Of a stretch of 64,000 bases of DNA, positions 1 through 64,000 are shown piece after piece (position 1 is the stretch's first letter; each line of letters begins with the position of its first letter). The stretch lies in assembly GCF_003254115.1 (NCBI RefSeq), contig NZ_QKZV01000002.1:62001-126000 (forward strand). Reading direction: 5' to 3'. The notes beneath the pieces are model-generated. The model was not told the origin of the DNA. It did not search any database and saw nothing but the letters and a program-made list of their open reading frames with translations. Source of the DNA: Hydrotalea sandarakina. GTDB lineage: Bacteria; Bacteroidota; Bacteroidia; Chitinophagales; Chitinophagaceae. Position numbers and translations under genes: made by a program.

Positions 1-1704
1 ACTAACAATAGTCCCGATGCATTAAATGTACTCTGGCTGCAAATGGATCAAAACACTTATTTACCAACTGCTCGTTCGCAATACTATACCAACCGTTATC
101 GTAATCAATCTACCCAAGGCTTCCAATTAGCCTCTGTTCAAATTGAAGTAAATGGCAAGTTGTTGCCTGCCAAATATCTTATTAATGATACACGTATGCA
201 AATTCAACTACCTGAGGCCTTAAAAGCTAAAGGCGATAAAATAAACATTCACATTCAATATCATTACCAGGTGCCGGGTGAATTTGGTGGAAGAACAGAT
301 TATGTAAAGACCAACTACGGTAAAATTTTTGAAATAGCACAATGGTACCCCCGCATGTGTGTGTACGACGATTTAGAAGGATGGAGTACATTACCTTTTT
401 TAGGTAGTGGCGAATTTTATTGTGATTATGGTGATTATGATTATAGCATAACCGTACCTGCCGGTATGATTGTGGCCGGAAGTGGAGAACTGCAAAATCC
501 TGACGAAGTATTAACAGCACAACAACGGAATCGCCTTGCTGAAGCTGCTAAAAGCAATACAACTGTTTGGATTAGAACTTTAGCTGAAGTGCAACAACAA
601 AAACCATTACAAGGAACTAAAACATGGCATTTTAAAATGATGAATACCCGCGATGTAGCTTTTGGCGCATCGAAGGCTTATTTGTGGGATGCCGCAAAAG
701 TTAATTTGCCCAGTGGCAAAAAATGTATGGCCATGTCTGTTTATCCGGTAGAAAGCATGGGTGATAGTGCTTGGGGACGTGCTACCGAATATTTAAAAAA
801 ATCTATTGAATATTTTTCTGAAAAGTGGTTTGAATATCCTTATCCGGTGGCAATCAACGAGGCTGGTATTGCCGGAGGAATGGAATATCCGGGCATTGTG
901 TTTGATGGTATTACCGATAAAGGCAAGGAACTATACTGGGTAACCGCACATGAAATTGGTCATAACTGGTTTCCAATGATTGTAGGTTCTGATGAACGTA
1001 GATATGCATGGATGGATGAAGGATTCAACACCTTTATTGATGTGTATGCAAGCGATGTGTTTAATAATGGAGAATATGCACCAAAACGTGATGGGGAATA
1101 TGCACCCGGTGGTGGTAATCCTGCTGATGAAATGGTTCCTTATTTATCAGATCCTCACGCACCTGTAATTATGACCCGTGCAGATGGTTTTCCTGAGAAG
1201 TACCGTCATCCCATGGTTTATTTCAAACCCGCGTACGGACTGGTGTTGCTTCGTGAAGTAATTTTAGGTCATGAACGTTTTGATGCGGCATTTAAATATT
1301 ATATACATCAATGGGCATATAAACATCCCGCAACATTCGACTTCTTTAATACCATTGATAACCAAGCCGGCGAAGATTTATGGTGGTTTTGGCGCGAATG
1401 GTTTTTTGAAAACAAGCCGCTCGATCAGTCTATTCAAAAAGTAGAATATACCCACCAAAACCCTATGAATGGTATTGATGTTACTTTAGAAAATTTACAA
1501 CCCATGGTAATGCCTATTCCTATTGAAGTAACATACGCTAATGGAACAACCATGCAACTACAACTTCCGGTTGAAACTTGGTTGCAGGGGAATGTTCATA
1601 CTATTCATTTGGCTACGAATGCACCCGTTAAAAAAGTTACTATCGATCCTAAAAATTGGTTGCCTGATTTAAACAGAACTAACAACGTTTATACTATTCA
1701 ATAA
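1..1704 (+). CDS. M1 family metallopeptidase, 5' end outside window
   Basis: This is the C-terminal part of a zinc aminopeptidase-like protein. The first ATG in frame is at 43, but the frame is open back to base 1 and the upstream codons read like normal M1 sequence ([13 protein letters not shown]), so the true start lies before the window. The zinc site is visible as HEIGH at about residue 304 counted from position 43, followed 18 residues later by the third ligand Glu in WMDEGFN, the family pattern HEXXH-X18-E. The exopeptidase motif is GGMEYPG instead of the classical GAMEN, as is common in Bacteroidota members. The protein ends with a beta-rich domain after about residue 460. Family members are normally exported and digest peptides in the periplasm or at the surface. 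It ends before the glycan locus and is probably a separate unit. Family assignment is firm; substrate is unknown. Confidence 0.93.
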
Positions 1705-1731
1705 AACAAGAGAGAAAATTTCTAAAAAATA

Positions 1732-1771
1732 AATTCGTGCAAAATGTTGTAAATTTCATTTTGCACGAATT
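1732..1771. repeat. 15-bp perfect inverted repeat upstream of sigma gene
   Basis: The arms at 1732-1746 and 1757-1771 (AATTCGTGCAAAATG and its exact complement) are separated by 10 bases. It lies between the M1 peptidase stop and the sigma-factor start and overlaps the putative -33 element and spacer. No T-run follows, so it is a weak fit to a terminator and a better fit to an operator or a transcript-end hairpin. Confidence 0.7.
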
Positions 1772-1778
1772 AACTTTG
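1747..1778 (+). promoter_or_regulatory. Putative Bacteroidota promoter for ECF sigma gene
   Basis: A TTG at 1747-1749 lies 21 bases before TAACTTTG at 1771-1778, which matches the Bacteroidota -7 consensus TAnnTTTG. Transcription would start near 1784, about 15 bases before the TTG start codon of the sigma gene. The inverted repeat 1732-1771 overlaps it. Confidence 0.5.
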
Positions 1779-1798
1779 AATAGTAAATCTGCTGAAAG

Positions 1799-2383
1799 TT
1801 GGCTAACGATGCTCATATACTAAATTGTAATATTGCAGAATTGCAGTATCAAATTGCTTCGTATGAGGATGAAGTAGCTTATAAAAAATTGTTTTATTGC
1901 GTTTTCCCTTCCTTACAAAACCATGCTTTTGCCATATTACATTCGCGGCAATTGGCTGAAGAAGTTGTTTCGGATGTGTTAATTGAAGTTTGGAAAAAGC
2001 GAGCCACTTTAATGGAGATTGAGAATTTAAAATTGTATTTATTTGTAAGCGTAAGAAATGGCGCTTTAAAAAAATTACAGCAGGAAAAGAAAACCAATAA
2101 AAACGCATCCATTCAAGATCTGCAAATTGAACTCATTTCTGATTATTTGCAGCCCGATGAAACCATACAACTCAGTGAAACATCTCGCCAAATTAATGAG
2201 GCGGTTCAGCAATTACCACCACAGTGTAAATTAATTTATAAGTTGGCCAAAGAAGACCGATTAAAGTATCGGGATATTGCTTCTCTTTTACAAATTAGTG
2301 TAAAAACTATTGACAATCAGCTGGCCATTGCACTAAAAAAATTGGCCGAGAAATTATCACTTCCTCGCAAACAAAAAAAATAA
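1799..2383 (+). CDS. ECF RNA polymerase sigma factor
   Basis: A 194-residue sigma-70 factor of the extracytoplasmic-function class. Region 2 runs from about residue 25 to 95 (core binding and -10 recognition, with QLAEEVVSDVLIEVWKKR), and region 4 from about 130 to 190 carries the helix-turn-helix (LKYRDIASLLQISVKTIDNQL). There is no in-frame ATG before region 2. An in-frame TGA sits at 1793-1795, so TTG at 1799 is the most likely start. A FecR gene follows after 62 bases and a SusC with an STN domain after that, the standard layout of a TonB-receptor/anti-sigma/sigma relay controlling a glycan locus. Expected to be held inactive by FecR until ligand binds the receptor. Family certain; regulon inferred from position. 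Confidence 0.92.
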   Translation: MANDAHILNCNIAELQYQIASYEDEVAYKKLFYCVFPSLQNHAFAILHSRQLAEEVVSDVLIEVWKKRATLMEIENLKLYLFVSVRNGALKKLQQEKKTNKNASIQDLQIELISDYLQPDETIQLSETSRQINEAVQQLPPQCKLIYKLAKEDRLKYRDIASLLQISVKTIDNQLAIALKKLAEKLSLPRKQKK

Positions 2384-2445
2384 TTGCAACCACTTTAGGG
2401 GATTTTTCTTTTTAACAACTCTTATTGTTAATGTTATAGCTTGCT

Positions 2446-3597
2446 ATGTTGAAAAATGACCGCATATGGCAATTGTTGGCTCGAAAATTATCTAATGAAG
2501 CTACCCAGGCCGAGTTAGATGAATTGAGCGCATTATTAAAAAATGATGAGGCTACCGCTTCAATTGCCCACACTATTGAAGAACATTGGAATACCAATCC
2601 CGATATTGATATTGAGTTTTTAGATGCTACGTATTTATTGCATTTGAAGCGCATGCAAGAACAAGGCTTAATAATGGGTACTCCACATCAGCCAGATCTT
2701 TTTTTGGAAGTGCCAGATAACACAGGTAAAGTTCATACCAAAAAAATCAAAAAACTATTGTTTGCGACCGCTTTGCCTTTAGTTGCTATAATAATATTGC
2801 TTAGTTGGTTTTTTTTACATACCCCCCTATCAAAAACCAATCAGGTGTCTGGTAATTTGGTAAAAGCAGTTGAATTACCCAATGAAATTGTTACCAAAAA
2901 TGCTTCAAAAACAAAAATTGTATTGCCCGATGGTTCCGTGGTTTGGTTAAATGCAGATACCAAATTATGGTATTACAAAAGTTTTGGGAATACCCTGCGG
3001 GAAGTGTATTTGAATGGTGAAGCTTTTTTTGACGTTACAAAAAACCCTGCAAAGCCCTTTGTTATTCATACCAAATTACTTGATATTAAAGTATTGGGAA
3101 CGCAGTTCAATGTGCGTTCTTATCCTAATGATAAAACAATTGAAACAAGCTTGGTACGTGGCTTGGTGCAGGTTACGCTGCATAGCCGACCCGACGAAAA
3201 ATATTTTTTAAAGCCCAATGAAAAATTAGTTGTTTTAAATACCAATACGATTGATTCATTAAATGTTCAGAAGCAAGTACCTGCAATTTCAAAAAATTTA
3301 GATGATAATATTGTTGCTATTAAGAATCTAACCCCCCTTCAATCAAATGATTCCATAAAAATTGAAACTGCCTGGACAAAAAACAGGCTATGTTTTACCG
3401 ATGAAAATTTTGAAGAAGTTGCCCATCAGTTAGAACGCTGGTATGATGTACAAATTGTATTTAAAAATAATAAATATAAAGATATTCGCTTGAATGGGTC
3501 ATTTGTGAATGAAACACTTACTCAAGCATTGGATGCCTTAAAGTTTTCTACCAATTTTCATTACGATATAAAAGATAAAACGGTAACCATTTATTAA
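2446..3597 (+). CDS. FecR family anti-sigma factor
   Basis: A 383-residue inner-membrane anti-sigma protein. The cytoplasmic N-terminal part (about 1-100) would hold the sigma factor. A single membrane helix is seen at about 104-126 (LLFATALPLVAIIILLSWFF). The periplasmic FecR domain follows (about 150-245, with the typical segment VWLNADTKLWYYKSFG), and the last 70 residues (about 310-383, ending LKFSTNFHYDIKDKTVTIY) form the DUF4974-type C-terminal domain that meets the STN domain of the receptor. It sits between the sigma factor and SusC. Expected length and order for this family. Confidence is high for function class; the signal is taken to be the glycan of this locus. Confidence 0.93.
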   Translation: MLKNDRIWQLLARKLSNEATQAELDELSALLKNDEATASIAHTIEEHWNTNPDIDIEFLDATYLLHLKRMQEQGLIMGTPHQPDLFLEVPDNTGKVHTKKIKKLLFATALPLVAIIILLSWFFLHTPLSKTNQVSGNLVKAVELPNEIVTKNASKTKIVLPDGSVVWLNADTKLWYYKSFGNTLREVYLNGEAFFDVTKNPAKPFVIHTKLLDIKVLGTQFNVRSYPNDKTIETSLVRGLVQVTLHSRPDEKYFLKPNEKLVVLNTNTIDSLNVQKQVPAISKNLDDNIVAIKNLTPLQSNDSIKIETAWTKNRLCFTDENFEEVAHQLERWYDVQIVFKNNKYKDIRLNGSFVNETLTQALDALKFSTNFHYDIKDKTVTIY

Positions 3598-3665
3598 TTC
3601 AAACTTAAAACGACTGTCTATGCAATGCTTTAATTCAGGATAAATAAATACCATCATAAAAAAAA

Positions 3666-3691
3666 GCGGGAAATGCTGCAACATTCCCCGC
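3666..3691 (+). promoter_or_regulatory. Hairpin in fecR-susC leader
   Basis: GCGGGAAATG (3666-3675) pairs with CATTCCCCGC (3682-3691) with one A-C mismatch around a CTGCAA loop. It is preceded by an A-run and lies 70 bases before the susC start. No T-run follows on the + strand, so it is more likely a leader or processing element than a terminator. On the - strand an A-derived T-run would follow. Confidence 0.6.
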
Positions 3692-3760
3692 CGGAAAACA
3701 CTAGAAAACTGCTTTGAATGGCAGAAATCTCAGCATTATTCACTATTCAAACACTAATGT

Positions 3761-6700
3761 ATGAAAAAATCGATTGCTCTTACAGGGAAATTGCATATTC
3801 CCTTAAAGCCATTAATCTATATGAAACTAACACTACTACTTAGTATTTTATGCATTTTTAATGCAACAGCAGGTACACATGCACAAACTGTTTCTGTAAA
3901 AATGTCTAAAACAGAAATAGCCAAAGTGTTGGGTAATATTGAACAACAAGGTTCATTTAGGTTTTTATTCAATAGCCGCCTTAAAGATTTAAAAGAAAAG
4001 GTAAATGTTGATGTAACCAATGCTAACATTGAAACTGTTTTAAATCAACTTTTTGCAGGTACCAGTTTAACCTACAAAATTTTAAGTGATAATTTAATTG
4101 CTATTCGTTCTGTTAATCCGGAAGAACAGGATATTAGAATTACAGGGAAAATAGTAAACGAAAAGGGGGAACCGTTAAGCGGTGTAAGTATTGCCATTAA
4201 AGGTACTTCTCGTGGTACTGTTACCGATAATGATGGTAACTATTCATTGAATGTTTCACCTAATGCTGTATTGGTTATTTCATTTGTTGGACATACTACA
4301 CAAGAAGTACATGTAAATAACCAAAACGTAATTAATGTAACACTTCAATCATCTGAAAAACAATTAGATCAGGTGGTTGTAATTGGTTATGGTACACAAA
4401 GAAAGCAAGATGTTACGGGTGCCATTGCAACCATTAAGGGTTCTGAAATATCAAAGCAAGCTTCAGTAAATCCTATTAGTGCTTTACAAGGTAAAGTTGC
4501 AGGGGTACAAATTACCAATAATGGTACTCCCGGTTCTGCACCTCAAATCAATATACGCGGGTTGGGTACCTATTGGTCAAACACTGGTCCATTATATGTT
4601 GTAGATGGTGTATGGTTAAATGATGTTAACTTTTTAAATCCTGCCGATATTCAAAGTATTAGCATTTTAAAAGATGCATCAAGTGAAGCAATTTATGGTA
4701 TTAAAGGGGCTAATGGTGTGGTAATAATTACTACTAAAAAGGGTGCAGCCGACAGGAAAACAGTAGTCAATTATAATGGTTATGTTGGTTATCAAAAAGC
4801 AACCAACCAGGTACCCATGGCTAATGCATATCAATATGCAGTTTTATTTAATGAGTTAGCCAGAATGACCGGTGGAACAAACTTTTTAGATTCTTCAAAA
4901 TTCGGTACAGGTACCAATTGGTTCGATCAAGTATTACGTAATGCCATTATTACAAACCATCAGGTATCTGTTACAGGTGGTTCAGAAAAAAATACTTATA
5001 ATTTTTCATTGGGTTACTTATCACAGCAGGGTATTTTAAAAACTAACGATTACACTCGTTACACTGCTAACTTAAGTAACGATATGCAGATTAATAAAAA
5101 CATTAAGGCAGGCTATACTGTAATTGGTAATTTCAACAATTCACATAATGCGCCCGGCGGTATTTGGCATGCTTTATATGCGGCCCCTCCCGTATTACCC
5201 GTAAAATTTGCTGATGGTGTTACTTACGGCGATCCGGGTTATTATGGTTTAGGTTCAGCAGTTAGCAATCCACAAGCTACTTTAGATTATAATAATTCCA
5301 TGAGTCGTGGTTATAATTTTACAGGTAATGCATATGTAGATGTTCGCTTTTTAAGACACTTTGATTTTAAAACTACTATTAGTGGTGTGTATGGTGAATC
5401 AGAATCTAAAAATTATGTTCCTGTATATAAAGCAACTTCTACTCAGCAAAATGCAGTAAGTAGTCTTAGTATTTCTCGTGGTGAAAATCGTTCATGGATT
5501 GCAGAAAATACCCTTACTTATACCAACACTTTTGCTACCAATCACCGAGTAACCATTTTGGCCGGTCAACATGCTGAATGGAATAATTATAATTTCATTT
5601 CTGCATCAGCACAAAACGTTCCAAATGTAACTACCGGCAACTGGTTTTTAGGTTTAGGAAATAATCCTTACGTAAATGATGTTGATAACAGTTACAATCA
5701 GCAATACCCGTTGCAGTCAACCATCTCTTCTTATTTTGGTCGTATTAACTATTCTTTCAAAAATAAGTATATGTTGAATGCCACCATGCGTGCAGATGGT
5801 TCTTCTAAATTTACCGGAAGCGATAGATGGGGGTATTTCCCATCTGTAGGTGCTGCTTGGGTTGTTACACAAGAAAACTTTATGCGCAATCAGCATATTT
5901 TTAATTCATTGAAAATTAGAGGTAGCTGGGGTAAGGTTGGTAATGCCGGTGTGCCCACATTTGTTAGCACACAACAAACAGTATCAGGTGGAGCATATAG
6001 TGTAATTTATGGCAATACAGGTATTGTATCTCAAGGTGTAAGTGTTGCATCAATACCCCCACCACCATTGAAATGGGAAAAAAGCGTAGGCACAGACATT
6101 GGTTTTGAGGCTACAGTGTTAAACAGCAAATTAACTATTGAAGGAGACTTGTATAACAAAAAAACGCAGGATATTATTATGAATGTTTACCTGCCGGGTT
6201 CTGCAGGTTTGGCTAATCAGTTCATTACCACTAATGTAGGTGATGCTCAAAACAGAGGTTTTGAATTATCATTGAACTGGCATGATAATATTAGTAAAGA
6301 TTTCAGTTATTCTATCAGCGGAAATATTTCTTATAACCAAAATGAGTTCCTTAGCAATAGTGCCGGTGGACAGAAAATTTACGATGGCGGTTCCGGTGCT
6401 ACCGGTGGGCAATTCACTACTTTAACTACAGTAGGACAACCCATTGGTGTTTTTTATGGATATAAAGTAATTGGCATATTCCAATCTGCTGCTGATGTTG
6501 CCAATTATAAAGATAAATCAGGCAATTTATTCCAACCGAATGCACAGCCCGGTGATTTTAAATATGCCAGCACTACAGGAGTAGGTCCTATTTCAGCTAA
6601 TGACAGGGTTGTATTAGGAAACCCCAACCCAAAATATATTTATGGAATCAGTACCTATTTTTCTTATAAGCAATTTGATTTGTCTCTAGACTTTCAAGGT

Positions 6701-7111
6701 GTAGCCGGTGTAGATGTTTACAATGCTAATAAAGGATTACGTTATGGTGCTGAAAACTGGACTTTAGATTTTTACAACAATCGTTGGCATGGTGCAGGCA
6801 CTTCTAATACTTATCCTTCTGTAAATATTGGCGGTGGAACTAATTATTGGCCTAACTCATGGTACGTGGAAAGCGGAAGTTATTTCAGAATTAGAAATAT
6901 GCAGTTAGGTTATACATTACCTAATGCTCGTTTACAACACATGGGTATTCAATCTTTGCGGCTTTACTTAAATGCACAAAATGCATTTAACTTCTTTAAG
7001 TACAAAGGATTTTCTCCTGAAGTGGGTGGTAGTCCGGGCAATATTGGTATCGACAACAATACCTATCCGTTATCTGCCATTTACAATTTTGGTGTTAATC
7101 TTTCATTCTAA
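3761..7111 (+). CDS. SusC/RagA TonB-dependent transporter with STN domain
   Basis: An outer-membrane transporter of 1116 residues that imports glycan fragments using TonB energy. A hydrophobic signal segment follows Met21 (MKLTLLLSILCIF) with likely cleavage near AQ-TVS. The order is STN domain (about 44-118), carboxypeptidase-regulatory-like beta domain (about 126-200, ITGKIVNEKGEPLSG), plug (about 205-325, starting VVVIGYGTQRKQDVTGAI), then a long beta-barrel ending in a terminal aromatic residue (NLSF). The start at 3761 gives a 20-residue extension before the signal peptide; 3821 is the alternative. The STN domain is the hallmark of receptors that signal through FecR, and the matching sigma/FecR pair is directly upstream. 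SusD follows after 20 bases. Assignment is firm; substrate is inferred from the enzymes downstream. Confidence 0.96.
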   Translation: MKKSIALTGKLHIPLKPLIYMKLTLLLSILCIFNATAGTHAQTVSVKMSKTEIAKVLGNIEQQGSFRFLFNSRLKDLKEKVNVDVTNANIETVLNQLFAGTSLTYKILSDNLIAIRSVNPEEQDIRITGKIVNEKGEPLSGVSIAIKGTSRGTVTDNDGNYSLNVSPNAVLVISFVGHTTQEVHVNNQNVINVTLQSSEKQLDQVVVIGYGTQRKQDVTGAIATIKGSEISKQASVNPISALQGKVAGVQITNNGTPGSAPQINIRGLGTYWSNTGPLYVVDGVWLNDVNFLNPADIQSISILKDASSEAIYGIKGANGVVIITTKKGAADRKTVVNYNGYVGYQKATNQVPMANAYQYAVLFNELARMTGGTNFLDSSKFGTGTNWFDQVLRNAIITNHQVSVTGGSEKNTYNFSLGYLSQQGILKTNDYTRYTANLSNDMQINKNIKAGYTVIGNFNNSHNAPGGIWHALYAAPPVLPVKFADGVTYGDPGYYGLGSAVSNPQATLDYNNSMSRGYNFTGNAYVDVRFLRHFDFKTTISGVYGESESKNYVPVYKATSTQQNAVSSLSISRGENRSWIAENTLTYTNTFATNHRVTILAGQHAEWNNYNFISASAQNVPNVTTGNWFLGLGNNPYVNDVDNSYNQQYPLQSTISSYFGRINYSFKNKYMLNATMRADGSSKFTGSDRWGYFPSVGAAWVVTQENFMRNQHIFNSLKIRGSWGKVGNAGVPTFVSTQQTVSGGAYSVIYGNTGIVSQGVSVASIPPPPLKWEKSVGTDIGFEATVLNSKLTIEGDLYNKKTQDIIMNVYLPGSAGLANQFITTNVGDAQNRGFELSLNWHDNISKDFSYSISGNISYNQNEFLSNSAGGQKIYDGGSGATGGQFTTLTTVGQPIGVFYGYKVIGIFQSAADVANYKDKSGNLFQPNAQPGDFKYASTTGVGPISANDRVVLGNPNPKYIYGISTYFSYKQFDLSLDFQGVAGVDVYNANKGLRYGAENWTLDFYNNRWHGAGTSNTYPSVNIGGGTNYWPNSWYVESGSYFRIRNMQLGYTLPNARLQHMGIQSLRLYLNAQNAFNFFKYKGFSPEVGGSPGNIGIDNNTYPLSAIYNFGVNLSF

Positions 7112-7131
7112 ACTCATTAAAGCAAAGTGTT

Positions 7132-8637
7132 ATGAAAAATATATTCAAAATAAATTGGTTCAATCGGATAATTAAACCATCTGTAATGGGTTTGTCGGTA
7201 GTAATTATTGCTTCCGGTTGTTCTAAATCATTTTTAGATGTGCCTGTACAAGGGCAGCAGCCGGCCACACAAATTTGGAAAACTTCAACCGATGCAACCA
7301 ATGCAGTTAATGCAATTTATGCCAATTTACGTAGTTGGAATAACGTGGCATTTGCACCCATTTGCATTGAAAGTGTGGGGTCAGATGATGCAGTTAAGGG
7401 AAGTGTACCCAGTGATGCAACTTTTATCAATGCTTACGATAATTTTACTGTAACTGCAACTGATGGACAATTAGATGGTTTTTGGACCGGACAATACCAA
7501 AACATTAATTTATGTAATCAGGTATTGGATAATGTGCCCAACATTAATATGGATGCTTCATTGAAAGCGCGCTATTTAGCTGAAGCAAAATTTGTAAGAG
7601 CTTACTCTTATTTTAGGTTAGTACGCGCTTTTGGTAATATTCCATTAGTGTTACATGTGCCCACAACTGCTGCTCAATTAAACCCGGTGCAAAGTAAACC
7701 GGCCGATGTATATGCAGCTATTGAACAAGATTTAACTGATGCTGCCAATGTTTTGCCCGCAACTTATGGTCCTGCAGATATTGGTAGGGCAACAAAAGGC
7801 GCAGCTTTGGCCTTACATGCAAAAGTGGCAATGTATCAGAAAAAATGGAGTGATGTAAAAACATACACAGATCAGATAATAGCTTCCGGTGTTTATTCTC
7901 TTTTCCCCAATTATTATCAAATGTTTAGAATTCCCAATGAAAATTGTTCTGAATCAATTTTTGAAATTCAGTGTAATTATGTGGCCGGCAATGGAGGTCT
8001 TTCCAATAGTCAGTATTCACAAGTTCAAGGGAATAGAGATGCCAATGCAGGATGGGGATTTAATGTGCCAACACAAAGTTTGGTTAATGAATTTGAACCG
8101 GGCGATCCACGTTTGAATGCTACAATCATGTTTGCAGGCACTACTACTCCTGATGGTGACGTAGTTCCCTTGCCGCAAGCAGGTGCACCTTCCATGTATA
8201 ACATGAAAGCTTATGTGCCATTTGCTTTGGCTTTGGTTGATAATCAGGGAGCAGATCAAAACGTTCGCGTAATTCGTTATGCAGAAGTTTTATTAATGAA
8301 TGCAGAAGCAAATAATGAATTAGGCAATACCTCAGCTGCTTTGGCTTCATTAGAACAGGTACGTGCACGTGCAAGAGCACAAAGTGCTAATCCTTCCATT
8401 GATTTGCCACCCGTTACTACAACTGACCAAAATGCTTTAAGAAATGCAATTTGGCATGAAAGAAGGGTTGAATTAGCTATGGAATTTGATCGTTATTTCG
8501 ATGTAATTCGTCAAGGCCGCGCTGCAACTGTTTTTGGACCTTTGGGCTGGAAAGCCGGTAAAAATGAAGTTTGGCCTATTCCACAAAATCAAATTGATAT
8601 TAGTGGTGGTGTATTGGTTCAAAATCCAGGATACTAA
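7132..8637 (+). CDS. SusD/RagB family surface glycan-binding lipoprotein
   Basis: The 501-residue partner of SusC. A lipoprotein signal ends in VIIASGC with the lipidated Cys at residue 30. The N-terminal SusD-like region (about 30-230) carries the usual helical repeat features, such as FVRAYSYFRLVRAFGNIPLV, and the C-terminal SusD/RagB part ends with the family's ERRVELAMEFDRYFDVIRQG segment. It sits 20 bases after susC, as expected for co-transcription, and would form the lid over the SusC barrel at the cell surface. Length is normal for the family. Identification is secure. The bound glycan cannot be read from SusD itself. Confidence 0.96.
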   Translation: MKNIFKINWFNRIIKPSVMGLSVVIIASGCSKSFLDVPVQGQQPATQIWKTSTDATNAVNAIYANLRSWNNVAFAPICIESVGSDDAVKGSVPSDATFINAYDNFTVTATDGQLDGFWTGQYQNINLCNQVLDNVPNINMDASLKARYLAEAKFVRAYSYFRLVRAFGNIPLVLHVPTTAAQLNPVQSKPADVYAAIEQDLTDAANVLPATYGPADIGRATKGAALALHAKVAMYQKKWSDVKTYTDQIIASGVYSLFPNYYQMFRIPNENCSESIFEIQCNYVAGNGGLSNSQYSQVQGNRDANAGWGFNVPTQSLVNEFEPGDPRLNATIMFAGTTTPDGDVVPLPQAGAPSMYNMKAYVPFALALVDNQGADQNVRVIRYAEVLLMNAEANNELGNTSAALASLEQVRARARAQSANPSIDLPPVTTTDQNALRNAIWHERRVELAMEFDRYFDVIRQGRAATVFGPLGWKAGKNEVWPIPQNQIDISGGVLVQNPGY

Positions 8638-8663
8638 TTTTTATCATTCTTAAAAAAAATGTT

Positions 8664-9524
8664 ATGAAACTTCATAAAAAATACAGCATTTCAACATATA
8701 TAGCTGCATTGGTTGTTTTGGCATTTGGATTCACTTCATGTCAAAAATCATTCAATCCTGCCAGCTATGCACCCGCTCAAACATTTGGCGGCTATGCATC
8801 TTCACGCGATATTGCTGCAAGTAATTTGGTAGGTTATTGGGGCTTTGAAAATTCACTTATTGACAGTGTTTCAAGTACCAACGGAACGGGTGTTGGAACC
8901 TCGTTTACTACCGGTATAAAAGGTAATGCATTGCAAGGTGCTAATAATGGTTATTTCATAACCACACCAAGTAGTGCAGTAGTAGGACTAAAAAGTTTTA
9001 CCATTTCATTTTGGGTAAATTCCCCACAAAACACCAATGGTACTTTTGGTTTGGTTTGTTTGTCGAATACACAAGATTTTTGGGGGAACTTGGATATTTT
9101 CTTTGAAAATGGCAGTACCTCAACAAACGCTAATTTAAAAGCGCATATTGAAAACTGGATAACATCTACAACTGATAATGATCAATGGTTGGGCAGTTTT
9201 GCCATTGGTAATGTTTGGAATAAATGGACGCACATAGTTTTAACCTATGATGCAACTACTTCTACTTTTGTTACTTATGTAAACGGAAGTTCTATTAATA
9301 CTACTGTGAAGGCAGGAAATGGTCCTTTAACTTTTCAAAATGCCTCTGCTTTAATTTTTGGAACCATGCAGTTCAATACAACACCTTCATTAGGTACTGC
9401 AGGTGGTCCTCAAAGTTGGGCCAGTTATATGCCCGGTGCCATGGATGAAGTGCGTATTTACAATGCACCACTCGCTGCGGCAGATGTAAAGGCTTTATAT
9501 CAGTTACAGAATCTTGGAAAGTAG
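8664..9524 (+). CDS. LamG/concanavalin A-like domain lipoprotein (likely surface glycan-binding protein)
   Basis: A 286-residue lipoprotein with lipobox FGFTSC, Cys at residue 26. From about residue 55 to the end it reads as a Laminin-G-3 type beta-sandwich: it starts with LVGYWGFENSLIDSVS, has KSFTISFWVNSP in the middle, and closes with PGAMDEVRIYNAPLAAADVKAL. This fold in a SusE/SusF position usually serves as an extra surface glycan-binding protein. It follows susD after 26 bases and is followed by a strong hairpin terminator, so it ends the transport block of the locus. No catalytic signature is recognised. Fold confident; binding role inferred from position. Confidence 0.85.
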   Translation: MKLHKKYSISTYIAALVVLAFGFTSCQKSFNPASYAPAQTFGGYASSRDIAASNLVGYWGFENSLIDSVSSTNGTGVGTSFTTGIKGNALQGANNGYFITTPSSAVVGLKSFTISFWVNSPQNTNGTFGLVCLSNTQDFWGNLDIFFENGSTSTNANLKAHIENWITSTTDNDQWLGSFAIGNVWNKWTHIVLTYDATTSTFVTYVNGSSINTTVKAGNGPLTFQNASALIFGTMQFNTTPSLGTAGGPQSWASYMPGAMDEVRIYNAPLAAADVKALYQLQNLGK

Positions 9525-9548
9525 GATTGTAGCTCTTAAATCATACAC

Positions 9549-9595
9549 AAGTGCATCCTTAAGTCAGTTGAACTGGCAGAAGGGTGCACTTTTTC
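9549..9595 (+). terminator. Intrinsic terminator/attenuator inside glycan locus
   Basis: A 12-bp stem (9549-9560 with 9580-9591, one T-G wobble) encloses a loop that holds a second small stem, CAGT-TGA-ACTG at 9565-9575. A short T-run follows (9590-9594). It lies between the LamG lipoprotein gene and the first glycoside hydrolase gene and could reduce read-through into the enzyme genes. Confidence 0.7.
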
Positions 9596-9617
9596 CAAAT
9601 TCTCAAAATTTGGTTAT

Positions 9618-11294
9618 ATGCGTAAAATGTTCAATTTATGCCTGTTCTTTTTATTGGCAATTACATTTGCTTGTAAAAAAAATAGTGCACCCCCGCCGCC
9701 GCCTACACCACCAACGGCACCTTCTTTTAGCTTAAATAGTTTAAAAGTAAATGGAACGTACAACGGATTTACTTACTATAATGTAAATTTTAAGCCAAAT
9801 ATTCTTTTAACTTTTACTACATCTTTAAATGCCGGTTCATTGAGTAATAGTATTCAATTAATTGGTAGCAGTGGTGTAGTAATACCCATCAATACATCAT
9901 TACAAAACAATGATAGTGCTGTTTTAATTCAACCTGTCAATAACATCAATCCCATAACGTTATACACACTAAATGTTTCTACCGCATTGCAATCAAAAGC
10001 CGGCGGAAACTTACAATCTGCAATTGCAATTAAATTAACAACCAGTATTGATTCAACCGATAAATTTCCTCAAATTTCTGATACAGCCTTGTTAACACTA
10101 ATACAGCAGCAAACCTTCAAATATTTTTGGGATTTTGGTCATCCGGTAAGTGGTATGGCTCGTGAAAGAAATACATCGGGCGATGTGGTTACCACCGGTG
10201 GAACGGGTTTTGGTATAATGAGCATATTGGTAGGTATTAACAGAGGATTTATTTCGCGTACCGATGGATTAAACAGAATTAATACAATTGTTAATTTTCT
10301 TACCAATAATTGCACCCGATATCATGGCGCTTTTTCACATTGGATAAATGGTACTACCGGTGCTACCGTTCCATTTAGTACACAGGATAATGGGGCGGAT
10401 TTAGTAGAAACATCTTTTTTAATGCAAGGCTTATTGTGTGCTCGCCAATATTTTAATGGAACAACTTCAGCTGAGGTTACACTCAGAAATAATATCAACA
10501 CATTATGGAATGGTGTAGAATGGACTTGGTTTACACAAAATAATCAGCAAGTGTTGTATTGGCATTGGAGTCCCAATTACAATTGGGCCATTAATATGCC
10601 TATTAAAGGTTGGGATGAAGCATTGATAACTTATGTTTTGGCTGCTTCATCTGCCACTTATCCTATTAATCAATCTGTTTATTCAAACGGATGGGCTTCA
10701 AACGGGGGAATGAAAAATGGGAATACCTATTACGGCAATGTGCTACCGTTAGGTCCTACATTAGGCGGGCCTTTGTTCTTTGCACATTATTCTTTCTTGG
10801 GAATCAATCCAAATGGTTTAAGCGATGCTTATGCCAACTATTTAACACAAAATACAGCCCACGCTAAAATCAATTATGCATATTGTGTTGCGAATCCGGG
10901 TGGATATAATGGATATAGCTCAGCTTGTTGGGGGCTTACCGCCAGCGATGATAATATTTCCGGGTATTCAGCTCATTCACCTACCAACGATTTAGGTGTA
11001 ATTAGTCCTACAGCTGCTATTGCTTCTTTGCCTTACACACCTACGGAATCAATGAATGCTATCCGATTCTTTTATTATAAGCTGGGTGATAAAATTTGGG
11101 GGCAATATGGTTTTACCGATGCTTTTAATTTAACCAATATTTGGTTTGCAACCAGTTATTTGGCAATAGATCAAGGTCCGGAAATTGTTATGATTGAAAA
11201 TTATCGTTCCGGTTTATTATGGAACTTGTTTACTTCTTGTCCTGAAGTTCAACAGGGCATGCGCAATTTAGGATTTACAGCTCCTTATTTATAA
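9618..11294 (+). CDS. Glycoamylase-fold glycoside hydrolase lipoprotein with Ig-like domain (GH144-like)
   Basis: A 558-residue putative surface enzyme. The lipobox TFAC places the lipidated Cys at residue 19, followed by a Lys-Lys-Asn and proline-rich linker. Residues about 35-145 form an Ig-like (bacterial Big_5 type) domain. Residues about 155-558 are a PF10091 'glycoamylase' (alpha/alpha)6 domain, beginning TFKYFWDFGHPVSGMARER and ending near ENYRSGLLWNLF. In Chitinophaga and Bacteroides, proteins with this domain next to SusCD and GH3 are the GH144 endo-beta-1,2-glucanases; this family link is established knowledge, the assignment here is inference. The downstream gene is a shorter paralogue of the same domain. 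The start ATG at 9618 gives a good signal peptide. It could belong to another member of the same clan with a different beta-glucan target. Confidence 0.85.
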   Translation: MRKMFNLCLFFLLAITFACKKNSAPPPPPTPPTAPSFSLNSLKVNGTYNGFTYYNVNFKPNILLTFTTSLNAGSLSNSIQLIGSSGVVIPINTSLQNNDSAVLIQPVNNINPITLYTLNVSTALQSKAGGNLQSAIAIKLTTSIDSTDKFPQISDTALLTLIQQQTFKYFWDFGHPVSGMARERNTSGDVVTTGGTGFGIMSILVGINRGFISRTDGLNRINTIVNFLTNNCTRYHGAFSHWINGTTGATVPFSTQDNGADLVETSFLMQGLLCARQYFNGTTSAEVTLRNNINTLWNGVEWTWFTQNNQQVLYWHWSPNYNWAINMPIKGWDEALITYVLAASSATYPINQSVYSNGWASNGGMKNGNTYYGNVLPLGPTLGGPLFFAHYSFLGINPNGLSDAYANYLTQNTAHAKINYAYCVANPGGYNGYSSACWGLTASDDNISGYSAHSPTNDLGVISPTAAIASLPYTPTESMNAIRFFYYKLGDKIWGQYGFTDAFNLTNIWFATSYLAIDQGPEIVMIENYRSGLLWNLFTSCPEVQQGMRNLGFTAPYL

Positions 11295-11309
11295 AAACAT
11301 TATTTTAAT

Positions 11310-12638
11310 ATGAAAAAACAATTATTGATATTATCAGCTGTTTGTTTGCTAACGGTCAATGCATTTACACAAAAGTTGAACAACTTACCTAAATTATCAG
11401 ATAGTGCTTTGGTGGAAATGGTACAACGACAAACTTTTCAGTATTTCTGGGATTTTGCGCATCCCGTAAGCGGCATGGCCCGTGAACGCAGCAATGTAGC
11501 ATATGATTATGGTGATGAAGTAGTAACTACCGGTGGAACGGGTTTTGGCATTATGGCTATGATTGTAGCAGCAGATAGAAAATGGTTGCCTCGTGATACA
11601 ATTGCTGCCCGATTATTAAAAATGGTCCGTTTTTTATCCAAGGCTAATTCTTATCATGGTGTATTCCCGCATTGGTTAAACGGAAGTACCGGTGTTACTA
11701 TTCCTTTCAGTAGAAAAGATGATGGTGCCGATTTAGTAGAAACATCATACTTATTTCAAGGCTTATTATGTGCCCGACAATATTTTAATGCGCCCAATAA
11801 AGTTGAAACAGAAATCAGGAACAGAATAAATTGGTTATGGAATGACATTGAATGGAATTGGTTCACAAAAGATGGACAAACTATTTTATACTGGCATTGG
11901 AGTCCAAATAATGGATGGGCTATGAATTTCCCTATTCGTGGATTTAATGAATGCCTGATTACTTATGTATTAGCAGCATCGGGTACACGTTATCCGGTTT
12001 CTGCAGATGTTTACCACCAAGGATGGGTACAAAGCGACTTTTTTAAAAATGGTAAACAGTTCTACGGTATTACCTTGCCGTTGGGATTTGATGGCGGAGG
12101 TCCCTTGTTTTTTTCTCAATATTCTTTTCTTGGCCTTGATCCTCGTGGATTAAAAGATCGTTATGCAAATTATTGGGAACAGAATCAAAATCATACACTT
12201 ATTAATCATGCATATTGCGTGCAAAATCCCAAGCAGTATAAAGGTTATGGACCTAATTGTTGGGGTTTAACAGCTTGTGATACGTATGACGGTTATAATG
12301 CCTTTTCGCCTACCAATGATAATGGTACAATAGCCCCCACTGCTGCATTATCGGCCTTTCCATATACGCCGGAATATTCAATGAAGGCTTTACGTTTCTT
12401 TTATGATAGTCTTGGTAACAAATTATGGGGGCCATACGGTTTTAAAGATGCATTTAATTTAAGTAAAAATTGGTATGCCTCTTCCTACTTAGCCATAGAT
12501 GAAGGACCCATTGTTGTAATGATTGAAAATTATAGAACCGGATTGCTTTGGAAATTATTCATGAGTTGCAAAGAAGTTCAAAATGGCTTGCAAAAGCTTG
12601 GCTTTGAAAGTCCATGGTTTAACAAAAAAAATGATTAA
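11310..12638 (+). CDS. Glycoamylase-fold glycoside hydrolase, soluble paralogue (GH144-like)
   Basis: A 442-residue enzyme with an ordinary signal peptide (MKKQLLILSAVCLLTVNAFTQ) and no lipobox, hence probably periplasmic. The whole mature part is the PF10091 domain. It shares blocks with the preceding paralogue: SGMARER, VVTTGGTGFGIM, GADLVETS, CARQYF, YWHWSPN, GGPLFF, YSFLG, CWGLTA and YLAIDEGP. The upstream Ig-like domain is missing. It lies 15 bases after the first copy, so the pair is a tandem duplication split by location. Proposed role: cut imported beta-1,2-linked gluco-oligosaccharides further, ahead of GH3. Family confident; linkage specificity is inference from the gene set. Confidence 0.85.
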   Translation: MKKQLLILSAVCLLTVNAFTQKLNNLPKLSDSALVEMVQRQTFQYFWDFAHPVSGMARERSNVAYDYGDEVVTTGGTGFGIMAMIVAADRKWLPRDTIAARLLKMVRFLSKANSYHGVFPHWLNGSTGVTIPFSRKDDGADLVETSYLFQGLLCARQYFNAPNKVETEIRNRINWLWNDIEWNWFTKDGQTILYWHWSPNNGWAMNFPIRGFNECLITYVLAASGTRYPVSADVYHQGWVQSDFFKNGKQFYGITLPLGFDGGGPLFFSQYSFLGLDPRGLKDRYANYWEQNQNHTLINHAYCVQNPKQYKGYGPNCWGLTACDTYDGYNAFSPTNDNGTIAPTAALSAFPYTPEYSMKALRFFYDSLGNKLWGPYGFKDAFNLSKNWYASSYLAIDEGPIVVMIENYRTGLLWKLFMSCKEVQNGLQKLGFESPWFNKKND

Positions 12639-12639
12639 C

Positions 12640-14406
12640 ATGAAACGGAGAATGCTATTATTCTTTGCTATGGTAACCATTGGCTCTACTATCTCTGTTT
12701 ACGCCCAACAAAAAACTTATTGCAATCCCATTAATATTGATTATGGTTATACCCCCATTCCCAATTTTAGTGAAGCCGGGCGACATAGAGCAACAGCCGA
12801 TCCTGTAATGGTTCGTTACAAAAATGATTATTATTTGTTTTCAACCAATCAATGGGGCTATTGGTGGAGTAATGATATGTTACATTGGAACTTTGTATCT
12901 CGTAAATTTTTACGTCCATGGAATGCCGGATATGATGAATTATGTGCCCCTGCTGTTGCCGTATTAAGTGATACAATGATTGTTTTTGGTTCTACTTACA
13001 CAACAAATTTTACCGTTTGGATGAGCACAAATCCTAAAGCAAACGAATGGAAACCTTGGGTAGATTCTTTTGCAATAGGTGGTTGGGATCCTGACTTTTT
13101 TTTAGATACCGACGGGAAATTATATATGTATAACGGTAGCAGCAATCGCTATCCGTTATATGGCATTGAGCTTAATAGAAAAACCTTACAGCCTATCGGC
13201 ACTCGTAAAGAAATGTATTTATTAGAACCCTGGCGTTACGGCTGGCAACGTTTCGGCGAATACATGGACAACACCTTTTTAGATCCTTTTATTGAAGGGG
13301 CCTGGATGACAAAGCATAACAATAAGTACTATTTGCAATATGGTGCACCGGGAACTGAAATGAGTGGCTATGCCGATGGAGTAGTGGTGGGCGAAAACCC
13401 ATTAGGGCCTTTTACCCCGCAATCAGATCCACTATCATTTAAACCGGGAGGTTTTGCTCGTGGTGCCGGTCATGGCAGTACATTTCAGGATGCATGGAAT
13501 AATTGGTGGCATATTTCCACCATGGTTATTAGTGTAAAAAACAATTTTGAAAGAAGATTAGGAATATGGCCTGCCGGTTTCGATGCCGATAATGTAATGT
13601 ACTGCAATACTTCATATGGCGATTATCCGCATTATTTACCACAATATTTAAAAACGAATAATCATGCAACACTTAACGGTAGCGGATTTGTGGGTTGGAT
13701 GCTCTTGAATTATAATAAGCCCGTACAAGTATCATCAACGCTTGGTGGTTTTGAACCCAATAATGCAGTAGATGAAAATATAAAAACATATTGGAGTGCT
13801 TTAACCGGTAATAAAGGCGAATGGATTCAAACCGATTTAGGTGGCCTTGATACCGTACATGCCATTCAAATTAATTATGCCGATCAAGATGTTGATAGTT
13901 CATTCTTAGGTAAACAATTGGGCACTTACCATCAATACAAGCTGTATGAGTCAACCGATGGGAAAAACTGGCGTGTCCTCATTGATAAATCAAATAACAA
14001 AACCGATATTCCACATGAATATGTTGAACTGTCAACGCCAATTGTTACCCGTTATATTAAGTTAGAAAACATTCACATGCCTACAGGAAAATTTGCTATA
14101 AGTGGGTTAAGGGTGTTTGGAAAAGGGAATGCTTCATTGCCCGATACCGTAAAAAATTTTTTGGTTTTGCGAACAGAGAAAGATAAACGAAGTGCTTGGT
14201 TGAAATGGCAAGTGGTTGACAATGCATTTGCTTACAATATTTACTTTGGTACAGCACCCGATAAATTATACAATAGCATAATGGTTTATAACCAAAATGA
14301 ATATTGGTATAAGGGAATGGATAAAGAAAAGCCTTATTATTTTGCTATTGAAGCCATTAATGAAAATGGAATTTCAAAGCGCACAACACCAACATTGGTC
14401 GAATAA
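12640..14406 (+). CDS. GH43-like beta-propeller protein with discoidin (F5/8 C) domain
   Basis: A 588-residue exported protein. ATG at 12640 is preferred because it gives a clean signal peptide (MKRRMLLFFAMVTIGSTISV, cleavage near YAQQ) one base after the previous stop; ATGs at 12583 and 12631 overlap the upstream gene. Residues about 45-330 look like a five-bladed GH43-type propeller with candidate catalytic residues Asp54 (TADPVM), Asp150 or Asp152 (GGWDPDFF) and Glu219 (FIEGAWM). Residues about 350-500 form an F5/8 type C (CBM32-like) domain (AVDENIKTYWSALTGNKGEW), and the rest resembles a fibronectin III domain. It sits between the GH144-like pair and GH3. GH43 enzymes usually remove arabinose, xylose or galactose side groups, so its role on a beta-1,2-glucan is unclear. 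Confidence 0.82.
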   Translation: MKRRMLLFFAMVTIGSTISVYAQQKTYCNPINIDYGYTPIPNFSEAGRHRATADPVMVRYKNDYYLFSTNQWGYWWSNDMLHWNFVSRKFLRPWNAGYDELCAPAVAVLSDTMIVFGSTYTTNFTVWMSTNPKANEWKPWVDSFAIGGWDPDFFLDTDGKLYMYNGSSNRYPLYGIELNRKTLQPIGTRKEMYLLEPWRYGWQRFGEYMDNTFLDPFIEGAWMTKHNNKYYLQYGAPGTEMSGYADGVVVGENPLGPFTPQSDPLSFKPGGFARGAGHGSTFQDAWNNWWHISTMVISVKNNFERRLGIWPAGFDADNVMYCNTSYGDYPHYLPQYLKTNNHATLNGSGFVGWMLLNYNKPVQVSSTLGGFEPNNAVDENIKTYWSALTGNKGEWIQTDLGGLDTVHAIQINYADQDVDSSFLGKQLGTYHQYKLYESTDGKNWRVLIDKSNNKTDIPHEYVELSTPIVTRYIKLENIHMPTGKFAISGLRVFGKGNASLPDTVKNFLVLRTEKDKRSAWLKWQVVDNAFAYNIYFGTAPDKLYNSIMVYNQNEYWYKGMDKEKPYYFAIEAINENGISKRTTPTLVE

Positions 14407-14431
14407 TTTTAAACCCCTATAAATAATCAGT

Positions 14432-16714
14432 ATGAAAAAATTACATTTCATTTTACTGGCCGCATTGCTACTTCATTTTACTGCTGAAGCACAAACGGGT
14501 GCCAATAATGCCATGAAACAATTCATTGATGGTTTAATGCAGAAAATGACGTTAGACGAAAAAATTGGACAATTGAATTTATTAACCCCGGGTGGAGGAA
14601 TTCCTACCGGTGCAGTAGTAAGTACAGATGTTGAGGCTAAAATTAAAAATGGTCAGGTGGGCGGCTTGTTTGGTGTAATTGGTGCAGACAAAGTATTACA
14701 AGCTCAAAAGTTGGCCGTTGAACATTCTCGTTTACACATTCCTTTAATTTTTGGGTCAGATGTCATTCATGGTCATAAAACTACTTTCCCTATTCCTTTG
14801 GGGTTAGCTTGCAGTTGGGATACTGCTTTAATTAAACAAACGGCTCGTGCAGCAGCGGAAGAAGCCACTGCCGATGGATTAAGTTGGGCTTTTTCACCTA
14901 TGGTAGATATCTGTCGCGATCCCAGATGGGGGCGCATAGCTGAAGGCGCAGGTGAAGATCCATTTTTAGGTAGTGCCATTGCCGGTGCCATGGTGCGTGG
15001 ATATCAAATGAATGATCTTCGTAAAGACAATACCGTTATGGCTTGTGTAAAACACTTTGCGTTGTATGGGGCTGCAGAAGGTGGCCGCGATTACAACACG
15101 GTGGACATGAGTAAAATTAGAATGTACAATGAATATTTACCACCTTATAAAGCAGCAGTAGATGCCGGCGTGGGCAGTGTAATGAGTTCTTTTAATGTGG
15201 TTGATGATATTCCGGCAACGGGTAACCATTGGTTATTAACAGATTTATTGCGTAATCAATGGAAGTTTAATGGTTTTGTTGTAAGCGATTATACCTCTGT
15301 TAATGAAATGCAAGAGCATGGATTAGGCGATTTGCAACAAGTATCTGCATTGGCCTTAAAAGCAGGATTAGATATGGATATGGTAGGCGAAGGTTTTTTA
15401 ACTACATTAAAAAAATCGTTGCAAGAAGGAAAAATAACACTAAATGATATTAATAATGCTTGCCGACGTGTTTTGGAAGCAAAATATAAATTAGGATTAT
15501 TTAGTAATCCTTATCGGAATGTTTCGGCATCAAGAGCGTCCGTAATTTTATCACCGGATAACTTAGCTCTATCACGTAAAGCTGCTGCAAAGGCATGCGT
15601 GTTATTAAAGAATAACAACAATGTATTACCGTTACAAAGAAAAGGAACCATTGCACTGATTGGTCCATTAGCGGATAGTCGTCGTAATATGTTGGGAACA
15701 TGGAGTGTTGCCGGCGATTGGCAGAAGGCTGTTACCTTAAAAGAAGGTATTGAAGCAGTAGCGGGAAATTCGGTAAAGATTGTATATGCAAAAGGCGCTA
15801 ATATTTCTGATGATACGGTATTTAATAAAAAAGTAAATGTTTTTGGTACGGAAATAGATATGGGTCCTCAATCGCCTGATGAGATGTTGCAAGAGGCAAT
15901 TGCAACTGCTCAAAATGCCGATGTAATTGTAGCTGCTTTGGGTGAAGCAGCCGATATGAGTGGTGAATCATCCAGTAGGGCCGACATTGGTTTGCCTGAA
16001 AGTCAACAACGGCTTTTGGCTGCGTTGGTTAAAACAGGCAAGCCGGTTGTAATTGTTTTATTCAACGGCAGGCCCTTAACGTTAGTAAAAGAGCGTGCAA
16101 TGGCTACTGCCATATTAGATGTTTGGTTTGGTGGTACAGAAGCGGGAAATGGTATTGCAGATGTATTATTTGGTAATGAAAATCCTTCCGGTAAGTTAAC
16201 TGCATCTTTCCCATATAGTGTTGGGCAAATTCCCGTGTATTATAACCATTTGAATACAGGAAGACCTTATGTGTTGGGTGGACCAACTAAATTTAAGTCT
16301 GATTATTTAGATATTCCTAACGCGCCTCTTTTCCCATTTGGATTTGGATTAAGTTATACAAGCTTTAATTATTCCCCCGTTCAGTTATCTGATACCATTT
16401 TAACCAACGGTAAATCTATTCATGCCACTGTTAAGGTAACAAATACCGGCAATTATGATGGGGAAGAAGTTGTGCAGTTATACTTGCGCGATGAAGTTGC
16501 TTCTATTAGTCGCCCTGTGAAAATGTTAAAGGGTTTTCAAAAAATATTTTTGAAAAAAGGAGAATCGAAAACAGTAGATTTTACTATTGATGCAGAAATG
16601 CTGAAGTTTTACAACAATCAATTGAAATTAGTGGCTGAACCGGGCCAATTTTTGGTAATGATTGGAACCAATAGTGATGAGGTAAATACTGCTTCGTTTG
16701 TGTATAAACAATAA
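14432..16714 (+). CDS. GH3 beta-glucosidase
   Basis: A 760-residue exported glycosidase with a signal peptide ending near AEAQT (residues 1-21). It has the three-part GH3 layout: TIM barrel (about 30-370), alpha/beta sandwich (about 390-610) and a C-terminal fibronectin III-like domain (about 665-760). The catalytic nucleophile is Asp286 in GFVVSDYTSV. Substrate-binding blocks such as KHFALYGAAEGGRDYNTVD and RGRIAEGAGEDP-like RWGRIAEGAGEDP are present. It is the last gene of the locus, 25 bases after the GH43-like gene, and a terminator follows. In Bacteroides a GH3 next to a GH144 gene cleaves sophorose and longer beta-1,2-glucooligosaccharides; the same role is proposed here by analogy. Family certain, linkage inferred. 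Confidence 0.95.
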   Translation: MKKLHFILLAALLLHFTAEAQTGANNAMKQFIDGLMQKMTLDEKIGQLNLLTPGGGIPTGAVVSTDVEAKIKNGQVGGLFGVIGADKVLQAQKLAVEHSRLHIPLIFGSDVIHGHKTTFPIPLGLACSWDTALIKQTARAAAEEATADGLSWAFSPMVDICRDPRWGRIAEGAGEDPFLGSAIAGAMVRGYQMNDLRKDNTVMACVKHFALYGAAEGGRDYNTVDMSKIRMYNEYLPPYKAAVDAGVGSVMSSFNVVDDIPATGNHWLLTDLLRNQWKFNGFVVSDYTSVNEMQEHGLGDLQQVSALALKAGLDMDMVGEGFLTTLKKSLQEGKITLNDINNACRRVLEAKYKLGLFSNPYRNVSASRASVILSPDNLALSRKAAAKACVLLKNNNNVLPLQRKGTIALIGPLADSRRNMLGTWSVAGDWQKAVTLKEGIEAVAGNSVKIVYAKGANISDDTVFNKKVNVFGTEIDMGPQSPDEMLQEAIATAQNADVIVAALGEAADMSGESSSRADIGLPESQQRLLAALVKTGKPVVIVLFNGRPLTLVKERAMATAILDVWFGGTEAGNGIADVLFGNENPSGKLTASFPYSVGQIPVYYNHLNTGRPYVLGGPTKFKSDYLDIPNAPLFPFGFGLSYTSFNYSPVQLSDTILTNGKSIHATVKVTNTGNYDGEEVVQLYLRDEVASISRPVKMLKGFQKIFLKKGESKTVDFTIDAEMLKFYNNQLKLVAEPGQFLVMIGTNSDEVNTASFVYKQ

Positions 16715-16745
16715 CTTTTTTTCTGGCAGTCGTTTTGTTAGATAG

Positions 16746-16775
16746 GGCCTGCTGCATTTTGCGGCGGCCTTTTTT
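16746..16775 (+). terminator. Intrinsic terminator after glycan locus
   Basis: GGCC (16746-16749) pairs with GGCC (16766-16769). Inside, GCTGCA pairs with TGCGGC through a wobble around a short T loop, with one bulged T. A run of six T follows. It ends the SusCD-to-GH3 operon. Confidence 0.8.
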
Positions 16776-16837
16776 GTTGATATTAGTGAAGTGATTGATT
16801 AATAAATTTTGCTTATCTTTTTCCAAAAATTATTTGT

Positions 16838-18217
16838 ATGCAATCTGAATATTTACCGATGCTGCAACAATTAAAAATAAATTATGAAAGCGGTATTACA
16901 CGGGGTTATGCTTTTAGAGTGCAACAATTGCAGCATTTAAAGGCTGCAATTTTAAAATATGAACAAGCTTTGTATGAAGCGCTTGCTGTTGATTTGAAAA
17001 AAAGTAAAGAAGAATCGTGGGTAACTGAAATGGGAATGGTAGTAGCAGAAATTAATCATACACTCAAGCACCTGAAAAAGTGGATGCAACCACAAAAAAA
17101 AGCAACCAACTTAGCGAATATGCCTTCGGTAAGCAAAGTGTATGCAGAGCCTTGGGGCGTTGTTTTCATTATTGCGCCATGGAATTATCCTGTACAATTA
17201 TTATTGAGTCCTTTGGTTGGCGCTATTGCTGCCGGAAATGTTTGTGTGGTAAAACCTAGTGAATTTGCTGATGCAACTGCGCAGGTTATTCAAAAAATGA
17301 TAGAAGAAACATTTCCCGCCAATTATGTTTATTGTGTACAGGGAAATGGTGCTGAAGTAGTTACTGCATTAATGCAACAATTTACTTTTGATTATGTGTT
17401 TTATACCGGAAGTACGGCTGTGGGGAAAATTATTTACCGGCAGGCTGCCGAAAAATTAATTCCTGTTACGTTAGAGCTGGGTGGTAAAAGCCCCTGTGTA
17501 ATAGCTGCCGATGCTAATATACCCGTTGCTGCAAAGCGTATTGCCGTTACCAAGTTTTCAAATTGTGGGCAAATGTGCGTAACACCCGATTATGTTTTGG
17601 TGCATCGTTCTGTTTATCATGAATTTGTAGAAGAGATGAAGCAGGTGTTAGTGCGTTTTTTTGGTGAAGATGCTTCTCAAAGCGACAATTATGGTAAAAT
17701 GATTAATGAAAAGCAATGGAATAGAGTGGTAGGGTATTTGCAGCAAGGAACAGTTTTATTTGGCGGAAGTGCAAATAAAGAACATTTGTTTATTGCACCT
17801 ACTTTATTAGGTATTAATGATACCAATGTTCCTGTTATGCATGAAGAAATTTTTGGTCCTGTATTGCCTATTTTGCCCTATGAAAATAAAGAGGATGCCA
17901 AACAGATTATTTCCGTCAATCCAAATCCGTTAGCATTTTATGTTTTTACGCAAAGTAATGACCTGGCCGAAGCATGGTTAGCTGAAGTGTCTTCGGGTGG
18001 GGCATGTATTAATAATTGTAGTTGGCATTTAACCAATCCAAATTTACCTTTTGGTGGTAGAGGTAATAGTGGCATTGGACAGTACCATGGTCAATATTCT
18101 TTTGAAACTTTTACACATCCGAAAGCAGTTTTTAAAACACCGGCTTGGTTCGATCCTGCTATAAAATATCCACCATTTACCGGCAAGTTAAAACTGTTTA
18201 AATGGTTAATTCGTTAA
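16838..18217 (+). CDS. NAD(P)-dependent aldehyde dehydrogenase, class-3 type
   Basis: A 459-residue cytoplasmic enzyme oxidising aldehydes to acids. The length, the missing N-terminal extension and the motif GQMCVTPDYVLVH place it with class-3 (fatty or aromatic aldehyde) dehydrogenases. The catalytic Cys is Cys247. The general base lies in LELGGKSP, and the cofactor loop is PWNYPVQLLL followed by the VVKPSE block. The C-terminus is hydrophobic/basic (KLKLFKWLIR), which may touch the membrane. A weak -7-like TATCTTTT lies at 16814-16821. It stands alone between the glycan locus terminator and a peroxidase gene. The natural aldehyde is not evident. Confidence 0.92.
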   Translation: MQSEYLPMLQQLKINYESGITRGYAFRVQQLQHLKAAILKYEQALYEALAVDLKKSKEESWVTEMGMVVAEINHTLKHLKKWMQPQKKATNLANMPSVSKVYAEPWGVVFIIAPWNYPVQLLLSPLVGAIAAGNVCVVKPSEFADATAQVIQKMIEETFPANYVYCVQGNGAEVVTALMQQFTFDYVFYTGSTAVGKIIYRQAAEKLIPVTLELGGKSPCVIAADANIPVAAKRIAVTKFSNCGQMCVTPDYVLVHRSVYHEFVEEMKQVLVRFFGEDASQSDNYGKMINEKQWNRVVGYLQQGTVLFGGSANKEHLFIAPTLLGINDTNVPVMHEEIFGPVLPILPYENKEDAKQIISVNPNPLAFYVFTQSNDLAEAWLAEVSSGGACINNCSWHLTNPNLPFGGRGNSGIGQYHGQYSFETFTHPKAVFKTPAWFDPAIKYPPFTGKLKLFKWLIR

Positions 18218-18278
18218 TTAGCATTTTGGATGATGCAACATATTACCCATTGTTTTGTTATTTGTTCAAAATGCCGTT

Positions 18279-18869
18279 ATGCAAACGCGACAAACAATAT
18301 TGAAGTGGTTTTACCCCATTATTATGCAAACGGGGAAAATACTTCCCAACAAAAAAAATATTATCTATAATCAAGGTTTGGTTGAACCTTATGTCAGTTT
18401 TTATAAATTAAGTGCTACACTTTTTAATGGTAACGATTTTTCGTTTCAACAATTGCAAGGTAGAAAGGTGTTGATTGTAAATACGGCAAGCTTTTGTGGG
18501 TTTACGGCACAATATGCTGAATTAGAAAAATTATATAGCTTATATCATTCCGAATTGGAAATATTGGCTTTTCCTGCCAATGATTTTAAAGAGCAGGAAC
18601 CTGATGATAATGCCACTATTGCAACATTTTGTTCCATTAATTATGGTGTTGATTTTCCTTTAATGCAAAAAACAGTTGTTGTGCCTTCGGCCATGCAACA
18701 TCCGGTTTATCAATGGTTAACACAACCCCAACAAAATGGATGGAACCAACAACCACCTGTTTGGAATTTTAATAAATATTTGGTGAATGAAAAGGGTGTT
18801 TTAACGCATTATTTTTCATCGTTTGTTTCGCCATTGTCCAATGCCATGAAAACAGCTATTTCATTGTAA
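18279..18869 (+). CDS. Glutathione peroxidase-like thiol peroxidase
   Basis: A 196-residue member of the GPx/thioredoxin-fold family, reducing hydroperoxides. ATG at 18279 is preferred over the TTG at 18255. The peroxidatic Cys73 lies in NTASFCGFTAQYAELEKLY. The usual Gln motif is replaced by FPANDFKEQEP, as in many Bacteroidota members, and the Trp/Asn motif is PVWNFNKYLV. In bacteria such enzymes normally use thioredoxin instead of glutathione. The first 35 residues are an extra basic/hydrophobic stretch (TILKWFYPIIMQTGKIL) that could act as a membrane anchor. It follows the aldehyde dehydrogenase by 61 bases and converges with dusB. Confidence 0.88.
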   Translation: MQTRQTILKWFYPIIMQTGKILPNKKNIIYNQGLVEPYVSFYKLSATLFNGNDFSFQQLQGRKVLIVNTASFCGFTAQYAELEKLYSLYHSELEILAFPANDFKEQEPDDNATIATFCSINYGVDFPLMQKTVVVPSAMQHPVYQWLTQPQQNGWNQQPPVWNFNKYLVNEKGVLTHYFSSFVSPLSNAMKTAISL

Positions 18870-18886
18870 TAAATACAGCTGCATAA

Positions 18887-18925
18887 TGTACCGAACGTAC
18901 AAGTGTGCGACGCAACGAAAGTTGC
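18887..18925 (+). other. Two small hairpins in convergent gap gpx/dusB
   Basis: TGTAC-CGAAC-GTACA (18887-18901) is followed by GCAAC-GAAA-GTTGC (18912-18925), the second capped by a GNRA-type tetraloop. AGCTGCA occurs on both sides of this stretch, at 18878 and 18933. There is no T-run, so it is not a standard terminator although it lies where one is expected. Confidence 0.45.
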
Positions 18926-18957
18926 ACAAAGTAGCTGCAGTCGATTACATAAGAAAA

Positions 18958-19995
18958 CTATAAGGGGCACTTTTCGTGGTAGTTCATTAATTCAATGGGG
19001 GTGCGTTCAAAATTATAACCCTCATAACGGTGTTCAATTTCTGTAAGTACCTGAAGAATTTCTTCCGTTTCTTTTAAAGTAACCAATTTGTTGCGGTACT
19101 CTTTAATGCCGGGTAACCCTTTTAAATAATTGGTATAATGACGACGCATTTCATTGATGCCAACTATAGGTCCTTTCCATTCAATGGATTTTAGCAGGTG
19201 TTTTTTACATACGTCAACCCGTTCACGTATAGTTGGTGAAGGAAGTAAGGTTTTTGTTGTAAAATAATGTTTAATCTCTCTAAAAATCCAAGGATAACCA
19301 ATAGCAGCACGGCCAATCATAATGCCATCAACACCATATTTGTTTTTGTATTCCCAAGCTTTTTCAGGCGAGTCAATATCGCCATTACCAAAAATGGGAA
19401 TTTGGATGCGTGGATTGTTTTTTACTTTGGCAATCAATGTCCAGTCAGCCTCGCCTTTGTACATTTGTGCTCTGGTGCGTCCGTGTATCGAAAGTGCTTT
19501 AATGCCCACATCTTGTAAGCGCTCGGCTACCTCTTCAATGTTTTTTGAATGATCATCCCAACCTAAACGGGTTTTTACGGTAACGGGTAAATGGGTTGAT
19601 TTAACTACTGATTCGGTTAAACGAACCATCAAATCAATATCTTTTAATACGCCGGCACCGGCACCCTTGCTTACCACTTTTTTAACGGGGCAACCAAAGT
19701 TAATATCAACTAAATCGGGTTGTACGGCTTCAACAATCTTTGCACTTAAGGCCAATGCTTCTTCATCGCCACCAAAAATTTGAATACCTATGGGGCGCTC
19801 ATAGTCAAAAATGTCTAATTTTCTTCTGCTTTTAATAGCATCGCGAATTAAACCTTCACTGGAAATAAATTCCGTGTACATTAAATCAGCACCGTTTTCC
19901 TTGCATACAGCTCTAAATGGAGGATCGCTGACATCTTCCATGGGTGCTAATAACAAAGGAAACTCGGGTAAGTTGATATTGCCTATTTTTACCAT
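18958..19995 (-). CDS. dusB: tRNA-dihydrouridine synthase, DusB type
   Basis: A 345-residue flavoenzyme that reduces uridines in tRNA. It is a TIM barrel starting LPEFPLLLAPMEDVSDPPFR. The catalytic Cys102 lies in DINFGCPVKKVVSKGAGAG, followed by the FMN-binding segments SIHGRTRAQMYKGEADW, IFGNGDI and GVDGIMIGRAAIG. The C-terminal helical domain follows from about residue 245. ATG at 19995 (MVKIGNINL) is chosen over a TTG at 20025 that falls in the leader hairpin. A -7-like TAAATTTG lies at 20034-20041 on this strand. It is divergent from the CPBP gene. Assignment is firm. Confidence 0.95.
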   Translation of the reverse strand: MVKIGNINLPEFPLLLAPMEDVSDPPFRAVCKENGADLMYTEFISSEGLIRDAIKSRRKLDIFDYERPIGIQIFGGDEEALALSAKIVEAVQPDLVDINFGCPVKKVVSKGAGAGVLKDIDLMVRLTESVVKSTHLPVTVKTRLGWDDHSKNIEEVAERLQDVGIKALSIHGRTRAQMYKGEADWTLIAKVKNNPRIQIPIFGNGDIDSPEKAWEYKNKYGVDGIMIGRAAIGYPWIFREIKHYFTTKTLLPSPTIRERVDVCKKHLLKSIEWKGPIVGINEMRRHYTNYLKGLPGIKEYRNKLVTLKETEEILQVLTEIEHRYEGYNFERTPIELMNYHEKCPL

Positions 19996-20010
19996 TCCAT
20001 TAAAAATTAA

Positions 20011-20041
20011 TTGGTTGTTTAACAACCAAAGTGCAAATTTA
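20011..20041 (-). promoter_or_regulatory. dusB -7 box and 9-bp inverted repeat in its leader
   Basis: On the minus strand TAAATTTG (20034-20041) matches TAnnTTTG. Immediately downstream, TTGGTTGTT (20011-20019) and its exact complement (20021-20029) flank a single base, placing the palindrome at the transcription start or in the leader of dusB and between the divergent genes. It could be an operator for either direction. A clear -33 element was not found. Confidence 0.45.
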
Positions 20042-20065
20042 CAACCTTAGTAATAAAGTGTAACT

Positions 20066-21022
20066 ATGTTTGAAAATTACAATACAGAAGAGAATAGTTT
20101 TGAGGCATTTACTACTCCCGACCCGGTAATGCGCAGCAGCCGTATATCTTATTTAGGACAAATGGCTATTTTAATTGGCTTTGCCGGTGTAGGTATTGTT
20201 ATTAGTAGCATGTTGGCTGTTGTAATTTGGATGTTAATGACGCATCAGTCGTTGGATACAATGACTACCAATATTTTGCTGCCGGCTTATGCTAATACGG
20301 CCAAGGTTATTCAATTGGTAATGTCGTTTTGTATGTTTTTTTTACCGGCTTTTTTCTTGGCATTATTAATTAGCAAAAAGCCATTGTATTACATGCATTA
20401 CAATCGTTCCATTAATTTGAAACAGGTGTATTTGGTTATTGCAATGGTGTTTGTTGGATTGTTTTTGAGTGGCGCTTTAACTGAGCTTAATCAAATTATA
20501 CCCATTCCCAAAAAATGGGAGGTAAGTTTTAAAGCTATGGAAAAGGCTTACACTGATGGTGTTAAAGGCATGGCCGTTATGAAAAATTTTGGTGATTATT
20601 TGTCAACTTTATTAGTTATTGCAATTGCGCCCGCCATTTTTGAGGAAACTTTTTTTAGAGGCGGTATGCAAAACATTTTGGTGCAATGGACAAAAAGTGC
20701 AGCAGCTGGCATCATTATTACCAGCATTATTTTTAGTGCTGCGCACACCAGCTATTATGGCTTTTTGCCACGTTTTGGCTTAGGTATTATTTTGGGATAC
20801 ATTTATTATTACGGGAAAAATATTTGGTTAAATATTTTGTTGCATTTTTTAAACAACGGTTTTGCCGTTACTATGTTATATTTTGCTACCAAAAACGGTG
20901 CATTGAAAGATGATGCCATGGATGATACTACCTTTCCATGGTACATTGGAATAGTAGCAATTATAGCGCTGGTAATACTTTTTAAATATTTTAAAAAAGC
21001 AACACCCATACAAACTTCATAA
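20066..21022 (+). CDS. CPBP family intramembrane glutamic endopeptidase
   Basis: A 318-residue integral membrane protein with about eight hydrophobic segments. The Abi/CPBP (Rce1-like) signature is clear: EETFFRGG with Glu193, Glu194 and Arg198, then TSIIFSAAH (second motif, His) and LGIILGYIYYYGKNIWLNILLHFLNN (third motif, shown here only by its ends LGIILGY and LLHFLNN). Such proteins cleave prenylated or other membrane substrates, and some give phage or bacteriocin resistance, but this one sits with DUF2007 and CdsA in a housekeeping-type cluster. Its stop is 15 bases before the next gene. Family confident; substrate unknown. Confidence 0.9.
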   Translation: MFENYNTEENSFEAFTTPDPVMRSSRISYLGQMAILIGFAGVGIVISSMLAVVIWMLMTHQSLDTMTTNILLPAYANTAKVIQLVMSFCMFFLPAFFLALLISKKPLYYMHYNRSINLKQVYLVIAMVFVGLFLSGALTELNQIIPIPKKWEVSFKAMEKAYTDGVKGMAVMKNFGDYLSTLLVIAIAPAIFEETFFRGGMQNILVQWTKSAAAGIIITSIIFSAAHTSYYGFLPRFGLGIILGYIYYYGKNIWLNILLHFLNNGFAVTMLYFATKNGALKDDAMDDTTFPWYIGIVAIIALVILFKYFKKATPIQTS

Positions 21023-21036
21023 TTTAAGGGAAAGCA

Positions 21037-21249
21037 ATGGAAAAGTCTGCCTGGTTTTTACTGTACAGCACCAAAAATGTACCACATGCCAGTATAATAA
21101 AAGGTGTGTTAGAAGAAAATAGTATTCCTGTGCAAGTGTTAAATAAATTGGACAGCAGTTACTTAACCTTTGGTGCAATAGAAATTTATGTACCCTTGCA
21201 CCTAAAAGAAATTGCTAAAGAATTATTAGAAAAATCGCTTTTAAATTAA
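21037..21249 (+). CDS. DUF2007 domain protein
   Basis: A 70-residue protein that is entirely one DUF2007 fold, a small GlnB-like alpha/beta domain. The pattern is an N-terminal strand (WFLLYSTKNVPHASIIKG), then LEENSIPVQVLNK and the closing IEIYVPLHLKEIAKELLE. No signal peptide or membrane segment. It lies between the CPBP protease and CdsA with spacings of 14 and 15 bases, so the three are co-transcribed. The family is often described as a putative signal-transducing protein, but no ligand is established to my knowledge. Confidence 0.85.
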   Translation: MEKSAWFLLYSTKNVPHASIIKGVLEENSIPVQVLNKLDSSYLTFGAIEIYVPLHLKEIAKELLEKSLLN

Positions 21250-21264
21250 TTTGAATACATTAAC

Positions 21265-22185
21265 ATGGCTTTTAACTTGCAAACCTTTAAAACCCGAACC
21301 GGAACCGCCATTTTGTTTGTTATAATAATGTTGGCCGGCTTGCTGATTAATAACTGGAGTTTTTTTGTTTTATTCAGTATTATTCACTTTGGTTGTTGGC
21401 ATGAATACCGCCAATTAGTTAATAAAATTTATCCTCCTTATGTTGGTCGTGGGTTGATACACGAATATGGAGTAATGGTATTAGGTTGGTGTTTTGTACT
21501 TTGGCGTTTTCATAATCCTTACCCAATTGGCCAAGTTACTTTATATGGATTAGGTTGGTACCTGTTTTTATTATTAGCTGTTTTTTTAATGGCGAAAGAA
21601 ATTGTGTTTAAAAAAGACATTGATTTAAAAACAGTGGGCTATTCTGTATTGGGTCTTTTATATATATCACTCAGTTGGGGTTTGATGATGAATTTGCGAT
21701 TTGATTATTGGCCGGTGTTAAATACATTAACGATTAGTACCGAACCAGGTTTAGTAGTTGTGTTATTATTAATTGCCACCATTTGGATTAATGATACCAT
21801 GGCCTACTTGGTGGGTTCATTCATTGGCAAAACGCCACTATCGGCAATTTCACCCAAAAAAACCTGGGAAGGAACCTTAGGTGGAGCCGTTATTGCCATT
21901 GTATTGGCAGCATTATTGGCCGTTAAAATTACCGGAATGACTTTATTTATTGCATTCGGCATAACTATTATTGCTGCGGTAATGGGTACCCTGGGCGATT
22001 TGTGGGAAAGTAAATTAAAACGTATGGCCGGCGTAAAAGATAGTGGCCAAATTATGCCCGGACATGGCGGATTTTTAGATCGGTTTGATTCATTATTATT
22101 AGCCACTCCTTTCGTTTGGCTGTTTTTATGGATAATGAGTGGTATGCCTCTTAAACTAACAATTACAAGTATAGTTTGTCGCTAA
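21265..22185 (+). CDS. cdsA: Phosphatidate cytidylyltransferase
   Basis: A 306-residue inner-membrane enzyme that makes CDP-diacylglycerol from phosphatidic acid and CTP, the branch point of phospholipid synthesis. About eight membrane helices are seen. The family signature is present near the C-terminus: SPKKTWEGTLGG, then GDLWESKLKRMAGVKDSG and MPGHGGFLDRFDSLL with the conserved Asp/Arg/Asp residues that bind metal and CTP. It is the third gene of the CPBP-DUF2007-cdsA set. Its stop codon (22183-22185) overlaps the operator-like palindrome of the next operon. Assignment is firm. Confidence 0.95.
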   Translation: MAFNLQTFKTRTGTAILFVIIMLAGLLINNWSFFVLFSIIHFGCWHEYRQLVNKIYPPYVGRGLIHEYGVMVLGWCFVLWRFHNPYPIGQVTLYGLGWYLFLLLAVFLMAKEIVFKKDIDLKTVGYSVLGLLYISLSWGLMMNLRFDYWPVLNTLTISTEPGLVVVLLLIATIWINDTMAYLVGSFIGKTPLSAISPKKTWEGTLGGAVIAIVLAALLAVKITGMTLFIAFGITIIAAVMGTLGDLWESKLKRMAGVKDSGQIMPGHGGFLDRFDSLLLATPFVWLFLWIMSGMPLKLTITSIVCR

Positions 22186-22205
22186 CGTTAGTTAGTGTAT
22201 TTTTG
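22175..22205 (+). promoter_or_regulatory. Promoter of phenylacetate operon (tetR-paaE)
   Basis: TTTG (22175-22178), 19 bases, then TATTTTTG (22198-22205): a full match to the Bacteroidota -33/-7 consensus TTTG-N19-TAnnTTTG. The -7 box ends only four bases before the TetR ATG at 22210, so the transcript is probably leaderless or nearly so. The operator-like palindrome sits inside the spacer. Confidence 0.7.
22182..22195. promoter_or_regulatory. Operator-like palindrome CTAAC-GTTA-GTTAG
   Basis: Half-sites CTAAC (22182-22186) and GTTAG (22191-22195) are separated by four bases, between the -33 and -7 boxes of the tetR promoter. The same half-sites with the same spacing recur at 23914-23927 before paaA. 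Likely bound by the adjacent TetR-family repressor. Confidence 0.65.
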
Positions 22206-22209
22206 TGGT

Positions 22210-22803
22210 ATGGGAAGAATAAAAACCGATACCAACAATTCACGTAAAGAAGTAATTGTAGCCAAAGCCGCTGCATTATTTAAAGAAAAAGGATATAAAG
22301 CCGCCAGTATGCGTGAACTGGCAGATGTAGTAGGTGTTGAAGCCGCTAGTTTGTATAACCACATTAAAAGTAAAAGTGAACTACTGCACGAAATTTGTTT
22401 TAGTGTAGCGAACCGATATGGCCAATTTATGGAATCGGTTGAGCAGGAACAAATTAGTAGTTTGGCTAAAATTGAAAAAATATTGCGCTTTCATATTCAT
22501 GGAATGATTGAACATTTTAATGAAGTGTATGTAAGCGATCGTGAATGGAAATATTTGGAAGATCCCTACCTGTCTAATTTTCAAAATCAACGTCGTACCT
22601 ACCGCAAGCGTTTTGCCGCCATTATTGAGGAGGGTATTCAAAAAAAAGAAATTAAACCCATTGATGCCACCACCGCCGTGCTCATTATGCTGCATGCCAT
22701 TAGCGGTATTGAAAGCTGGCATCGCAGTAAGCAACGTATTAGTGGTAATTTACTTGAAGAAAACATGATTACCATTTTGGTGGGCGGCTTAAAAAACGAA
22801 TAG
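22210..22803 (+). CDS. TetR family regulator of phenylacetate genes (PaaR-like)
   Basis: A 197-residue one-component regulator. The N-terminal helix-turn-helix (about 10-60) reads KEVIVAKAAALFKEKGYKAASMRELADVVGVEAASLYNHIKSKSEL (shown here in parts: AALFKEKGYKAAS and VGVEAASLYNHIKSK), typical TetR. The C-terminal two-thirds is the ligand domain, probably sensing phenylacetyl-CoA. ATG at 22210 is chosen because the GTG at 22195 lies inside the promoter. It is the first gene of the paa operon and should repress itself and the paaA promoter through the CTAAC-N4-GTTAG sites. Family firm; ligand and regulon inferred from position and from known TetR-type PaaR proteins in other bacteria. Confidence 0.88.
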   Translation: MGRIKTDTNNSRKEVIVAKAAALFKEKGYKAASMRELADVVGVEAASLYNHIKSKSELLHEICFSVANRYGQFMESVEQEQISSLAKIEKILRFHIHGMIEHFNEVYVSDREWKYLEDPYLSNFQNQRRTYRKRFAAIIEEGIQKKEIKPIDATTAVLIMLHAISGIESWHRSKQRISGNLLEENMITILVGGLKNE

Positions 22804-22841
22804 CAGCATAGTTTTTATTTCAAAGCATTAAATTTTTTTGT

Positions 22842-23912
22842 GTGGCACAATTTTATCCGCTTCAGGTAAATGAAGTATATCACGACACCGATTCGGCTGT
22901 AGTGATTGGTTTTGATGTACCTATTGAATTAAGAAATGAATTCGCATATCATGCCGGACAGTACATTAATATACGCACATGGATTAATGGTGAGGAAGTG
23001 CGAAGGACTTATTCATTGTGTTCGGCACCGAAGGATCAACGGTGGCGCATTGGTGTAAAAGTGTTGCCTGATGGAGTATTCTCGAATTATGCTTTTCATC
23101 AACTAAAACCCGGCGATACATTAGATGTAATGCCGCCAATGGGAAAGTTTTTTTCACCGCTAAATCCACAGCAAAAAAAACATTATATAGCCTTTGCTGC
23201 AGGCAGTGGCATTACACCCATTTTGGCAATTATAACAGAAACTTTATACATTGAACCGGCCAGCACTTTTACTTTAGTATATGGTAATAAAACCAAGGCC
23301 GATATGATGTTTAAGGAAGAGCTGGAAGCCTTGAAAAATTGCTATATGCAAAGGTTTATGCTTATTCCTTTATTTAGCCGCGAAAAAGTTGAAATGCCTT
23401 TGAATGAAGGTAGAATTAATGCATCAAAATGTGCTGCCTTATCTAAACAAGTTGTACCGTTAAATGCCGATGAATATTTTATTTGCGGCCCATCGGATAT
23501 GATTACTGAGGTGAAAGATTTTTTGCTTGAACAGCAAATACCTGAGTCACGTATTCATTTTGAGTTGTTCACTTCCATTAATGCCCAACCTCGAACTGCA
23601 GCAACGCAGGTAGCTACCTCTGCAACGGATAATCATGCCATTACTTTACAGCTTGATGGTCATGTCTTCCATTTTTCCATGAGTGGAAATGGTACCAGTA
23701 TATTAGATGCTGCTTTGCAACAAGGCATCAATGCACCTTATGCTTGTAAAGGGGGTGTTTGTTCAACCTGCCGCGCCAAACTGCTGAAGGGAAAGGTAAA
23801 TATGGATGCCAATTTTGCCCTTGAGCCCGATGAAGTGGAGGCCGGATTTATTCTAACTTGCCAAAGTCACCCTGTTTCTGATGAGGTTTCTGTTGATTAT
23901 GATGTTAAATAA
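22842..23912 (+). CDS. paaE: Phenylacetyl-CoA epoxidase reductase subunit
   Basis: A 356-residue electron-transfer protein that passes electrons from NADPH through FAD and a [2Fe-2S] centre to the PaaA di-iron site. Order: FAD-binding barrel (about 5-105, RRTYSLCSAP), NAD-binding domain (about 110-235, FAAGSGITPILAI and YFICGPSDMI), and plant-type ferredoxin domain (about 265-356) with cluster ligands Cys302, Cys307, Cys310 and Cys340 (ACKGGVCSTCRAK and LTCQSHP). The start is GTG at 22842; no upstream ATG is in frame. It lies 38 bases after tetR and just before the second operator. Having paaE ahead of paaABCD, instead of after paaD as in E. coli, is the local order. Confidence 0.93.
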   Translation: MAQFYPLQVNEVYHDTDSAVVIGFDVPIELRNEFAYHAGQYINIRTWINGEEVRRTYSLCSAPKDQRWRIGVKVLPDGVFSNYAFHQLKPGDTLDVMPPMGKFFSPLNPQQKKHYIAFAAGSGITPILAIITETLYIEPASTFTLVYGNKTKADMMFKEELEALKNCYMQRFMLIPLFSREKVEMPLNEGRINASKCAALSKQVVPLNADEYFICGPSDMITEVKDFLLEQQIPESRIHFELFTSINAQPRTAATQVATSATDNHAITLQLDGHVFHFSMSGNGTSILDAALQQGINAPYACKGGVCSTCRAKLLKGKVNMDANFALEPDEVEAGFILTCQSHPVSDEVSVDYDVK

Positions 23913-23913
23913 G

Positions 23914-23927
23914 CTAACAATTGTTAG
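23914..23927. promoter_or_regulatory. Second operator-like palindrome, paaE-paaA gap
   Basis: CTAAC-AATT-GTTAG, extended by one base on each side to a perfect 16-bp palindrome (23913-23928). Half-sites and spacing equal those at 22182-22195. It starts two bases after the paaE stop and lies upstream of the paaA -7 box. Confidence 0.7.
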
Positions 23928-23946
23928 CAAATGCTACTTATTTCCG

Positions 23947-23954
23947 TAAATTTG
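23947..23954 (+). promoter_or_regulatory. Internal promoter -7 box for paaA
   Basis: TAAATTTG matches TAnnTTTG. A TTG at 23921-23923, inside the operator, is 23 bases upstream as a possible -33 element. The start site would be near 23960, which rules out the ATG at 23931 and supports 23973 as the paaA start. Confidence 0.55.
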
Positions 23955-23972
23955 AAAGCTAAAATTTGGGTT

Positions 23973-24956
23973 ATGGATGCAAATAAATTAGCCGAACAAT
24001 TTCAACAAAAAATTGATGCGGATATAAAAATTGAACCGCAGGATTGGATGCCCGATGAATACCGTAAAACCCTTATTCGTCAAATATCACAACATGCCCA
24101 TAGTGAAATTGTAGGAATGTTACCTGAAGGCAACTGGATTACCCGTGCCCCCTCGTTAAGGCGTAAAGCTATTTTATTAGCCAAAGTTCAAGACGAGGCC
24201 GGCCATGGATTGTACTTATATTCTGCTGCGGAAACTTTAGGCATTACGCGTGATGAAATGTATTATCAACTGCATAGCGGAAAAGCAAAGTATTCTTCCA
24301 TATTTAATTATCCCACTTTAACCTGGGCCGATATGGGTGCCATTGGTTGGTTGGTTGATGGTGCTGCCATTATGAATCAGGTGCCTTTATCACGTTGTTC
24401 TTATGGACCTTATGCAAGAGCCATGGTCCGTATTTGTAAGGAAGAAAGTTTTCATCAACGGCAGGGTTTTGAAATTTTATTAACCTTGTCAAAAGGGAAT
24501 GCTGCACAACGCAAAATGTGTCAGGATGCCATTAATCGTTGGTGGTGGCCTTCTTTAATGATGTTTGGCCCAACCGATAATGATTCCCCACATACTGCAC
24601 AAAGTATGAAATGGAAAATAAAACGTTTTACTAATGATGAGCTAAGACAAAAGTTTGTAGATGTATGTGCTGAACAAGTGAAGTTTTTAGGCATGACTTT
24701 ACCGGATAAAGATTTAAAATGGAATGAAGAAAGAAAGCACTACGACTTTGGGCCCATTAACTGGGAAGAATTTTGGAATGTAGTAAAAGGTAACGGTCCT
24801 TGCAATAAAGAGCGATTGGCAACACGGGTTCAAGCCTGGGAAGATGGTGCATGGGTACGTGAAGCAGCCTTAGCATATGAAGAAAAAAAATCTGCACGAA
24901 AATATGCTTTTCAAAATACTGCAAAGTCAACCGAAAATGCACCTGCATTTCAATAA
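23973..24956 (+). CDS. paaA: Phenylacetyl-CoA epoxidase catalytic subunit A
   Basis: A 327-residue ferritin-like di-iron protein that inserts oxygen into the aromatic ring of phenylacetyl-CoA, giving the 1,2-epoxide. It starts [20 protein letters not shown] and continues with blocks typical of Paa[43 protein letters not shown] (seen as VQDEAGHG, iron ligands), [15 protein letters not shown] (second EXXH) and [12 protein letters not shown]. The first ATG in the frame, 23931, lies inside the promoter region and is not used in this call. The gene is followed by paaB after 18 bases. Length and motifs match the family closely. Confidence 0.95.
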
Positions 24957-24974
24957 AAACAAATTATAGCAAAA

Positions 24975-25331
24975 ATGAATATACATATCACTAAGTTTTT
25001 TTATGGCGATTATGGCGAAATAGAAGGTGGTGCACCCGCACCCGTTAACAATCGTGAATGGCCCTTGTGGGAAGTTTTCATAAGAAGTAAACAAGGGTTA
25101 GATCACAAACATGTGGGTAGCTTACATGCAGCCGATGCTGCCATGGCCATTGAAAATGCCCGCGATGTTTATACCCGTCGTATGGAAGGGGTAAGTATTT
25201 GGGTGGTTGAAAGCAAATACATTCATGCTTCCAATCCCACTGAAGCAGGGGCATTGTATGATCCTGCAAATGATAAAATTTATCGTCATCCTACCTTTTA
25301 TCAGTTGCCTGATGAATTAAAATATATGTAA
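24975..25331 (+). CDS. paaB: Phenylacetyl-CoA epoxidase subunit B
   Basis: A 118-residue structural subunit required for the PaaABCE complex. The recognisable core is WPLWEVFIRSKQGLDHKHVG, then LHAADAAMAIENARDVYTRR and GVSIWVVES, all characteristic of PaaB. The C-terminal part (PTEAGALYDPANDKIYRHPT) is also family-typical. No cofactor motif. It sits between paaA and paaC with short gaps on both sides, so the products are made together. No oddity seen. Confidence 0.95.
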   Translation: MNIHITKFFYGDYGEIEGGAPAPVNNREWPLWEVFIRSKQGLDHKHVGSLHAADAAMAIENARDVYTRRMEGVSIWVVESKYIHASNPTEAGALYDPANDKIYRHPTFYQLPDELKYM

Positions 25332-25351
25332 AACTTTCATTGCCCAATTAT

Positions 25352-26200
25352 ATGATAATTATGCAAGAACAAACTATGCCGGCCGAAAAAGAAAATGCCC
25401 AAAAAGCTAAAATAGATGCTTTACTTCATTTGGCCGACGACAGTTTAATAATGGGGCACCGATGCAGTGAATGGTGTGGCCATGGTCCTATACTGGAACA
25501 AGATATTGCTTTAACAAATATTGCATTAGACTTTGTAGGACAGGCAAGAAATTTTTATCAACACGCCGCAGCATTATTACAACAACTTCCTAACGATATG
25601 GCATTGGCGTTGGCTGATTTTGACATAACGCCGGCTTCTATTACTGAAGATAGTCTGGCATACTTAAGAAATGCCAATGCATATAAAAACCATTTGTTGG
25701 TAGAGTTGCCTAATGGCGATTGGGCTCAAACCATTTTAAAGATTTTCTTTTTTAGCAATTATCGGCAAATACTGTTTCAGCAATTGTTGAAAAATAGTGA
25801 TACACAATTGGCGGCCATTGCCGAAAAATCATTAAAAGAAATTCAATACCATGTAAAGTGGAGCGGGGAATGGGTAATGCGCTTGGGCGATGGAACAGAT
25901 GAAAGCCGGGAACGCATGCTTAAAGCAATAGATTATTTGTGGCCTTATGTAGGGGAGTTTTTTAATTGTACCGAATACGAAAAAACTGCATTTGAATTAG
26001 ACGATACATCTATTGATCTTTTGAAACAAACTTGGTTAAATACAATCAATCACACATTTCAGTTGGCTACCTTACCGGAACAAACATTTGGAAAATGGTA
26101 TCAGTCGGGCGGTAAATTGGGCATTCATACGGAACATCTCGGTTATATTTTGGCTGAAATGCAATTCTTACCACGTACATATCCTAATGCAGAATGGTAA
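25352..26200 (+). CDS. paaC: Phenylacetyl-CoA epoxidase subunit C
   Basis: A 282-residue ferritin-like subunit that pairs with PaaA but lacks the active di-iron site. Recognisable blocks are LADDSLIMGHRCSEWCGHGP, ALTNIALDFVGQARNFYQHA and EIQYHVKWSGEWVMRLGDGT. ATG at 25352 is taken as start; TTG at 25340 and ATG at 25361 are alternatives. The GHRCSEW motif, where E. coli has a short loop, is normal for many members. The stop overlaps the paaD start (ATGGTAA), suggesting translational coupling. Confidence 0.94.
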   Translation: MIIMQEQTMPAEKENAQKAKIDALLHLADDSLIMGHRCSEWCGHGPILEQDIALTNIALDFVGQARNFYQHAAALLQQLPNDMALALADFDITPASITEDSLAYLRNANAYKNHLLVELPNGDWAQTILKIFFFSNYRQILFQQLLKNSDTQLAAIAEKSLKEIQYHVKWSGEWVMRLGDGTDESRERMLKAIDYLWPYVGEFFNCTEYEKTAFELDDTSIDLLKQTWLNTINHTFQLATLPEQTFGKWYQSGGKLGIHTEHLGYILAEMQFLPRTYPNAEW

Positions 26201-26700
26201 ATACTATTGAACATACCGAATCACAAGTTTGGCAATTGTTAAGTACGGTCAATGATCCCGAAGTCCCGGTTTTATCAATTGTTGATTTGGGTATTGTCAG
26301 AAATGTAAGTGTTCATAATGCAGAAAGTATTACAGTAACCATAACACCTACTTATAGCGGATGCCCTGCTATGGATGTAATTAGTATGCAAATTCGATTG
26401 GTATTGCTGGAATACGGTTTTAAAGAAGTAAAAGTTGAAAAAGTACTTTCACCTGCATGGACAACCGATTGGATGAGTGAATCGGGGAAAGAAAAGCTAA
26501 AAGCTTACGGCATTGCACCCCCGTTACCAAAGCAAACGGTTTGTAAACCCGATGAGTTTCAGGAAGAAGAAGCAATTCAGTGTCCGCATTGTTTATCTTA
26601 TCATACACGTTTAATTTCACGATTTGGCAGTACGGCTTGTAAAGCTTTGTATCAATGCCAGGATTGTAAGGAACCATTTGATTATTTTAAATGTCATTAA
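26194..26700 (+). CDS. paaD: PaaD, Fe-S assembly factor for the epoxidase
   Basis: A 168-residue protein with an N-terminal MIP18/DUF59 domain (about 10-85: LSTVNDPEVPVLSIVDLGIV, TPTYSGCPAMDVI) and a C-terminal zinc-ribbon-like region with Cys pairs (QCPHCLSYHT and YQCQDCKEPFDYFKCH). PaaD is needed to mature the epoxidase iron centre or iron-sulfur cluster. It overlaps the last bases of paaC by seven nucleotides and precedes paaG by nine. Length and domain pair match the family. Confidence 0.94.
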   Translation: MVNTIEHTESQVWQLLSTVNDPEVPVLSIVDLGIVRNVSVHNAESITVTITPTYSGCPAMDVISMQIRLVLLEYGFKEVKVEKVLSPAWTTDWMSESGKEKLKAYGIAPPLPKQTVCKPDEFQEEEAIQCPHCLSYHTRLISRFGSTACKALYQCQDCKEPFDYFKCH

Positions 26701-26709
26701 TTTGCTTTT

Positions 26710-27483
26710 ATGGCCGAAATTTTATTTGAAGTAAATAACGGTATTGCATTTATCACCCTGAATCGTCCTGATAAATTAAATGCTTTCAATCGCTCAATGG
26801 CACTGCTAATGCAAGAAAAGTTACATGCCTGCAATAACAGTGACATTCGTTGTGTATATATTACCGGTGCGGGTAAAGGGTTCTGTGCCGGGCAAGATTT
26901 AGAAGAGGTGCTTGACCACAATGGGCCGGGCATGAATAGAATTTTAAAAGAACAGTTCAACCCCATCATTACACTTATACAACAATTGGAAAAACCTGTA
27001 GTAGCCGCAGTAAATGGTGTTGCCGCAGGTGCCGGTGCTAATATTGCTTTGGCTTGTGATATAGTAGTTGCAAATGAACAGGCATCCTTCATACAAGCAT
27101 TTTCAAAAATTGGTTTAATTCCTGATAGCGGTGGCACTTATTTTTTGCCGCGACTAATTGGATACCAAAAAGCAATGGCATTAATGATGTTAGGTGATAA
27201 AGTATCAGCAACAGAAGCTGTTAATATGGGCATGATTTATAAAGCTTTTCCAACAGGTGATTTTGAGAATGCTGCTAAACAATTCGTTCAGCAATTAGCT
27301 AACATGCCTACCCAAGCATTGGCTTACATAAAACAGGCTTTACAAGCTTCCATGCACCAAAATTTAAATCAGCAATTGGAACTAGAAGATGTATTGCAAC
27401 AAAAAGCAGCTGCTACTAATGATTTTAAAGAGGGGGTAAATGCTTTCATACAAAAACGTACACCCATTTTTACCGGCAATTAA
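26710..27483 (+). CDS. paaG: 1,2-epoxyphenylacetyl-CoA isomerase, enoyl-CoA hydratase family
   Basis: A 257-residue crotonase-fold enzyme. CoA-binding and oxyanion-hole segments are FITLNRPDKLNAFNRSM, GKGFCAGQDLEEV and VAAVNGVAAGAGANIALACD. The active-site acid region is KIGLIPDSGGTYFLPRLIG, where the Asp aligns with the isomerase group (PaaG/PaaB) and the classic hydratase Glu pair is not complete. It follows paaD directly. The role is ring expansion of the epoxide to oxepin-CoA. A general enoyl-CoA hydratase is the alternative, but the operon position and motif favour PaaG. Confidence 0.88.
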   Translation: MAEILFEVNNGIAFITLNRPDKLNAFNRSMALLMQEKLHACNNSDIRCVYITGAGKGFCAGQDLEEVLDHNGPGMNRILKEQFNPIITLIQQLEKPVVAAVNGVAAGAGANIALACDIVVANEQASFIQAFSKIGLIPDSGGTYFLPRLIGYQKAMALMMLGDKVSATEAVNMGMIYKAFPTGDFENAAKQFVQQLANMPTQALAYIKQALQASMHQNLNQQLELEDVLQQKAAATNDFKEGVNAFIQKRTPIFTGN

Positions 27484-27493
27484 AACAAATACT

Positions 27494-27913
27494 ATGTCTG
27501 ATATATCGCCCGAAACAGTTGTACAAGCAATGGTTAATAACGATGCCTTTTCAAAATGGTTAGGTATTCAGGTACTTGCCATTAAAGAAGGATATAGTAA
27601 AATAACCATGAAAGTAAGACCCGAAATGATGAATGGATTAGGCGTAGTACATGGTGGTGTAGCATTTTCTTTTGCCGATAGTGCCTTTGCATTTGCTTGT
27701 AATAACAGAAATCAACTATCGCTGGCATTAGATACTTCCATACAATTTTTAAAACCGGTTCATGTAGGCGATCAATTGGTTGCTGAGGCAGGCGAGTTAC
27801 ACAATGGTAAAAGCACAGGCTTGTATCTGGTTAAAATTTATAACCAGCACAATCATTTAATTGCCTTGTTTAAGGGCACTTGTTTTAGAACTACAAAACC
27901 TGTTGTGGTATGA
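27494..27913 (+). CDS. paaI: Hydroxyphenylacetyl-CoA thioesterase, hotdog fold
   Basis: A 139-residue hotdog-fold thioesterase. The PaaI-type signature is GLGVVHGGVAFSFADSAFAF, with the catalytic Asp in FADSAF, followed by SIQFLKPVHVGDQLVAEAGE. ATG at 27494 (MSDISPE) is chosen over one at 27440 that lies inside paaG. PaaI hydrolyses stalled CoA esters, protecting the CoA pool during phenylacetate breakdown. It lies ten bases after paaG and overlaps paaY by four bases (ATGA). Assignment is firm. Confidence 0.93.
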   Translation: MSDISPETVVQAMVNNDAFSKWLGIQVLAIKEGYSKITMKVRPEMMNGLGVVHGGVAFSFADSAFAFACNNRNQLSLALDTSIQFLKPVHVGDQLVAEAGELHNGKSTGLYLVKIYNQHNHLIALFKGTCFRTTKPVVV

Positions 27914-28515
27914 TTTATAAGTTTCGGCAATACATTCCCGTTATTCATCCATCGGCATTTGTACATCCGCAGGCTACTGTTACCGGAAATGTTATTATTG
28001 GTAAAGATGTTTACATTGGTCCGGGCGCTGCCATACGGGGTGATTGGGGCAAGATTGTGATAGAAGATGGTTGCAATGTGCAGGAAAATTGTACCATACA
28101 TATGTTTCCCGGTATAACGGTAACTTTAAAACAAAATGCTCATATTGGACATGGTGCAATTATTCATGGTGCTACCATTGGCGAAAATTGTTTAATTGGC
28201 ATGAATGCCGTTATTATGGATAATGTAGTTTTAGGCAATGAATGCATTGTTGGAGCTTTAACGTTTATTAAAGCGGATACCATTTTTGAAGCAAGAAGTT
28301 TGATTGTTGGAAATCCCGCCAAAAAAATAAAAGAAGTTAGTGATGAAATGATTCAGTGGAAAACTGAGGGTACTGCATTATACCAAGCATTACCGGAACA
28401 AATGCGCTTGTACTGGGAACCTTGTAACCCTTTAACTGAAATGCCAGGAGAACTCGATATAAATGACATTGAGCAAGCATATAAAACATGGAATGAAACA
28501 AAGCCGCGTAAATAA
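27910..28515 (+). CDS. paaY: PaaY, gamma-carbonic anhydrase-like hexapeptide protein
   Basis: A 201-residue left-handed beta-helix protein built from hexapeptide repeats (NVIIGKDVYIGPGAAIRGDW, GHGAIIHGATIGENCLIGMN). Metal-binding His residues are expected in NAHIGHGAIIHG. In characterised operons PaaY is a thioesterase acting on ring-hydroxylated CoA esters. The start ATG overlaps the paaI stop (ATGA), so translation is coupled, and it is the last gene of the operon. It is followed by a short gap and obgE with its own box. Identity as PaaY rests on the operon; the protein alone is a gamma-carbonic anhydrase family member. Confidence 0.92.
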   Translation: MIYKFRQYIPVIHPSAFVHPQATVTGNVIIGKDVYIGPGAAIRGDWGKIVIEDGCNVQENCTIHMFPGITVTLKQNAHIGHGAIIHGATIGENCLIGMNAVIMDNVVLGNECIVGALTFIKADTIFEARSLIVGNPAKKIKEVSDEMIQWKTEGTALYQALPEQMRLYWEPCNPLTEMPGELDINDIEQAYKTWNETKPRK

Positions 28516-28526
28516 CTGCTTTGTGT

Positions 28527-28534
28527 TACCTTTG
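28527..28534 (+). promoter_or_regulatory. Putative -7 box for obgE
   Basis: TACCTTTG fits TAnnTTTG, 23 bases before the GTG start of obgE. No good -33 element was seen 17-23 bases upstream, so support is partial. Confidence 0.4.
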
Positions 28535-28557
28535 TGCGCTGAACTTAATAATGAATT

Positions 28558-29562
28558 GTGCCTGATAATAATTTCATAGACTATATACGTATTTTTTGTA
28601 GAAGTGGCCACGGTGGTGCCGGTGCCAGCCATTTTATGCGCAATAAATTAACTGCAAAAGGAGGGCCTGATGGGGGTAATGGGGGGCGTGGCGGTCATAT
28701 CATTTTACGCGGAAATGCCAACTTATGGACGTTACTGCATTTGCGTTACTACAAAAATGTATTGGCACAAAATGGTGAGCCGGGTTCAAAAAATAATTGC
28801 ACCGGACACGATGGGGAAGATATTATTATTGAAGTGCCACTTGGAACCATTGCAAAAGATGAAGCTACAGGTGCAATTGAAGCTGAAATATTAGAAGATA
28901 AACAAGAAATTATTTGGTTGCGGGGCGGCCGTGGTGGTTTGGGCAATGCCAATTTTGCAACACCCACCAATCAAGCACCTGAATATGCACAACCCGGTGA
29001 ACCGGGAACTGAAGGCTGGAAGTACCTTGAATTGAAGGTACTAGCCGATGTAGGATTAGTAGGTTTCCCCAATGCCGGAAAATCTACTTTATTAAGTGTT
29101 ATTACTGCGGCTAAGCCAAAAATTGCTGATTATGCGTTTACGACACTTGTGCCACAGTTAGGTATGGTGGCTTACCGCGATGGTAAAAGTTTTTGTATTG
29201 CCGATTTACCCGGAATTATTGAAGGTGCTGCTGAAGGTAAGGGATTAGGTCATCGATTTTTACGTCATATTGAACGAAATGCTGTTTTACTATTTCTTAT
29301 TCCTGCCGATAGTAATGATCATGCCGCCGAATTTCAAATTTTATTGAATGAACTTTCTGCTTACAATCCGGAAATGTTACAGAAAGATTTTATGATTGCA
29401 ATCAGCAAAGCTGATATGCTGGATGAAGAGTTGAAAGCAGAAATTGCTAACCACCTTCCCAAAAATATTCCACATCTCTTCATTTCATCTGTTACGGGCG
29501 AAGGGTTAATGGCGTTAAAAGATGCTTTATGGCAATTATTGAATAAACCTGTTTCAGCGTAA
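28558..29562 (+). CDS. obgE: GTPase ObgE/CgtA
   Basis: A 334-residue ribosome-associated GTPase. The Obg glycine-rich domain fills about 1-160 ([38 protein letters not shown]). The G domain follows: G1 [10 protein letters not shown]3 [10 protein letters not shown]4 SKAD, and G5 near SSVTGEGL. The start is GTG at 28558, because an in-frame stop lies just upstream and no ATG fits the Obg N-terminus ([16 protein letters not shown]). The C-terminal extension found in some Obg proteins is absent, usual for this phylum. Involved in 50S maturation and growth control. Confidence 0.96.
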
Positions 29563-29883
29563 AGGGTATTACGTTATTTATTATAATTTATTTCATACGT
29601 AGTTTTCTAGGCTTTTTCTTTTAAAAACAAACAAACGTTCGTCATTTTGTTGGTAATATTTTATTAATATTCCAAAATTTTGCATCATGGGTTACCTTTT
29701 TTGTATTTTTGTATTAATCAATGAATGCAGTAGGCCTTACTAAATTCTTTCTTCAACGTTCTTCGCTTGCCTACTATGAAATACAATAGATGATTGGTTG
29801 TCCAATGAAATCAATTTTTTAACAACAAAAAATGATGTGAAAGCATCAGCGGTAAATTATTGTTTCATTTAAAACCAAAAAAC
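29563..29883 (+). other. Intergenic region with promoter and long leader
   Basis: No gene is seen. A promoter fits at 29679-29711: TTTG (29679-29682), 21 bases, TATTTTTG (29704-29711). This leaves a leader of about 165 bases before the ATG at 29884. The leader holds only a weak hairpin, ATTGG-TTGT-CCAAT near 29793. No terminator for obgE was recognised. Confidence 0.5.
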
Positions 29884-30297
29884 ATGAAAAGAATTAATTT
29901 AAACAAAGTAGCACGTAATTTTTTTGCAGGTAGCTTATTAGCTGCAGCCTTATTCTTATCGGTTAATACCAATGCTCGCACCGTTAGCACCGAGAATGAC
30001 AATAACAAAGTGCAAATTAAATATACCGGTAGCAGTGAAGATTTTGTAAACTTTACTGTAACCTATGCAAACCCTACCGGTAGCAGATTTGATTTAACTT
30101 TCTACGACGAAAATGGCAATGTTATTTATTCCGATTCGTTTAAAGACAAAAATTTTGTAAAACGTTTTAGTGTTCCTAAAAATGCTTATCAAAAATTAAC
30201 AGCTGTAGTAAGCAACGCAAACGGCAATGATGTAAAGAAATTTGATATTTCTATTCGCACCCGTTTAGTAGATGATGTAAAAATTAACCAACTGTAG
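29884..30297 (+). CDS. Small exported protein of unknown function
   Basis: A 137-residue protein. A signal peptide spans about 1-32 (FAGSLLAAALFLSVNTNA, cleavage after NARTVS or NA-RT). The mature part is a predicted single beta-sandwich (KVQIKYTGSSEDFVNFTVTY, FDLTFYDENGNVIYSDSF, KLTAVVSNANGNDVKKFDIS), resembling small secreted beta proteins that are common and often abundant in Chitinophagaceae. ATG at 29884 is chosen over the upstream TTG at 29860. It is monocistronic, with its own promoter, a long leader and a strong terminator, which suggests high independent expression. No family name is given. Confidence 0.8.
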   Translation: MKRINLNKVARNFFAGSLLAAALFLSVNTNARTVSTENDNNKVQIKYTGSSEDFVNFTVTYANPTGSRFDLTFYDENGNVIYSDSFKDKNFVKRFSVPKNAYQKLTAVVSNANGNDVKKFDISIRTRLVDDVKINQL

Positions 30298-30313
30298 TAA
30301 CCCAAAAAAATGT

Positions 30314-30348
30314 AAAAAGCCTGTTCCTAAATTGAACAGGCTTTTTTT
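30314..30348 (+). terminator. Intrinsic terminator
   Basis: AAAAAGCCTGTTC (30314-30326) pairs perfectly with its complement starting at 30334 around CTAAATT, and a run of seven T follows. It ends the small exported protein gene. The A-rich 5' arm also allows partial function for the convergent SNF2 gene. Confidence 0.85.
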
Positions 30349-30398
30349 ATGGAATGAAATGATTATTTTAAAGCGATTTGTTTTTCTTGATTGAGTCA

Positions 30399-33300
30399 TT
30401 AACTAAATAGGTATTCCAGATCTTCTCTGCTTAATGATTTTACGAAGCTTTCATCATCGGTAATCAAATCACGGGCTAAGGCTCTTTTCCTTTCCTGCAA
30501 GGTTAATATTTTATCTTCAACCGTATCGGTACAAATCATTCTGTAAGCAAAAATGTTTTTGGTTTGGCCAATGCGGTGGGTTCTGTCAATAGCTTGTTGT
30601 TCAACGGCCGGATTCCACCAGGGATCAACAATATATACATAATCGGCAGCGGTTAAATTTAAACCCACACCACCTGCTTTTAATGATATTAAGAACACCC
30701 TGCAATTTTCATCATTTTGAAAACGCTCAATAGCTTTTTGTCTTCCTTCTGCTGAAGTGCTTCCATCAAAATATTCATAATCTATTCCCAGTTCATTCAG
30801 CTTTTCTTTTATCAATGAAAGCATACCTATAAACTGTGAAAATACCAAAGCTTTATGATTGCTGATGTTTTCTGAAATTTCACGACCCAATTCTTCCAAC
30901 TTTACAGAAACATTGGGGAATTTTTCATCATCTTTTATAATGGCCGGACTATCACAAATTTGGCGCAGCTTCATTAAACCTTGCAAAATGGTGAGTTGCG
31001 ATTTTTGTACGCCTTGTGCATCAACAGTGCCTAATATTTTTTCACGGTAATCATTGCGGTAAGCATCATATATTTTGCGTTGTTCACTTCCCATTTCACA
31101 GAATAAAACAATTTCTTGTTTTTCGGGCAAGTCTTCTGCTACTTGCTCCTTTGTTCTTCTTAGTATAAATGGATATAATAATTTTCGTAAATGCTCCTTT
31201 TGTTCTTTTTCATTGAATTTATCAATGGGAATCGCAAATTCCTGCTTAAAAAATTCTATACTGCCCAACATGCCAGGGTTCAAAAAGTTCATTTGCGCAA
31301 AGATGTCAAAAGTGTTGTTTTGCAAAGGGGTACCACTTAAACAGAGCTTGTTTTTAGCCTTCAGTAAACCGGCAGCTTTTGTTATTTTACTCGCTGGGTT
31401 TTTAATGGCCTGGCTTTCATCTAATATTACATAATCAAAATTAATGTCAACAAATTGCTTTATGTCGCTACGTAAAGTGCCATACGTTGTTATAATAATA
31501 TCATATTTGTTATCCGCTAACAAATCTTTATCTCTGGCACCACCATGATGAATATAATAAGTAAGTTCCGGTGTGAATTTTTTTATTTCATTTTGCCAGT
31601 TATACATTAGTGTAGTAGGACAAATAACCAAAGCCTTTAAATGACCTTGTTGTTGTTTTAAATGGTAAATAAACGTAAGTGCTTGAATGGTTTTACCTAA
31701 ACCCATATCATCTGCTAAAATTCCACCCCATTCAACTTCGTGTAAATAATTTAGCCATTGAAAACCGCTTTCTTGATAGGGGCGCAGTATTTTTTGTAAA
31801 GGAGCCGGTGCTGCAATTGGCTGTATGCTAAAGTTTTCTTTTAATTTTTCAAATTTTTCTTCCAATTGTATGGTTAATTCGGCTTCATTACGTTGTTCAT
31901 ACAATTCTTCAATTACACTAAAATGATACTTGCTTAGTTTTATATTCGTGGTTTTTCCTTCGCCAATTCTGAACAATAAAGCATATTTCTTAAGCCATTC
32001 TTCAGGTAATATACCCAATGTGCCATCGCTTAATTGTACAAATTGTTGCTTATTGGCTAATGCTTTTTTTACATCGGCAACCGTAATTTTTTGTTCTCCA
32101 AACTGTATTTCAACTTTTGCATCAAACCAGTCGGTGTGTGAACTTATGTAAATTTTGGTAGAAGGTTTCGCCGTATTAAATCTAAATTTTTTAAGTGTAT
32201 CAAAACCAAAAATTGGGGTTGAACGATCTTTTAGTGAATCGATAAATAAAAAGAACCAATTGTTTTTCAATACATCGGCACCTTTTAACGCCAATGTATT
32301 GCCGTTTTCTGATTGTAAAAAGTGGGAATATAGTTTTTGGATAGATTCAATGAATTGATGCTCAGCTTCTTTGTTTCTATGAATTACTACAATACTGTCG
32401 CCTTTTGGAATAATGATTTTATCATTATCGCCTTGTTTAACTTCATAACCCTGATATGTGAAAATGGGTTGAAATAATAAATAATCACCTTTTTCTTTTA
32501 ATAAAATGGCACAGTCGGGTTTACTATCTCTTATTTCTTTCTTTTGAATATTGCCAAATTGAATATTGTATTGTTTGGATAATGGCAATATGAACTGGGT
32601 TAACTGTTGCTGCCAGTTATCAGGTGATATTGTAATTTTTCCTTCGGGTAAAAATTTTTCAATTAATAAAATGTCCTCAGGTTTATCCCAATTATAAAAC
32701 ACGCCATTGTGCGCAAATAAAAAAGGTGAATTAATTTCATTTTCTTGAATAGCTACACGACCAATTGGCAGTTTAGCATAGCACTCAACTATGTATTCAT
32801 TGGGAGTTTGTTGAATAAAAAATTCAGGAATTAAGGTTTGTTGTGCCAATTGTGTTGGCTCAATATTCGCCGTGGTAAATGTTTTTCCTGAAGGAAGATA
32901 AAAGCAGAAATTACTTTCTGCTAATTCAACAAATAACTTTTTGTATTTGGGGTGAAGATATTCGTTGATTAGTTGTTTGGTTTCTTCCGGTAAATCGTCG
33001 CCATGTTGTTGAATAATATTATCCCATATACCACTGAATGGTGAATTGCGGGTTAAATATTTATTTACTTCAGCAGGTAATACTTTCCGTAGTTGTTGAA
33101 GTAAAATTTTGTCATCTTCTGAAAACGGTTCTGTATTGACGAACTTATTTAAGTCAAGCTTTTCTACCTTATTAATAAACTTAGTAAAGTGCTCATCAAT
33201 TTCACCTTGTATGGCTTCTATTTGTAAGTAGGGATATTGTGGTTGGTTAAAAATAAGTACCGTTCCCAACTTCAGTTGTGCTTTTTCAATTGTGGTTGTA

Positions 33301-34190
33301 ATGGGTGGTATATCGGATTCAGCCACTACAACTTTTTCTGAATTACGTTCGGTGCTATAGTTTAATGCCTCTTGTTTTTCAGTTGAAATGTTTGTATTAA
33401 TGCGTTTTATGGAAGGGTCTAATACTTTTAAAAACGGTTTACCATTGGTGTAGGTAAATTCAAATTTATCGGTTAAATCATCTGATAGCGAGTAACCGTA
33501 GATTGACAATAATTTATTTTTCTCCTTATCCCAATTTCGAATAGTATCAAAATAATTAGGCCCATAATTGTTTAGTAATTGTAAAAATACAATGGTTTTA
33601 TGCACGCATAGGGGGTGATGCATGTCGCTATTACAATTACAACTTGTATCAAAATTTCTTTCTTCATTTTTTTGCAGAATCACATTCATTTTTTCACCTT
33701 CCATTATCACCTCGGCCAACACTTTTTCATCTTTGGCTTCAATAATATTGGCAGTGTTGTAGCGTGTAAATCCTTCTGCTAAAGAAAAGTTTTCATTACC
33801 TGAAAGCATTTTAATTAGTTTTATATCTAATGCTTTCATTTTTACAACCGTATGCTTTTGGTTATAATGCACTTCTTTTTCGCCCAAAATATTTTTGTCA
33901 ATCATTTCCTGTAACTGAAATAAAGCAGCAGCTTTATGCCTGCAAATTTCAGTTAGATTGTAAGGGCATGTGCATCGGAGTGAAAGTGTTTGCGGATCTT
34001 TATAATGTTGTATGTAAACTTTATAAAATGTACCGTACGAGTCATCTTTTACTCTAAATACAACGCTATTCATTAATGCATCGTGCTCAATTAATTCCAA
34101 GTTACCCGTAGTATGAATTTTTTTCCCACGACGAATAACTTCTTCTGCGCCATTATTGTAAATATGTTTTATTAAATACGGTAATGCCAT
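30399..34190 (-). CDS. SNF2/Rad54-type helicase with two SWIM-like zinc motifs
   Basis: A 1263-residue Snf2-family DNA translocase. The C-terminal half holds the helicase core: Walker A region LADDMGLGKTIQALTF, motif II LDESQAIKN, motif III LSGTPLQNN, and motifs V-VI (LKAGGVGLNLTAADYV, AIDRTHRIGQTK). The N-terminal half contains a SWIM zinc motif Cys73-x-Cys75-x7-Cys83-x-His85 and a second similar set Cys184-x-Cys186-x8-Cys195-x-His197. Bacterial SWIM-SNF2 proteins are known but poorly characterised; roles in DNA repair or chromatin-like remodelling are assumed. It stands alone on the minus strand. The ATG at 34190 gives MALPYLIKHIYNNG. Family firm, cellular role unknown. Confidence 0.93.
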   Translation of the reverse strand: MALPYLIKHIYNNGAEEVIRRGKKIHTTGNLELIEHDALMNSVVFRVKDDSYGTFYKVYIQHYKDPQTLSLRCTCPYNLTEICRHKAAALFQLQEMIDKNILGEKEVHYNQKHTVVKMKALDIKLIKMLSGNENFSLAEGFTRYNTANIIEAKDEKVLAEVIMEGEKMNVILQKNEERNFDTSCNCNSDMHHPLCVHKTIVFLQLLNNYGPNYFDTIRNWDKEKNKLLSIYGYSLSDDLTDKFEFTYTNGKPFLKVLDPSIKRINTNISTEKQEALNYSTERNSEKVVVAESDIPPITTTIEKAQLKLGTVLIFNQPQYPYLQIEAIQGEIDEHFTKFINKVEKLDLNKFVNTEPFSEDDKILLQQLRKVLPAEVNKYLTRNSPFSGIWDNIIQQHGDDLPEETKQLINEYLHPKYKKLFVELAESNFCFYLPSGKTFTTANIEPTQLAQQTLIPEFFIQQTPNEYIVECYAKLPIGRVAIQENEINSPFLFAHNGVFYNWDKPEDILLIEKFLPEGKITISPDNWQQQLTQFILPLSKQYNIQFGNIQKKEIRDSKPDCAILLKEKGDYLLFQPIFTYQGYEVKQGDNDKIIIPKGDSIVVIHRNKEAEHQFIESIQKLYSHFLQSENGNTLALKGADVLKNNWFFLFIDSLKDRSTPIFGFDTLKKFRFNTAKPSTKIYISSHTDWFDAKVEIQFGEQKITVADVKKALANKQQFVQLSDGTLGILPEEWLKKYALLFRIGEGKTTNIKLSKYHFSVIEELYEQRNEAELTIQLEEKFEKLKENFSIQPIAAPAPLQKILRPYQESGFQWLNYLHEVEWGGILADDMGLGKTIQALTFIYHLKQQQGHLKALVICPTTLMYNWQNEIKKFTPELTYYIHHGGARDKDLLADNKYDIIITTYGTLRSDIKQFVDINFDYVILDESQAIKNPASKITKAAGLLKAKNKLCLSGTPLQNNTFDIFAQMNFLNPGMLGSIEFFKQEFAIPIDKFNEKEQKEHLRKLLYPFILRRTKEQVAEDLPEKQEIVLFCEMGSEQRKIYDAYRNDYREKILGTVDAQGVQKSQLTILQGLMKLRQICDSPAIIKDDEKFPNVSVKLEELGREISENISNHKALVFSQFIGMLSLIKEKLNELGIDYEYFDGSTSAEGRQKAIERFQNDENCRVFLISLKAGGVGLNLTAADYVYIVDPWWNPAVEQQAIDRTHRIGQTKNIFAYRMICTDTVEDKILTLQERKRALARDLITDDESFVKSLSREDLEYLFS

Positions 34191-34342
34191 AAATACACAA
34201 ACACTACTAAAATGATAAAATGATTTTTCAGGATGTTCCCGAAAAGGGCAATTTGCAAAATTAAGTATTTATGGCGTAGGCTGCGGTAAAAAATAAATGC
34301 TGAATATGAAATGTTTGTTAAGGAAAATATAGAAAGCTTAAA

Positions 34343-35065
34343 TTATCCTATTTGTAACGCTCCATTTTTATAGATCGGCAATATGTTGGCAACATCGGGT
34401 GTTACACAATATTCCAAATCCTTTTCAAGTCCATAAGCTGCCAAGCGATGCCAATGCGTGGTTTTTCTAATAAACTGATGCATATTGTTTTGATGCATGG
34501 CGTACATTTCTGCAGCCATTAATGAGGAATCGCAATGAATATGAAAATGAGGCGCTATTTGTTGTATAACGGCTCCTGCAAACAAAGTGTCTTCTAAATT
34601 AAATTTATCTTTCCAGGCGGAACAACCTAATATTACCTGCTTTTTTTGTTGAATAAGATAATTGGCTACTGCCGATAAATTGGGAAAGGAACCGGTTATA
34701 ATTTCAGCGGCACCATTGTTTAAGGCCATGTGTAGCATTTTAGTGCCATTGGTAGTGGTTAATACCAGTGTTTTTCCTTTTATGAAAGAAGCAGGATAAT
34801 CGCCGGGTGAATTGCCATATTGTAATCCTTCAATTACTTTCCCATCGCGTTCGCCGGCGGTAATACTGTTAGGGGTTGCATTGCCAATGGCTATGCATTG
34901 CGCAACACTATCAACCGGAATTACTTTTTCTGCGCCATTGTACAAAGCGGTTGCTATGGTTGATGTAGCTCTGAAAACATCAATAATTACAACAATCGTA
35001 TTATTCAAATCATATAAATGTAATAATGCAGGCGACAAAACGGTGTGTAAAGCGGGAAGTTTCAT
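34343..35065 (-). CDS. comB: 2-phosphosulfolactate phosphatase (ComB family)
   Basis: A 240-residue protein of the ComB family, named for coenzyme M synthesis in archaea. Blocks seen are VVIIDVFRATSTIATALYNG, ITAGERDGKVIEGLQYGNSP and LVLTTTNGTKMLH, with the ending CVTPDVANILPIYKNG. Many Bacteroidota carry this gene, where it may act in sulfolactate or sulfonolipid-related metabolism; that is an inference. No neighbour supports a pathway. The start at 35065 (MKLPALHTVLSP) fits. Confidence 0.9.
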   Translation of the reverse strand: MKLPALHTVLSPALLHLYDLNNTIVVIIDVFRATSTIATALYNGAEKVIPVDSVAQCIAIGNATPNSITAGERDGKVIEGLQYGNSPGDYPASFIKGKTLVLTTTNGTKMLHMALNNGAAEIITGSFPNLSAVANYLIQQKKQVILGCSAWKDKFNLEDTLFAGAVIQQIAPHFHIHCDSSLMAAEMYAMHQNNMHQFIRKTTHWHRLAAYGLEKDLEYCVTPDVANILPIYKNGALQIG

Positions 35066-35174
35066 AATATTTCACTTGGTTAACTACTATCTCTTCTTTC
35101 AACTTCTTTGAACTGCAGTTGTGAAAAAAAGAAATGCAAATATAATTGCAAATGTTTGTGGTAGTTGTATTATA

Positions 35175-35603
35175 CTATTTTCTATATTCAATTTTTACTT
35201 TAACAACACCGGCATTTATCATGTCTATATTTTTTGCAGCCGATTTACTTAAATCAATAATTCTACCCCTAACAAATGGGCCTCTGTCATTTACTCGTAC
35301 AATTACAGATTTATGGTTGCTTAAATTCGTAACACGCACTTTTGTTCCAAAAGGCAACTGTTTATGTGCAGCAGTAAGTAATGATTGATGAAAAGCTTCG
35401 CCACTGGCGGTTCTTCTTCCTTCAAATTTATCGCCATAATACGAGGCATAGCCATATTCCGTGTGTATGCGACCACTTCCGGTTAATGCATTATCCGGTA
35501 TGGTTTTGCGATGACAGGCGGCAGCCAGCAGTATTAAAAATACGAAAAAATACTTATGTAATACTTTGCTTGTGAAGTGAGGTTTTTTAACAGATACTAG
35601 CAT
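35175..35603 (-). CDS. rlpA: RlpA-like double-psi beta-barrel lipoprotein
   Basis: A 142-residue lipoprotein with lipobox LLAAAC near residue 29. The mature region is a single DPBB domain of the septal RlpA type: [60 protein letters not shown]. The catalytic-type Asp and His positions ([19 protein letters not shown]) are retained, so it could act as a lytic transglycosylase on denuded glycan strands. There is no SPOR domain, unlike E. coli RlpA. ATG at 35603 is used; a TTG at 35624 would extend it by seven residues. Confidence 0.88.
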
Positions 35604-35688
35604 TATTATTTTTTTTGTTGGCAATATATTAAAATAATAGGCAACATTACTTTTGTTGCCTATTCAAATAAAAATGTTTAAATGCTTT

Positions 35689-36780
35689 TTAGGATAAAAA
35701 TGGCATTTTTACAATTTGTGCTTTTACCAAACTATTCCTTATTTCAATAAAAATGTTATTGCCTAATGTGGCATGTTGAATTTGAACATAACCCATGCCA
35801 ATGCCTTTGTTTAAGGACGGTGATTGTGTGCCACTGGTAACATGACCAATGGTTTCACCTGCTTCATTTTTAATTAAATAATTGTGTCGTGGTATTCCAC
35901 GGTCAATCATTTCAAAGCCTACTAATTTTTTTTGAATGCCATTCTGTTTTTGTTCATGCAAAATAGATTTGGCGGTAAATTCTTTTGTAAATTTTGTAAT
36001 CCATCCCAAGCCTGCCTCTAAAGGGCTAGTTGTGTCATCTATATCATTACCATATAAGCAATAACCCATTTCTAAACGCAAAGTATCACGAGCACCAAGC
36101 CCAATGGGTTTTAAGCCTTGTGGGGTACCTGTTTGTAAAATGGCATTCCAAATAGTAGTAGCGGCATCATTACTATCTTCAAAATAAATTTCAATACCGC
36201 CTGCACCGGTATAGCCGGTTGCACTAATTAAAACATTGTCAATGCCTGCAAAAGTTGTTTTAATAAAACTATAGTAAGGTAAATTTAAAATATCGGCACC
36301 GGCAAGTGGTTGTAAAATTTTGGTAGCATTGGGTCCTTGAATGGCTAACAAACAGGTTTTATCGCTAATGTTGTGCATTTCAGCACCAAAGTCTTTATTA
36401 AAATTGGCAATCCAGTTCCAATCTTTTTCAATGTTGGCAGCATTTACCACCAACATGTAAGCTTTATTTTCTTCTAAACAATACACAATTAAATCATCAA
36501 CAATACCGCCTTGTTCATTGGTTAAACAACTATACTGTGCTTTTCCCTTCGTTAACTTAGAAGCATCATTTGTTGTAACTTGTTGTATAAGGGGTAAGGC
36601 TTGCGGTCCTTTAATAATGAATTCGCCCATGTGGCTAACATCAAATATACCGGCATTGGTTCTAACTGTTTGGTGTTCATCATTAATGCCGCTGTAGCTA
36701 ATGGGCATATTGTAACCTGCAAATTCGGCCATTTTTGCACCCAGTGCTATGTGAAATTGTGTAAAAGGTGTATTCTTCAT
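35689..36780 (-). CDS. gcvT: Aminomethyltransferase, glycine cleavage T-protein
   Basis: A 363-residue folate-dependent enzyme of the glycine cleavage system. Sequence blocks are [53 protein letters not shown] and [20 protein letters not shown], with the conserved Asp of the folate site ([10 protein letters not shown] follows). The C-terminal beta-barrel ends [18 protein letters not shown]. It is followed on its strand by rlpA after 85 bases. The other gcv genes are not in the window. Assignment is firm. Confidence 0.96.
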
Positions 36781-36853
36781 GTTGCATTTTTGTTGGCAAC
36801 AAAAGTAAGTGTTGTAGGCATGGTGAAAAAAATAATTACATCGCCTTCTTATT

Positions 36854-36890
36854 AAAAAAAAGTGCCCCTGCTGTGAACAGCAGCGGGCAC
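36854..36890 (-). terminator. Intrinsic terminator of padR-pspC operon
   Basis: Read on the minus strand, GTGCCC and CTGCTG pair with CAGCAG and GGGCAC around a TTCA loop with one bulged G, followed by eight T. It lies 28 bases past the pspC stop and before gcvT. Confidence 0.85.
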
Positions 36891-36917
36891 AGGGGTATTT
36901 CCCAACTTCAACCTGTT

Positions 36918-39029
36918 TTATATTGCAAAGCGTGTACGCAATAAATCTGTTACATTGGGTTGCAGCATGTCGGACGAGTCGTTTGATGTTGCTGTAACCT
37001 TTGACTTTTGTGGTGTTTCGGGTGTATAGTGGTAATGGCCACTATCTTTTTTATTGGAATTATTTAAAGAATCATTTGTTTTTTGTTGTTGCTTTAAAGA
37101 GGGTTGTGGTTGACTTTGATTGGGTTGGTCATTCTCTGTTGCATCATCATTATCAAGTGCTTTTAAACCGTCTTTTGTCATTAAATAAGTCGTATTATAA
37201 TTCCAGCTGTAGGCGGCGTCATCATTCCATTGCCAGTTCCAATTGTCATCAAAGCCAATGTACACATTATCCGCACCATCAAAATACCTGTTTTTGGCAG
37301 TAATTTTTATTTTTTTACCTACAGGTACGGCAATGGTTACAATTAAATGTTGGTTCCTGAATTTGTTATTGGGGTTAATGGCAATACCATTATTAAATTG
37401 AAGGGTAGAACCATTTTGGTTTATTTGAAAAGGAATGGCATCGGCATTGATGTTGGCATTTATTTTACTTGACCCATTAGCCAATTTTACAACTGTTGCA
37501 TAAAAACTATCATTAGTAGCTTGTATAATACGAATGTTTACATTTTTTACAAACACACTATCCGCATCTACACCATTAAAGGGATCGAGATTGAACCAAT
37601 GACGATTATTGTAAAACTTGGTTTCGCTGCCACGTACTATTTCTAAATATCCGTTCTTGGGTTGTGCAATGTTTACCGATTGCTCAATTGGATTGTTTCT
37701 ATACTTGAAATCATTGCGAAGTGATACAATTAATCCCATAAAACAAACCCAACCTATTATCCATAATGCAATGAAGCTGTACCGGATGATGTTTTTATTG
37801 CCTTTAATGTTGGCAATTTTGCGAATAACATAAGTTACTATGCCTATTACCGGCACCCAAATAAAGAATAACAAGGTACCCCATGCAAATAGGTTTTGCC
37901 AACCACTTTCTAAAATGTAGTCTTTTATCGGCATTAATCCGGTGAAAGCAATGCCTAATGCAAACAGTGTAACCACTATGGCAAAAACTACTACACCAAT
38001 AATAAAGTAAGCAAAAATTTTAAACAGTAGTACAATCACATCACCCAAACCTTTGCCTGATTTACGGGCAATATTCCCTACATCTTTTCCAATTTCCTGG
38101 CCTTTATCGCTCACATTTTTTCCAATTTCCTCGGCACGACTTTTAATGTCACTCTTCATCTTTTGTGCACGATCTTTAAACCCCTCTAAGTCGCTTTTTA
38201 TGGTATTTTTTATGCTTTCAACATCTACCTTTTCGCCTCGTAATTCTAATTTTTCTGCGGCAGTAGTAGCTTCAGGTAACACTATCCATAGTATGATATA
38301 AATTACCAGTGCACCCGGACTAAAAGAAATATTGATGAAAGAAGGAAAGTCGAACAATCCCCAATGCCAGTGGCGAAAGGCAAATGATATAAAAGGCAGA
38401 ATAAACAATACCCTTGGAATCCAAACATTGATGCCGAAATATTTGGCTAAACCGCTGCATACACCTGCAATTATTTTGTCATCAGGGTCACGGTACAATT
38501 TTTTTCGGGTGGCACCAATGGTTTTCGATGCGGAGCTGGGTACTGCAATCCATAAAATTAAATACGGAATAAAAGTTACCCCAATAAATACAGCGGCAAG
38601 AATGCGGATAATAAGGGGGTCAATATTTAAATAATTGGCTACGCCACTACAAACTCCGCCAATAATTTTATTGTTTTCATCACGAAACAGGCGGTTGCCA
38701 CTGGTGTGTTCCGCATTTGGAATGGCTGTGTTGTCGGAAGCAGTTTGTTCACCGCTGTTTATCCCTTCTGCATCAAAATCCTGTGGCCTTCCCATGCTGC
38801 TTATAACACCTTCAACGGCCTCGTCGGTTATGCAGGTGTTGCCTTTTTGCAATAATTCGGCAAACAATTCGGCAATTCTTCCTTCAATATCATTAATTAT
38901 TTCATCGCGCCCTTCTTCGTGTGCAAAATACAAACGCAGGCTGTCTATATATTGCTGTAAGGTATCGTAAGCCGATTCTTCAATGGGAATAATTCTTCCC
39001 TGAAAATTAATGTTGATTACCTTTTTCAT
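36918..39029 (-). CDS. PspC-domain membrane protein with two PspC repeats
   Basis: A 703-residue membrane protein. The first 70 residues are a cytoplasmic domain typical of Bacteroidota PspC proteins ([20 protein letters not shown], then [19 protein letters not shown]). Two PspC domains follow at about 112-172 ([20 protein letters not shown]) and 178-255 ([20 protein letters not shown]), then a charged helix-rich linker (about 265-325), four or so membrane helices (about 330-450), and a periplasmic beta-rich C-terminus with a low-complexity Asn/Gln/Ser tail. PspC proteins respond to envelope stress. It is the last gene after a PadR regulator, separated by 83 bases that contain a bulged hairpin (39056-39090). 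Duplication of the PspC domain is notable. Confidence 0.88.
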
Positions 39030-39112
39030 GGTTTAATGTTTTAAATGGCTGCACATAACCTGCCTATAGGGCAATAGATACCCTAGGTTACAGGTTTTAT
39101 ACAGATAGTTGG

Positions 39113-39469
39113 TTAAGGTTGGTCGGTTCCGTTGTTTTGGTTTTTAGGTTGTGTTAAGGCTTGAACGGCATCGGCCAATTCGTTCCAGGTTGTTTTTAAT
39201 TCTTCATAAAATGCCAACCCTTTGTCTGTCATCTGAAAATATTTCCTGGGGGGGCCACTGCTACTTTCTACCCATCTATAACTAAGCAGGCCTGCATTTT
39301 TTAAACGGGTAAGTAACGGATATAAAGTTCCTTCTAAAATGTTTAAGTTGGCGGATTTCATTTGTTCAACAATATCGCTCGGATATACTTCGCCCTGGCG
39401 AATTACCGATAAGATGCAAAACTCCAATACCCCTTTACGCATCTGGCTTTGTGTGTTTTGAATGTCCAT
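39113..39469 (-). CDS. PadR family transcriptional regulator
   Basis: A 118-residue winged-helix protein. The PadR core is KGVLEFCILSVIRQGEVYPS, then LEGTLYPLLTRLKNAGLLSY and the beta wing with GPPRKYFQMTDKG. The short C-terminal dimerisation helix runs from LAFYEELKTTWNELADAVQA. It belongs to the small PadR subgroup that represses its own operon. It lies between the 63-residue gene and pspC on the same strand, and a 27-bp palindrome is upstream of the operon. Family firm; inducing signal unknown, envelope stress is inferred from pspC. Confidence 0.93.
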   Translation of the reverse strand: MDIQNTQSQMRKGVLEFCILSVIRQGEVYPSDIVEQMKSANLNILEGTLYPLLTRLKNAGLLSYRWVESSSGPPRKYFQMTDKGLAFYEELKTTWNELADAVQALTQPKNQNNGTDQP

Positions 39470-39541
39470 ACTTTTCGGAGTTTTTGTTTGCTTTTATAAG
39501 CGATTTTTAAAAAACAATTTCAATGCAAGGCAGCTAAAATA

Positions 39542-39733
39542 CTATAAAGCTAAATACCTTCTTTGTACCCTTACTTTTCTCATTCTGTGAATGTTCCACA
39601 AATTAGCGGCACTTAATACCGGTTTAACAGTGGCTAACTCGGTTGCATTGGCAATGGTTTCTTTTGTTTCGGTGGTTAATTGTGCTACTTGTGCTTTGGT
39701 TAGGGTAGCGAACAATGGTTGTTGTGTTTTCAT
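39542..39733 (-). CDS. 63-residue protein at head of padR operon
   Basis: A short basic protein, no known domain. The N-terminal part is Thr/Ala-rich (QPLFATLTKAQVAQLTTETK), and the C-terminus is strongly basic (NIHRMRKVRVQRRYL). The ATG at 39733 is followed by a good reading frame, and it is the first gene after the palindrome and promoter-like sequence, 72 bases before padR. Its place and basic tail make a real gene likely, although it could be a chance frame. Similar small proteins with an NxxxxRxxRVQRR tail may exist in related genomes; this needs a search. Confidence 0.6.
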   Translation of the reverse strand: MKTQQPLFATLTKAQVAQLTTETKETIANATELATVKPVLSAANLWNIHRMRKVRVQRRYLAL

Positions 39734-39772
39734 TTTTTTATGTTTTTAAGTTGTTTTGTCTCATTGACAACA

Positions 39773-39816
39773 CAAAGATGCAACATTATTTGGTACTATG
39801 CAACACATAGTACCAA
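39773..39816 (-). promoter_or_regulatory. PadR operator-like palindrome and promoter
   Basis: TTGGTACTATG (39790-39800) and its exact complement (39806-39816) flank CAACA. On the minus strand a TTG inside the palindrome is 20 bases before CATCTTTG (39773-39780), one base off TAnnTTTG. The operator therefore overlaps the -33 region of the promoter that drives the 63-residue gene, padR and pspC. Confidence 0.65.
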
Positions 39817-40165
39817 GTTTATTTTAGTAATATGCCGACTAAGGAATTATCAAAATGATATAATGAATTGAATATCATTTAATTATGCAGGAATTTCAAT
39901 TTTTCCTGATTTTAGAAATTTGGATGAACGGTAAAATAACGTGATGAAAAACATGGAATTTGTTCCCAAATATGTCTTTCAGTTAAGTTTAGCAGTCAAA
40001 ATCTGTATTTTTTCATTGATGCAATAGCCTTTAAACGGCTAAGTAACTGAAAAAAGCATCGATGTATTTGTTTTTTTTCTATATTAGTGATTATATTAGC
40101 ACAAAGTTGTAAAGTATAACACTTCATATAATGGTACAAAAACATTAATATAAATCTATATTAGT
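39817..40165. other. Intergenic region, AT-rich
   Basis: No convincing gene. It holds small inverted repeats (CAGGAA...TTCCTG near 39888; TAGCC-TTTAAAC-GGCTA near 40027) and short AT repeats of the form CTATATTAG before the GLPGLI gene (near 40079 and 40147). The longest + strand frame starting ATGAAAAACATG is only 27 codons. Confidence 0.4.
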
Positions 40166-40927
40166 ATGATTATGAAAAGATTATTTTTAGTAGCAATAAC
40201 GCTAATTATCATGTTCCCGGTAATTGCGCAACAAAATTCCAATGGATATGCAGTGTATCAATATGCTAATGCGCAAGATCAAGAAACCATTGATTTTTGG
40301 TTTACTGCTGATACCTATATATACAATGTCAGACAAAAAGATTTCAGGGAAAGTAATGATTATAAAAATAGAATTAAAACATTGTCGAAACAAGATTCGC
40401 TCAATTTTGAAAAGGTGATTGATACCATTAACAAGAAAAATCAAGCACTGCCACCCAGATACATATTTGGCAACTTACACACAAATTTTACTTTGCAAAA
40501 TGAGTTAAATGCCAATTTGCAACCCGTTTGCGTTGTTGACACTTTAACTTTTGTGCAATGGAAAGTTTTAGCAGATACATTAACTATTAATGGCTTGCTT
40601 TGCAGAAAAGCAACGGGATTATATATGGGTATGCAATATGAAGCCTGGTTTGCCCCTTCTATACCTGTTGCTGTAGCACCGCTGCAACTCAGAGGCTTAC
40701 CGGGGCTTTTGGTAAAATTGAACAATTTAACCACCAATGCGCAGGTTGTTATGACTTATTTGGAATGGCCTGCCAAAAATTGGGTAGATGCCAAGCCTTG
40801 TAATGAAAATAATGCACTTACCCGACACGCTTTTCTAGAACAACAAACAAAAATAGAGGCTCAACGAAATATGAGAATTAGAAGTGCTAAAACCATAAAT
40901 GAATTGCGTGGGCTAATTCAACAATAA
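40166..40927 (+). CDS. GLPGLI family exported protein
   Basis: A 253-residue exported protein with signal peptide MKRLFLVAITLIIMFPVIAQ (ATG at 40172 is an equal start). The defining GLPGLI motif appears as LRGLPGLLVKLNN near residue 176. The rest is beta-rich, with YEAWFAPSIPVAVAPLQLRG just before it. The family is restricted to Bacteroidota and has no established function to my knowledge. Most members are longer or have partners for secretion; here the C-terminus is a charged helix (EQQTKIEAQRNMRIRSAKTI). It is alone, upstream of a short hypothetical gene. Confidence 0.85.
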   Translation: MIMKRLFLVAITLIIMFPVIAQQNSNGYAVYQYANAQDQETIDFWFTADTYIYNVRQKDFRESNDYKNRIKTLSKQDSLNFEKVIDTINKKNQALPPRYIFGNLHTNFTLQNELNANLQPVCVVDTLTFVQWKVLADTLTINGLLCRKATGLYMGMQYEAWFAPSIPVAVAPLQLRGLPGLLVKLNNLTTNAQVVMTYLEWPAKNWVDAKPCNENNALTRHAFLEQQTKIEAQRNMRIRSAKTINELRGLIQQ

Positions 40928-41135
40928 ACATAAGCTCAATTCACTATTTAAGGTAATTATCGTTGTTAGTTAACTTATGCATTGTATTTCAATGTGTCAT
41001 CTAATACTTATGTATGTTTTTTGTATGCAACATTTACTATTAACATCAACATTTTAAATTTTACATTTTTATCCCGAGTATCTTATTTAAATTTATAGTA
41101 GGAATTGCTATTATATTATCTCAAAAAATTTATTT

Positions 41136-41522
41136 ATGATACAGGAAAAAACACATATTGGTGCATTGCATCAACAGCATGTAGATTGGAAAGAAGAATT
41201 GTTGTTTACACGCGATGAGCTTAACTTTTTTGAAAAAAGGTTAGAAGAAATTGCCGGTAAAAATACCGACGCGGATACAAGCACAAAAGTTGAGCATTTT
41301 CAAAATCAATTTATTATTCAGCGGGAACAAATAGATGATTTGCTCCACCATATTGAAAAACACGAGGAAGAAATAGCGCATTTTGCGGAAGATCATCCTG
41401 TAGCAGTTGATCATCATCTGTTTCAAAATCATAATGATATGATTGAAAAAATGAAAGCTTTTCATGAATTATACCAACAACTAAAAGCTGAATTTTTACA
41501 TTTTGCGGCTTCGGCTTTATAA
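41136..41522 (+). CDS. Helical protein of unknown function, His/Glu-rich
   Basis: A 128-residue cytoplasmic protein predicted to be almost fully alpha-helical and coiled-coil. Heptad-like stretches are WKEELLFTRDELNFFEKRLE, FQNQFIIQREQIDDLLHHIE and EMIEKMKAFHELYQQLKAEF-like NDMIEKMKAFHELYQQLKAE. It contains many His residues in the middle (HHIEKHEEEIAHFAEDHP, DHHLFQNH). No signal peptide or membrane segment. It converges with the thiolase gene, the two stops being 16 bases apart. I do not recognise a family. Confidence 0.75.
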   Translation: MIQEKTHIGALHQQHVDWKEELLFTRDELNFFEKRLEEIAGKNTDADTSTKVEHFQNQFIIQREQIDDLLHHIEKHEEEIAHFAEDHPVAVDHHLFQNHNDMIEKMKAFHELYQQLKAEFLHFAASAL

Positions 41523-41538
41523 TTTAGTTCAATAAGTA

Positions 41539-42735
41539 TTATTGTATGCCTTCATAAATAATGGCGGCGCCTTGACCCACACCCACACACATGGTGGCTA
41601 AGCCATATTTGGCTTTTTTACGTTTCATTTCATGTAAAAGGGTGGTGGATATGCGGGCACCACTGCAGCCCAAGGGATGTCCTAATGCTATGGCACCGCC
41701 ATTGATATTTATTTTTGTAGGATCTAAATCTAAATCGCGCATACAAGCAATACTTTGGCTGGCAAATGCTTCATTTAATTCAATTATAGATAAATCACTT
41801 GCTTGCAAACCGGCACGGTGCATGGCTTTACGACTGGCCGGTACAGGGCCAATACCCATTATAGAAGGGTCAACGCCTGCAGTAGCCATACTTACCACCC
41901 GGGCAATGGGTTTTAAATTAAATAGTTGAATAGCTTCTTCGCTGGCTAATAACAATGCGGAGGCTCCATCATTAATACCACTTGAGTTGCCGGCTGTAAC
42001 AGAACCATCTTTAGTAAAGGCAGGCTTTAGTCCTGCTAACTTTTCTAAAGTTGTAGGTCTTGGATGCTCATCCTCAGCAAAAATAGTTGGTGTTTTATTT
42101 TCGGTAATTTCAACGGGAATAATTTCATCTTGCCATTTGCCGGCTGCTAAAGCTGCAGCATATTTTTGTTGCGATGCTAAAGCAAAAGCATCTTGTTCTT
42201 CCCTTGAAATTTTCCATTGTTGCGCCACATTTTCAGCAGTTTCACCCATGCTGTAAGGATGATACATGGCAGCTAATTTTTTATTGGTAAACCTCCAGCC
42301 AATGGTGGTATCATAAGTTTCTGTTTTACGGCTCCAGGCACCATCACTTTTCGCAGTTACAAAAGGGGCACGGGTCATGCTTTCAACACCACCGGCAATA
42401 TACAACATGCCATCGCCACAAGCTATGGCGCGGCTGGCATCCATAATGGCTTGTAAACCACTGGCGCATAAACGGTTCACGGTATTTCCTCCAACAGTTA
42501 CGGGTAAACCGGCTAATAAAGCTGCCATACGGGCTACATTTCTATTGTCTTCACCCGCCTGGTTGGCTGCACCTGCAATCACATCTTCTATCATAGCTGC
42601 ATCAATACCGGGATTGCGTTGCAATAAGGCAGTAATCATCAATGCCAATAAATCATCGGGGCGTATGGTGCTTAATTTTCCGCCATAACGACCAATAGGT
42701 GTACGCACTGCATCAATTACATAAACTGCTTTCAT
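41539..42735 (-). CDS. paaJ: 3-oxoadipyl-CoA thiolase
   Basis: A 398-residue thiolase. ATG at 42735 (MKAVYVIDAVRTPIGRYGG) is taken; the longer frame to 42792 has no support. It has strong PaaJ/PcaF-like features: GRYGGKLSTIRPDDL, ANQAGEDNRNVARMAALLAG, YDTTIGWRFTNKKL and the catalytic Cys loop NRLCASGLQAIMD, plus the C-terminal GHPLGCSGAR and MCVGVGQGAAIIYE blocks. The function is the last step of phenylacetate breakdown, cleaving 3-oxoadipyl-CoA to acetyl-CoA and succinyl-CoA. It lies about 13 kb from the paa operon and no CTAAC-N4-GTTAG site was found before it. PcaF is the alternative name. Confidence 0.88.
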   Translation of the reverse strand: MKAVYVIDAVRTPIGRYGGKLSTIRPDDLLALMITALLQRNPGIDAAMIEDVIAGAANQAGEDNRNVARMAALLAGLPVTVGGNTVNRLCASGLQAIMDASRAIACGDGMLYIAGGVESMTRAPFVTAKSDGAWSRKTETYDTTIGWRFTNKKLAAMYHPYSMGETAENVAQQWKISREEQDAFALASQQKYAAALAAGKWQDEIIPVEITENKTPTIFAEDEHPRPTTLEKLAGLKPAFTKDGSVTAGNSSGINDGASALLLASEEAIQLFNLKPIARVVSMATAGVDPSIMGIGPVPASRKAMHRAGLQASDLSIIELNEAFASQSIACMRDLDLDPTKININGGAIALGHPLGCSGARISTTLLHEMKRKKAKYGLATMCVGVGQGAAIIYEGIQ

Positions 42736-42827
42736 ATATAGTATTTTAATAATTGTAAAAAGAACGTTGCCGCAAAGGAAAACAAATAGCACAATTTAGC
42801 AAAATAAAGCTGATGGGCTTTGTGTTG

Positions 42828-42835
42828 TATCTTTG
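42828..42835 (+). promoter_or_regulatory. -7 box of rlmN
   Basis: TATCTTTG, an exact TAnnTTTG match, ends four bases before the rlmN ATG at 42840. The transcript is probably leaderless. No good -33 element was seen. Confidence 0.5.
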
Positions 42836-42839
42836 CCGC

Positions 42840-43883
42840 ATGAATCAATTACCGAATATACGTGCATTGAGCAATGAGCAGTTGTTGACATTTTTGGAAA
42901 GTATCGGCGAAAAGAAATTTCGTTTGCAACAAATAAAAGAGTGGTTATGGCAAAAGCATGCTGCTTCTTTTGACGATATGACGAATTTAAGTAAATCGTT
43001 AAGGCAGCAATTATCTGAACATTTTTCACTTCCGGCGCTTACCATTGATACCACTCAGTATAGTGCTGATGGTACCGTTAAAACCCGCTTTAATACACAC
43101 GAAGGATACAAAGTTGAAGGTGTGTTAATTCCTACTGATGAAAGAAGGACCGCATGTGTGTCTTCTCAAATTGGTTGTAGTTTAAGTTGCAAATTTTGTG
43201 CTACCGGTTATATGGATAGAAAACGCAATTTAACTTTCGATGAAATATATGATCAGGTTGCGCTCATCAATCAACAAAGTGAATCACTCTTCGAGAAGAA
43301 ACTAACCAATATTGTTTTTATGGGTATGGGTGAGCCATTGCTCAACTACAATAATGTGTTGGCTGCCATTGAACGCATTACTGCTGAAGATGGCTTGCAC
43401 ATGAGCCCCAGGCGTATTACCGTTTCAACAGCGGGTGTAGCCAAACAAATTAAAAAGTTAGGCGATGATGGTGTGAAGTTTAAACTGGCCTTATCCTTAC
43501 ATGCACCTAACGATGCTAAGCGTAATGAAATAATGCCCATTAATGAAACCAATAATTTAAAGGTATTGATAGAAGCCCTCAATTACTTTTATGCCAAAAC
43601 TAAAAATGAAATAACTTTTGAATATATCTTGTTCAAAAACTTTAACGACTCATTGAAAGATGCCGATGAGTTAATTAAAATTTACCGTCAGGTTCCGGCC
43701 GATTTGGTTAATATTATTGAATACAATCCTATTGATATTGCTACTTTTCAAAAACCCGATGAGCCGGCTATGGAACGCTTTATGCAATATTTAGAAAAAC
43801 ATAAAGTGAATGCCCGTTTACGTAGAAGCAGGGGTAAAGATATTGATGCAGCCTGTGGTCAATTAGCCAATAAAGGCAAATAA
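42840..43883 (+). CDS. rlmN: 23S rRNA (adenine2503-C2)/tRNA methyltransferase RlmN
   Basis: A 347-residue radical SAM methyltransferase. The cluster motif is CSLSCKFCATGYM (Cys-x3-Cys-x2-Cys), the typical RlmN blocks are NIVFMGMGEPLLNYNNV, SPRRITVSTAGVAKQIKKLG and LALSLHAPNDAKRNEIMPIN, and the catalytic C-terminal Cys is in RSRGKDIDAACGQLANK. The ATG at 42840 is chosen because 42813 lies in the promoter region. It is divergent from paaJ with about 100 bases between. Function firm. Confidence 0.96.
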   Translation: MNQLPNIRALSNEQLLTFLESIGEKKFRLQQIKEWLWQKHAASFDDMTNLSKSLRQQLSEHFSLPALTIDTTQYSADGTVKTRFNTHEGYKVEGVLIPTDERRTACVSSQIGCSLSCKFCATGYMDRKRNLTFDEIYDQVALINQQSESLFEKKLTNIVFMGMGEPLLNYNNVLAAIERITAEDGLHMSPRRITVSTAGVAKQIKKLGDDGVKFKLALSLHAPNDAKRNEIMPINETNNLKVLIEALNYFYAKTKNEITFEYILFKNFNDSLKDADELIKIYRQVPADLVNIIEYNPIDIATFQKPDEPAMERFMQYLEKHKVNARLRRSRGKDIDAACGQLANKGK

Positions 43884-44029
43884 TTTAGCATTTTGTTATT
43901 ACCGTTTCGTTAATATAAGCAATGTACCTGTTGGGCATTGCTTTATTTGTTATTTTCATGGTTCATTCATTTTATGCATTTGTATTTTATTTCAAAAAAA
44001 TGGTTACTTTTAAACATAAACCTAGAACT

Positions 44030-44170
44030 ATGAAAAAACTATGCAGTGTTTTGGCTGTATTGGTGTTGGTGAGCAGTACAGCTATGGCCCAACCCAATAC
44101 TTATAAAGGAAAAAGCAAGCATCGCCATGCGTGGCATAAGCACATTAAACACTATAAAAAGAGGATGTAG
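44030..44170 (+). CDS. 46-residue exported basic peptide
   Basis: A tiny predicted exported peptide. A signal peptide covers about 1-20 (MKKLCSVLAVLVLVSSTAMA, ending AMAQP), leaving a mature part of about 26 residues, rich in His and Lys (GKSKHRHAWHKHIKHYKKRM). ATG at 44030 is chosen; the frame is open back to 43922 but reads as a hydrophobic run without a signal pattern. A weak promoter is possible (TTTG at 43979-43982, 22 bases, TACTTTTA at 44005-44012). A cationic histidine-rich mature peptide could bind metal or nucleic acid; no family is recognised. Confidence 0.55.
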   Translation: MKKLCSVLAVLVLVSSTAMAQPNTYKGKSKHRHAWHKHIKHYKKRM

Positions 44171-44217
44171 CATTTCCTTTCATTTGAATTAAATCGAGGG
44201 AACCCCGCTTTTTTGCG

Positions 44218-44225
44218 TACTTTTG
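44218..44225 (+). promoter_or_regulatory. -7-like box for pseudouridine synthase gene
   Basis: TACTTTTG fits TAnnTTTG and lies 33 bases before ATG 44259. No -33 element at the usual distance. Low support. Confidence 0.35.
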
Positions 44226-44258
44226 CCTTTCCTGTTGCAAAACAGTAAACAGAAGTAT

Positions 44259-45293
44259 ATGTCGAAACCGTTTGAAAAGTTTATGAATGGCCAACTTAAG
44301 GGGGCCAAGAAAAAAGAAGCTATTCGCCAAGAAAAACGCAAGGCAAAAGCCGCAGCCAGAGCTGAAGGTGAAGCCATTAGAAAAAAACAGTGGGAAAAAA
44401 AGCATGGCATTCTGCCTGAATCTACTAAACCCGCACATCCTTCCAAAAACAAGTCGGCATATCCAAAAAATGTAAAAGCAGCAAAGGATACAGGCCCAAA
44501 AAAACTGTCTAACAAAGTTCCTTCTAAGCCTGATATTGCGCATGAATTAGCCAACCCGCAAACACCAATGCCATTGAATAAATTTTTGGCACATGCAGGC
44601 ATTTGTGGCCGAAGGGAAGCTGCTGAATTAATCAAACAAGGGCAGGTTACAGTAAATGGTGATATTATTTTTGAACCCGGCTTTAAGGTGTTGGGTAATG
44701 AAGATGTTAAATGGAAAGGCAAACGCATTTTTATTCAAAAAAATTTAGTGTACATATTGCTGAATAAACCCAAGGATTATATTACTACTTCTAAAGATCC
44801 TGAGGGGCGTAAAACAGTGTTAGATTTAATAAAAGATGCTGCACAGCAACGTGTGTATCCTGTAGGGCGGTTAGATAGAAATACTACCGGTGTTTTATTG
44901 CTTACTAACGATGGGGCATTGGCGCAGAAATTAACACATCCATCTTTTCAGGTAAAGAAAGTGTATGAAGCTAAATTAAACAAGCCATTGGCCAAAGCCG
45001 ATATGGAAGCACTATTAACCGGTTTTCAGTTAGAAGATGGCTTTATTAAAGCCGATAGTGCTGCTTATGCCGATACAAAAGATAAATCGGTTATTGGTAT
45101 TGAAGTGCATAGCGGTAGAAACCGCATTGTTCGCCGTATGTTTGAGCATTTGGGATACGAAGTAAAAGCATTAGACCGCGTATTATTTGCCGGATTAACT
45201 AAGAAAAATGTTGATCGTGGAACTTGGCGATACCTCAATGAGAAGGAAATAAGAAACTTAAAATACCTGAATGGGGCTTCCCAAACCAAATAG
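44259..45293 (+). CDS. RsuA/RluB-family rRNA pseudouridine synthase with basic N-terminal extension
   Basis: A 344-residue enzyme. Residues about 1-95 are a highly charged extension (KKKEAIRQEKRKAKAAARAE, then Lys/Pro-rich), absent from E. coli RluB and probably RNA-binding. The S4 domain follows (about 100-155: MPLNKFLAHAGICGRREAAE). The catalytic domain (about 160-330) has GRLDRNTTGVLLLTNDGAL with the catalytic Asp, and later VHSGRNRIVRRMFEHLGYEV. ATG 44259 is chosen over an upstream TTG. An RluA-type synthase follows after 26 bases. Probably modifies 23S rRNA; exact target uridine not determinable. Confidence 0.93.
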   Translation: MSKPFEKFMNGQLKGAKKKEAIRQEKRKAKAAARAEGEAIRKKQWEKKHGILPESTKPAHPSKNKSAYPKNVKAAKDTGPKKLSNKVPSKPDIAHELANPQTPMPLNKFLAHAGICGRREAAELIKQGQVTVNGDIIFEPGFKVLGNEDVKWKGKRIFIQKNLVYILLNKPKDYITTSKDPEGRKTVLDLIKDAAQQRVYPVGRLDRNTTGVLLLTNDGALAQKLTHPSFQVKKVYEAKLNKPLAKADMEALLTGFQLEDGFIKADSAAYADTKDKSVIGIEVHSGRNRIVRRMFEHLGYEVKALDRVLFAGLTKKNVDRGTWRYLNEKEIRNLKYLNGASQTK

Positions 45294-45319
45294 TATTGAC
45301 GTATAAGCTTTGTAATTGC

Positions 45320-46027
45320 ATGAAACCGGAAATAATTTTTGAAAACGAATTTTTTGTTGCTGTACATAAACCCTCTGGCTTACTCAGTATTCCTGACCGT
45401 ATGGGGAAGGAACAAAGTTTAAAAGATATTTTAATAGAAAAATACCAACAAATTTATACAGTGCATCGCCTTGATAAAGATACCAGCGGTGTAATTGTAT
45501 TTGCAAAAGATGAAGATACGCATCGTCAGCTTTCATTAATGTTTGAAGAACGCCGGGTAAAAAAAATATACAATGGGTTAATTTACGGAGTTCCGGTACA
45601 CCAATCCGGTACCGTTGATGTTCCTATTATCCCTCATCCCGGAAAAGCCGGCATAATGACTACCGGTAAAAAAGGTAAACCTGCTATTACCGATTATGTT
45701 GTTGTAGAGCAATTGGGTAAATATGCCTGGATGCAGTTTGAAATACATACCGGGCGTACGCACCAAATTAGGGTGCATATGAAATACATTGGCCATAGCA
45801 TTGTTTGCGATGCCTTGTATGGCGATGCACAGCCTTTATTACTTTCATCCATTAAACGCAATTTTAAAATATCCAAAACAGCCGAGGAAGAAAGACCTTT
45901 GTTAAACCGGTTGGCTTTACATGCTAGCGAATTGTCTTTTGAATGGCAGGATCAAGACATTCATTTAGCAGCACCCTTACCTAAAGATTTGCGTGCTACC
46001 CTACAACAATTGCGAAAGTGGGTTTAA
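45320..46027 (+). CDS. RluA-family pseudouridine synthase
   Basis: A 235-residue pseudouridine synthase with no S4 domain, like E. coli RluA or TruC. The catalytic motif is VHRLDKDTSGVIVFAKDED, with the second conserved block HTGRTHQIRVHMKYIGHSIV. ATG 45320 is taken (MKPEIIFENEFFVAVHKPSG) instead of a TTG at 45296. It follows the RsuA-type gene directly, so two synthases of different subfamilies are in one unit. It probably modifies rRNA or tRNA. Function class firm. Confidence 0.93.
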   Translation: MKPEIIFENEFFVAVHKPSGLLSIPDRMGKEQSLKDILIEKYQQIYTVHRLDKDTSGVIVFAKDEDTHRQLSLMFEERRVKKIYNGLIYGVPVHQSGTVDVPIIPHPGKAGIMTTGKKGKPAITDYVVVEQLGKYAWMQFEIHTGRTHQIRVHMKYIGHSIVCDALYGDAQPLLLSSIKRNFKISKTAEEERPLLNRLALHASELSFEWQDQDIHLAAPLPKDLRATLQQLRKWV

Positions 46028-46102
46028 GCTGTAATTGTGCAGTTCATAAGAATGGTATTTCTACCTTTTTCCCCTATTCACATTAAATTCAAAAAAATAT
46101 GC

Positions 46103-46131
46103 TTGAAAACAGGCAGAGGGTATTACATTTG
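46103..46131 (+). promoter_or_regulatory. Promoter of CarB-like gene
   Basis: TTG (46103-46105), 18 bases, TACATTTG (46124-46131), a good match to the Bacteroidota consensus. Transcription would start near 46138, nine or so bases before ATG 46147, and rules out the ATG at 46099. Confidence 0.6.
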
Positions 46132-46146
46132 CACAATTTCACAGTC

Positions 46147-47340
46147 ATGAGCAATCACCTTCTTCACAACGAATCCATCCCTTCAAAAAGAAAAAAAATT
46201 ATTGTTTTAGGAAGTGGTCCTAACAGAATTGGTCAGGGCATTGAGTTTGATTATTGTTGTGTGCACGGACTTTTAGCCATTAAAGAATGTGGCTATGAAG
46301 CCATAATGGTAAACTGTAATCCCGAAACCGTTTCAACCGATTTCGATGTAGCCGATAAGCTTTATTTCGAGCCCGTATTTTGGGAGCATTTATGGGAAAT
46401 TATTGAGTTAGAGCAGCCGGAAGGTGTTATTGTTCAATTAGGAGGGCAAACTGCCTTAAAACTATCCAAGCGCTTACACGAAAAAGGGATTAAAATTATT
46501 GGTACCTCTTTCGATGACATGGATATTGCCGAAGATAGAGGCCGTTTTAGCGATTTGTTGAAACAGCTTGATATCCCTTATCCTGAATATGGAACCGCAT
46601 ACACTGCCGATGAAGCCATTGAAGTGGCCAATCGCGTAGGCTACCCGGTTTTGGTTCGCCCCAGTTATGTGTTAGGTGGCCAGCGTATGCGTATTGTTAT
46701 TAATGATGAAGAAGTAGAAAAAGCAGTAGTAAGTTTATTAAAACATATTCCCAATAATAAAATTTTAATTGACCATTTCTTAGACCGCTGCCAGGAAGCT
46801 GAAGTTGACGCCATTTTCGATGGTGAAAACTTTCATGTAATGGGGGTAATGGAGCATATTGAACCGGCAGGTATTCACAGTGGCGATAGCAATGCAGTTT
46901 TGCCGGCATTTAATCTAAGCCCCATGGTTGTTGAAACCATGGAGTATTACAGCGAAAAAATTGCGCGGGCTTTAAAAATAAAAGGCTTAATCAATATTCA
47001 GTTTGCCATTAAAGACAATACAGTGTATGTAATTGAGGCCAACCCAAGGGCTAGTAGAACCACCCCATTTATTGCCAAAGCCTATCAGGTACCTTATTTA
47101 AATATTGCAACTAAAATAATGTTGGGTGCTGCTAAACTAACCGACTTTAACATTGAGAAAAAGCTGGAAGGCTATGCCATTAAAGAACCCGTATTTAGCT
47201 TTGAAAAGTTTCCGGGTGTAAGTAAAGAATTAGGACCTGAAATGAAAAGCACCGGTGAAGCCATTCGGTTTATTAAAGACTTGCGTGACCCTTATTTTAG
47301 AACTTTATATAAAGAACGCAGCATGAACTTAAGTAAATAA
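46147..47340 (+). CDS. Carbamoyl-phosphate synthase large subunit, C-terminal half only
   Basis: A 397-residue protein that matches only the second synthetase half of CarB. The pre-ATP-grasp domain starts KKIIVLGSGPNRIGQGIEFD and has MVNCNPETVSTDFDVADKLY. The ATP-grasp domain has VRPSYVLGGQRMRIV, and catalytic-type residues in YVIEANPRASRTTPFIAK. A full bacterial CarB is about 1070 residues and has two such halves plus an oligomerisation and MGS allosteric domain. The N-terminal half, the oligomerisation region and MGS are missing here, and no second half is near. Split CarB genes are known in some archaea and bacteria. Either the other half lies elsewhere, or this is a paralogue. Domain call firm, role open. 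Confidence 0.85.
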   Translation: MSNHLLHNESIPSKRKKIIVLGSGPNRIGQGIEFDYCCVHGLLAIKECGYEAIMVNCNPETVSTDFDVADKLYFEPVFWEHLWEIIELEQPEGVIVQLGGQTALKLSKRLHEKGIKIIGTSFDDMDIAEDRGRFSDLLKQLDIPYPEYGTAYTADEAIEVANRVGYPVLVRPSYVLGGQRMRIVINDEEVEKAVVSLLKHIPNNKILIDHFLDRCQEAEVDAIFDGENFHVMGVMEHIEPAGIHSGDSNAVLPAFNLSPMVVETMEYYSEKIARALKIKGLINIQFAIKDNTVYVIEANPRASRTTPFIAKAYQVPYLNIATKIMLGAAKLTDFNIEKKLEGYAIKEPVFSFEKFPGVSKELGPEMKSTGEAIRFIKDLRDPYFRTLYKERSMNLSK

Positions 47341-47360
47341 GCGATGCATTTTTTTAAAAT

Positions 47361-47393
47361 AAAAGCCTTCCCTTAAAATAGTGGAAGGCTTTT
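47361..47393. terminator. Bidirectional intrinsic terminator
   Basis: AAAAGCCTTCC (47361-47371) pairs perfectly with its complement at 47383-47393. T-rich sequence follows on both strands. It separates the CarB-like gene from the convergent response regulator. Confidence 0.8.
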
Positions 47394-47412
47394 GTTTATG
47401 GCAAAGTATAAA

Positions 47413-48090
47413 TTAAAGTTGATTAATATCTACCATTTTATTTTTAAGTGCATAAATGGCCAAGCCCATACGGCTATGCACATTCAATTTTTCAAAAAGG
47501 GCATTGCGATAATCGTCTAAAGTGCGGGGGCTAATGTAAAGCCGTTCAGCAATGTCTTTATAAGTAAGTTCAGTACAAATTAAACGTAAAAATTCTTTTT
47601 CTTTTTCGGTAAGTGCTTCCGGTTCTGCCGCAGCTTTTTGGGAACCGCTTTGCAAACCACTAATTATCTTTCCTGAAATAGTATCGGATAAATAAAAGTC
47701 TTTTGATAAAACCGAGTCTAATGCATCATTCAATTCTTCCGGTTCTACGTTTTTCATTAAAAAACCTTTCGCACCCAGTTTAATCATTTGAATAATGTTG
47801 GTATCATCACTTTCCATGGAAAGTGCCAGAATTTTTATGTGTGGATGGTGCTTCGTTATCCAACTGGCAGTTTCATACCCATCCATTTCCGGCATATTAA
47901 TGTCCAATAAAACAATATCGGGTAAAACCTGTTTGCTTAATTTTTCAATAAATTCTTTGCCATTACTGGCTTCAAAAGCAACAGTATAATTTTCGTAACT
48001 ACTTATTAGTTTGGCTAAGGCACTCCGCAATAAAACATGGTCATCAACTACGGCTACTTTGTATGAAGGTGTATTGGCATTGCCAATCAT
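47413..48090 (-). CDS. NarL/FixJ-type response regulator
   Basis: A 225-residue DNA-binding response regulator. The receiver domain (about 10-130) contains the phospho-acceptor Asp in DIVLLDINMPEMDGYE. The LuxR-type helix-turn-helix (about 155-220) starts LTEKEKEFLRLICTELTYKD and has ISPRTLDDYRNALFEKLNVH. Its start overlaps the kinase stop by four bases (ATGA). The kinase directly upstream is HisKA_3, the usual partner of NarL regulators. Output genes unknown; no inverted repeat near the operon was assigned to it. Confidence 0.94.
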   Translation of the reverse strand: MIGNANTPSYKVAVVDDHVLLRSALAKLISSYENYTVAFEASNGKEFIEKLSKQVLPDIVLLDINMPEMDGYETASWITKHHPHIKILALSMESDDTNIIQMIKLGAKGFLMKNVEPEELNDALDSVLSKDFYLSDTISGKIISGLQSGSQKAAAEPEALTEKEKEFLRLICTELTYKDIAERLYISPRTLDDYRNALFEKLNVHSRMGLAIYALKNKMVDINQL

Positions 48091-48929
48091 AAGTCAGCGT
48101 TTTGTTGTAAAATATAGGTATTTCTTATAGGTAAAATTATTTTAATTTCTGTTCCGTGGTCTAAGATACTGTTTATTTCAATATCTGCACCAATCATTTT
48201 GGCTCTATTTTTTAAATTGCTTAATCCCAATCCTGTATTTTTTGATTCTTCCGCTAATTTATCTTTAACGGAAAAACCAATACCATCATCTTTAATGCGC
48301 AAAACAAATTTATTTTCTTCAGGAAAATGAAACAGCACATCAATATTTTTAGCATGAGCATGTTTTATAATGTTATTGATGGTTTCCTGAAACATACGGA
48401 ACAGAAATATATTGGTTTCTTCATTAAATTTTACTTGGTATTTAGAAGTGGGATATTCCAAATTCACCTTAAACTTACCACTGGTACGTAAACGTTCTAT
48501 TTCATTTTGGATGGAAAATTCCAGATCTAATTTTTCGGCTTTTTTGGTATGAAGGGTTTTGGTTAAATTAGAAATTTCCATGATGGTACCGCTTAAACTT
48601 TGTGAGGCTTCCATCAACATATCTTTTGCTTCAGGCTTTTGCAGCAAATTACGGGCAGTGGCAATGGTTAGTTTGGTAACTTGTAACTGTTGGCTAATAC
48701 TATCGTGTAATTCTTCTGCAATTTGGCTCATGGTGCGTTCCTGCACTACAATTCTTTCTCGTAAAATTTGTTGTTCATGGCGTTCTTTCAACAGCGTCAT
48801 TTCACGTAAAAAATTATGCTGGCGACGTTGGTACAGCATTACCATACCTACCACAAAGCCCACCAAACTAAAACCTAGTATGGTTCCAAGTATAATGATA
48901 GAGGAGATTTCGTTACCTTGAATCGGCAT
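48087..48929 (-). CDS. Sensor histidine kinase, HisKA_3 type
   Basis: A 280-residue membrane kinase. One N-terminal membrane helix is seen at about 9-33 (IIILGTILGFSLVGFVVGMV). The dimerisation domain has the phospho-accepting His in EELHDSISQQLQVTKL. The ATPase domain follows with the N box in ETINNIIKHAHAKNI, and the G boxes in KDDGIGFS and GLGLSNLKNRA. The sensor part is very short, so the neighbouring membrane protein may sense. The start at 48929 overlaps the upstream gene by 55 bases but is needed to include the helix. It overlaps the regulator by four bases. Confidence 0.92.
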   Translation of the reverse strand: MPIQGNEISSIIILGTILGFSLVGFVVGMVMLYQRRQHNFLREMTLLKERHEQQILRERIVVQERTMSQIAEELHDSISQQLQVTKLTIATARNLLQKPEAKDMLMEASQSLSGTIMEISNLTKTLHTKKAEKLDLEFSIQNEIERLRTSGKFKVNLEYPTSKYQVKFNEETNIFLFRMFQETINNIIKHAHAKNIDVLFHFPEENKFVLRIKDDGIGFSVKDKLAEESKNTGLGLSNLKNRAKMIGADIEINSILDHGTEIKIILPIRNTYILQQNADL

Positions 48930-49540
48930 AAGAATGCAATACTAAACATTGTGTACAATATTATATTCAAAATCTGGATAAAAAGATTAAAATTTCTAAG
49001 AATTGCACTAGGTAGGCTATAAACAAAATTCACAAAGCCGTAAATAGGAAAGCTAACGGCATAGTAAAACAATAGGCCACTGCAAATCCAAAAATCGGGC
49101 ATGCGTACCAAAGTAACAGGGGTAGGTTTTAATAGAGTTTCAATAAAGTAGTATGCACAACAAAATACTATTAATAAACATCCGGCTGCATAGGTAACAG
49201 AATGAAAAGCGTTAATGCCTTGTACAAAGAAAATATTCACCATAGCTGCCACAAAATAGGCAATCATCAAGCCAATGAAAATTTTTTTGGCAATGGGTTG
49301 GTGAATGAATTGATGTATGATAAAGACATAAAATATAAATTCGAAAGCTGTAAAGAAATTGTAAAGGGGGATAGTCGATATAACTTTAGTACTTAAATAT
49401 ACACCAATTATTTCTACAATGAAGCTTAAGAATAAAAAAACACTAAAAAATATTATCCTATTATTTTTTGAAGCTTTAAAGTTATACAATAAAGACCCAA
49501 GTAAGCTAATTAGTAATACAAGTAAAGCGAAACTATGCAT
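48875..49540 (-). CDS. Multi-span membrane protein of kinase operon
   Basis: A 221-residue integral membrane protein with about seven hydrophobic segments (for instance FALLVLLISLLGSLLYNF, IIFFSVFLFLSFIVEIIGVY, IFIGLMIAYFVAAMVNIFFV, ILYTMFSIAFLCRFKV). No catalytic or cofactor motif is seen. It overlaps the kinase by 55 bases and is the first gene of the three-gene minus-strand set, so it may be the sensory partner of the short kinase. Similar uncharacterised membrane proteins occur in Bacteroidota. Family not named. Confidence 0.8.
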   Translation of the reverse strand: MHSFALLVLLISLLGSLLYNFKASKNNRIIFFSVFLFLSFIVEIIGVYLSTKVISTIPLYNFFTAFEFIFYVFIIHQFIHQPIAKKIFIGLMIAYFVAAMVNIFFVQGINAFHSVTYAAGCLLIVFCCAYYFIETLLKPTPVTLVRMPDFWICSGLLFYYAVSFPIYGFVNFVYSLPSAILRNFNLFIQILNIILYTMFSIAFLCRFKVTKSPLSLYLEPY

Positions 49541-49553
49541 ACGTGAAAATAAA

Positions 49554-49589
49554 AAAAAGAATCAAACTAATAAAGTTTGATTCTTTTTT
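49554..49589 (-). terminator. Intrinsic terminator of 164-residue gene
   Basis: AAAAAGAATCAAAC (49554-49567) pairs with its exact complement (49575-49588) around TAATAAA, with T-rich sequence following on the minus strand. It sits 20 bases past the stop of the 164-residue gene. Confidence 0.8.
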
Positions 49590-49609
49590 ACTTTTAAAAA
49601 ATAAATAAT

Positions 49610-50104
49610 TTAAATTATTATCATTCCATCATCACCCTTATCAACAAGCGTTACACCCAATTCGTTATCATCAATTCCAAGTTTACCTAATGTGCCTATG
49701 CAAAATGGTGGGCAAAGGCTCATGGCATTATATGCCAATATATTGGTTTGTCCATTCTCATCAGTATAATAAATATCTCTATTCAGCATACCAACACCGC
49801 TATCATTGTGTTTGGTACCTACCATTACCAAAGTTTGGCGGCCGGCATATTCAGGTCTTTCTGCATAGTCGGCATCATATGCACCAAAATAAAATTTAAT
49901 TCCATCTGCACCATGGCTTTTAGCCTTAGCAATAAATTCTTCCATCTCTTCAATACTCCACCAGCCACTTAAAGAGTCTTCTTTACCAATTCTTTCACTA
50001 TTGTGAACCCAACGTTCTTGTTTATAATTGCGGATCACTTTATCAACATGAGCAGTATTTACATACTTACCAACCTTTAAGGATTTTTTTTCAATAGTTT
50101 GCAT
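49610..50104 (-). CDS. Conserved-looking protein of unknown function
   Basis: A 164-residue cytoplasmic protein with no signal or membrane segment. Visible features: a Trp-rich block (DSLSGWWSIEEMEEFIAKAK), then GADGIKFYFGAYDADYAERP and QTLVMVGTKHNDSG, which read like a small alpha/beta domain, and a Cys pair (LCPPFCIGTLG). No family is recognised. It is a single gene with its own terminator, and a perfect 10-bp inverted repeat lies 69 bases upstream. The ATG at 50104 fits. Confidence 0.75.
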   Translation of the reverse strand: MQTIEKKSLKVGKYVNTAHVDKVIRNYKQERWVHNSERIGKEDSLSGWWSIEEMEEFIAKAKSHGADGIKFYFGAYDADYAERPEYAGRQTLVMVGTKHNDSGVGMLNRDIYYTDENGQTNILAYNAMSLCPPFCIGTLGKLGIDDNELGVTLVDKGDDGMIII

Positions 50105-50172
50105 AGCTGTAGGTTTTTTAGATGTTTGGAAAATTTGTTTTTTTGAATAACACTGTAAAACTATTTAACAGT

Positions 50173-50195
50173 TGTTTTGAATTATATTCAAAACA
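50173..50195. repeat. 10-bp inverted repeat upstream of 164-residue gene
   Basis: TGTTTTGAAT (50173-50182) and its exact complement (50186-50195) flank TAT. It lies in the likely promoter region of the minus-strand gene starting at 50104. Operator candidate. Confidence 0.5.
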
Positions 50196-50272
50196 TATTG
50201 TTTATCAATTAATTACAGATTAATTTCATCCATAAACAATTCACCCCTAACCCTTTTTATGTACAAACCCGC

Positions 50273-50390
50273 AAAAAAAACCGTAAAAACACGGGGTAAA
50301 AAACCGTAAAAACACGGGTATAAAAAACTGTATAAATGCGCAAAAAAAACACCGTAATGTAACGGTAAAAAATACCGTTTTATTTTTTTT
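50273..50390. repeat. Cluster of short repeated hairpins
   Basis: Two 23-bp direct-repeat units each contain CCGT-AAAAAC-ACGG (50281-50294 and 50304-50317) next to A-runs. Then come ACCGT-AATGTA-ACGGT (50351-50366) and the overlapping ACGGTA-AAAAA-TACCGT (50362-50378), which is followed by a T-rich tract on the + strand. On the minus strand three of these hairpins are each followed by six to eight T, like weak tandem terminators. No gene is supported here; a 60-codon minus-strand frame is simply the repeat read through. Confidence 0.6.
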
Positions 50391-50492
50391 AACAATAATT
50401 CATCAATTTCAAAATAAGTTTAGAAATTAGCAATGGGTTGAACGCCAACCGTTTTTATAAATCCAATATCCTAAGGCTTAGCCCGAAAATTT

Positions 50493-50518
50493 CCCCAATT
50501 TTTTTGGGGATTTTTTTT
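50493..50518 (+). terminator. Hairpin with T-run on + strand without an upstream gene
   Basis: CCCCAA (50493-50498) pairs with TTGGGG (50504-50509) and eight T follow. No + strand gene ends here, as the nearest upstream gene is divergent. It may end a small RNA from the repeat region, or act as an insulator before comEC. Confidence 0.55.
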
Positions 50519-50551
50519 GCCCATTTTTAATCCTGCAAAAACGCAGAAAGC

Positions 50552-50584
50552 TTTTGCACAATTGTGCATTCTTTTGTATTTTTC
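50552..50584 (+). promoter_or_regulatory. Promoter of comEC with 14-bp palindrome
   Basis: TTTTG (50552-50556), 20 bases, TATTTTTC (50577-50584), one base off the -7 consensus. The perfect palindrome TGCACAATTGTGCA (50555-50568) overlaps the -33 element and spacer. The start ATG 50593 is nine bases after the box. Confidence 0.5.
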
Positions 50585-50592
50585 TTTTTGTT

Positions 50593-52710
50593 ATGCACCT
50601 TTCATCCCAACAATGGTATTTCACTACGCCTACTAACTGGTGGCAAAAAGCGCCTTTCCTGCGTTTGTTGCTACCCTTTGTGGCCGGACTGTTACTGCAA
50701 ACTATTGTTGGTGTTGCTTTTATGTTTACGGCTTTTGCAGGTATTGCGGTTTTGCTTTTACTAATAATATTTCTATTGGCACCCCACTATTGGCAATTGC
50801 ACCGGTTTTTGCTAAAGGGTATTATGGTAAACTTATTTTTTTTGTTATTGGGCATGTTTGTACTGGGGTATCAACAACACCAACTGCAACCTGCTGTTTT
50901 ACTGCCAACCGGTGTTCAAAATTTGGTAATACAACTTCATGAACCTTTAACAGAACGCAATCAAACGTATAAATCCGTTGCTCATATACAAACTGCTGAA
51001 TTACAGGGTAAAGTAGTTGAAGCCGGCGGGCAAATGATTTTGTATTTTAAAAAAGATAGCACTCTGTTGCGTTTATTGCCCCAATTAAATGCCGGTACAC
51101 AATGCGTAGTGCAGTGTAACCTGCAACCCATTCGCAATTCGGGTAATCCGGGTGCTTTTGATTATGAAGCCTGGTGTCATCAAAAAGGCATTTATTATCA
51201 GGCTTTTTTAAATGGAAAGGCTATCCGCCAAATAAAGCAACCCACTGCATTTGGCTTACAGCAAATGTTGTGGACTATCCGATTGAAGGTTTTGTATTTG
51301 CTGTACCGTTACATTCCCGATAAACAGTCGCAAAGCATTGCATCGGCATTGTTAATGGGTTATAGAAATGATTTAGACCGGGAACTGGTGCAAGCATATA
51401 GTAATGTGGGTGTGGTGCATATTATTGCCATAAGTGGGTTGCACATGGGCATGGTATATGGATTGCTGCTTTTTTTATTGAGCCCCTTAGAAAACCGAAA
51501 ACAATGGAGGGCATTGAAATACATAGGTTTATTATTGGGTATCTGGAGTTTTGCGTTGATTGCAGGCGGCGCACCTTCGGTTAGTAGAAGTGCTGTGATG
51601 TTTTCGTTTATTGTTTTAGGGCAATGGCAGCAGAAAGAAGCCTCTATATACAATAATCTGGCGGCATCGGCAATGTTATTATTACTCTACAATCCCTATA
51701 ATTTGTGGGAAGTAGGGTTTCAATTAAGTTATGCTGCGGTATTGAGTATTGTTGTTTTTCAACCCATACTACAACAATGGTTGTTGCAATGGCTGCCATT
51801 TAAACCATTGGTGCAGATTATCAGTGTTACCCTTGCTGCACAAATATTTACCATGCCTATTAGTGCTTATCATTTTCATCAGTTTCCCGTCTATTTTTTA
51901 ATAGCCAATATTTGGGTAGTGCCTTTTACGGCTGTTTTATTATATGCTTTACTGCTACTGTTGCCCCTAAGTATTTGGCCTGCTTTGGCTGTATGGTGGG
52001 GTAGCATGGCCTCGAAGGGTATTGGTGCATTGAATGCAGGTGTACTAGCCATCAATGCTTGGCCACACGCTGTTTGGAAAAACATTTACCTTACTTCAGG
52101 TCAAACAGTTTTGTTATTACTGGCATTGTTATTATGGATTTATGCAGTTTCCTTTCATAAAAAAAATCCCATTTACCTGTCTTTTGTGGCAATAGGGTTG
52201 TTTGTAGGCATGCGCACTATTGACTATTGGCAAAAAAACAAACAAAATAAACTAATCGTGTACCAGGTGCCACAAGCTACGGCGATAGATTTCATTACAG
52301 GGGCCAATTGTAAGTTTTTTGGAAATGCAGCGTATTTTTCTGATGGTTTCTTGCGCAATTTTCATTTGCAACCAAGCCGAATTGTCCATCGTGTACACAC
52401 CATTGATGTGTTAGATACTACATTACAAACCTCGGTAAACCTACATTTTCAAAAACATCAAATTGTATGGTTAAACCAACCTCGGGCAGTACAACAATTT
52501 TCGTTTACAACCCCGCCTTCAGTGGTTATTTTATCGCAGAATGTGGCTTATTCACTTGCAGAATTAGGAAAGTTATGGCCCACCAGTTTTTTTGTGGCAG
52601 ATGGAAGTAATGCTTTGTGGAAAATCAATGAATGGAAAAAAGAAGCAGAGGCGTTACATTTGCGCCTTCATTCGGTACCTGATTCGGGGGCTTTTGTGAT
52701 GAACTTATAG
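50593..52710 (+). CDS. comEC: ComEC/Rec2-family DNA uptake channel
   Basis: A 705-residue inner-membrane protein for natural transformation. The N-terminal part has membrane helices and a DUF4131-type beta domain (about 25-200, RNSGNPGAFDYEAWCHQKGI). The central Competence domain (about 220-500) carries LLMGYRNDLDRELVQAYSNV and VVHIIAISGLHMGMVYGL, the latter being the ComEC signature. The last 180 residues contain no HxHxDH metallo-beta-lactamase motif, so the nuclease-like domain common in Firmicutes is lacking, as in most Bacteroidota. ATG 50593 is chosen over TTG 50554, which lies in the promoter palindrome. Function class firm. Confidence 0.92.
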   Translation: MHLSSQQWYFTTPTNWWQKAPFLRLLLPFVAGLLLQTIVGVAFMFTAFAGIAVLLLLIIFLLAPHYWQLHRFLLKGIMVNLFFLLLGMFVLGYQQHQLQPAVLLPTGVQNLVIQLHEPLTERNQTYKSVAHIQTAELQGKVVEAGGQMILYFKKDSTLLRLLPQLNAGTQCVVQCNLQPIRNSGNPGAFDYEAWCHQKGIYYQAFLNGKAIRQIKQPTAFGLQQMLWTIRLKVLYLLYRYIPDKQSQSIASALLMGYRNDLDRELVQAYSNVGVVHIIAISGLHMGMVYGLLLFLLSPLENRKQWRALKYIGLLLGIWSFALIAGGAPSVSRSAVMFSFIVLGQWQQKEASIYNNLAASAMLLLLYNPYNLWEVGFQLSYAAVLSIVVFQPILQQWLLQWLPFKPLVQIISVTLAAQIFTMPISAYHFHQFPVYFLIANIWVVPFTAVLLYALLLLLPLSIWPALAVWWGSMASKGIGALNAGVLAINAWPHAVWKNIYLTSGQTVLLLLALLLWIYAVSFHKKNPIYLSFVAIGLFVGMRTIDYWQKNKQNKLIVYQVPQATAIDFITGANCKFFGNAAYFSDGFLRNFHLQPSRIVHRVHTIDVLDTTLQTSVNLHFQKHQIVWLNQPRAVQQFSFTTPPSVVILSQNVAYSLAELGKLWPTSFFVADGSNALWKINEWKKEAEALHLRLHSVPDSGAFVMNL

Positions 52711-52751
52711 CCATCGAATATTCTATCTGCAAACAACCAATGTAACATACC

Positions 52752-54260
52752 ATGCAAAAGCAAATGAAAAGTGCCCTTATTTCCGTTTTTTATAAAGACG
52801 GCTTAGCCCCTATTGCCCAACAATTACATGCATTGGGTATCACTATTTATTCCACCGGCGGTACGCAACAATTTTTAGAAAAAGAAGCCGGCGTGCCATG
52901 TGTTGGGGTTGAAACCTTAACGCATTATCCCAGTATTTTAGGTGGAAGGGTTAAAACCTTGCATCCTGCTGTATTTGGTGGTATTTTGGGGCGTAGGGCA
53001 GAAGCACAGGATGTTGCTGAAATGCAACAATATGCCATTCCTGAAATTGATTTGGTAATTGTAGATTTATATCCTTTTGAAGAAACAGTAGCTGCTACCA
53101 ACGAAGAAGCAAAAATTATAGAAAAAATTGATATTGGGGGCCCTTCCATGATTCGTGCTGCTGCTAAAAATTTTAAAGATGTAATGGTTGTGGCTGCTAA
53201 GGAAGATTACAGCGCATTATTAAAAATATTAACCGAACAAAAAGGTGCAACAACTATTGAACAACGGCGTGCCTTTGCTGCTAAGGCTTTTGAAGTGGTA
53301 ATGCATTATGATGTAGCCATTCACAACTATTTTAATGCACCTGCAACTGTAAGCGAACAAGTAATGCGTTACGGCGAAAATCCGCATCAAAAAGCTTCAT
53401 TTAAGGGTAATTTGCAAAAGTTGTTTGTGCAGTTGCATGGAAAAGACTTGTCGTACAATAATTTAGTAGATGTTGAAGCGGCCATACAATTGTTGTTAGA
53501 TATAAAAACTGTTGCGAAAGCATGTGTATTTGCTATTTTTAAACATACCAACGTATGTGGTATTGCTGAACGTGCTTCATTAAAAGAAAGTTGGGAAGCT
53601 GCATTGGCCGGCGATCCGGAAAGTGCTTTTGGTGGTATATTAATAACCAACGTGGAAGTAGATGCAGCAACGGCTTCCGCTATTCAGGAAATATTTTTTG
53701 AAGTGTTAATTGCACCTTCTTTTAGTGAAGAGGCTTTAACTATTTTAAAAGGAAAGAAAAACAGAATACTATTGCAGTTGCAACCTGATATTGTGTTGGA
53801 AAAACAACAGTACAAATCATTATTGAATGGGGTATTGCAACAAACCACCGATGAAGGCAATATTGCGGAATACAAAGAAGTAGGCGGACGACCTACCACT
53901 GATGCTGAAAAAGAAAACCTGTTGTTTGCAAATTTGGTTTGTAAACATTTAAAGAGTAACGCTATTGCCTTGGTGAAGAACAAACAATTGGTGGGAAAGG
54001 GTTGCGGACAAACATCAAGAATTGATGCTTTGCGCCATGCAATTGAAAAAGCGCAACAGTTTCAATTTAATTTAGAAGGTGCAGTATTAGCCAGTGATGC
54101 GTTTTTCCCTTTTAATGATTGTGTGCAAATTGCCCATGCTGCAGGTATTGAATGTTTTATACAACCGGGCGGTTCTATTCGCGATAAGGATAGCATTGAC
54201 TATTGTGTGGAGCATCAATTGGCTATGGTGTTTACCAATATGCGCCATTTTAAACACTAA
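52752..54260 (+). CDS. purH: Bifunctional AICAR formyltransferase/IMP cyclohydrolase
   Basis: A 502-residue enzyme for the last two steps of purine synthesis. The N-terminal IMP cyclohydrolase (about 1-190, MGS-like fold) has STGGTQQFL and ILGGRVKTLHPAVFGGILGR. The C-terminal AICAR transformylase (about 200-502) has the catalytic FAIFKHTNVCGIAERASLKE (Lys-His pair), the GDPESAFGGI block, and the closing GGSIRDKDSIDYCVEHQLAM. The length is the usual one. Followed by an EamA transporter after 60 bases. The start MQKQMKSALISVFYKDGL is taken at 52752; Met5 is an equal choice. Confidence 0.96.
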   Translation: MQKQMKSALISVFYKDGLAPIAQQLHALGITIYSTGGTQQFLEKEAGVPCVGVETLTHYPSILGGRVKTLHPAVFGGILGRRAEAQDVAEMQQYAIPEIDLVIVDLYPFEETVAATNEEAKIIEKIDIGGPSMIRAAAKNFKDVMVVAAKEDYSALLKILTEQKGATTIEQRRAFAAKAFEVVMHYDVAIHNYFNAPATVSEQVMRYGENPHQKASFKGNLQKLFVQLHGKDLSYNNLVDVEAAIQLLLDIKTVAKACVFAIFKHTNVCGIAERASLKESWEAALAGDPESAFGGILITNVEVDAATASAIQEIFFEVLIAPSFSEEALTILKGKKNRILLQLQPDIVLEKQQYKSLLNGVLQQTTDEGNIAEYKEVGGRPTTDAEKENLLFANLVCKHLKSNAIALVKNKQLVGKGCGQTSRIDALRHAIEKAQQFQFNLEGAVLASDAFFPFNDCVQIAHAAGIECFIQPGGSIRDKDSIDYCVEHQLAMVFTNMRHFKH

Positions 54261-54320
54261 TAATTTTTATTACGTAACCCTGTTAATCATCCTCAAGTTA
54301 TTGAGGCGTATTATCAAACC

Positions 54321-55238
54321 ATGCAAGTTAAAACCAAAGCCTATATTGCCTTTGCAGCTACCAGTATTTTATGGGGTTCTACTTGGGTAATGAGTAAAGT
54401 GGGCGTAAAGGGATTGCCGGGTTTGCAGCTTTCTGCTATTCGGCAATTCATTGCAGGGTCGTTAATTGTTGCTTTCTTTTTACTGCGTAAGCAGCCCATG
54501 CCATCTGCTAAACAAGTGTTGCAATTAACCGGTGTTGGCTTTTTTACTTTTTTCCTTTCAAACGGATTAAGTACCTGGAGTGTTGCTTATATTTCAAGTG
54601 GGTTAGCTGCGTTAATTGCTGCATTATACCCGTTATTTGTGGTGTTATTAGAATTGTTTATCACCAAGAAAAATAAACCCAATGCATTAACCTTTGTGGG
54701 TTTATTTTTAGGTATTTCAGGTATTGTGTTGGTGTTTTATGAAGATGCATCGCACCACCATGCCGGCAATTATGTTACGGGTATTTTACTTTGTTTAATG
54801 GCTACTATTGGATGGAGTATTGGTACCGTGTTGCTTTCTAAGAATGTGGTAAAAGTGCAACCGCAATTTGGATTGGGCTGGCAAATGTTGACTGCCTCTG
54901 TATTAATCGGTCTGCTTTCGTTACTAACGGGACAGCATATTCCATTGCAACAAATTCCATTGTTTTCATGGTTGGCATTGGTGTATCTAATAGCGGTTGG
55001 TTCTATTATTGCCTACATTGCTTTTTTATACACCATGAAACATTTAACCCCTTCTGTGGCGGCATTGTATGCGTATATTAATCCCATTGTTGCACTATTA
55101 ATTGGTGCAGTGGCACTCAGTGAAAAATTAACGGTGCTAAATATGGTAGGTTCCATTATAACACTGGTGGGTGTTTATTTGGTGAATAAAAGTGTTCGAT
55201 TTAAAAAAACGATGATTGCTGACGCAGATGCCATGTAA
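54321..55238 (+). CDS. EamA/DMT family transporter
   Basis: A 305-residue inner-membrane transporter of the drug/metabolite superfamily. Ten membrane helices fall in two repeated EamA units (about 5-140 and 150-290); the family-typical start is AFAATSILWGSTWVMSKVGV and the end unit has AALYAYINPIVALLIGAVAL. These permeases usually export amino acids or small metabolites. A substrate cannot be read from sequence. Weak separation from purH suggests possible co-transcription. It converges with the next minus-strand gene after 12 bases. Confidence 0.92.
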   Translation: MQVKTKAYIAFAATSILWGSTWVMSKVGVKGLPGLQLSAIRQFIAGSLIVAFFLLRKQPMPSAKQVLQLTGVGFFTFFLSNGLSTWSVAYISSGLAALIAALYPLFVVLLELFITKKNKPNALTFVGLFLGISGIVLVFYEDASHHHAGNYVTGILLCLMATIGWSIGTVLLSKNVVKVQPQFGLGWQMLTASVLIGLLSLLTGQHIPLQQIPLFSWLALVYLIAVGSIIAYIAFLYTMKHLTPSVAALYAYINPIVALLIGAVALSEKLTVLNMVGSIITLVGVYLVNKSVRFKKTMIADADAM

Positions 55239-55250
55239 GAAAAAGCTGTA

Positions 55251-56555
55251 CTACCTGTTTTGTATCCATTCCACAAAGGCTTTTTGCCAGGGTAGCATCG
55301 TAGTTTCATTACTTAAACAGTGATTGTGCCAAACCGGAACGCAATATCCATTTACCTTTTTAATCCCGGTATCAAAATCGGTGAGCTGTTGATATGCGGC
55401 TTCCACACTTAATTTTTCATGAAAAATACAAGCAGTATCCATCCAACAAAAAGGGTACACCGTTAAATCGGTTCCGGTTTCTTGAGTTAAGTGATACCAT
55501 TGAAAGGGTTTGGAATAAGCTGCCCTAAATCCGTTAATGGTGCTGTAGCCCATTGAATAGTCGGCTTTTATATTCAATTGCAATAATCGTTCATAACTAT
55601 TCGGTAACTGAAAATGCAAATAATGAAAACGGTTGTTGTGTATGGGTTTTTGTGGGTTGAACGCTGCTAATTGTTGCAGCTCATTCATGGCTATGTTGGT
55701 ATTATTGGCCATACTGCTTTCAACCGATAAATGAATGCCCGTAGTAAAATATTGTTGAATTTGCTGAATAATATACTGCATACTTTTTTTGTGTGCAGCA
55801 ATATTATTGTCTAATGGATGGTTTCGGTTAGACAATAAAATAAAAAAAACAGGTGCTAATTTTTGGTGATTACATAAGGAAATGAGCAGTTCAAATACGT
55901 CAAATGGGTCGCGTTGTTGCCCACTTACTACTTTCATCATTTCATTAAATTCCTGAAAATTCTGCTGAAGAATAAATTTGAAAAAAGTTTTTAAGTTATT
56001 CAAAAAACCTCTGTCAACATACTTTAGTATTCTATCAATATCAAAAGTAGGTATAAAAGCATAGTTGTTTTTTGGTAGTTGGTACAACGGAAAATAGGCT
56101 TGTAATAATTTTTCTACCTGCAACAACCAATAATCAACTAAAGGCATTTGTAAAAAACCGGAACGATACGCCAGGCTTTCCGTAGCCGGGTAACGACCAT
56201 ACACATCGCTGCTATAGGGCAAATATTCCTCATAGCGGCTAATTAAGTAAAATGCAGCAGCTAAAACATCAAAGCCTAATACACTGTCATTGGCAAAGAA
56301 AATTGGCAAATCCCATTTTTCGTCAATGCTAATCCGTTGTGGTTGTATGTTTTTTTCAAACAATAGTGTATGCGGTGCAATGGTAAGGCAGGTGCATTGG
56401 AAGGAATGATTAGAGTAATTAATTTTAATGGCATTGGTATTTTCAAAGGCCACAGTATCCGTAGTAATAACAAATTGCTCGCCGAACAAAGTTTTTACTA
56501 TGTACGAAAGCCTGTTACTAGGTTGATGGGTAAATAATAAATGGGTGTTAGGCAT
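55251..56555 (-). CDS. Polysaccharide deacetylase-like protein (DUF7033 type)
   Basis: A 434-residue cytoplasmic protein. The N-terminal part (about 1-130) is the DUF7033-type domain seen fused to deacetylase-like domains in Bacteroidota (GFDVLAAAFYLISRYEEYLP). The C-terminal part (about 160-434) resembles a NodB/deacetylase barrel: IPTFDIDRILKYVDRGF gives a candidate metal Asp pair, HLSVESSMANN a candidate His, and later there is WMDTACIFHE. The typical HxxxH motif is not clear, so activity is uncertain. No signal peptide. Position next to LutB has no evident meaning. Family moderately sure, function open. Confidence 0.75.
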   Translation of the reverse strand: MPNTHLLFTHQPSNRLSYIVKTLFGEQFVITTDTVAFENTNAIKINYSNHSFQCTCLTIAPHTLLFEKNIQPQRISIDEKWDLPIFFANDSVLGFDVLAAAFYLISRYEEYLPYSSDVYGRYPATESLAYRSGFLQMPLVDYWLLQVEKLLQAYFPLYQLPKNNYAFIPTFDIDRILKYVDRGFLNNLKTFFKFILQQNFQEFNEMMKVVSGQQRDPFDVFELLISLCNHQKLAPVFFILLSNRNHPLDNNIAAHKKSMQYIIQQIQQYFTTGIHLSVESSMANNTNIAMNELQQLAAFNPQKPIHNNRFHYLHFQLPNSYERLLQLNIKADYSMGYSTINGFRAAYSKPFQWYHLTQETGTDLTVYPFCWMDTACIFHEKLSVEAAYQQLTDFDTGIKKVNGYCVPVWHNHCLSNETTMLPWQKAFVEWIQNR

Positions 56556-56570
56556 AAATACACATAACCT

Positions 56571-57956
56571 TTAAGAAGGGGTTTGTGGCGTTTGCTGTTG
56601 CCATAATTCATTGAATGTTTTATCTGCAAATTGCAAAGGACTTCTGTGTTGGCTCCACTTTTTAAATAGTTGGTTAACTATTTTATTCTTCAAAGCACCA
56701 TTGCCTGTATTCATCATTTTACGGTGTAAGCTGGCGGTTTTCCAGGCTTTCCAGGCCAAACGTTCGGTTAAGCTGCTGTTGCCTTCCAATACTGATTCAT
56801 AGCGATTTTCTAACAACAACTCATGCAAATTAATACGCACAGGACAAACCTGAGTGCAATTGCCACACAATGAAGAAGCAAAACTTAAATGCTGGTATTC
56901 CGTCATGCCTTTTAAATGCGGGGTAATAACACTGCCAATTGGGCCACTGTAAGTGGTGTTGTAGCTATGTCCGCCTATGTTTTTGTAAACGGGACAAGCA
57001 TTTAAGCAAGCACCGCAACGAATGCAATACAAAGCCTCACGAGCCTTGCTATTGGCCAGTAAATGCGTACGGCCATTGTCTAATAAAATAACATACATTT
57101 CTTCCGGTCCATTGGCTTCATGCGGTTGTTTAGGCCCGGTAATGATAGAGTTATAAACAGTAACTTGTTGTCCTGTGCCGTAGGAAGCCAATAAAGGCCA
57201 AAATAACGGAAGGTCATTTACGCTGGGTAAAACTTTTTCAATGCCAACAATCGCAATATGCGTTTTTGGCCAAGCGGTGGTTAATCGAGCATTGCCTTCA
57301 TTTTCCGTTAAAGCAATGCCACCTATATCAGCCAATATAAAATTAGCACCGGTAATACCAATTTGGGCTGCGGTATATTTTTTTCGCAATTTAGCACGGG
57401 CAATTTGTGTTATTTCAGCAGGGGTTAATCCACTTGGTACCCCTAGTTTATTGGCAAATAATTTGGCCACATCTTCTTTGCTTTTATGCATGGCAGGGGT
57501 AACAATATGGTAGGGCGGTTCGCCATCCAATTGTTGAATGTATTCGCCCAAATCGGTTTCCACACTTTCAATACCCTTCGATTCTAAAAAATGATTCAAA
57601 TGAATTTCTTCGGTAACCATGCTTTTACTTTTTACTACCGAAGTACAATTTTTAGCCTTGCAAATTTGTTCAATAGCAGCAAGTGCATCGTCTGCATTTT
57701 CAGCCCAAATAACCTGTGCGCCACGTGCAGTAATTTGTTTTTCAAATTGTTCCAATAACGTATCTAAATGTTCAATAGCACGCCATTTTATATTCTTTGC
57801 TTTTTCGCGAACCGACATTAAATCGGGAAATTGGTGTTGACCTTTGGGTACTGCAGCATTGTATTTTCCAATGTTGAAATTAATTTTTCTTCTATGATCA
57901 AGGTCTTGTGCTTTAATAGTACTTTTCGCCAGAAAGGCTGCAGCATTTTTATTCAT
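56571..57956 (-). CDS. lutB: LutB-like iron-sulfur protein (LUD domain)
   Basis: A 461-residue protein of the lactate-utilisation LutB family. The N-terminal LUD domain (about 60-290) has RKINFNIGKYNAAVPKGQHQ, and VKSKSMVTEEIHLNHFLESK. The C-terminal ferredoxin domain has two [4Fe-4S] motifs: CIRCGACLNACPVYKNIGG and SLCGNCTQVCPVRINLHELL. ATG 57956 is chosen over TTG 57965. LutA and LutC partners are not in the window. Family firm. A role in L-lactate oxidation is likely, but not certain without LutAC. Confidence 0.92.
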   Translation of the reverse strand: MNKNAAAFLAKSTIKAQDLDHRRKINFNIGKYNAAVPKGQHQFPDLMSVREKAKNIKWRAIEHLDTLLEQFEKQITARGAQVIWAENADDALAAIEQICKAKNCTSVVKSKSMVTEEIHLNHFLESKGIESVETDLGEYIQQLDGEPPYHIVTPAMHKSKEDVAKLFANKLGVPSGLTPAEITQIARAKLRKKYTAAQIGITGANFILADIGGIALTENEGNARLTTAWPKTHIAIVGIEKVLPSVNDLPLFWPLLASYGTGQQVTVYNSIITGPKQPHEANGPEEMYVILLDNGRTHLLANSKAREALYCIRCGACLNACPVYKNIGGHSYNTTYSGPIGSVITPHLKGMTEYQHLSFASSLCGNCTQVCPVRINLHELLLENRYESVLEGNSSLTERLAWKAWKTASLHRKMMNTGNGALKNKIVNQLFKKWSQHRSPLQFADKTFNELWQQQTPQTPS

Positions 57957-58001
57957 AACAACCAAATTTTAAAACCGATAAACAATGTAAGCTACGCAAA
58001 T

Positions 58002-58592
58002 TTATTTTTGGGTTAAGCGCATATTTTCAGCGGTAGCCGCCAATGCTTCATAAAAATCAGGTCCGTATTTGCGAATTAAAGCATCTTTTAGGAAAATATA
58101 TACTGGCATTTTTAATTTTTTACCCAGGCTGCAAGCCGGTTTACATAAACTTTCGCGAGGTTCATAATTTACGTATTCTACATCCGTATGCTTTTTACTT
58201 TCTGAAATACGAATGGGGTATAAGTGGCAGCTAATGGGTTTTTTCCATTGGGTTAAACCTTGCCGGTGTGCTTGTTCAAAAGCACAAAGAATTACTCCCT
58301 TTTCATCACGCTTGCCATAAATGCAAATACCACTGCCAATGGTAGGGGTAACCCATCCAAATTCTTTATCATAAACCGAGTCGCCTTGTTTTTGCAGTTC
58401 GGCTAATCCTTCGGCACTCATAAAAGGTTTAGCTGCTTCCAAGCTATCTTTCAATAGTTGTAGTTCATTAACTTCCAAGGGGGCACCGGCATCGCCATCT
58501 TCACAGCAAGCACCTTTACATTTGTGCAAATCGCATACAAATTGTTCCTCCACAACAGAATCACTGATTAAAACATTGTCAATGGCTATCAT
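58002..58592 (-). CDS. DUF3109 family cysteine-rich protein
   Basis: A 196-residue protein of the DUF3109 family, a Bacteroidota-typical group. Cys-rich motifs are CDLHKCKGACCEDGDAGAPL near the N-terminus and later SHLYPIRISESKKHTDVEY-like CHLYPIRISESKKH, and ESLCKPACSLGKKLKMPVY, suggesting a bound zinc or iron-sulfur site related to the CxxxxCxxCC (YkgJ) family. No signal peptide. It follows the LutB gene on the same strand, 45 bases upstream in transcription order. Function unknown; metal binding inferred from cysteines. Confidence 0.85.
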   Translation of the reverse strand: MIAIDNVLISDSVVEEQFVCDLHKCKGACCEDGDAGAPLEVNELQLLKDSLEAAKPFMSAEGLAELQKQGDSVYDKEFGWVTPTIGSGICIYGKRDEKGVILCAFEQAHRQGLTQWKKPISCHLYPIRISESKKHTDVEYVNYEPRESLCKPACSLGKKLKMPVYIFLKDALIRKYGPDFYEALAATAENMRLTQK

Positions 58593-58835
58593 GCTACATT
58601 TAGGTTTAAAAAGGGTATAGATGGCAAAGATAAACGGTTTGTTTGAGGCAGGGTGCTTTTGTACCCATAGGCGGGCAGAATGAAACCATGAAATTGTTCA
58701 ATAGGCACATGGGCAGGGTATATGCCTAATTAAACAATGGAAGGCCGTTTTTTATTGTGTTAAACAGCCATTTTTTTCGGTAGTCAGCCAATTTTATTAG
58801 TAACTGAAAGCAGGCAAATTCGAGACAAGTCCCAC

Positions 58836-58861
58836 TCAACAGCGTTGCGCAACGCTGTTGA
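58836..58861. repeat. 26-bp perfect palindrome
   Basis: The left arm TCAACAGCGTTGC (58836-58848) is followed at once by its exact complement (58849-58861). G+C content is well above the flanks. No T-run follows. It could be a REP-type element, a dispersed repeat, or the end of a lost mobile element. Confidence 0.8.
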
Positions 58862-59159
58862 CCCGAAGCAGGGTAGGAGAAGGGTAGTAGAAAAATAAGT
58901 TAGGGCAGGGAGATGATATAAAAAATTTTTGGATGGTGAAAGTGAAATGTATATTTTTATTTTAATATAGGTTGCGGTTAATCTAAGTTGAAGGGATTGT
59001 AAATTGGCCTTGTAAAGCTGTATAGGCTTGATTAAAATGATGTAAGTGTGTTTTTGTATTCGCGATTGCTTAATGATAGCTTGTAAAAACGTATAAGAGC
59101 TTCGCAAAACCGGCCTAGCTAATTGATAATGTAATTACCAATATTTTTTAACCTAGAAA

Positions 59160-59174
59160 ATTACAACTTGTAAT
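59160..59174. promoter_or_regulatory. Small inverted repeat before endonuclease gene
   Basis: ATTACA (59160-59165) and TGTAAT (59169-59174) flank ACT, 55 bases before ATG 59229. It may be an operator for the endonuclease gene. No TAnnTTTG box was found next to it. Confidence 0.35.
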
Positions 59175-59228
59175 GTTGGGTAGGTTTATGAGACGTTAAT
59201 AATGGTAATAGAAAAAAATTAAACTCAT

Positions 59229-61022
59229 ATGGCGAAAAATTTTGACGACTTACACGAGATTAACATCTCTAAAGAGTACACAAAAAGCTACGATGTAAGA
59301 TATGTTGCTGAAATCCGGCACATTGGGTTAGATACATATCGCATTCTAAAAGACAAGGACAGTTGGATTTTAAAAAAGAAAGTTGAAGCTCAATTTACTA
59401 AGTGGGACGAGCAATGGTCAAAAAGACTGGATAAACAAGAGGCTCTAGCGGCCAAAGAAGCGAATCAAAAAATTGCCGAAGAATTGACAAATGATGCTCA
59501 TGAGAAATTAGAAAAAATAGATAACATTTTAAAACATACACTTGGCATTGACGACACCGTAGATTGGGATTCTTTAAAAGACAAAAAGAAATTTAAAATT
59601 CCCAATCCCAAAAATCAACTTGATAAGGAAATTAAGAAAATTCCCTTACCACAAAAACCGCCTCATAAAAGTATTCCGAATAAACCAGATGAAAAGCATT
59701 TTCAACCACAACTCTCTTTTATTGACAAATTAATTAAATCAAGAAGGGAAAAGAAACTTTATGAGGCTAGTATGATGTATAAAAACGCAATTAGCGAATG
59801 GGAACAACTTGTTAATCAAACAGAAGAATTTAACAAAAAAATTGATGACGAATACAATGCTATTCTTTTTGAAATAGAAAAACAAAAGAATGAAATTGCT
59901 CAAAAATATGATCAATTAGAAAAAGAGTGGCAAAGGCAAAAAGAAGAATACTATAAAAATCAAGAAATACACAATCAAAAAGTTGAAAACTTAAAAGAAC
60001 TTTATTTTAAATGTGATACTAATGCGGTTCTTGAATATTGTGAATTGGTCTTAAATAATTCCGAATATCCAGATTCGTTTCCTAAGGATTTTGAGCTAGA
60101 ATACAATGGAGAAAATCGAATGCTCATTGTTGAATATACTTTGCCGGCTCCAGAACATTTTCCGAGACTATTAGAAGTGAAATATTTAGCAGCAAAAAAC
60201 GAATTGAAAGAATCATACATTTCAGATACTCAATTTTCGAAGATGTATGACACCGCGATTTATAATATCTGTCTCAGGACACTTCATGAATTGTTTGAAG
60301 CCGACAAGGCTAATGCAATTGATATTTTGGTGTTCAACGGATGGGTGGAAACAATTAATAAAGCAACAGGAAAGAAAACTAATAATTGTATCATATCTAT
60401 TCAAACAAGGAAAGAAGAGTTCATGGAAATTGAACTTGGAAATGTTGATCCGAAATCTTGCTTTAAAAACTTAAAAGGTGTTGGTAGTAGTAAATTAAGT
60501 GGAATAACAGCTATACAACCATTGATGCAAATAAATAAAGCGGATAAAAGATTTGTTACGTCATATGAAGTTTCTAATAAATTAGAAGAAGGCTATAATC
60601 TTGCTATGATGGATTGGGAAGACTTTGAGCATCTACTGAGAGAACTTTTTGAAAAAGAATTTAGTAGCAATGGCGGTGAAGTTAAGGTAACACAGGCAAG
60701 TCGTGATGGTGGCGTAGATGCGGTTGCGTTTGACCCTGATCCAATTCGTGGGGGTAAAATTGTTATTCAGGCCAAACGATATACTAATACCGTTGGTGTT
60801 GCTGCGGTCAGAGATTTATATGGTACTGTAATGAATGAAGGTGCAACAAAGGGCATACTTGTAACAACTGCAGATTATGGACCTGATGCATATGAGTTTG
60901 CAAAGAATAAACCATTGACACTACTAAATGGAAATAATTTGCTTTTCCTCTTAGAAAAACATGGACAAAAAGCCAGAATCGATTTAGCTGAAGCTAAGCG
61001 CTTGCAATCTGGTCAATTATAA
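59229..61022 (+). CDS. Mrr-type restriction endonuclease with coiled-coil N-terminus
   Basis: A 597-residue protein. The first 280 residues are charged, helical and coiled-coil (DKQEALAAKEANQKIAEELT, EFNKKIDDEYNAILFEIEKQ, YDQLEKEWQRQKEEYYKNQE). A mixed region follows (about 290-455). The C-terminal domain (about 475-590) is the Mrr catalytic fold: WEDFEHLLRELFEKEF, then Asp497 in RDGGVDAVAFDPD and Gln514-x-Lys516 in IVIQAKRYTN, a PD-(D/E)XK variant with QxK as in Mrr enzymes. The end is LTLLNGNNLLFLLEKHG. Codon use is A-rich compared with neighbours and it stands alone in a gene-poor stretch, so it may be transferred. Likely type IV or other DNA-defence nuclease; trigger unknown. Confidence 0.85.
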   Translation: MAKNFDDLHEINISKEYTKSYDVRYVAEIRHIGLDTYRILKDKDSWILKKKVEAQFTKWDEQWSKRLDKQEALAAKEANQKIAEELTNDAHEKLEKIDNILKHTLGIDDTVDWDSLKDKKKFKIPNPKNQLDKEIKKIPLPQKPPHKSIPNKPDEKHFQPQLSFIDKLIKSRREKKLYEASMMYKNAISEWEQLVNQTEEFNKKIDDEYNAILFEIEKQKNEIAQKYDQLEKEWQRQKEEYYKNQEIHNQKVENLKELYFKCDTNAVLEYCELVLNNSEYPDSFPKDFELEYNGENRMLIVEYTLPAPEHFPRLLEVKYLAAKNELKESYISDTQFSKMYDTAIYNICLRTLHELFEADKANAIDILVFNGWVETINKATGKKTNNCIISIQTRKEEFMEIELGNVDPKSCFKNLKGVGSSKLSGITAIQPLMQINKADKRFVTSYEVSNKLEEGYNLAMMDWEDFEHLLRELFEKEFSSNGGEVKVTQASRDGGVDAVAFDPDPIRGGKIVIQAKRYTNTVGVAAVRDLYGTVMNEGATKGILVTTADYGPDAYEFAKNKPLTLLNGNNLLFLLEKHGQKARIDLAEAKRLQSGQL

Positions 61023-61376
61023 TAATTCGGTATAAAAGCACAATAATTAAAATGTTTATTGTCAACAATGAGGTTGTAAATTAGCGGAATTTGCAGCTTA
61101 TGTAAGCCTATAAATTAATAATGCTTTTTTCCTTATTCCCAAATTGTGAATAATCATACTATTTAAAGTTCAATAGAGTGTGGGGAATGATAATAAAATA
61201 GGCTATAAAGATTTGAATATCTGATATTTAATCTTTGGTGTCAAATCATGATTTTCCTTTTAAAAAGTCTAATTAATAAAATATTAAAAAAATAATCTTA
61301 TTAGAAATGTATATAATTGGAATAATTTAGTTATACTTGTATTCCAAAGAATAGAAAAATTTAAAATTGATATATT
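61023..61376. other. Intergenic region, AT-rich
   Basis: No gene, repeat, or clear promoter recognised in 354 bases. Very A+T-rich (for example TTAATAAAATATTAAAAAAATAA-like runs near 61270), in keeping with the accessory character of the flanking genes. Confidence 0.4.
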
Positions 61377-61712
61377 ATGAAAAAAATGACTTTACTATTG
61401 GCTTTGTCCATGTCTTTATTTCTTTTTTCTTGTACAAAATCAACCACGAATTTAACTCAAGCACAGCTTACCGCTTTGCGATTAGAAAAGGATTTGGGCA
61501 TATCACCCAACAAGCCTTACACTTTTGCCACCATTTTTGTATTCAATCAATCGAGCAATAGCATAATCTCATCGGGTGGCACTTCATTGACGGTTACAAG
61601 TGATGGCTTTATTGTTATTTCAGGAACCAATTTTACTACAAAGACTTTTAGCTTGGAGCAATTAAAGTCGTATCAGATAGATACTGCTCAGAACTTGTCA
61701 TTTTATTATTGA
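61377..61712 (+). CDS. Small lipoprotein of unknown function
   Basis: A 111-residue predicted lipoprotein. The signal MKKMTLLLALSMSLFLFSC ends at Cys19 (lipobox FLFSC). The mature part starts TKSTTNLTQAQLTALRLEKD, then a small beta-rich stretch (YTFATIFVFNQSSNSIISSG, ISGTNFTTKTFSLEQLKSYQ) with Ser/Thr bias. No domain recognised. It lies alone between the endonuclease and DinB-like genes. ATG 61377 fits; the neighbouring frame at 61367 is a shadow. Confidence 0.75.
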   Translation: MKKMTLLLALSMSLFLFSCTKSTTNLTQAQLTALRLEKDLGISPNKPYTFATIFVFNQSSNSIISSGGTSLTVTSDGFIVISGTNFTTKTFSLEQLKSYQIDTAQNLSFYY

Positions 61713-61987
61713 ATCAACCAATAATTCGACAATTTTTATAGCTGCCGATTCTTTTAAGTGTTATTAAGAAAGATGTGTGCGTCTGTTGCCCTAAATCAAT
61801 ATCTTGGGAAATAAATAATATGTTAGGCTTAAATTTGGGTAACGCTATTCAATTTTTTCAATAATTTCCTATTGCGTCATTTCGGAGAGAAGAAAGGAAA
61901 AAAAAGCATACTTTGAACGTTTCAATAGAAGCCTTCAAAGTATTTTTTTACAATGAGTTACCTGAACATGTTTTAAATATATCTTTA

Positions 61988-62473
61988 ATGATGAAATACA
62001 ATCCGGATATGATGCATGAAAAAGAAAGAATAATACATCTTTATCAACAACTTTACGATGGAGAGCCTTGGTTGGGAATCAATTTGAAATCAACATTACA
62101 AAATATCAGCCCAACACAAGCATCTACACGTTTTTTAGCAAATTGCAATACAATTTGGGAAATTGTTAATCATATCATTTCTTGGCGATATGCTGTTATG
62201 GATAAAATGAGAGGTGTGAACATAGCAACGCCTGCCAATAATTATATTGTTCCGGTTACTGATACCTCAGAACGAGCATGGAATGAGACCTTACAACGAC
62301 TTGAAGATTCACAGAATGAATGGATTTCTTTTTTGAATAATTTTCGGCAAGAAGATTTTGACACTGTATATACGCCCGGTAATATGACTTACTACGAACT
62401 TATACATGGTATTATTCAACATGATGCTTATCATTTGGGTCAGATTGTAATATTTGCTAAACAAGCTGTCTGA
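61988..62473 (+). CDS. DinB superfamily protein
   Basis: A 161-residue protein from ATG 61988, with possible starts at 62009 or 62012; the longer frame to 61913 begins TTG and adds an unrelated N-terminus. The DinB four-helix bundle shows its metal-site pattern: NTIWEIVNHIISWRYAVMDK (first His), then YYELIHGIIQHDAYHLGQIV with two further His in the HxxxYH arrangement. Members bind a metal and some act as thiol-dependent transferases. No signal peptide. It is alone in the accessory stretch. Family confident; function unknown. Confidence 0.85.
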   Translation: MMKYNPDMMHEKERIIHLYQQLYDGEPWLGINLKSTLQNISPTQASTRFLANCNTIWEIVNHIISWRYAVMDKMRGVNIATPANNYIVPVTDTSERAWNETLQRLEDSQNEWISFLNNFRQEDFDTVYTPGNMTYYELIHGIIQHDAYHLGQIVIFAKQAV

Positions 62474-62768
62474 AAAATTTTATGGTTTCTCCTTAAAATA
62501 GGTTGACTAAAAATCAATCCTTTCATGGATACAAAACAACAAATGATTCCAGCGTACTGAAAGCAAAGTGAGATTAAGGAAAGTTTACAGAGAAATATTT
62601 TTCAACGGTACAAATAAATACCCTCATTCATTCAAATTGGTAAGCTATTTATTATCTTAATTAACCAATAACAAAATGATTAAATATGCCGGTTAGCATT
62701 TTCAATAATTCATATTAAAAAGCTAATTGAATTTAAGCCTTTCATCAATTCGCCGATAATCCCAATTT
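62474..62768. other. Gap before RND gene
   Basis: No gene, repeat or terminator was seen in 295 bases between the DinB-like gene and the convergent RND permease gene. Confidence 0.4.
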
Positions 62769-64000
62769 TTATTTCATCTCTCTTCTTGCATAAAAATTAT
62801 ACAGTAGCCGTAAAAAAGTTGGGAATACAAATAACAGTAAAGGTATCCCCGTTATGAAACCGCCAATTACGGCAATGGCCAGGGCTTGTTGCATTTGTGC
62901 ACCCATGCCAATACCTAATGCCAATGGCATTAATGCTAATATGGCTCCTATAGCGGTCATTAATTTAGGCCTTATTCTTAATGCTAATGCATAATTTACC
63001 GATTCATCTACATTGCCATTAGAATCTTTCATGTTGAAGAAAAACTGATTGACGGTAAAAATGGCATTTTCAGCAATTATACCTACTATCATAATTATTC
63101 CGGTATAACTACTCACATTTAAAGGAGTATGTGTAACATACAATGCAAATAAACAACCCGGAATACTAAGTATGGATATGAATAAAATAAGGAATGATAG
63201 TATCCATTCTCTAAATAAAAACAATAATACCGTAAATACCAATAAACAGGCTGCTACTAAAATGGTCAGTAACTCTTTAAATGATTGTTGTTGTTCAGCA
63301 TAGGCGCCTCCAAAGTTTACATAGTAACCGGGGGGTAGATTGAGTTGTTGTGCGAACTTTTTTTGCAGCTCGTTCACAGCACTTCCCAAATCGCGATTGG
63401 ATAAGCGTGAGGTAAGTACCACACATGATTTTAAATCTTCGCGCTTATAATCAATCTCGCCTTTTTCGGTTTGTACGGTACAAAAAAATGACAGTGGTTT
63501 TAAAGTGCCATCCGGTAAAAAAATAAGTTGCTTTCTTATTTTATCAATATCATTATCAGCATAGTTGGTAACGCGTAAGCGAATTTTTCGCATTTGTTCT
63601 CCATCTTGTATTTGCCCTACTTGCAGATTACCCAGCATAGATGCTTGTACAGGTGAAGGTTCTGTTACATTGGCATTATCGCCTAATACAATGCCTTCCG
63701 TGTACATGGTGAGTTGTTTTTGAAAGCTAGCCAGTGATATACCATATTGTGCCAATTTCACATCATTTGGATAAATAATTACGGTAGGGCCTGCTGAAAT
63801 CATTCCATTGGATACATCAACTAAGCCTTGCGTATGCTGCATAATGGTATCGGCTTTACGTCCGAGGTATTCTAATTCTTTTTGATTGTCTCCAAAAATC
63901 TTTACTTCTATTGGGCTGGGTGTACTCATTAAATTTCCCAACAAATCTTGTATGCGTTGCCCAAATTCAATATGCATTACCGGAACAGAGGAGGCAATGC
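62769..64000 (-). CDS. RND efflux permease, C-terminal part, cut by window end
   Basis: The frame continues without stop to base 64000, beyond the first in-frame ATG at 63977, so only the C-terminal part (about 410 residues) is present of a protein normally near 1030. It is an AcrB/CusA-type inner-membrane proton-driven efflux pump. The second periplasmic loop is seen (SPIEVKIFGDN, GQIQDGEQMRKIRLRVTNYA), then membrane helices 8-12: LLTILVAACLLVFTVLLFLF, LSFLILFISILSIPGCLFAL, GIIMIVGIIAENAIFTVNQF, GAILALMPLALGIGMGAQMQ and IAVIGGFITGIPLLLFVFPT. The ENAIF loop takes the place of the common (K/N)NAI motif. Whether it is a heavy-metal or multidrug type cannot be settled from this half. Confidence 0.9.
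   Translation of the reverse strand, partial: IASSVPVMHIEFGQRIQDLLGNLMSTPSPIEVKIFGDNQKELEYLGRKADTIMQHTQGLVDVSNGMISAGPTVIIYPNDVKLAQYGISLASFQKQLTMYTEGIVLGDNANVTEPSPVQASMLGNLQVGQIQDGEQMRKIRLRVTNYADNDIDKIRKQLIFLPDGTLKPLSFFCTVQTEKGEIDYKREDLKSCVVLTSRLSNRDLGSAVNELQKKFAQQLNLPPGYYVNFGGAYAEQQQSFKELLTILVAACLLVFTVLLFLFREWILSFLILFISILSIPGCLFALYVTHTPLNVSSYTGIIMIVGIIAENAIFTVNQFFFNMKDSNGNVDESVNYALALRIRPKLMTAIGAILALMPLALGIGMGAQMQQALAIAVIGGFITGIPLLLFVFPTFLRLLYNFYARREMK

Follow-up and report, generated by a model that had tools for sequence, protein, structure and literature searches.

What does a solitary nuclease gene with a long, predominantly helical front part do for the bacterium that carries it? The question is raised by one open reading frame in the 64-kb stretch of DNA analysed here (the window), whose product could protect against phages, cut modified DNA, serve a prophage or belong to the basic equipment of the cell. 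The reading that we favour, with a probability of roughly 60%, is that of a stand-alone, horizontally moving anti-phage nuclease.

59229..61022, + strand: open reading frame for a coiled-coil/MD/Mrr nuclease, 597 aa, homologues known

The frame begins with ATG and is single copy in its own genome, and its product is presumably about twice as long as EcoKMrr. A chance reading frame is excluded by a whole-length homologue of 81% identity and by orthologues from other phyla. A whole-protein AlphaFold model was built from 24 aligned homologue sequences taken from the window, bacterial genomes and viral contigs, and reached a mean pLDDT of 84.5. In this model, strands (residues 9-42) are followed by a helix (45-98), a proline-rich linker, a second helix (170-260), a compact alpha/beta domain that we call MD, lying between the coiled coil and the nuclease, and finally the nuclease itself.

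59253..59354, + strand: N-terminal three-stranded unit, residues 9-42, then a long helix (AlphaFold model)
59361..59522, + strand: first long helix, residues 45-98 (AlphaFold model)
59736..60008, + strand: second long helix, coiled-coil candidate, residues 170-260 (AlphaFold model)
60015..60518, + strand: MD, residues about 263-430, with a helix, four strands, a long helix and two strands (model of this part by itself)
60603..60944, + strand: Mrr catalytic domain, residues 459-572 (Pfam PF04471, E 1.1e-31)
60717..60776, + strand: active site with D497 (60717-60719), Q514 (60768-60770) and K516 (60774-60776), invariant in homologues

The Mrr assignment made in a preliminary description of this DNA, including the catalytic residues D497 and Q514-x-K516, held throughout: Mrr_cat scores 109.8 bits, where the cut-off is 21, and the D-QxK site is unchanged in 24/24 aligned homologues. 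The nuclease site is thus intact, and DNA cutting itself is predicted from it. Across the 24-sequence alignment no other region comes close to the nuclease in conservation, the mean share of the commonest residue being 0.83 there, 0.52-0.61 in MD and 0.38-0.43 in three N-terminal stretches; parts of the active-site region (residues 490-498 and 505-508) are poorly modelled by AlphaFold. The same description had called the large N-terminal part a coiled coil, which stands as far as long helices are predicted, but residues 9-42 form strands and residues from about 263 to 430 an alpha/beta domain; the label itself rests on the predicted helices, as heptad periodicity was unclear in a crude Fourier test. 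Judged from strand order alone, the three-stranded unit resembles the arm-type DNA-binding domains of integrases, and a PDB sequence search with it gave zero matches below E 0.2. The peak 19-residue hydropathy of the protein is 0.70, a value below that of a membrane anchor.

With a nuclease of this type, the protein could be a modification-dependent (type IV) enzyme like E. coli Mrr, in which the N-terminus would read modified bases and the Mrr domain would cut nearby, a reading that we consider rather unlikely. In its favour, the gene has no partner methylase beside it, and the PADLOC model mREase_IV (PDLC03663), whose 'type IV' label is a database assignment, matches MD and the nuclease together (residues 244-583) over profile positions 195-531 of 544 with E 1.9e-54. 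The search of defence databases that the preliminary description had proposed therefore finds the architecture already on file as a type IV candidate; since the PADLOC model covers both MD and nuclease, the architecture is not new to these databases. Further, with the whole model as query, Foldseek ranks the modification-dependent enzymes AspBHI and MspJI first (E 3.5e-7 to 1.6e-5); the TM-scores are low, and we take the match to stem from the nuclease part. An Mrr-like PD-QxK catalytic domain is reported for MspJI (PMC12707154). MspJI carries an SRA-like reader, and a Pfam scan found no such domain in the window protein. EcoKMrr likewise shares the Mrr_cat domain with its PD-QxK site; the same source gives it a winged-helix N-terminus and reports that its activity switches with oligomeric state, from tetramer to dimer (PMC12707154). 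The window protein has strands, a coiled coil and MD in place of the winged helix. Neither Mrr_N nor SRA was found by Pfam even when E values up to 1 were admitted, and MD had no base-reader match in the structure comparison.

Mrr-type nuclease domains joined to other sensors are known, for instance to STAND NTPases (PMC9122126) and to a beta-propeller (PMC9519451). The present architecture is not described in the accessible text of the CoCoNuT paper (PMC11090510), of a study about NTP-dependent conflict systems (PMC7159879) or of a review on anti-phage nucleases (PMC12904381), and the open-licence literature yielded neither an experiment on this nuclease family nor a description of it or of MD. 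What is new here is the MD module, which is also found without the nuclease, and the repressor-linked position described below.

Modelled on its own, MD reached a pLDDT of 87.3. It had zero Pfam or NCBIfam family matches, and PHROG 38135 (function unknown) covers residues 206-417 of the window protein. Against the PDB, Foldseek returned nothing below E 0.016 for MD; one viral structure prediction matched at E 3.5e-5 and gives no function. The best VIA-align match of MD, to CamS-type lipoproteins, had Z 7.6 and 4.0 A over 101 residues, a level that unrelated models also reach according to the tool's own note, and it likewise gives no function. To follow the domain through other proteins, we used an MD profile built solely from nuclease-bearing proteins, and the E-values given here refer to a four-protein search. 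MD without a nuclease occurs in a Kocuria protein (E 3.6e-35), in a Klebsiella protein of a ter cluster (E 1.6e-16) and in two Bacteroidota proteins (E 1.7e-15 at L056 and E 1.3e-12 at L057). The Klebsiella protein, encoded at L022:7704-8825 in a plasmid tellurium ter/TerY cluster, has a DUF4236-like start. On the Kocuria plasmid (L024:5869-8489) the MD gene is followed by a DUF4041 plus GIY-YIG-type gene, the two sharing one base; as a recurrent pair this combination was rejected, MD being missing from 6/6 other DUF4041 plasmid loci (L073-L078), and the Kocuria pair is thus a single sighting. The Kocuria protein had zero matches in phage records, and two nuclease-free MD proteins used singly as queries in the viral scan found no relative.

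One viral contig bears on what such a module might do. At L039:3803-9098 a tape-measure gene (PHROG E 9e-66) precedes the Mrr homologue by 61 bases, and the homologue has a predicted N-terminal membrane helix (hydropathy 2.84). SNIPE is reported to be a membrane-bound single-protein nuclease with DUF4041 and GIY-YIG, a conserved nuclease and a variable N-terminus, and to bind tape-measure proteins when at the membrane (PMC13190303). The family studied here resembles SNIPE in being a single-protein nuclease with a conserved nuclease and a variable N-terminus, and the additional likeness of the L039 form, with its membrane helix and tape-measure neighbour, rests on that one contig. The window protein, in contrast, has no DUF4041, GIY-YIG or membrane helix, and its nuclease belongs to a different family (Mrr_cat). 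The L039 tape-measure protein, used as a scan query, returned only contigs already found, and the tape-measure neighbour is one case. It is conceivable, if unlikely, that MD is a portable phage- or stress-sensing module with interchangeable partners, and that the membrane-anchored, tape-measure-linked L039 form acts in a SNIPE-like way at DNA entry. The partners in this improbable scheme would be a fused Mrr domain, a separate DUF4041-GIY-YIG protein in Kocuria, and none in Klebsiella and the two Bacteroidota genomes.

The favoured reading, a mobile defence nuclease, draws in part on where the gene is found. A full-length copy occurs in 0/58 other related genomes, comprising 3 of the same genus and 55 further relatives, while weak Mrr-only matches occur in 4/58. 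MD is present in 12/395 of the Bacteroidota genomes drawn, the window's own counted, and two of these 12 matches (genomes G092 and G441) are proteins without the nuclease. Relatives are found in Terrimonas, Dyadobacter and Lutibacter, in a Holophagales genome and in a Peptococcaceae genome, the last being incomplete at a contig end, and on plasmids of Pseudochrobactrum, Agrobacterium, Methylobacterium and Xanthomonas. In a 35-sequence tree the Bacteroidota copies are split over several clades, and well-supported branches force at least two changes; the window protein falls in a supported clade together with Chitinophagaceae or Chitinophagales copies and Dyadobacter. The gene is thus mobile and patchily distributed across bacteria.

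The surroundings of the gene vary as well. None of the 26 proteins flanking it was present at the 13 homologue loci compared, which include five short stretches of 3.6 kb, and when ten homologue loci were compared with one another, the nuclease gene alone was common to them, with the exception of one weak pair. The gene-poor flanks remarked on earlier were confirmed: a DUF3109 gene lies 636 bases off on one side, with an unsupported 107-aa frame between, and on the other side 354 bases separate the gene from a 111-aa lipoprotein-like frame. Two features of the left flank are the following.

58002..58592, - strand: conserved DUF3109 gene, left border of the variable region
58836..58861, no strand: 26-base perfect palindrome, a dispersed REP-like repeat judged to lie outside the system

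The DUF3109 gene is present in 36/39 relatives, own genome included. A lipoprotein gene that we take to be gldD is its close neighbour in 10 of 18 family genomes, 1,899 bases away or less, and is not found within about 7 kb in the other 8; the distance in the window's genome is 15,253 bases. In one sister species (G002), the left side is syntenic with the window as far as DUF3109 and no further, and beside DUF3109 stand Cas2, Cas1, a small frame, Cas9 (1,421 aa, with RuvC and HNH) and a repeat array. This type II CRISPR-Cas system occupies L019:7430-17393, its array has a spacing of about 77 bases, and the 197-aa frame between Cas1 and Cas9 looks by its sequence like a REP-associated transposase, without a Pfam match. 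The lipoprotein gene of G002 sits on a different contig, so that the interval is not closed there; the G003 contig stops 405 bases past DUF3109, and no DUF3109 match was found in G001. A hotspot beside DUF3109 has, with one sister species as its basis, thin evidence.

Other signs of transfer named in the preliminary description fared unevenly. The palindrome is there, but the genome holds 4 exact copies of it, and two of these have several hundred bases of flank in common; as a transfer scar it was rejected. The GC content of the gene is 0.33 compared with 0.37 in the remaining window, and across 24 loci the nuclease gene is lower in GC than its flanks in 23, with no difference in the last. 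In codon usage, however, the window gene is outside the 8 most deviant of the 41 window genes, so that foreign codon usage was not seen, and neither codon usage nor the palindrome supports recent transfer. The absence of a methylase or helicase was borne out among the immediate neighbours by a Pfam scan, but an SNF2-like helicase, a 1,263-aa frame at 30399-34190, lies about 25 kb away. When PADLOC was run on the 53 other window genes, the matches listed were single genes only (DpdE-, ZorD- or DrmD-type), and a defence island in the 64-kb window was rejected on these grounds; the DpdE, ZorD and DrmD matches are probably all to one gene, the frame at 30399-34190, which is likely a general SNF2 helicase.

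Some homologues have company of a different sort. At the Bacteroidota locus L059 (6032-12067) a NACHT gene is immediately upstream of the Mrr homologue, and a 300-aa frame of no assigned family and a reverse transcriptase follow, the latter two genes downstream and possibly an adjacent retron. On Agrobacterium and Xanthomonas plasmids the Mrr gene lies 65 to 75 bases behind the gene of a large AAA or DEAD-box protein (L080:1183-6452 and L081:1368-6467), an order that suggests a helicase-coupled variant. A PADLOC scan of 103/131 neighbouring frames, the dropped 28 being mainly upstream genes already scanned, short frames and frames of L037, gave no clear enrichment of defence genes, as the matches were led by HTH or repressor-type models.

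Scanning IMG/VR with family profiles gave 20 distinct contigs bearing the gene, and in 12 of the 20 a CI-like repressor or an ImmA-like metalloprotease is encoded directly upstream on the same strand. The upstream neighbour was scored by PHROGs in 17/20 contigs and in the remaining 3/20 by similarity to scanned repressors or by the HELGH motif. By PHROGs, it is a repressor, regulator or ImmA-like metalloprotease in 10/17, on the same strand and at distances from overlapping to 346 bases; the other seven are one opposite-strand anti-repressor, one tape-measure protein and five without a PHROG match. By similarity or motif, a repressor-like gene lies directly upstream in L149, an ImmA-like gene in L170 and neither in L154. 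Related contigs are counted separately here, so that independent events number fewer than 12: L033, L034, L035 and L170 group together as a single clade of the tree, and L036 and L037 seem to be near-duplicates. The viral contig L027 (4937-7690) carries two Mrr-type genes in tandem. Among 50,697 phage records, one had an Mrr-only match, and the window protein (P0001) used alone as a viral-scan query found no relative.

The linkage to repressors in viral contigs also suits a nuclease of a prophage lysogeny module that maintains or controls the prophage, for example through a link to SOS and repressor cleavage, and was later captured by chromosomes. This we regard as doubtful. It would account for the 12/20 viral contigs with repressor or ImmA-like genes in front, for L170, where the Mrr gene lies between the ImmA-like gene and a frame that reads as integrase-like, and for L036, where it lies between a regulator and a metalloprotease; lysogeny cargo, moreover, need not be defence. 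However, neither a repressor nor a prophage was found beside the window copy, the bacterial loci have no neighbours in common, and plasmid copies stand elsewhere, for example behind large helicases. The place directly behind the lambda repressor gene, that of rexAB, is known for phage exclusion, and we take the position behind a repressor to be a site of exclusion genes in general; the likeness to rexAB is that of an accessory gene right behind the repressor, in position only, the proteins being unrelated.

A housekeeping enzyme of DNA repair or degradation, which chromosomal location and ordinary codon usage would allow, is very improbable, being contradicted by the lack of a full-length protein in all 58 relatives and of the window's neighbours at all 13 homologue loci, so that conservation at one locus among relatives, named in advance as the observation that would speak against defence, did not appear.

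We return to the mobile anti-phage nuclease. The family occurs in prophage and defence-site contexts, and phage defence is likely, judged from context: the homologues share no locus, the gene is absent in relatives, its viral copies are linked to repressors, and a CRISPR-Cas9 system occupies the corresponding position in the sister species. These same observations support the preliminary description of a mobile, probably defensive nuclease. Of the targets of sensing suggested there, DNA ends, modified DNA and phage replication, none is singled out by the findings. As the gene is mobile, patchy and often beside the repressor gene of a dormant virus, its most likely role is to guard the carrier against other viruses. 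In such a system the parts in front of the nuclease, from the strands through the coiled coil to MD, may hold it inactive within an assembly, sensing of an infecting phage would release or position it, and the C-terminal PD-(D/E)XK domain (Mrr, D-QxK) would then cut the invading phage DNA. The oligomer switch in this scheme we infer weakly, from the comparable proposal for E. coli Mrr.

The family is also found well beyond this genome: among the best 19 plasmid matches, 15 are annotated only as 'restriction endonuclease' and 2 more also as 'hypothetical protein'. A widespread single-gene family labelled merely 'restriction endonuclease' would thereby gain a defined unknown domain and a likely role, that of excluding competing phages, often from within prophages. 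If MD senses infection, it would further offer a handle for finding additional systems in which this sensor is present and the nuclease is not.
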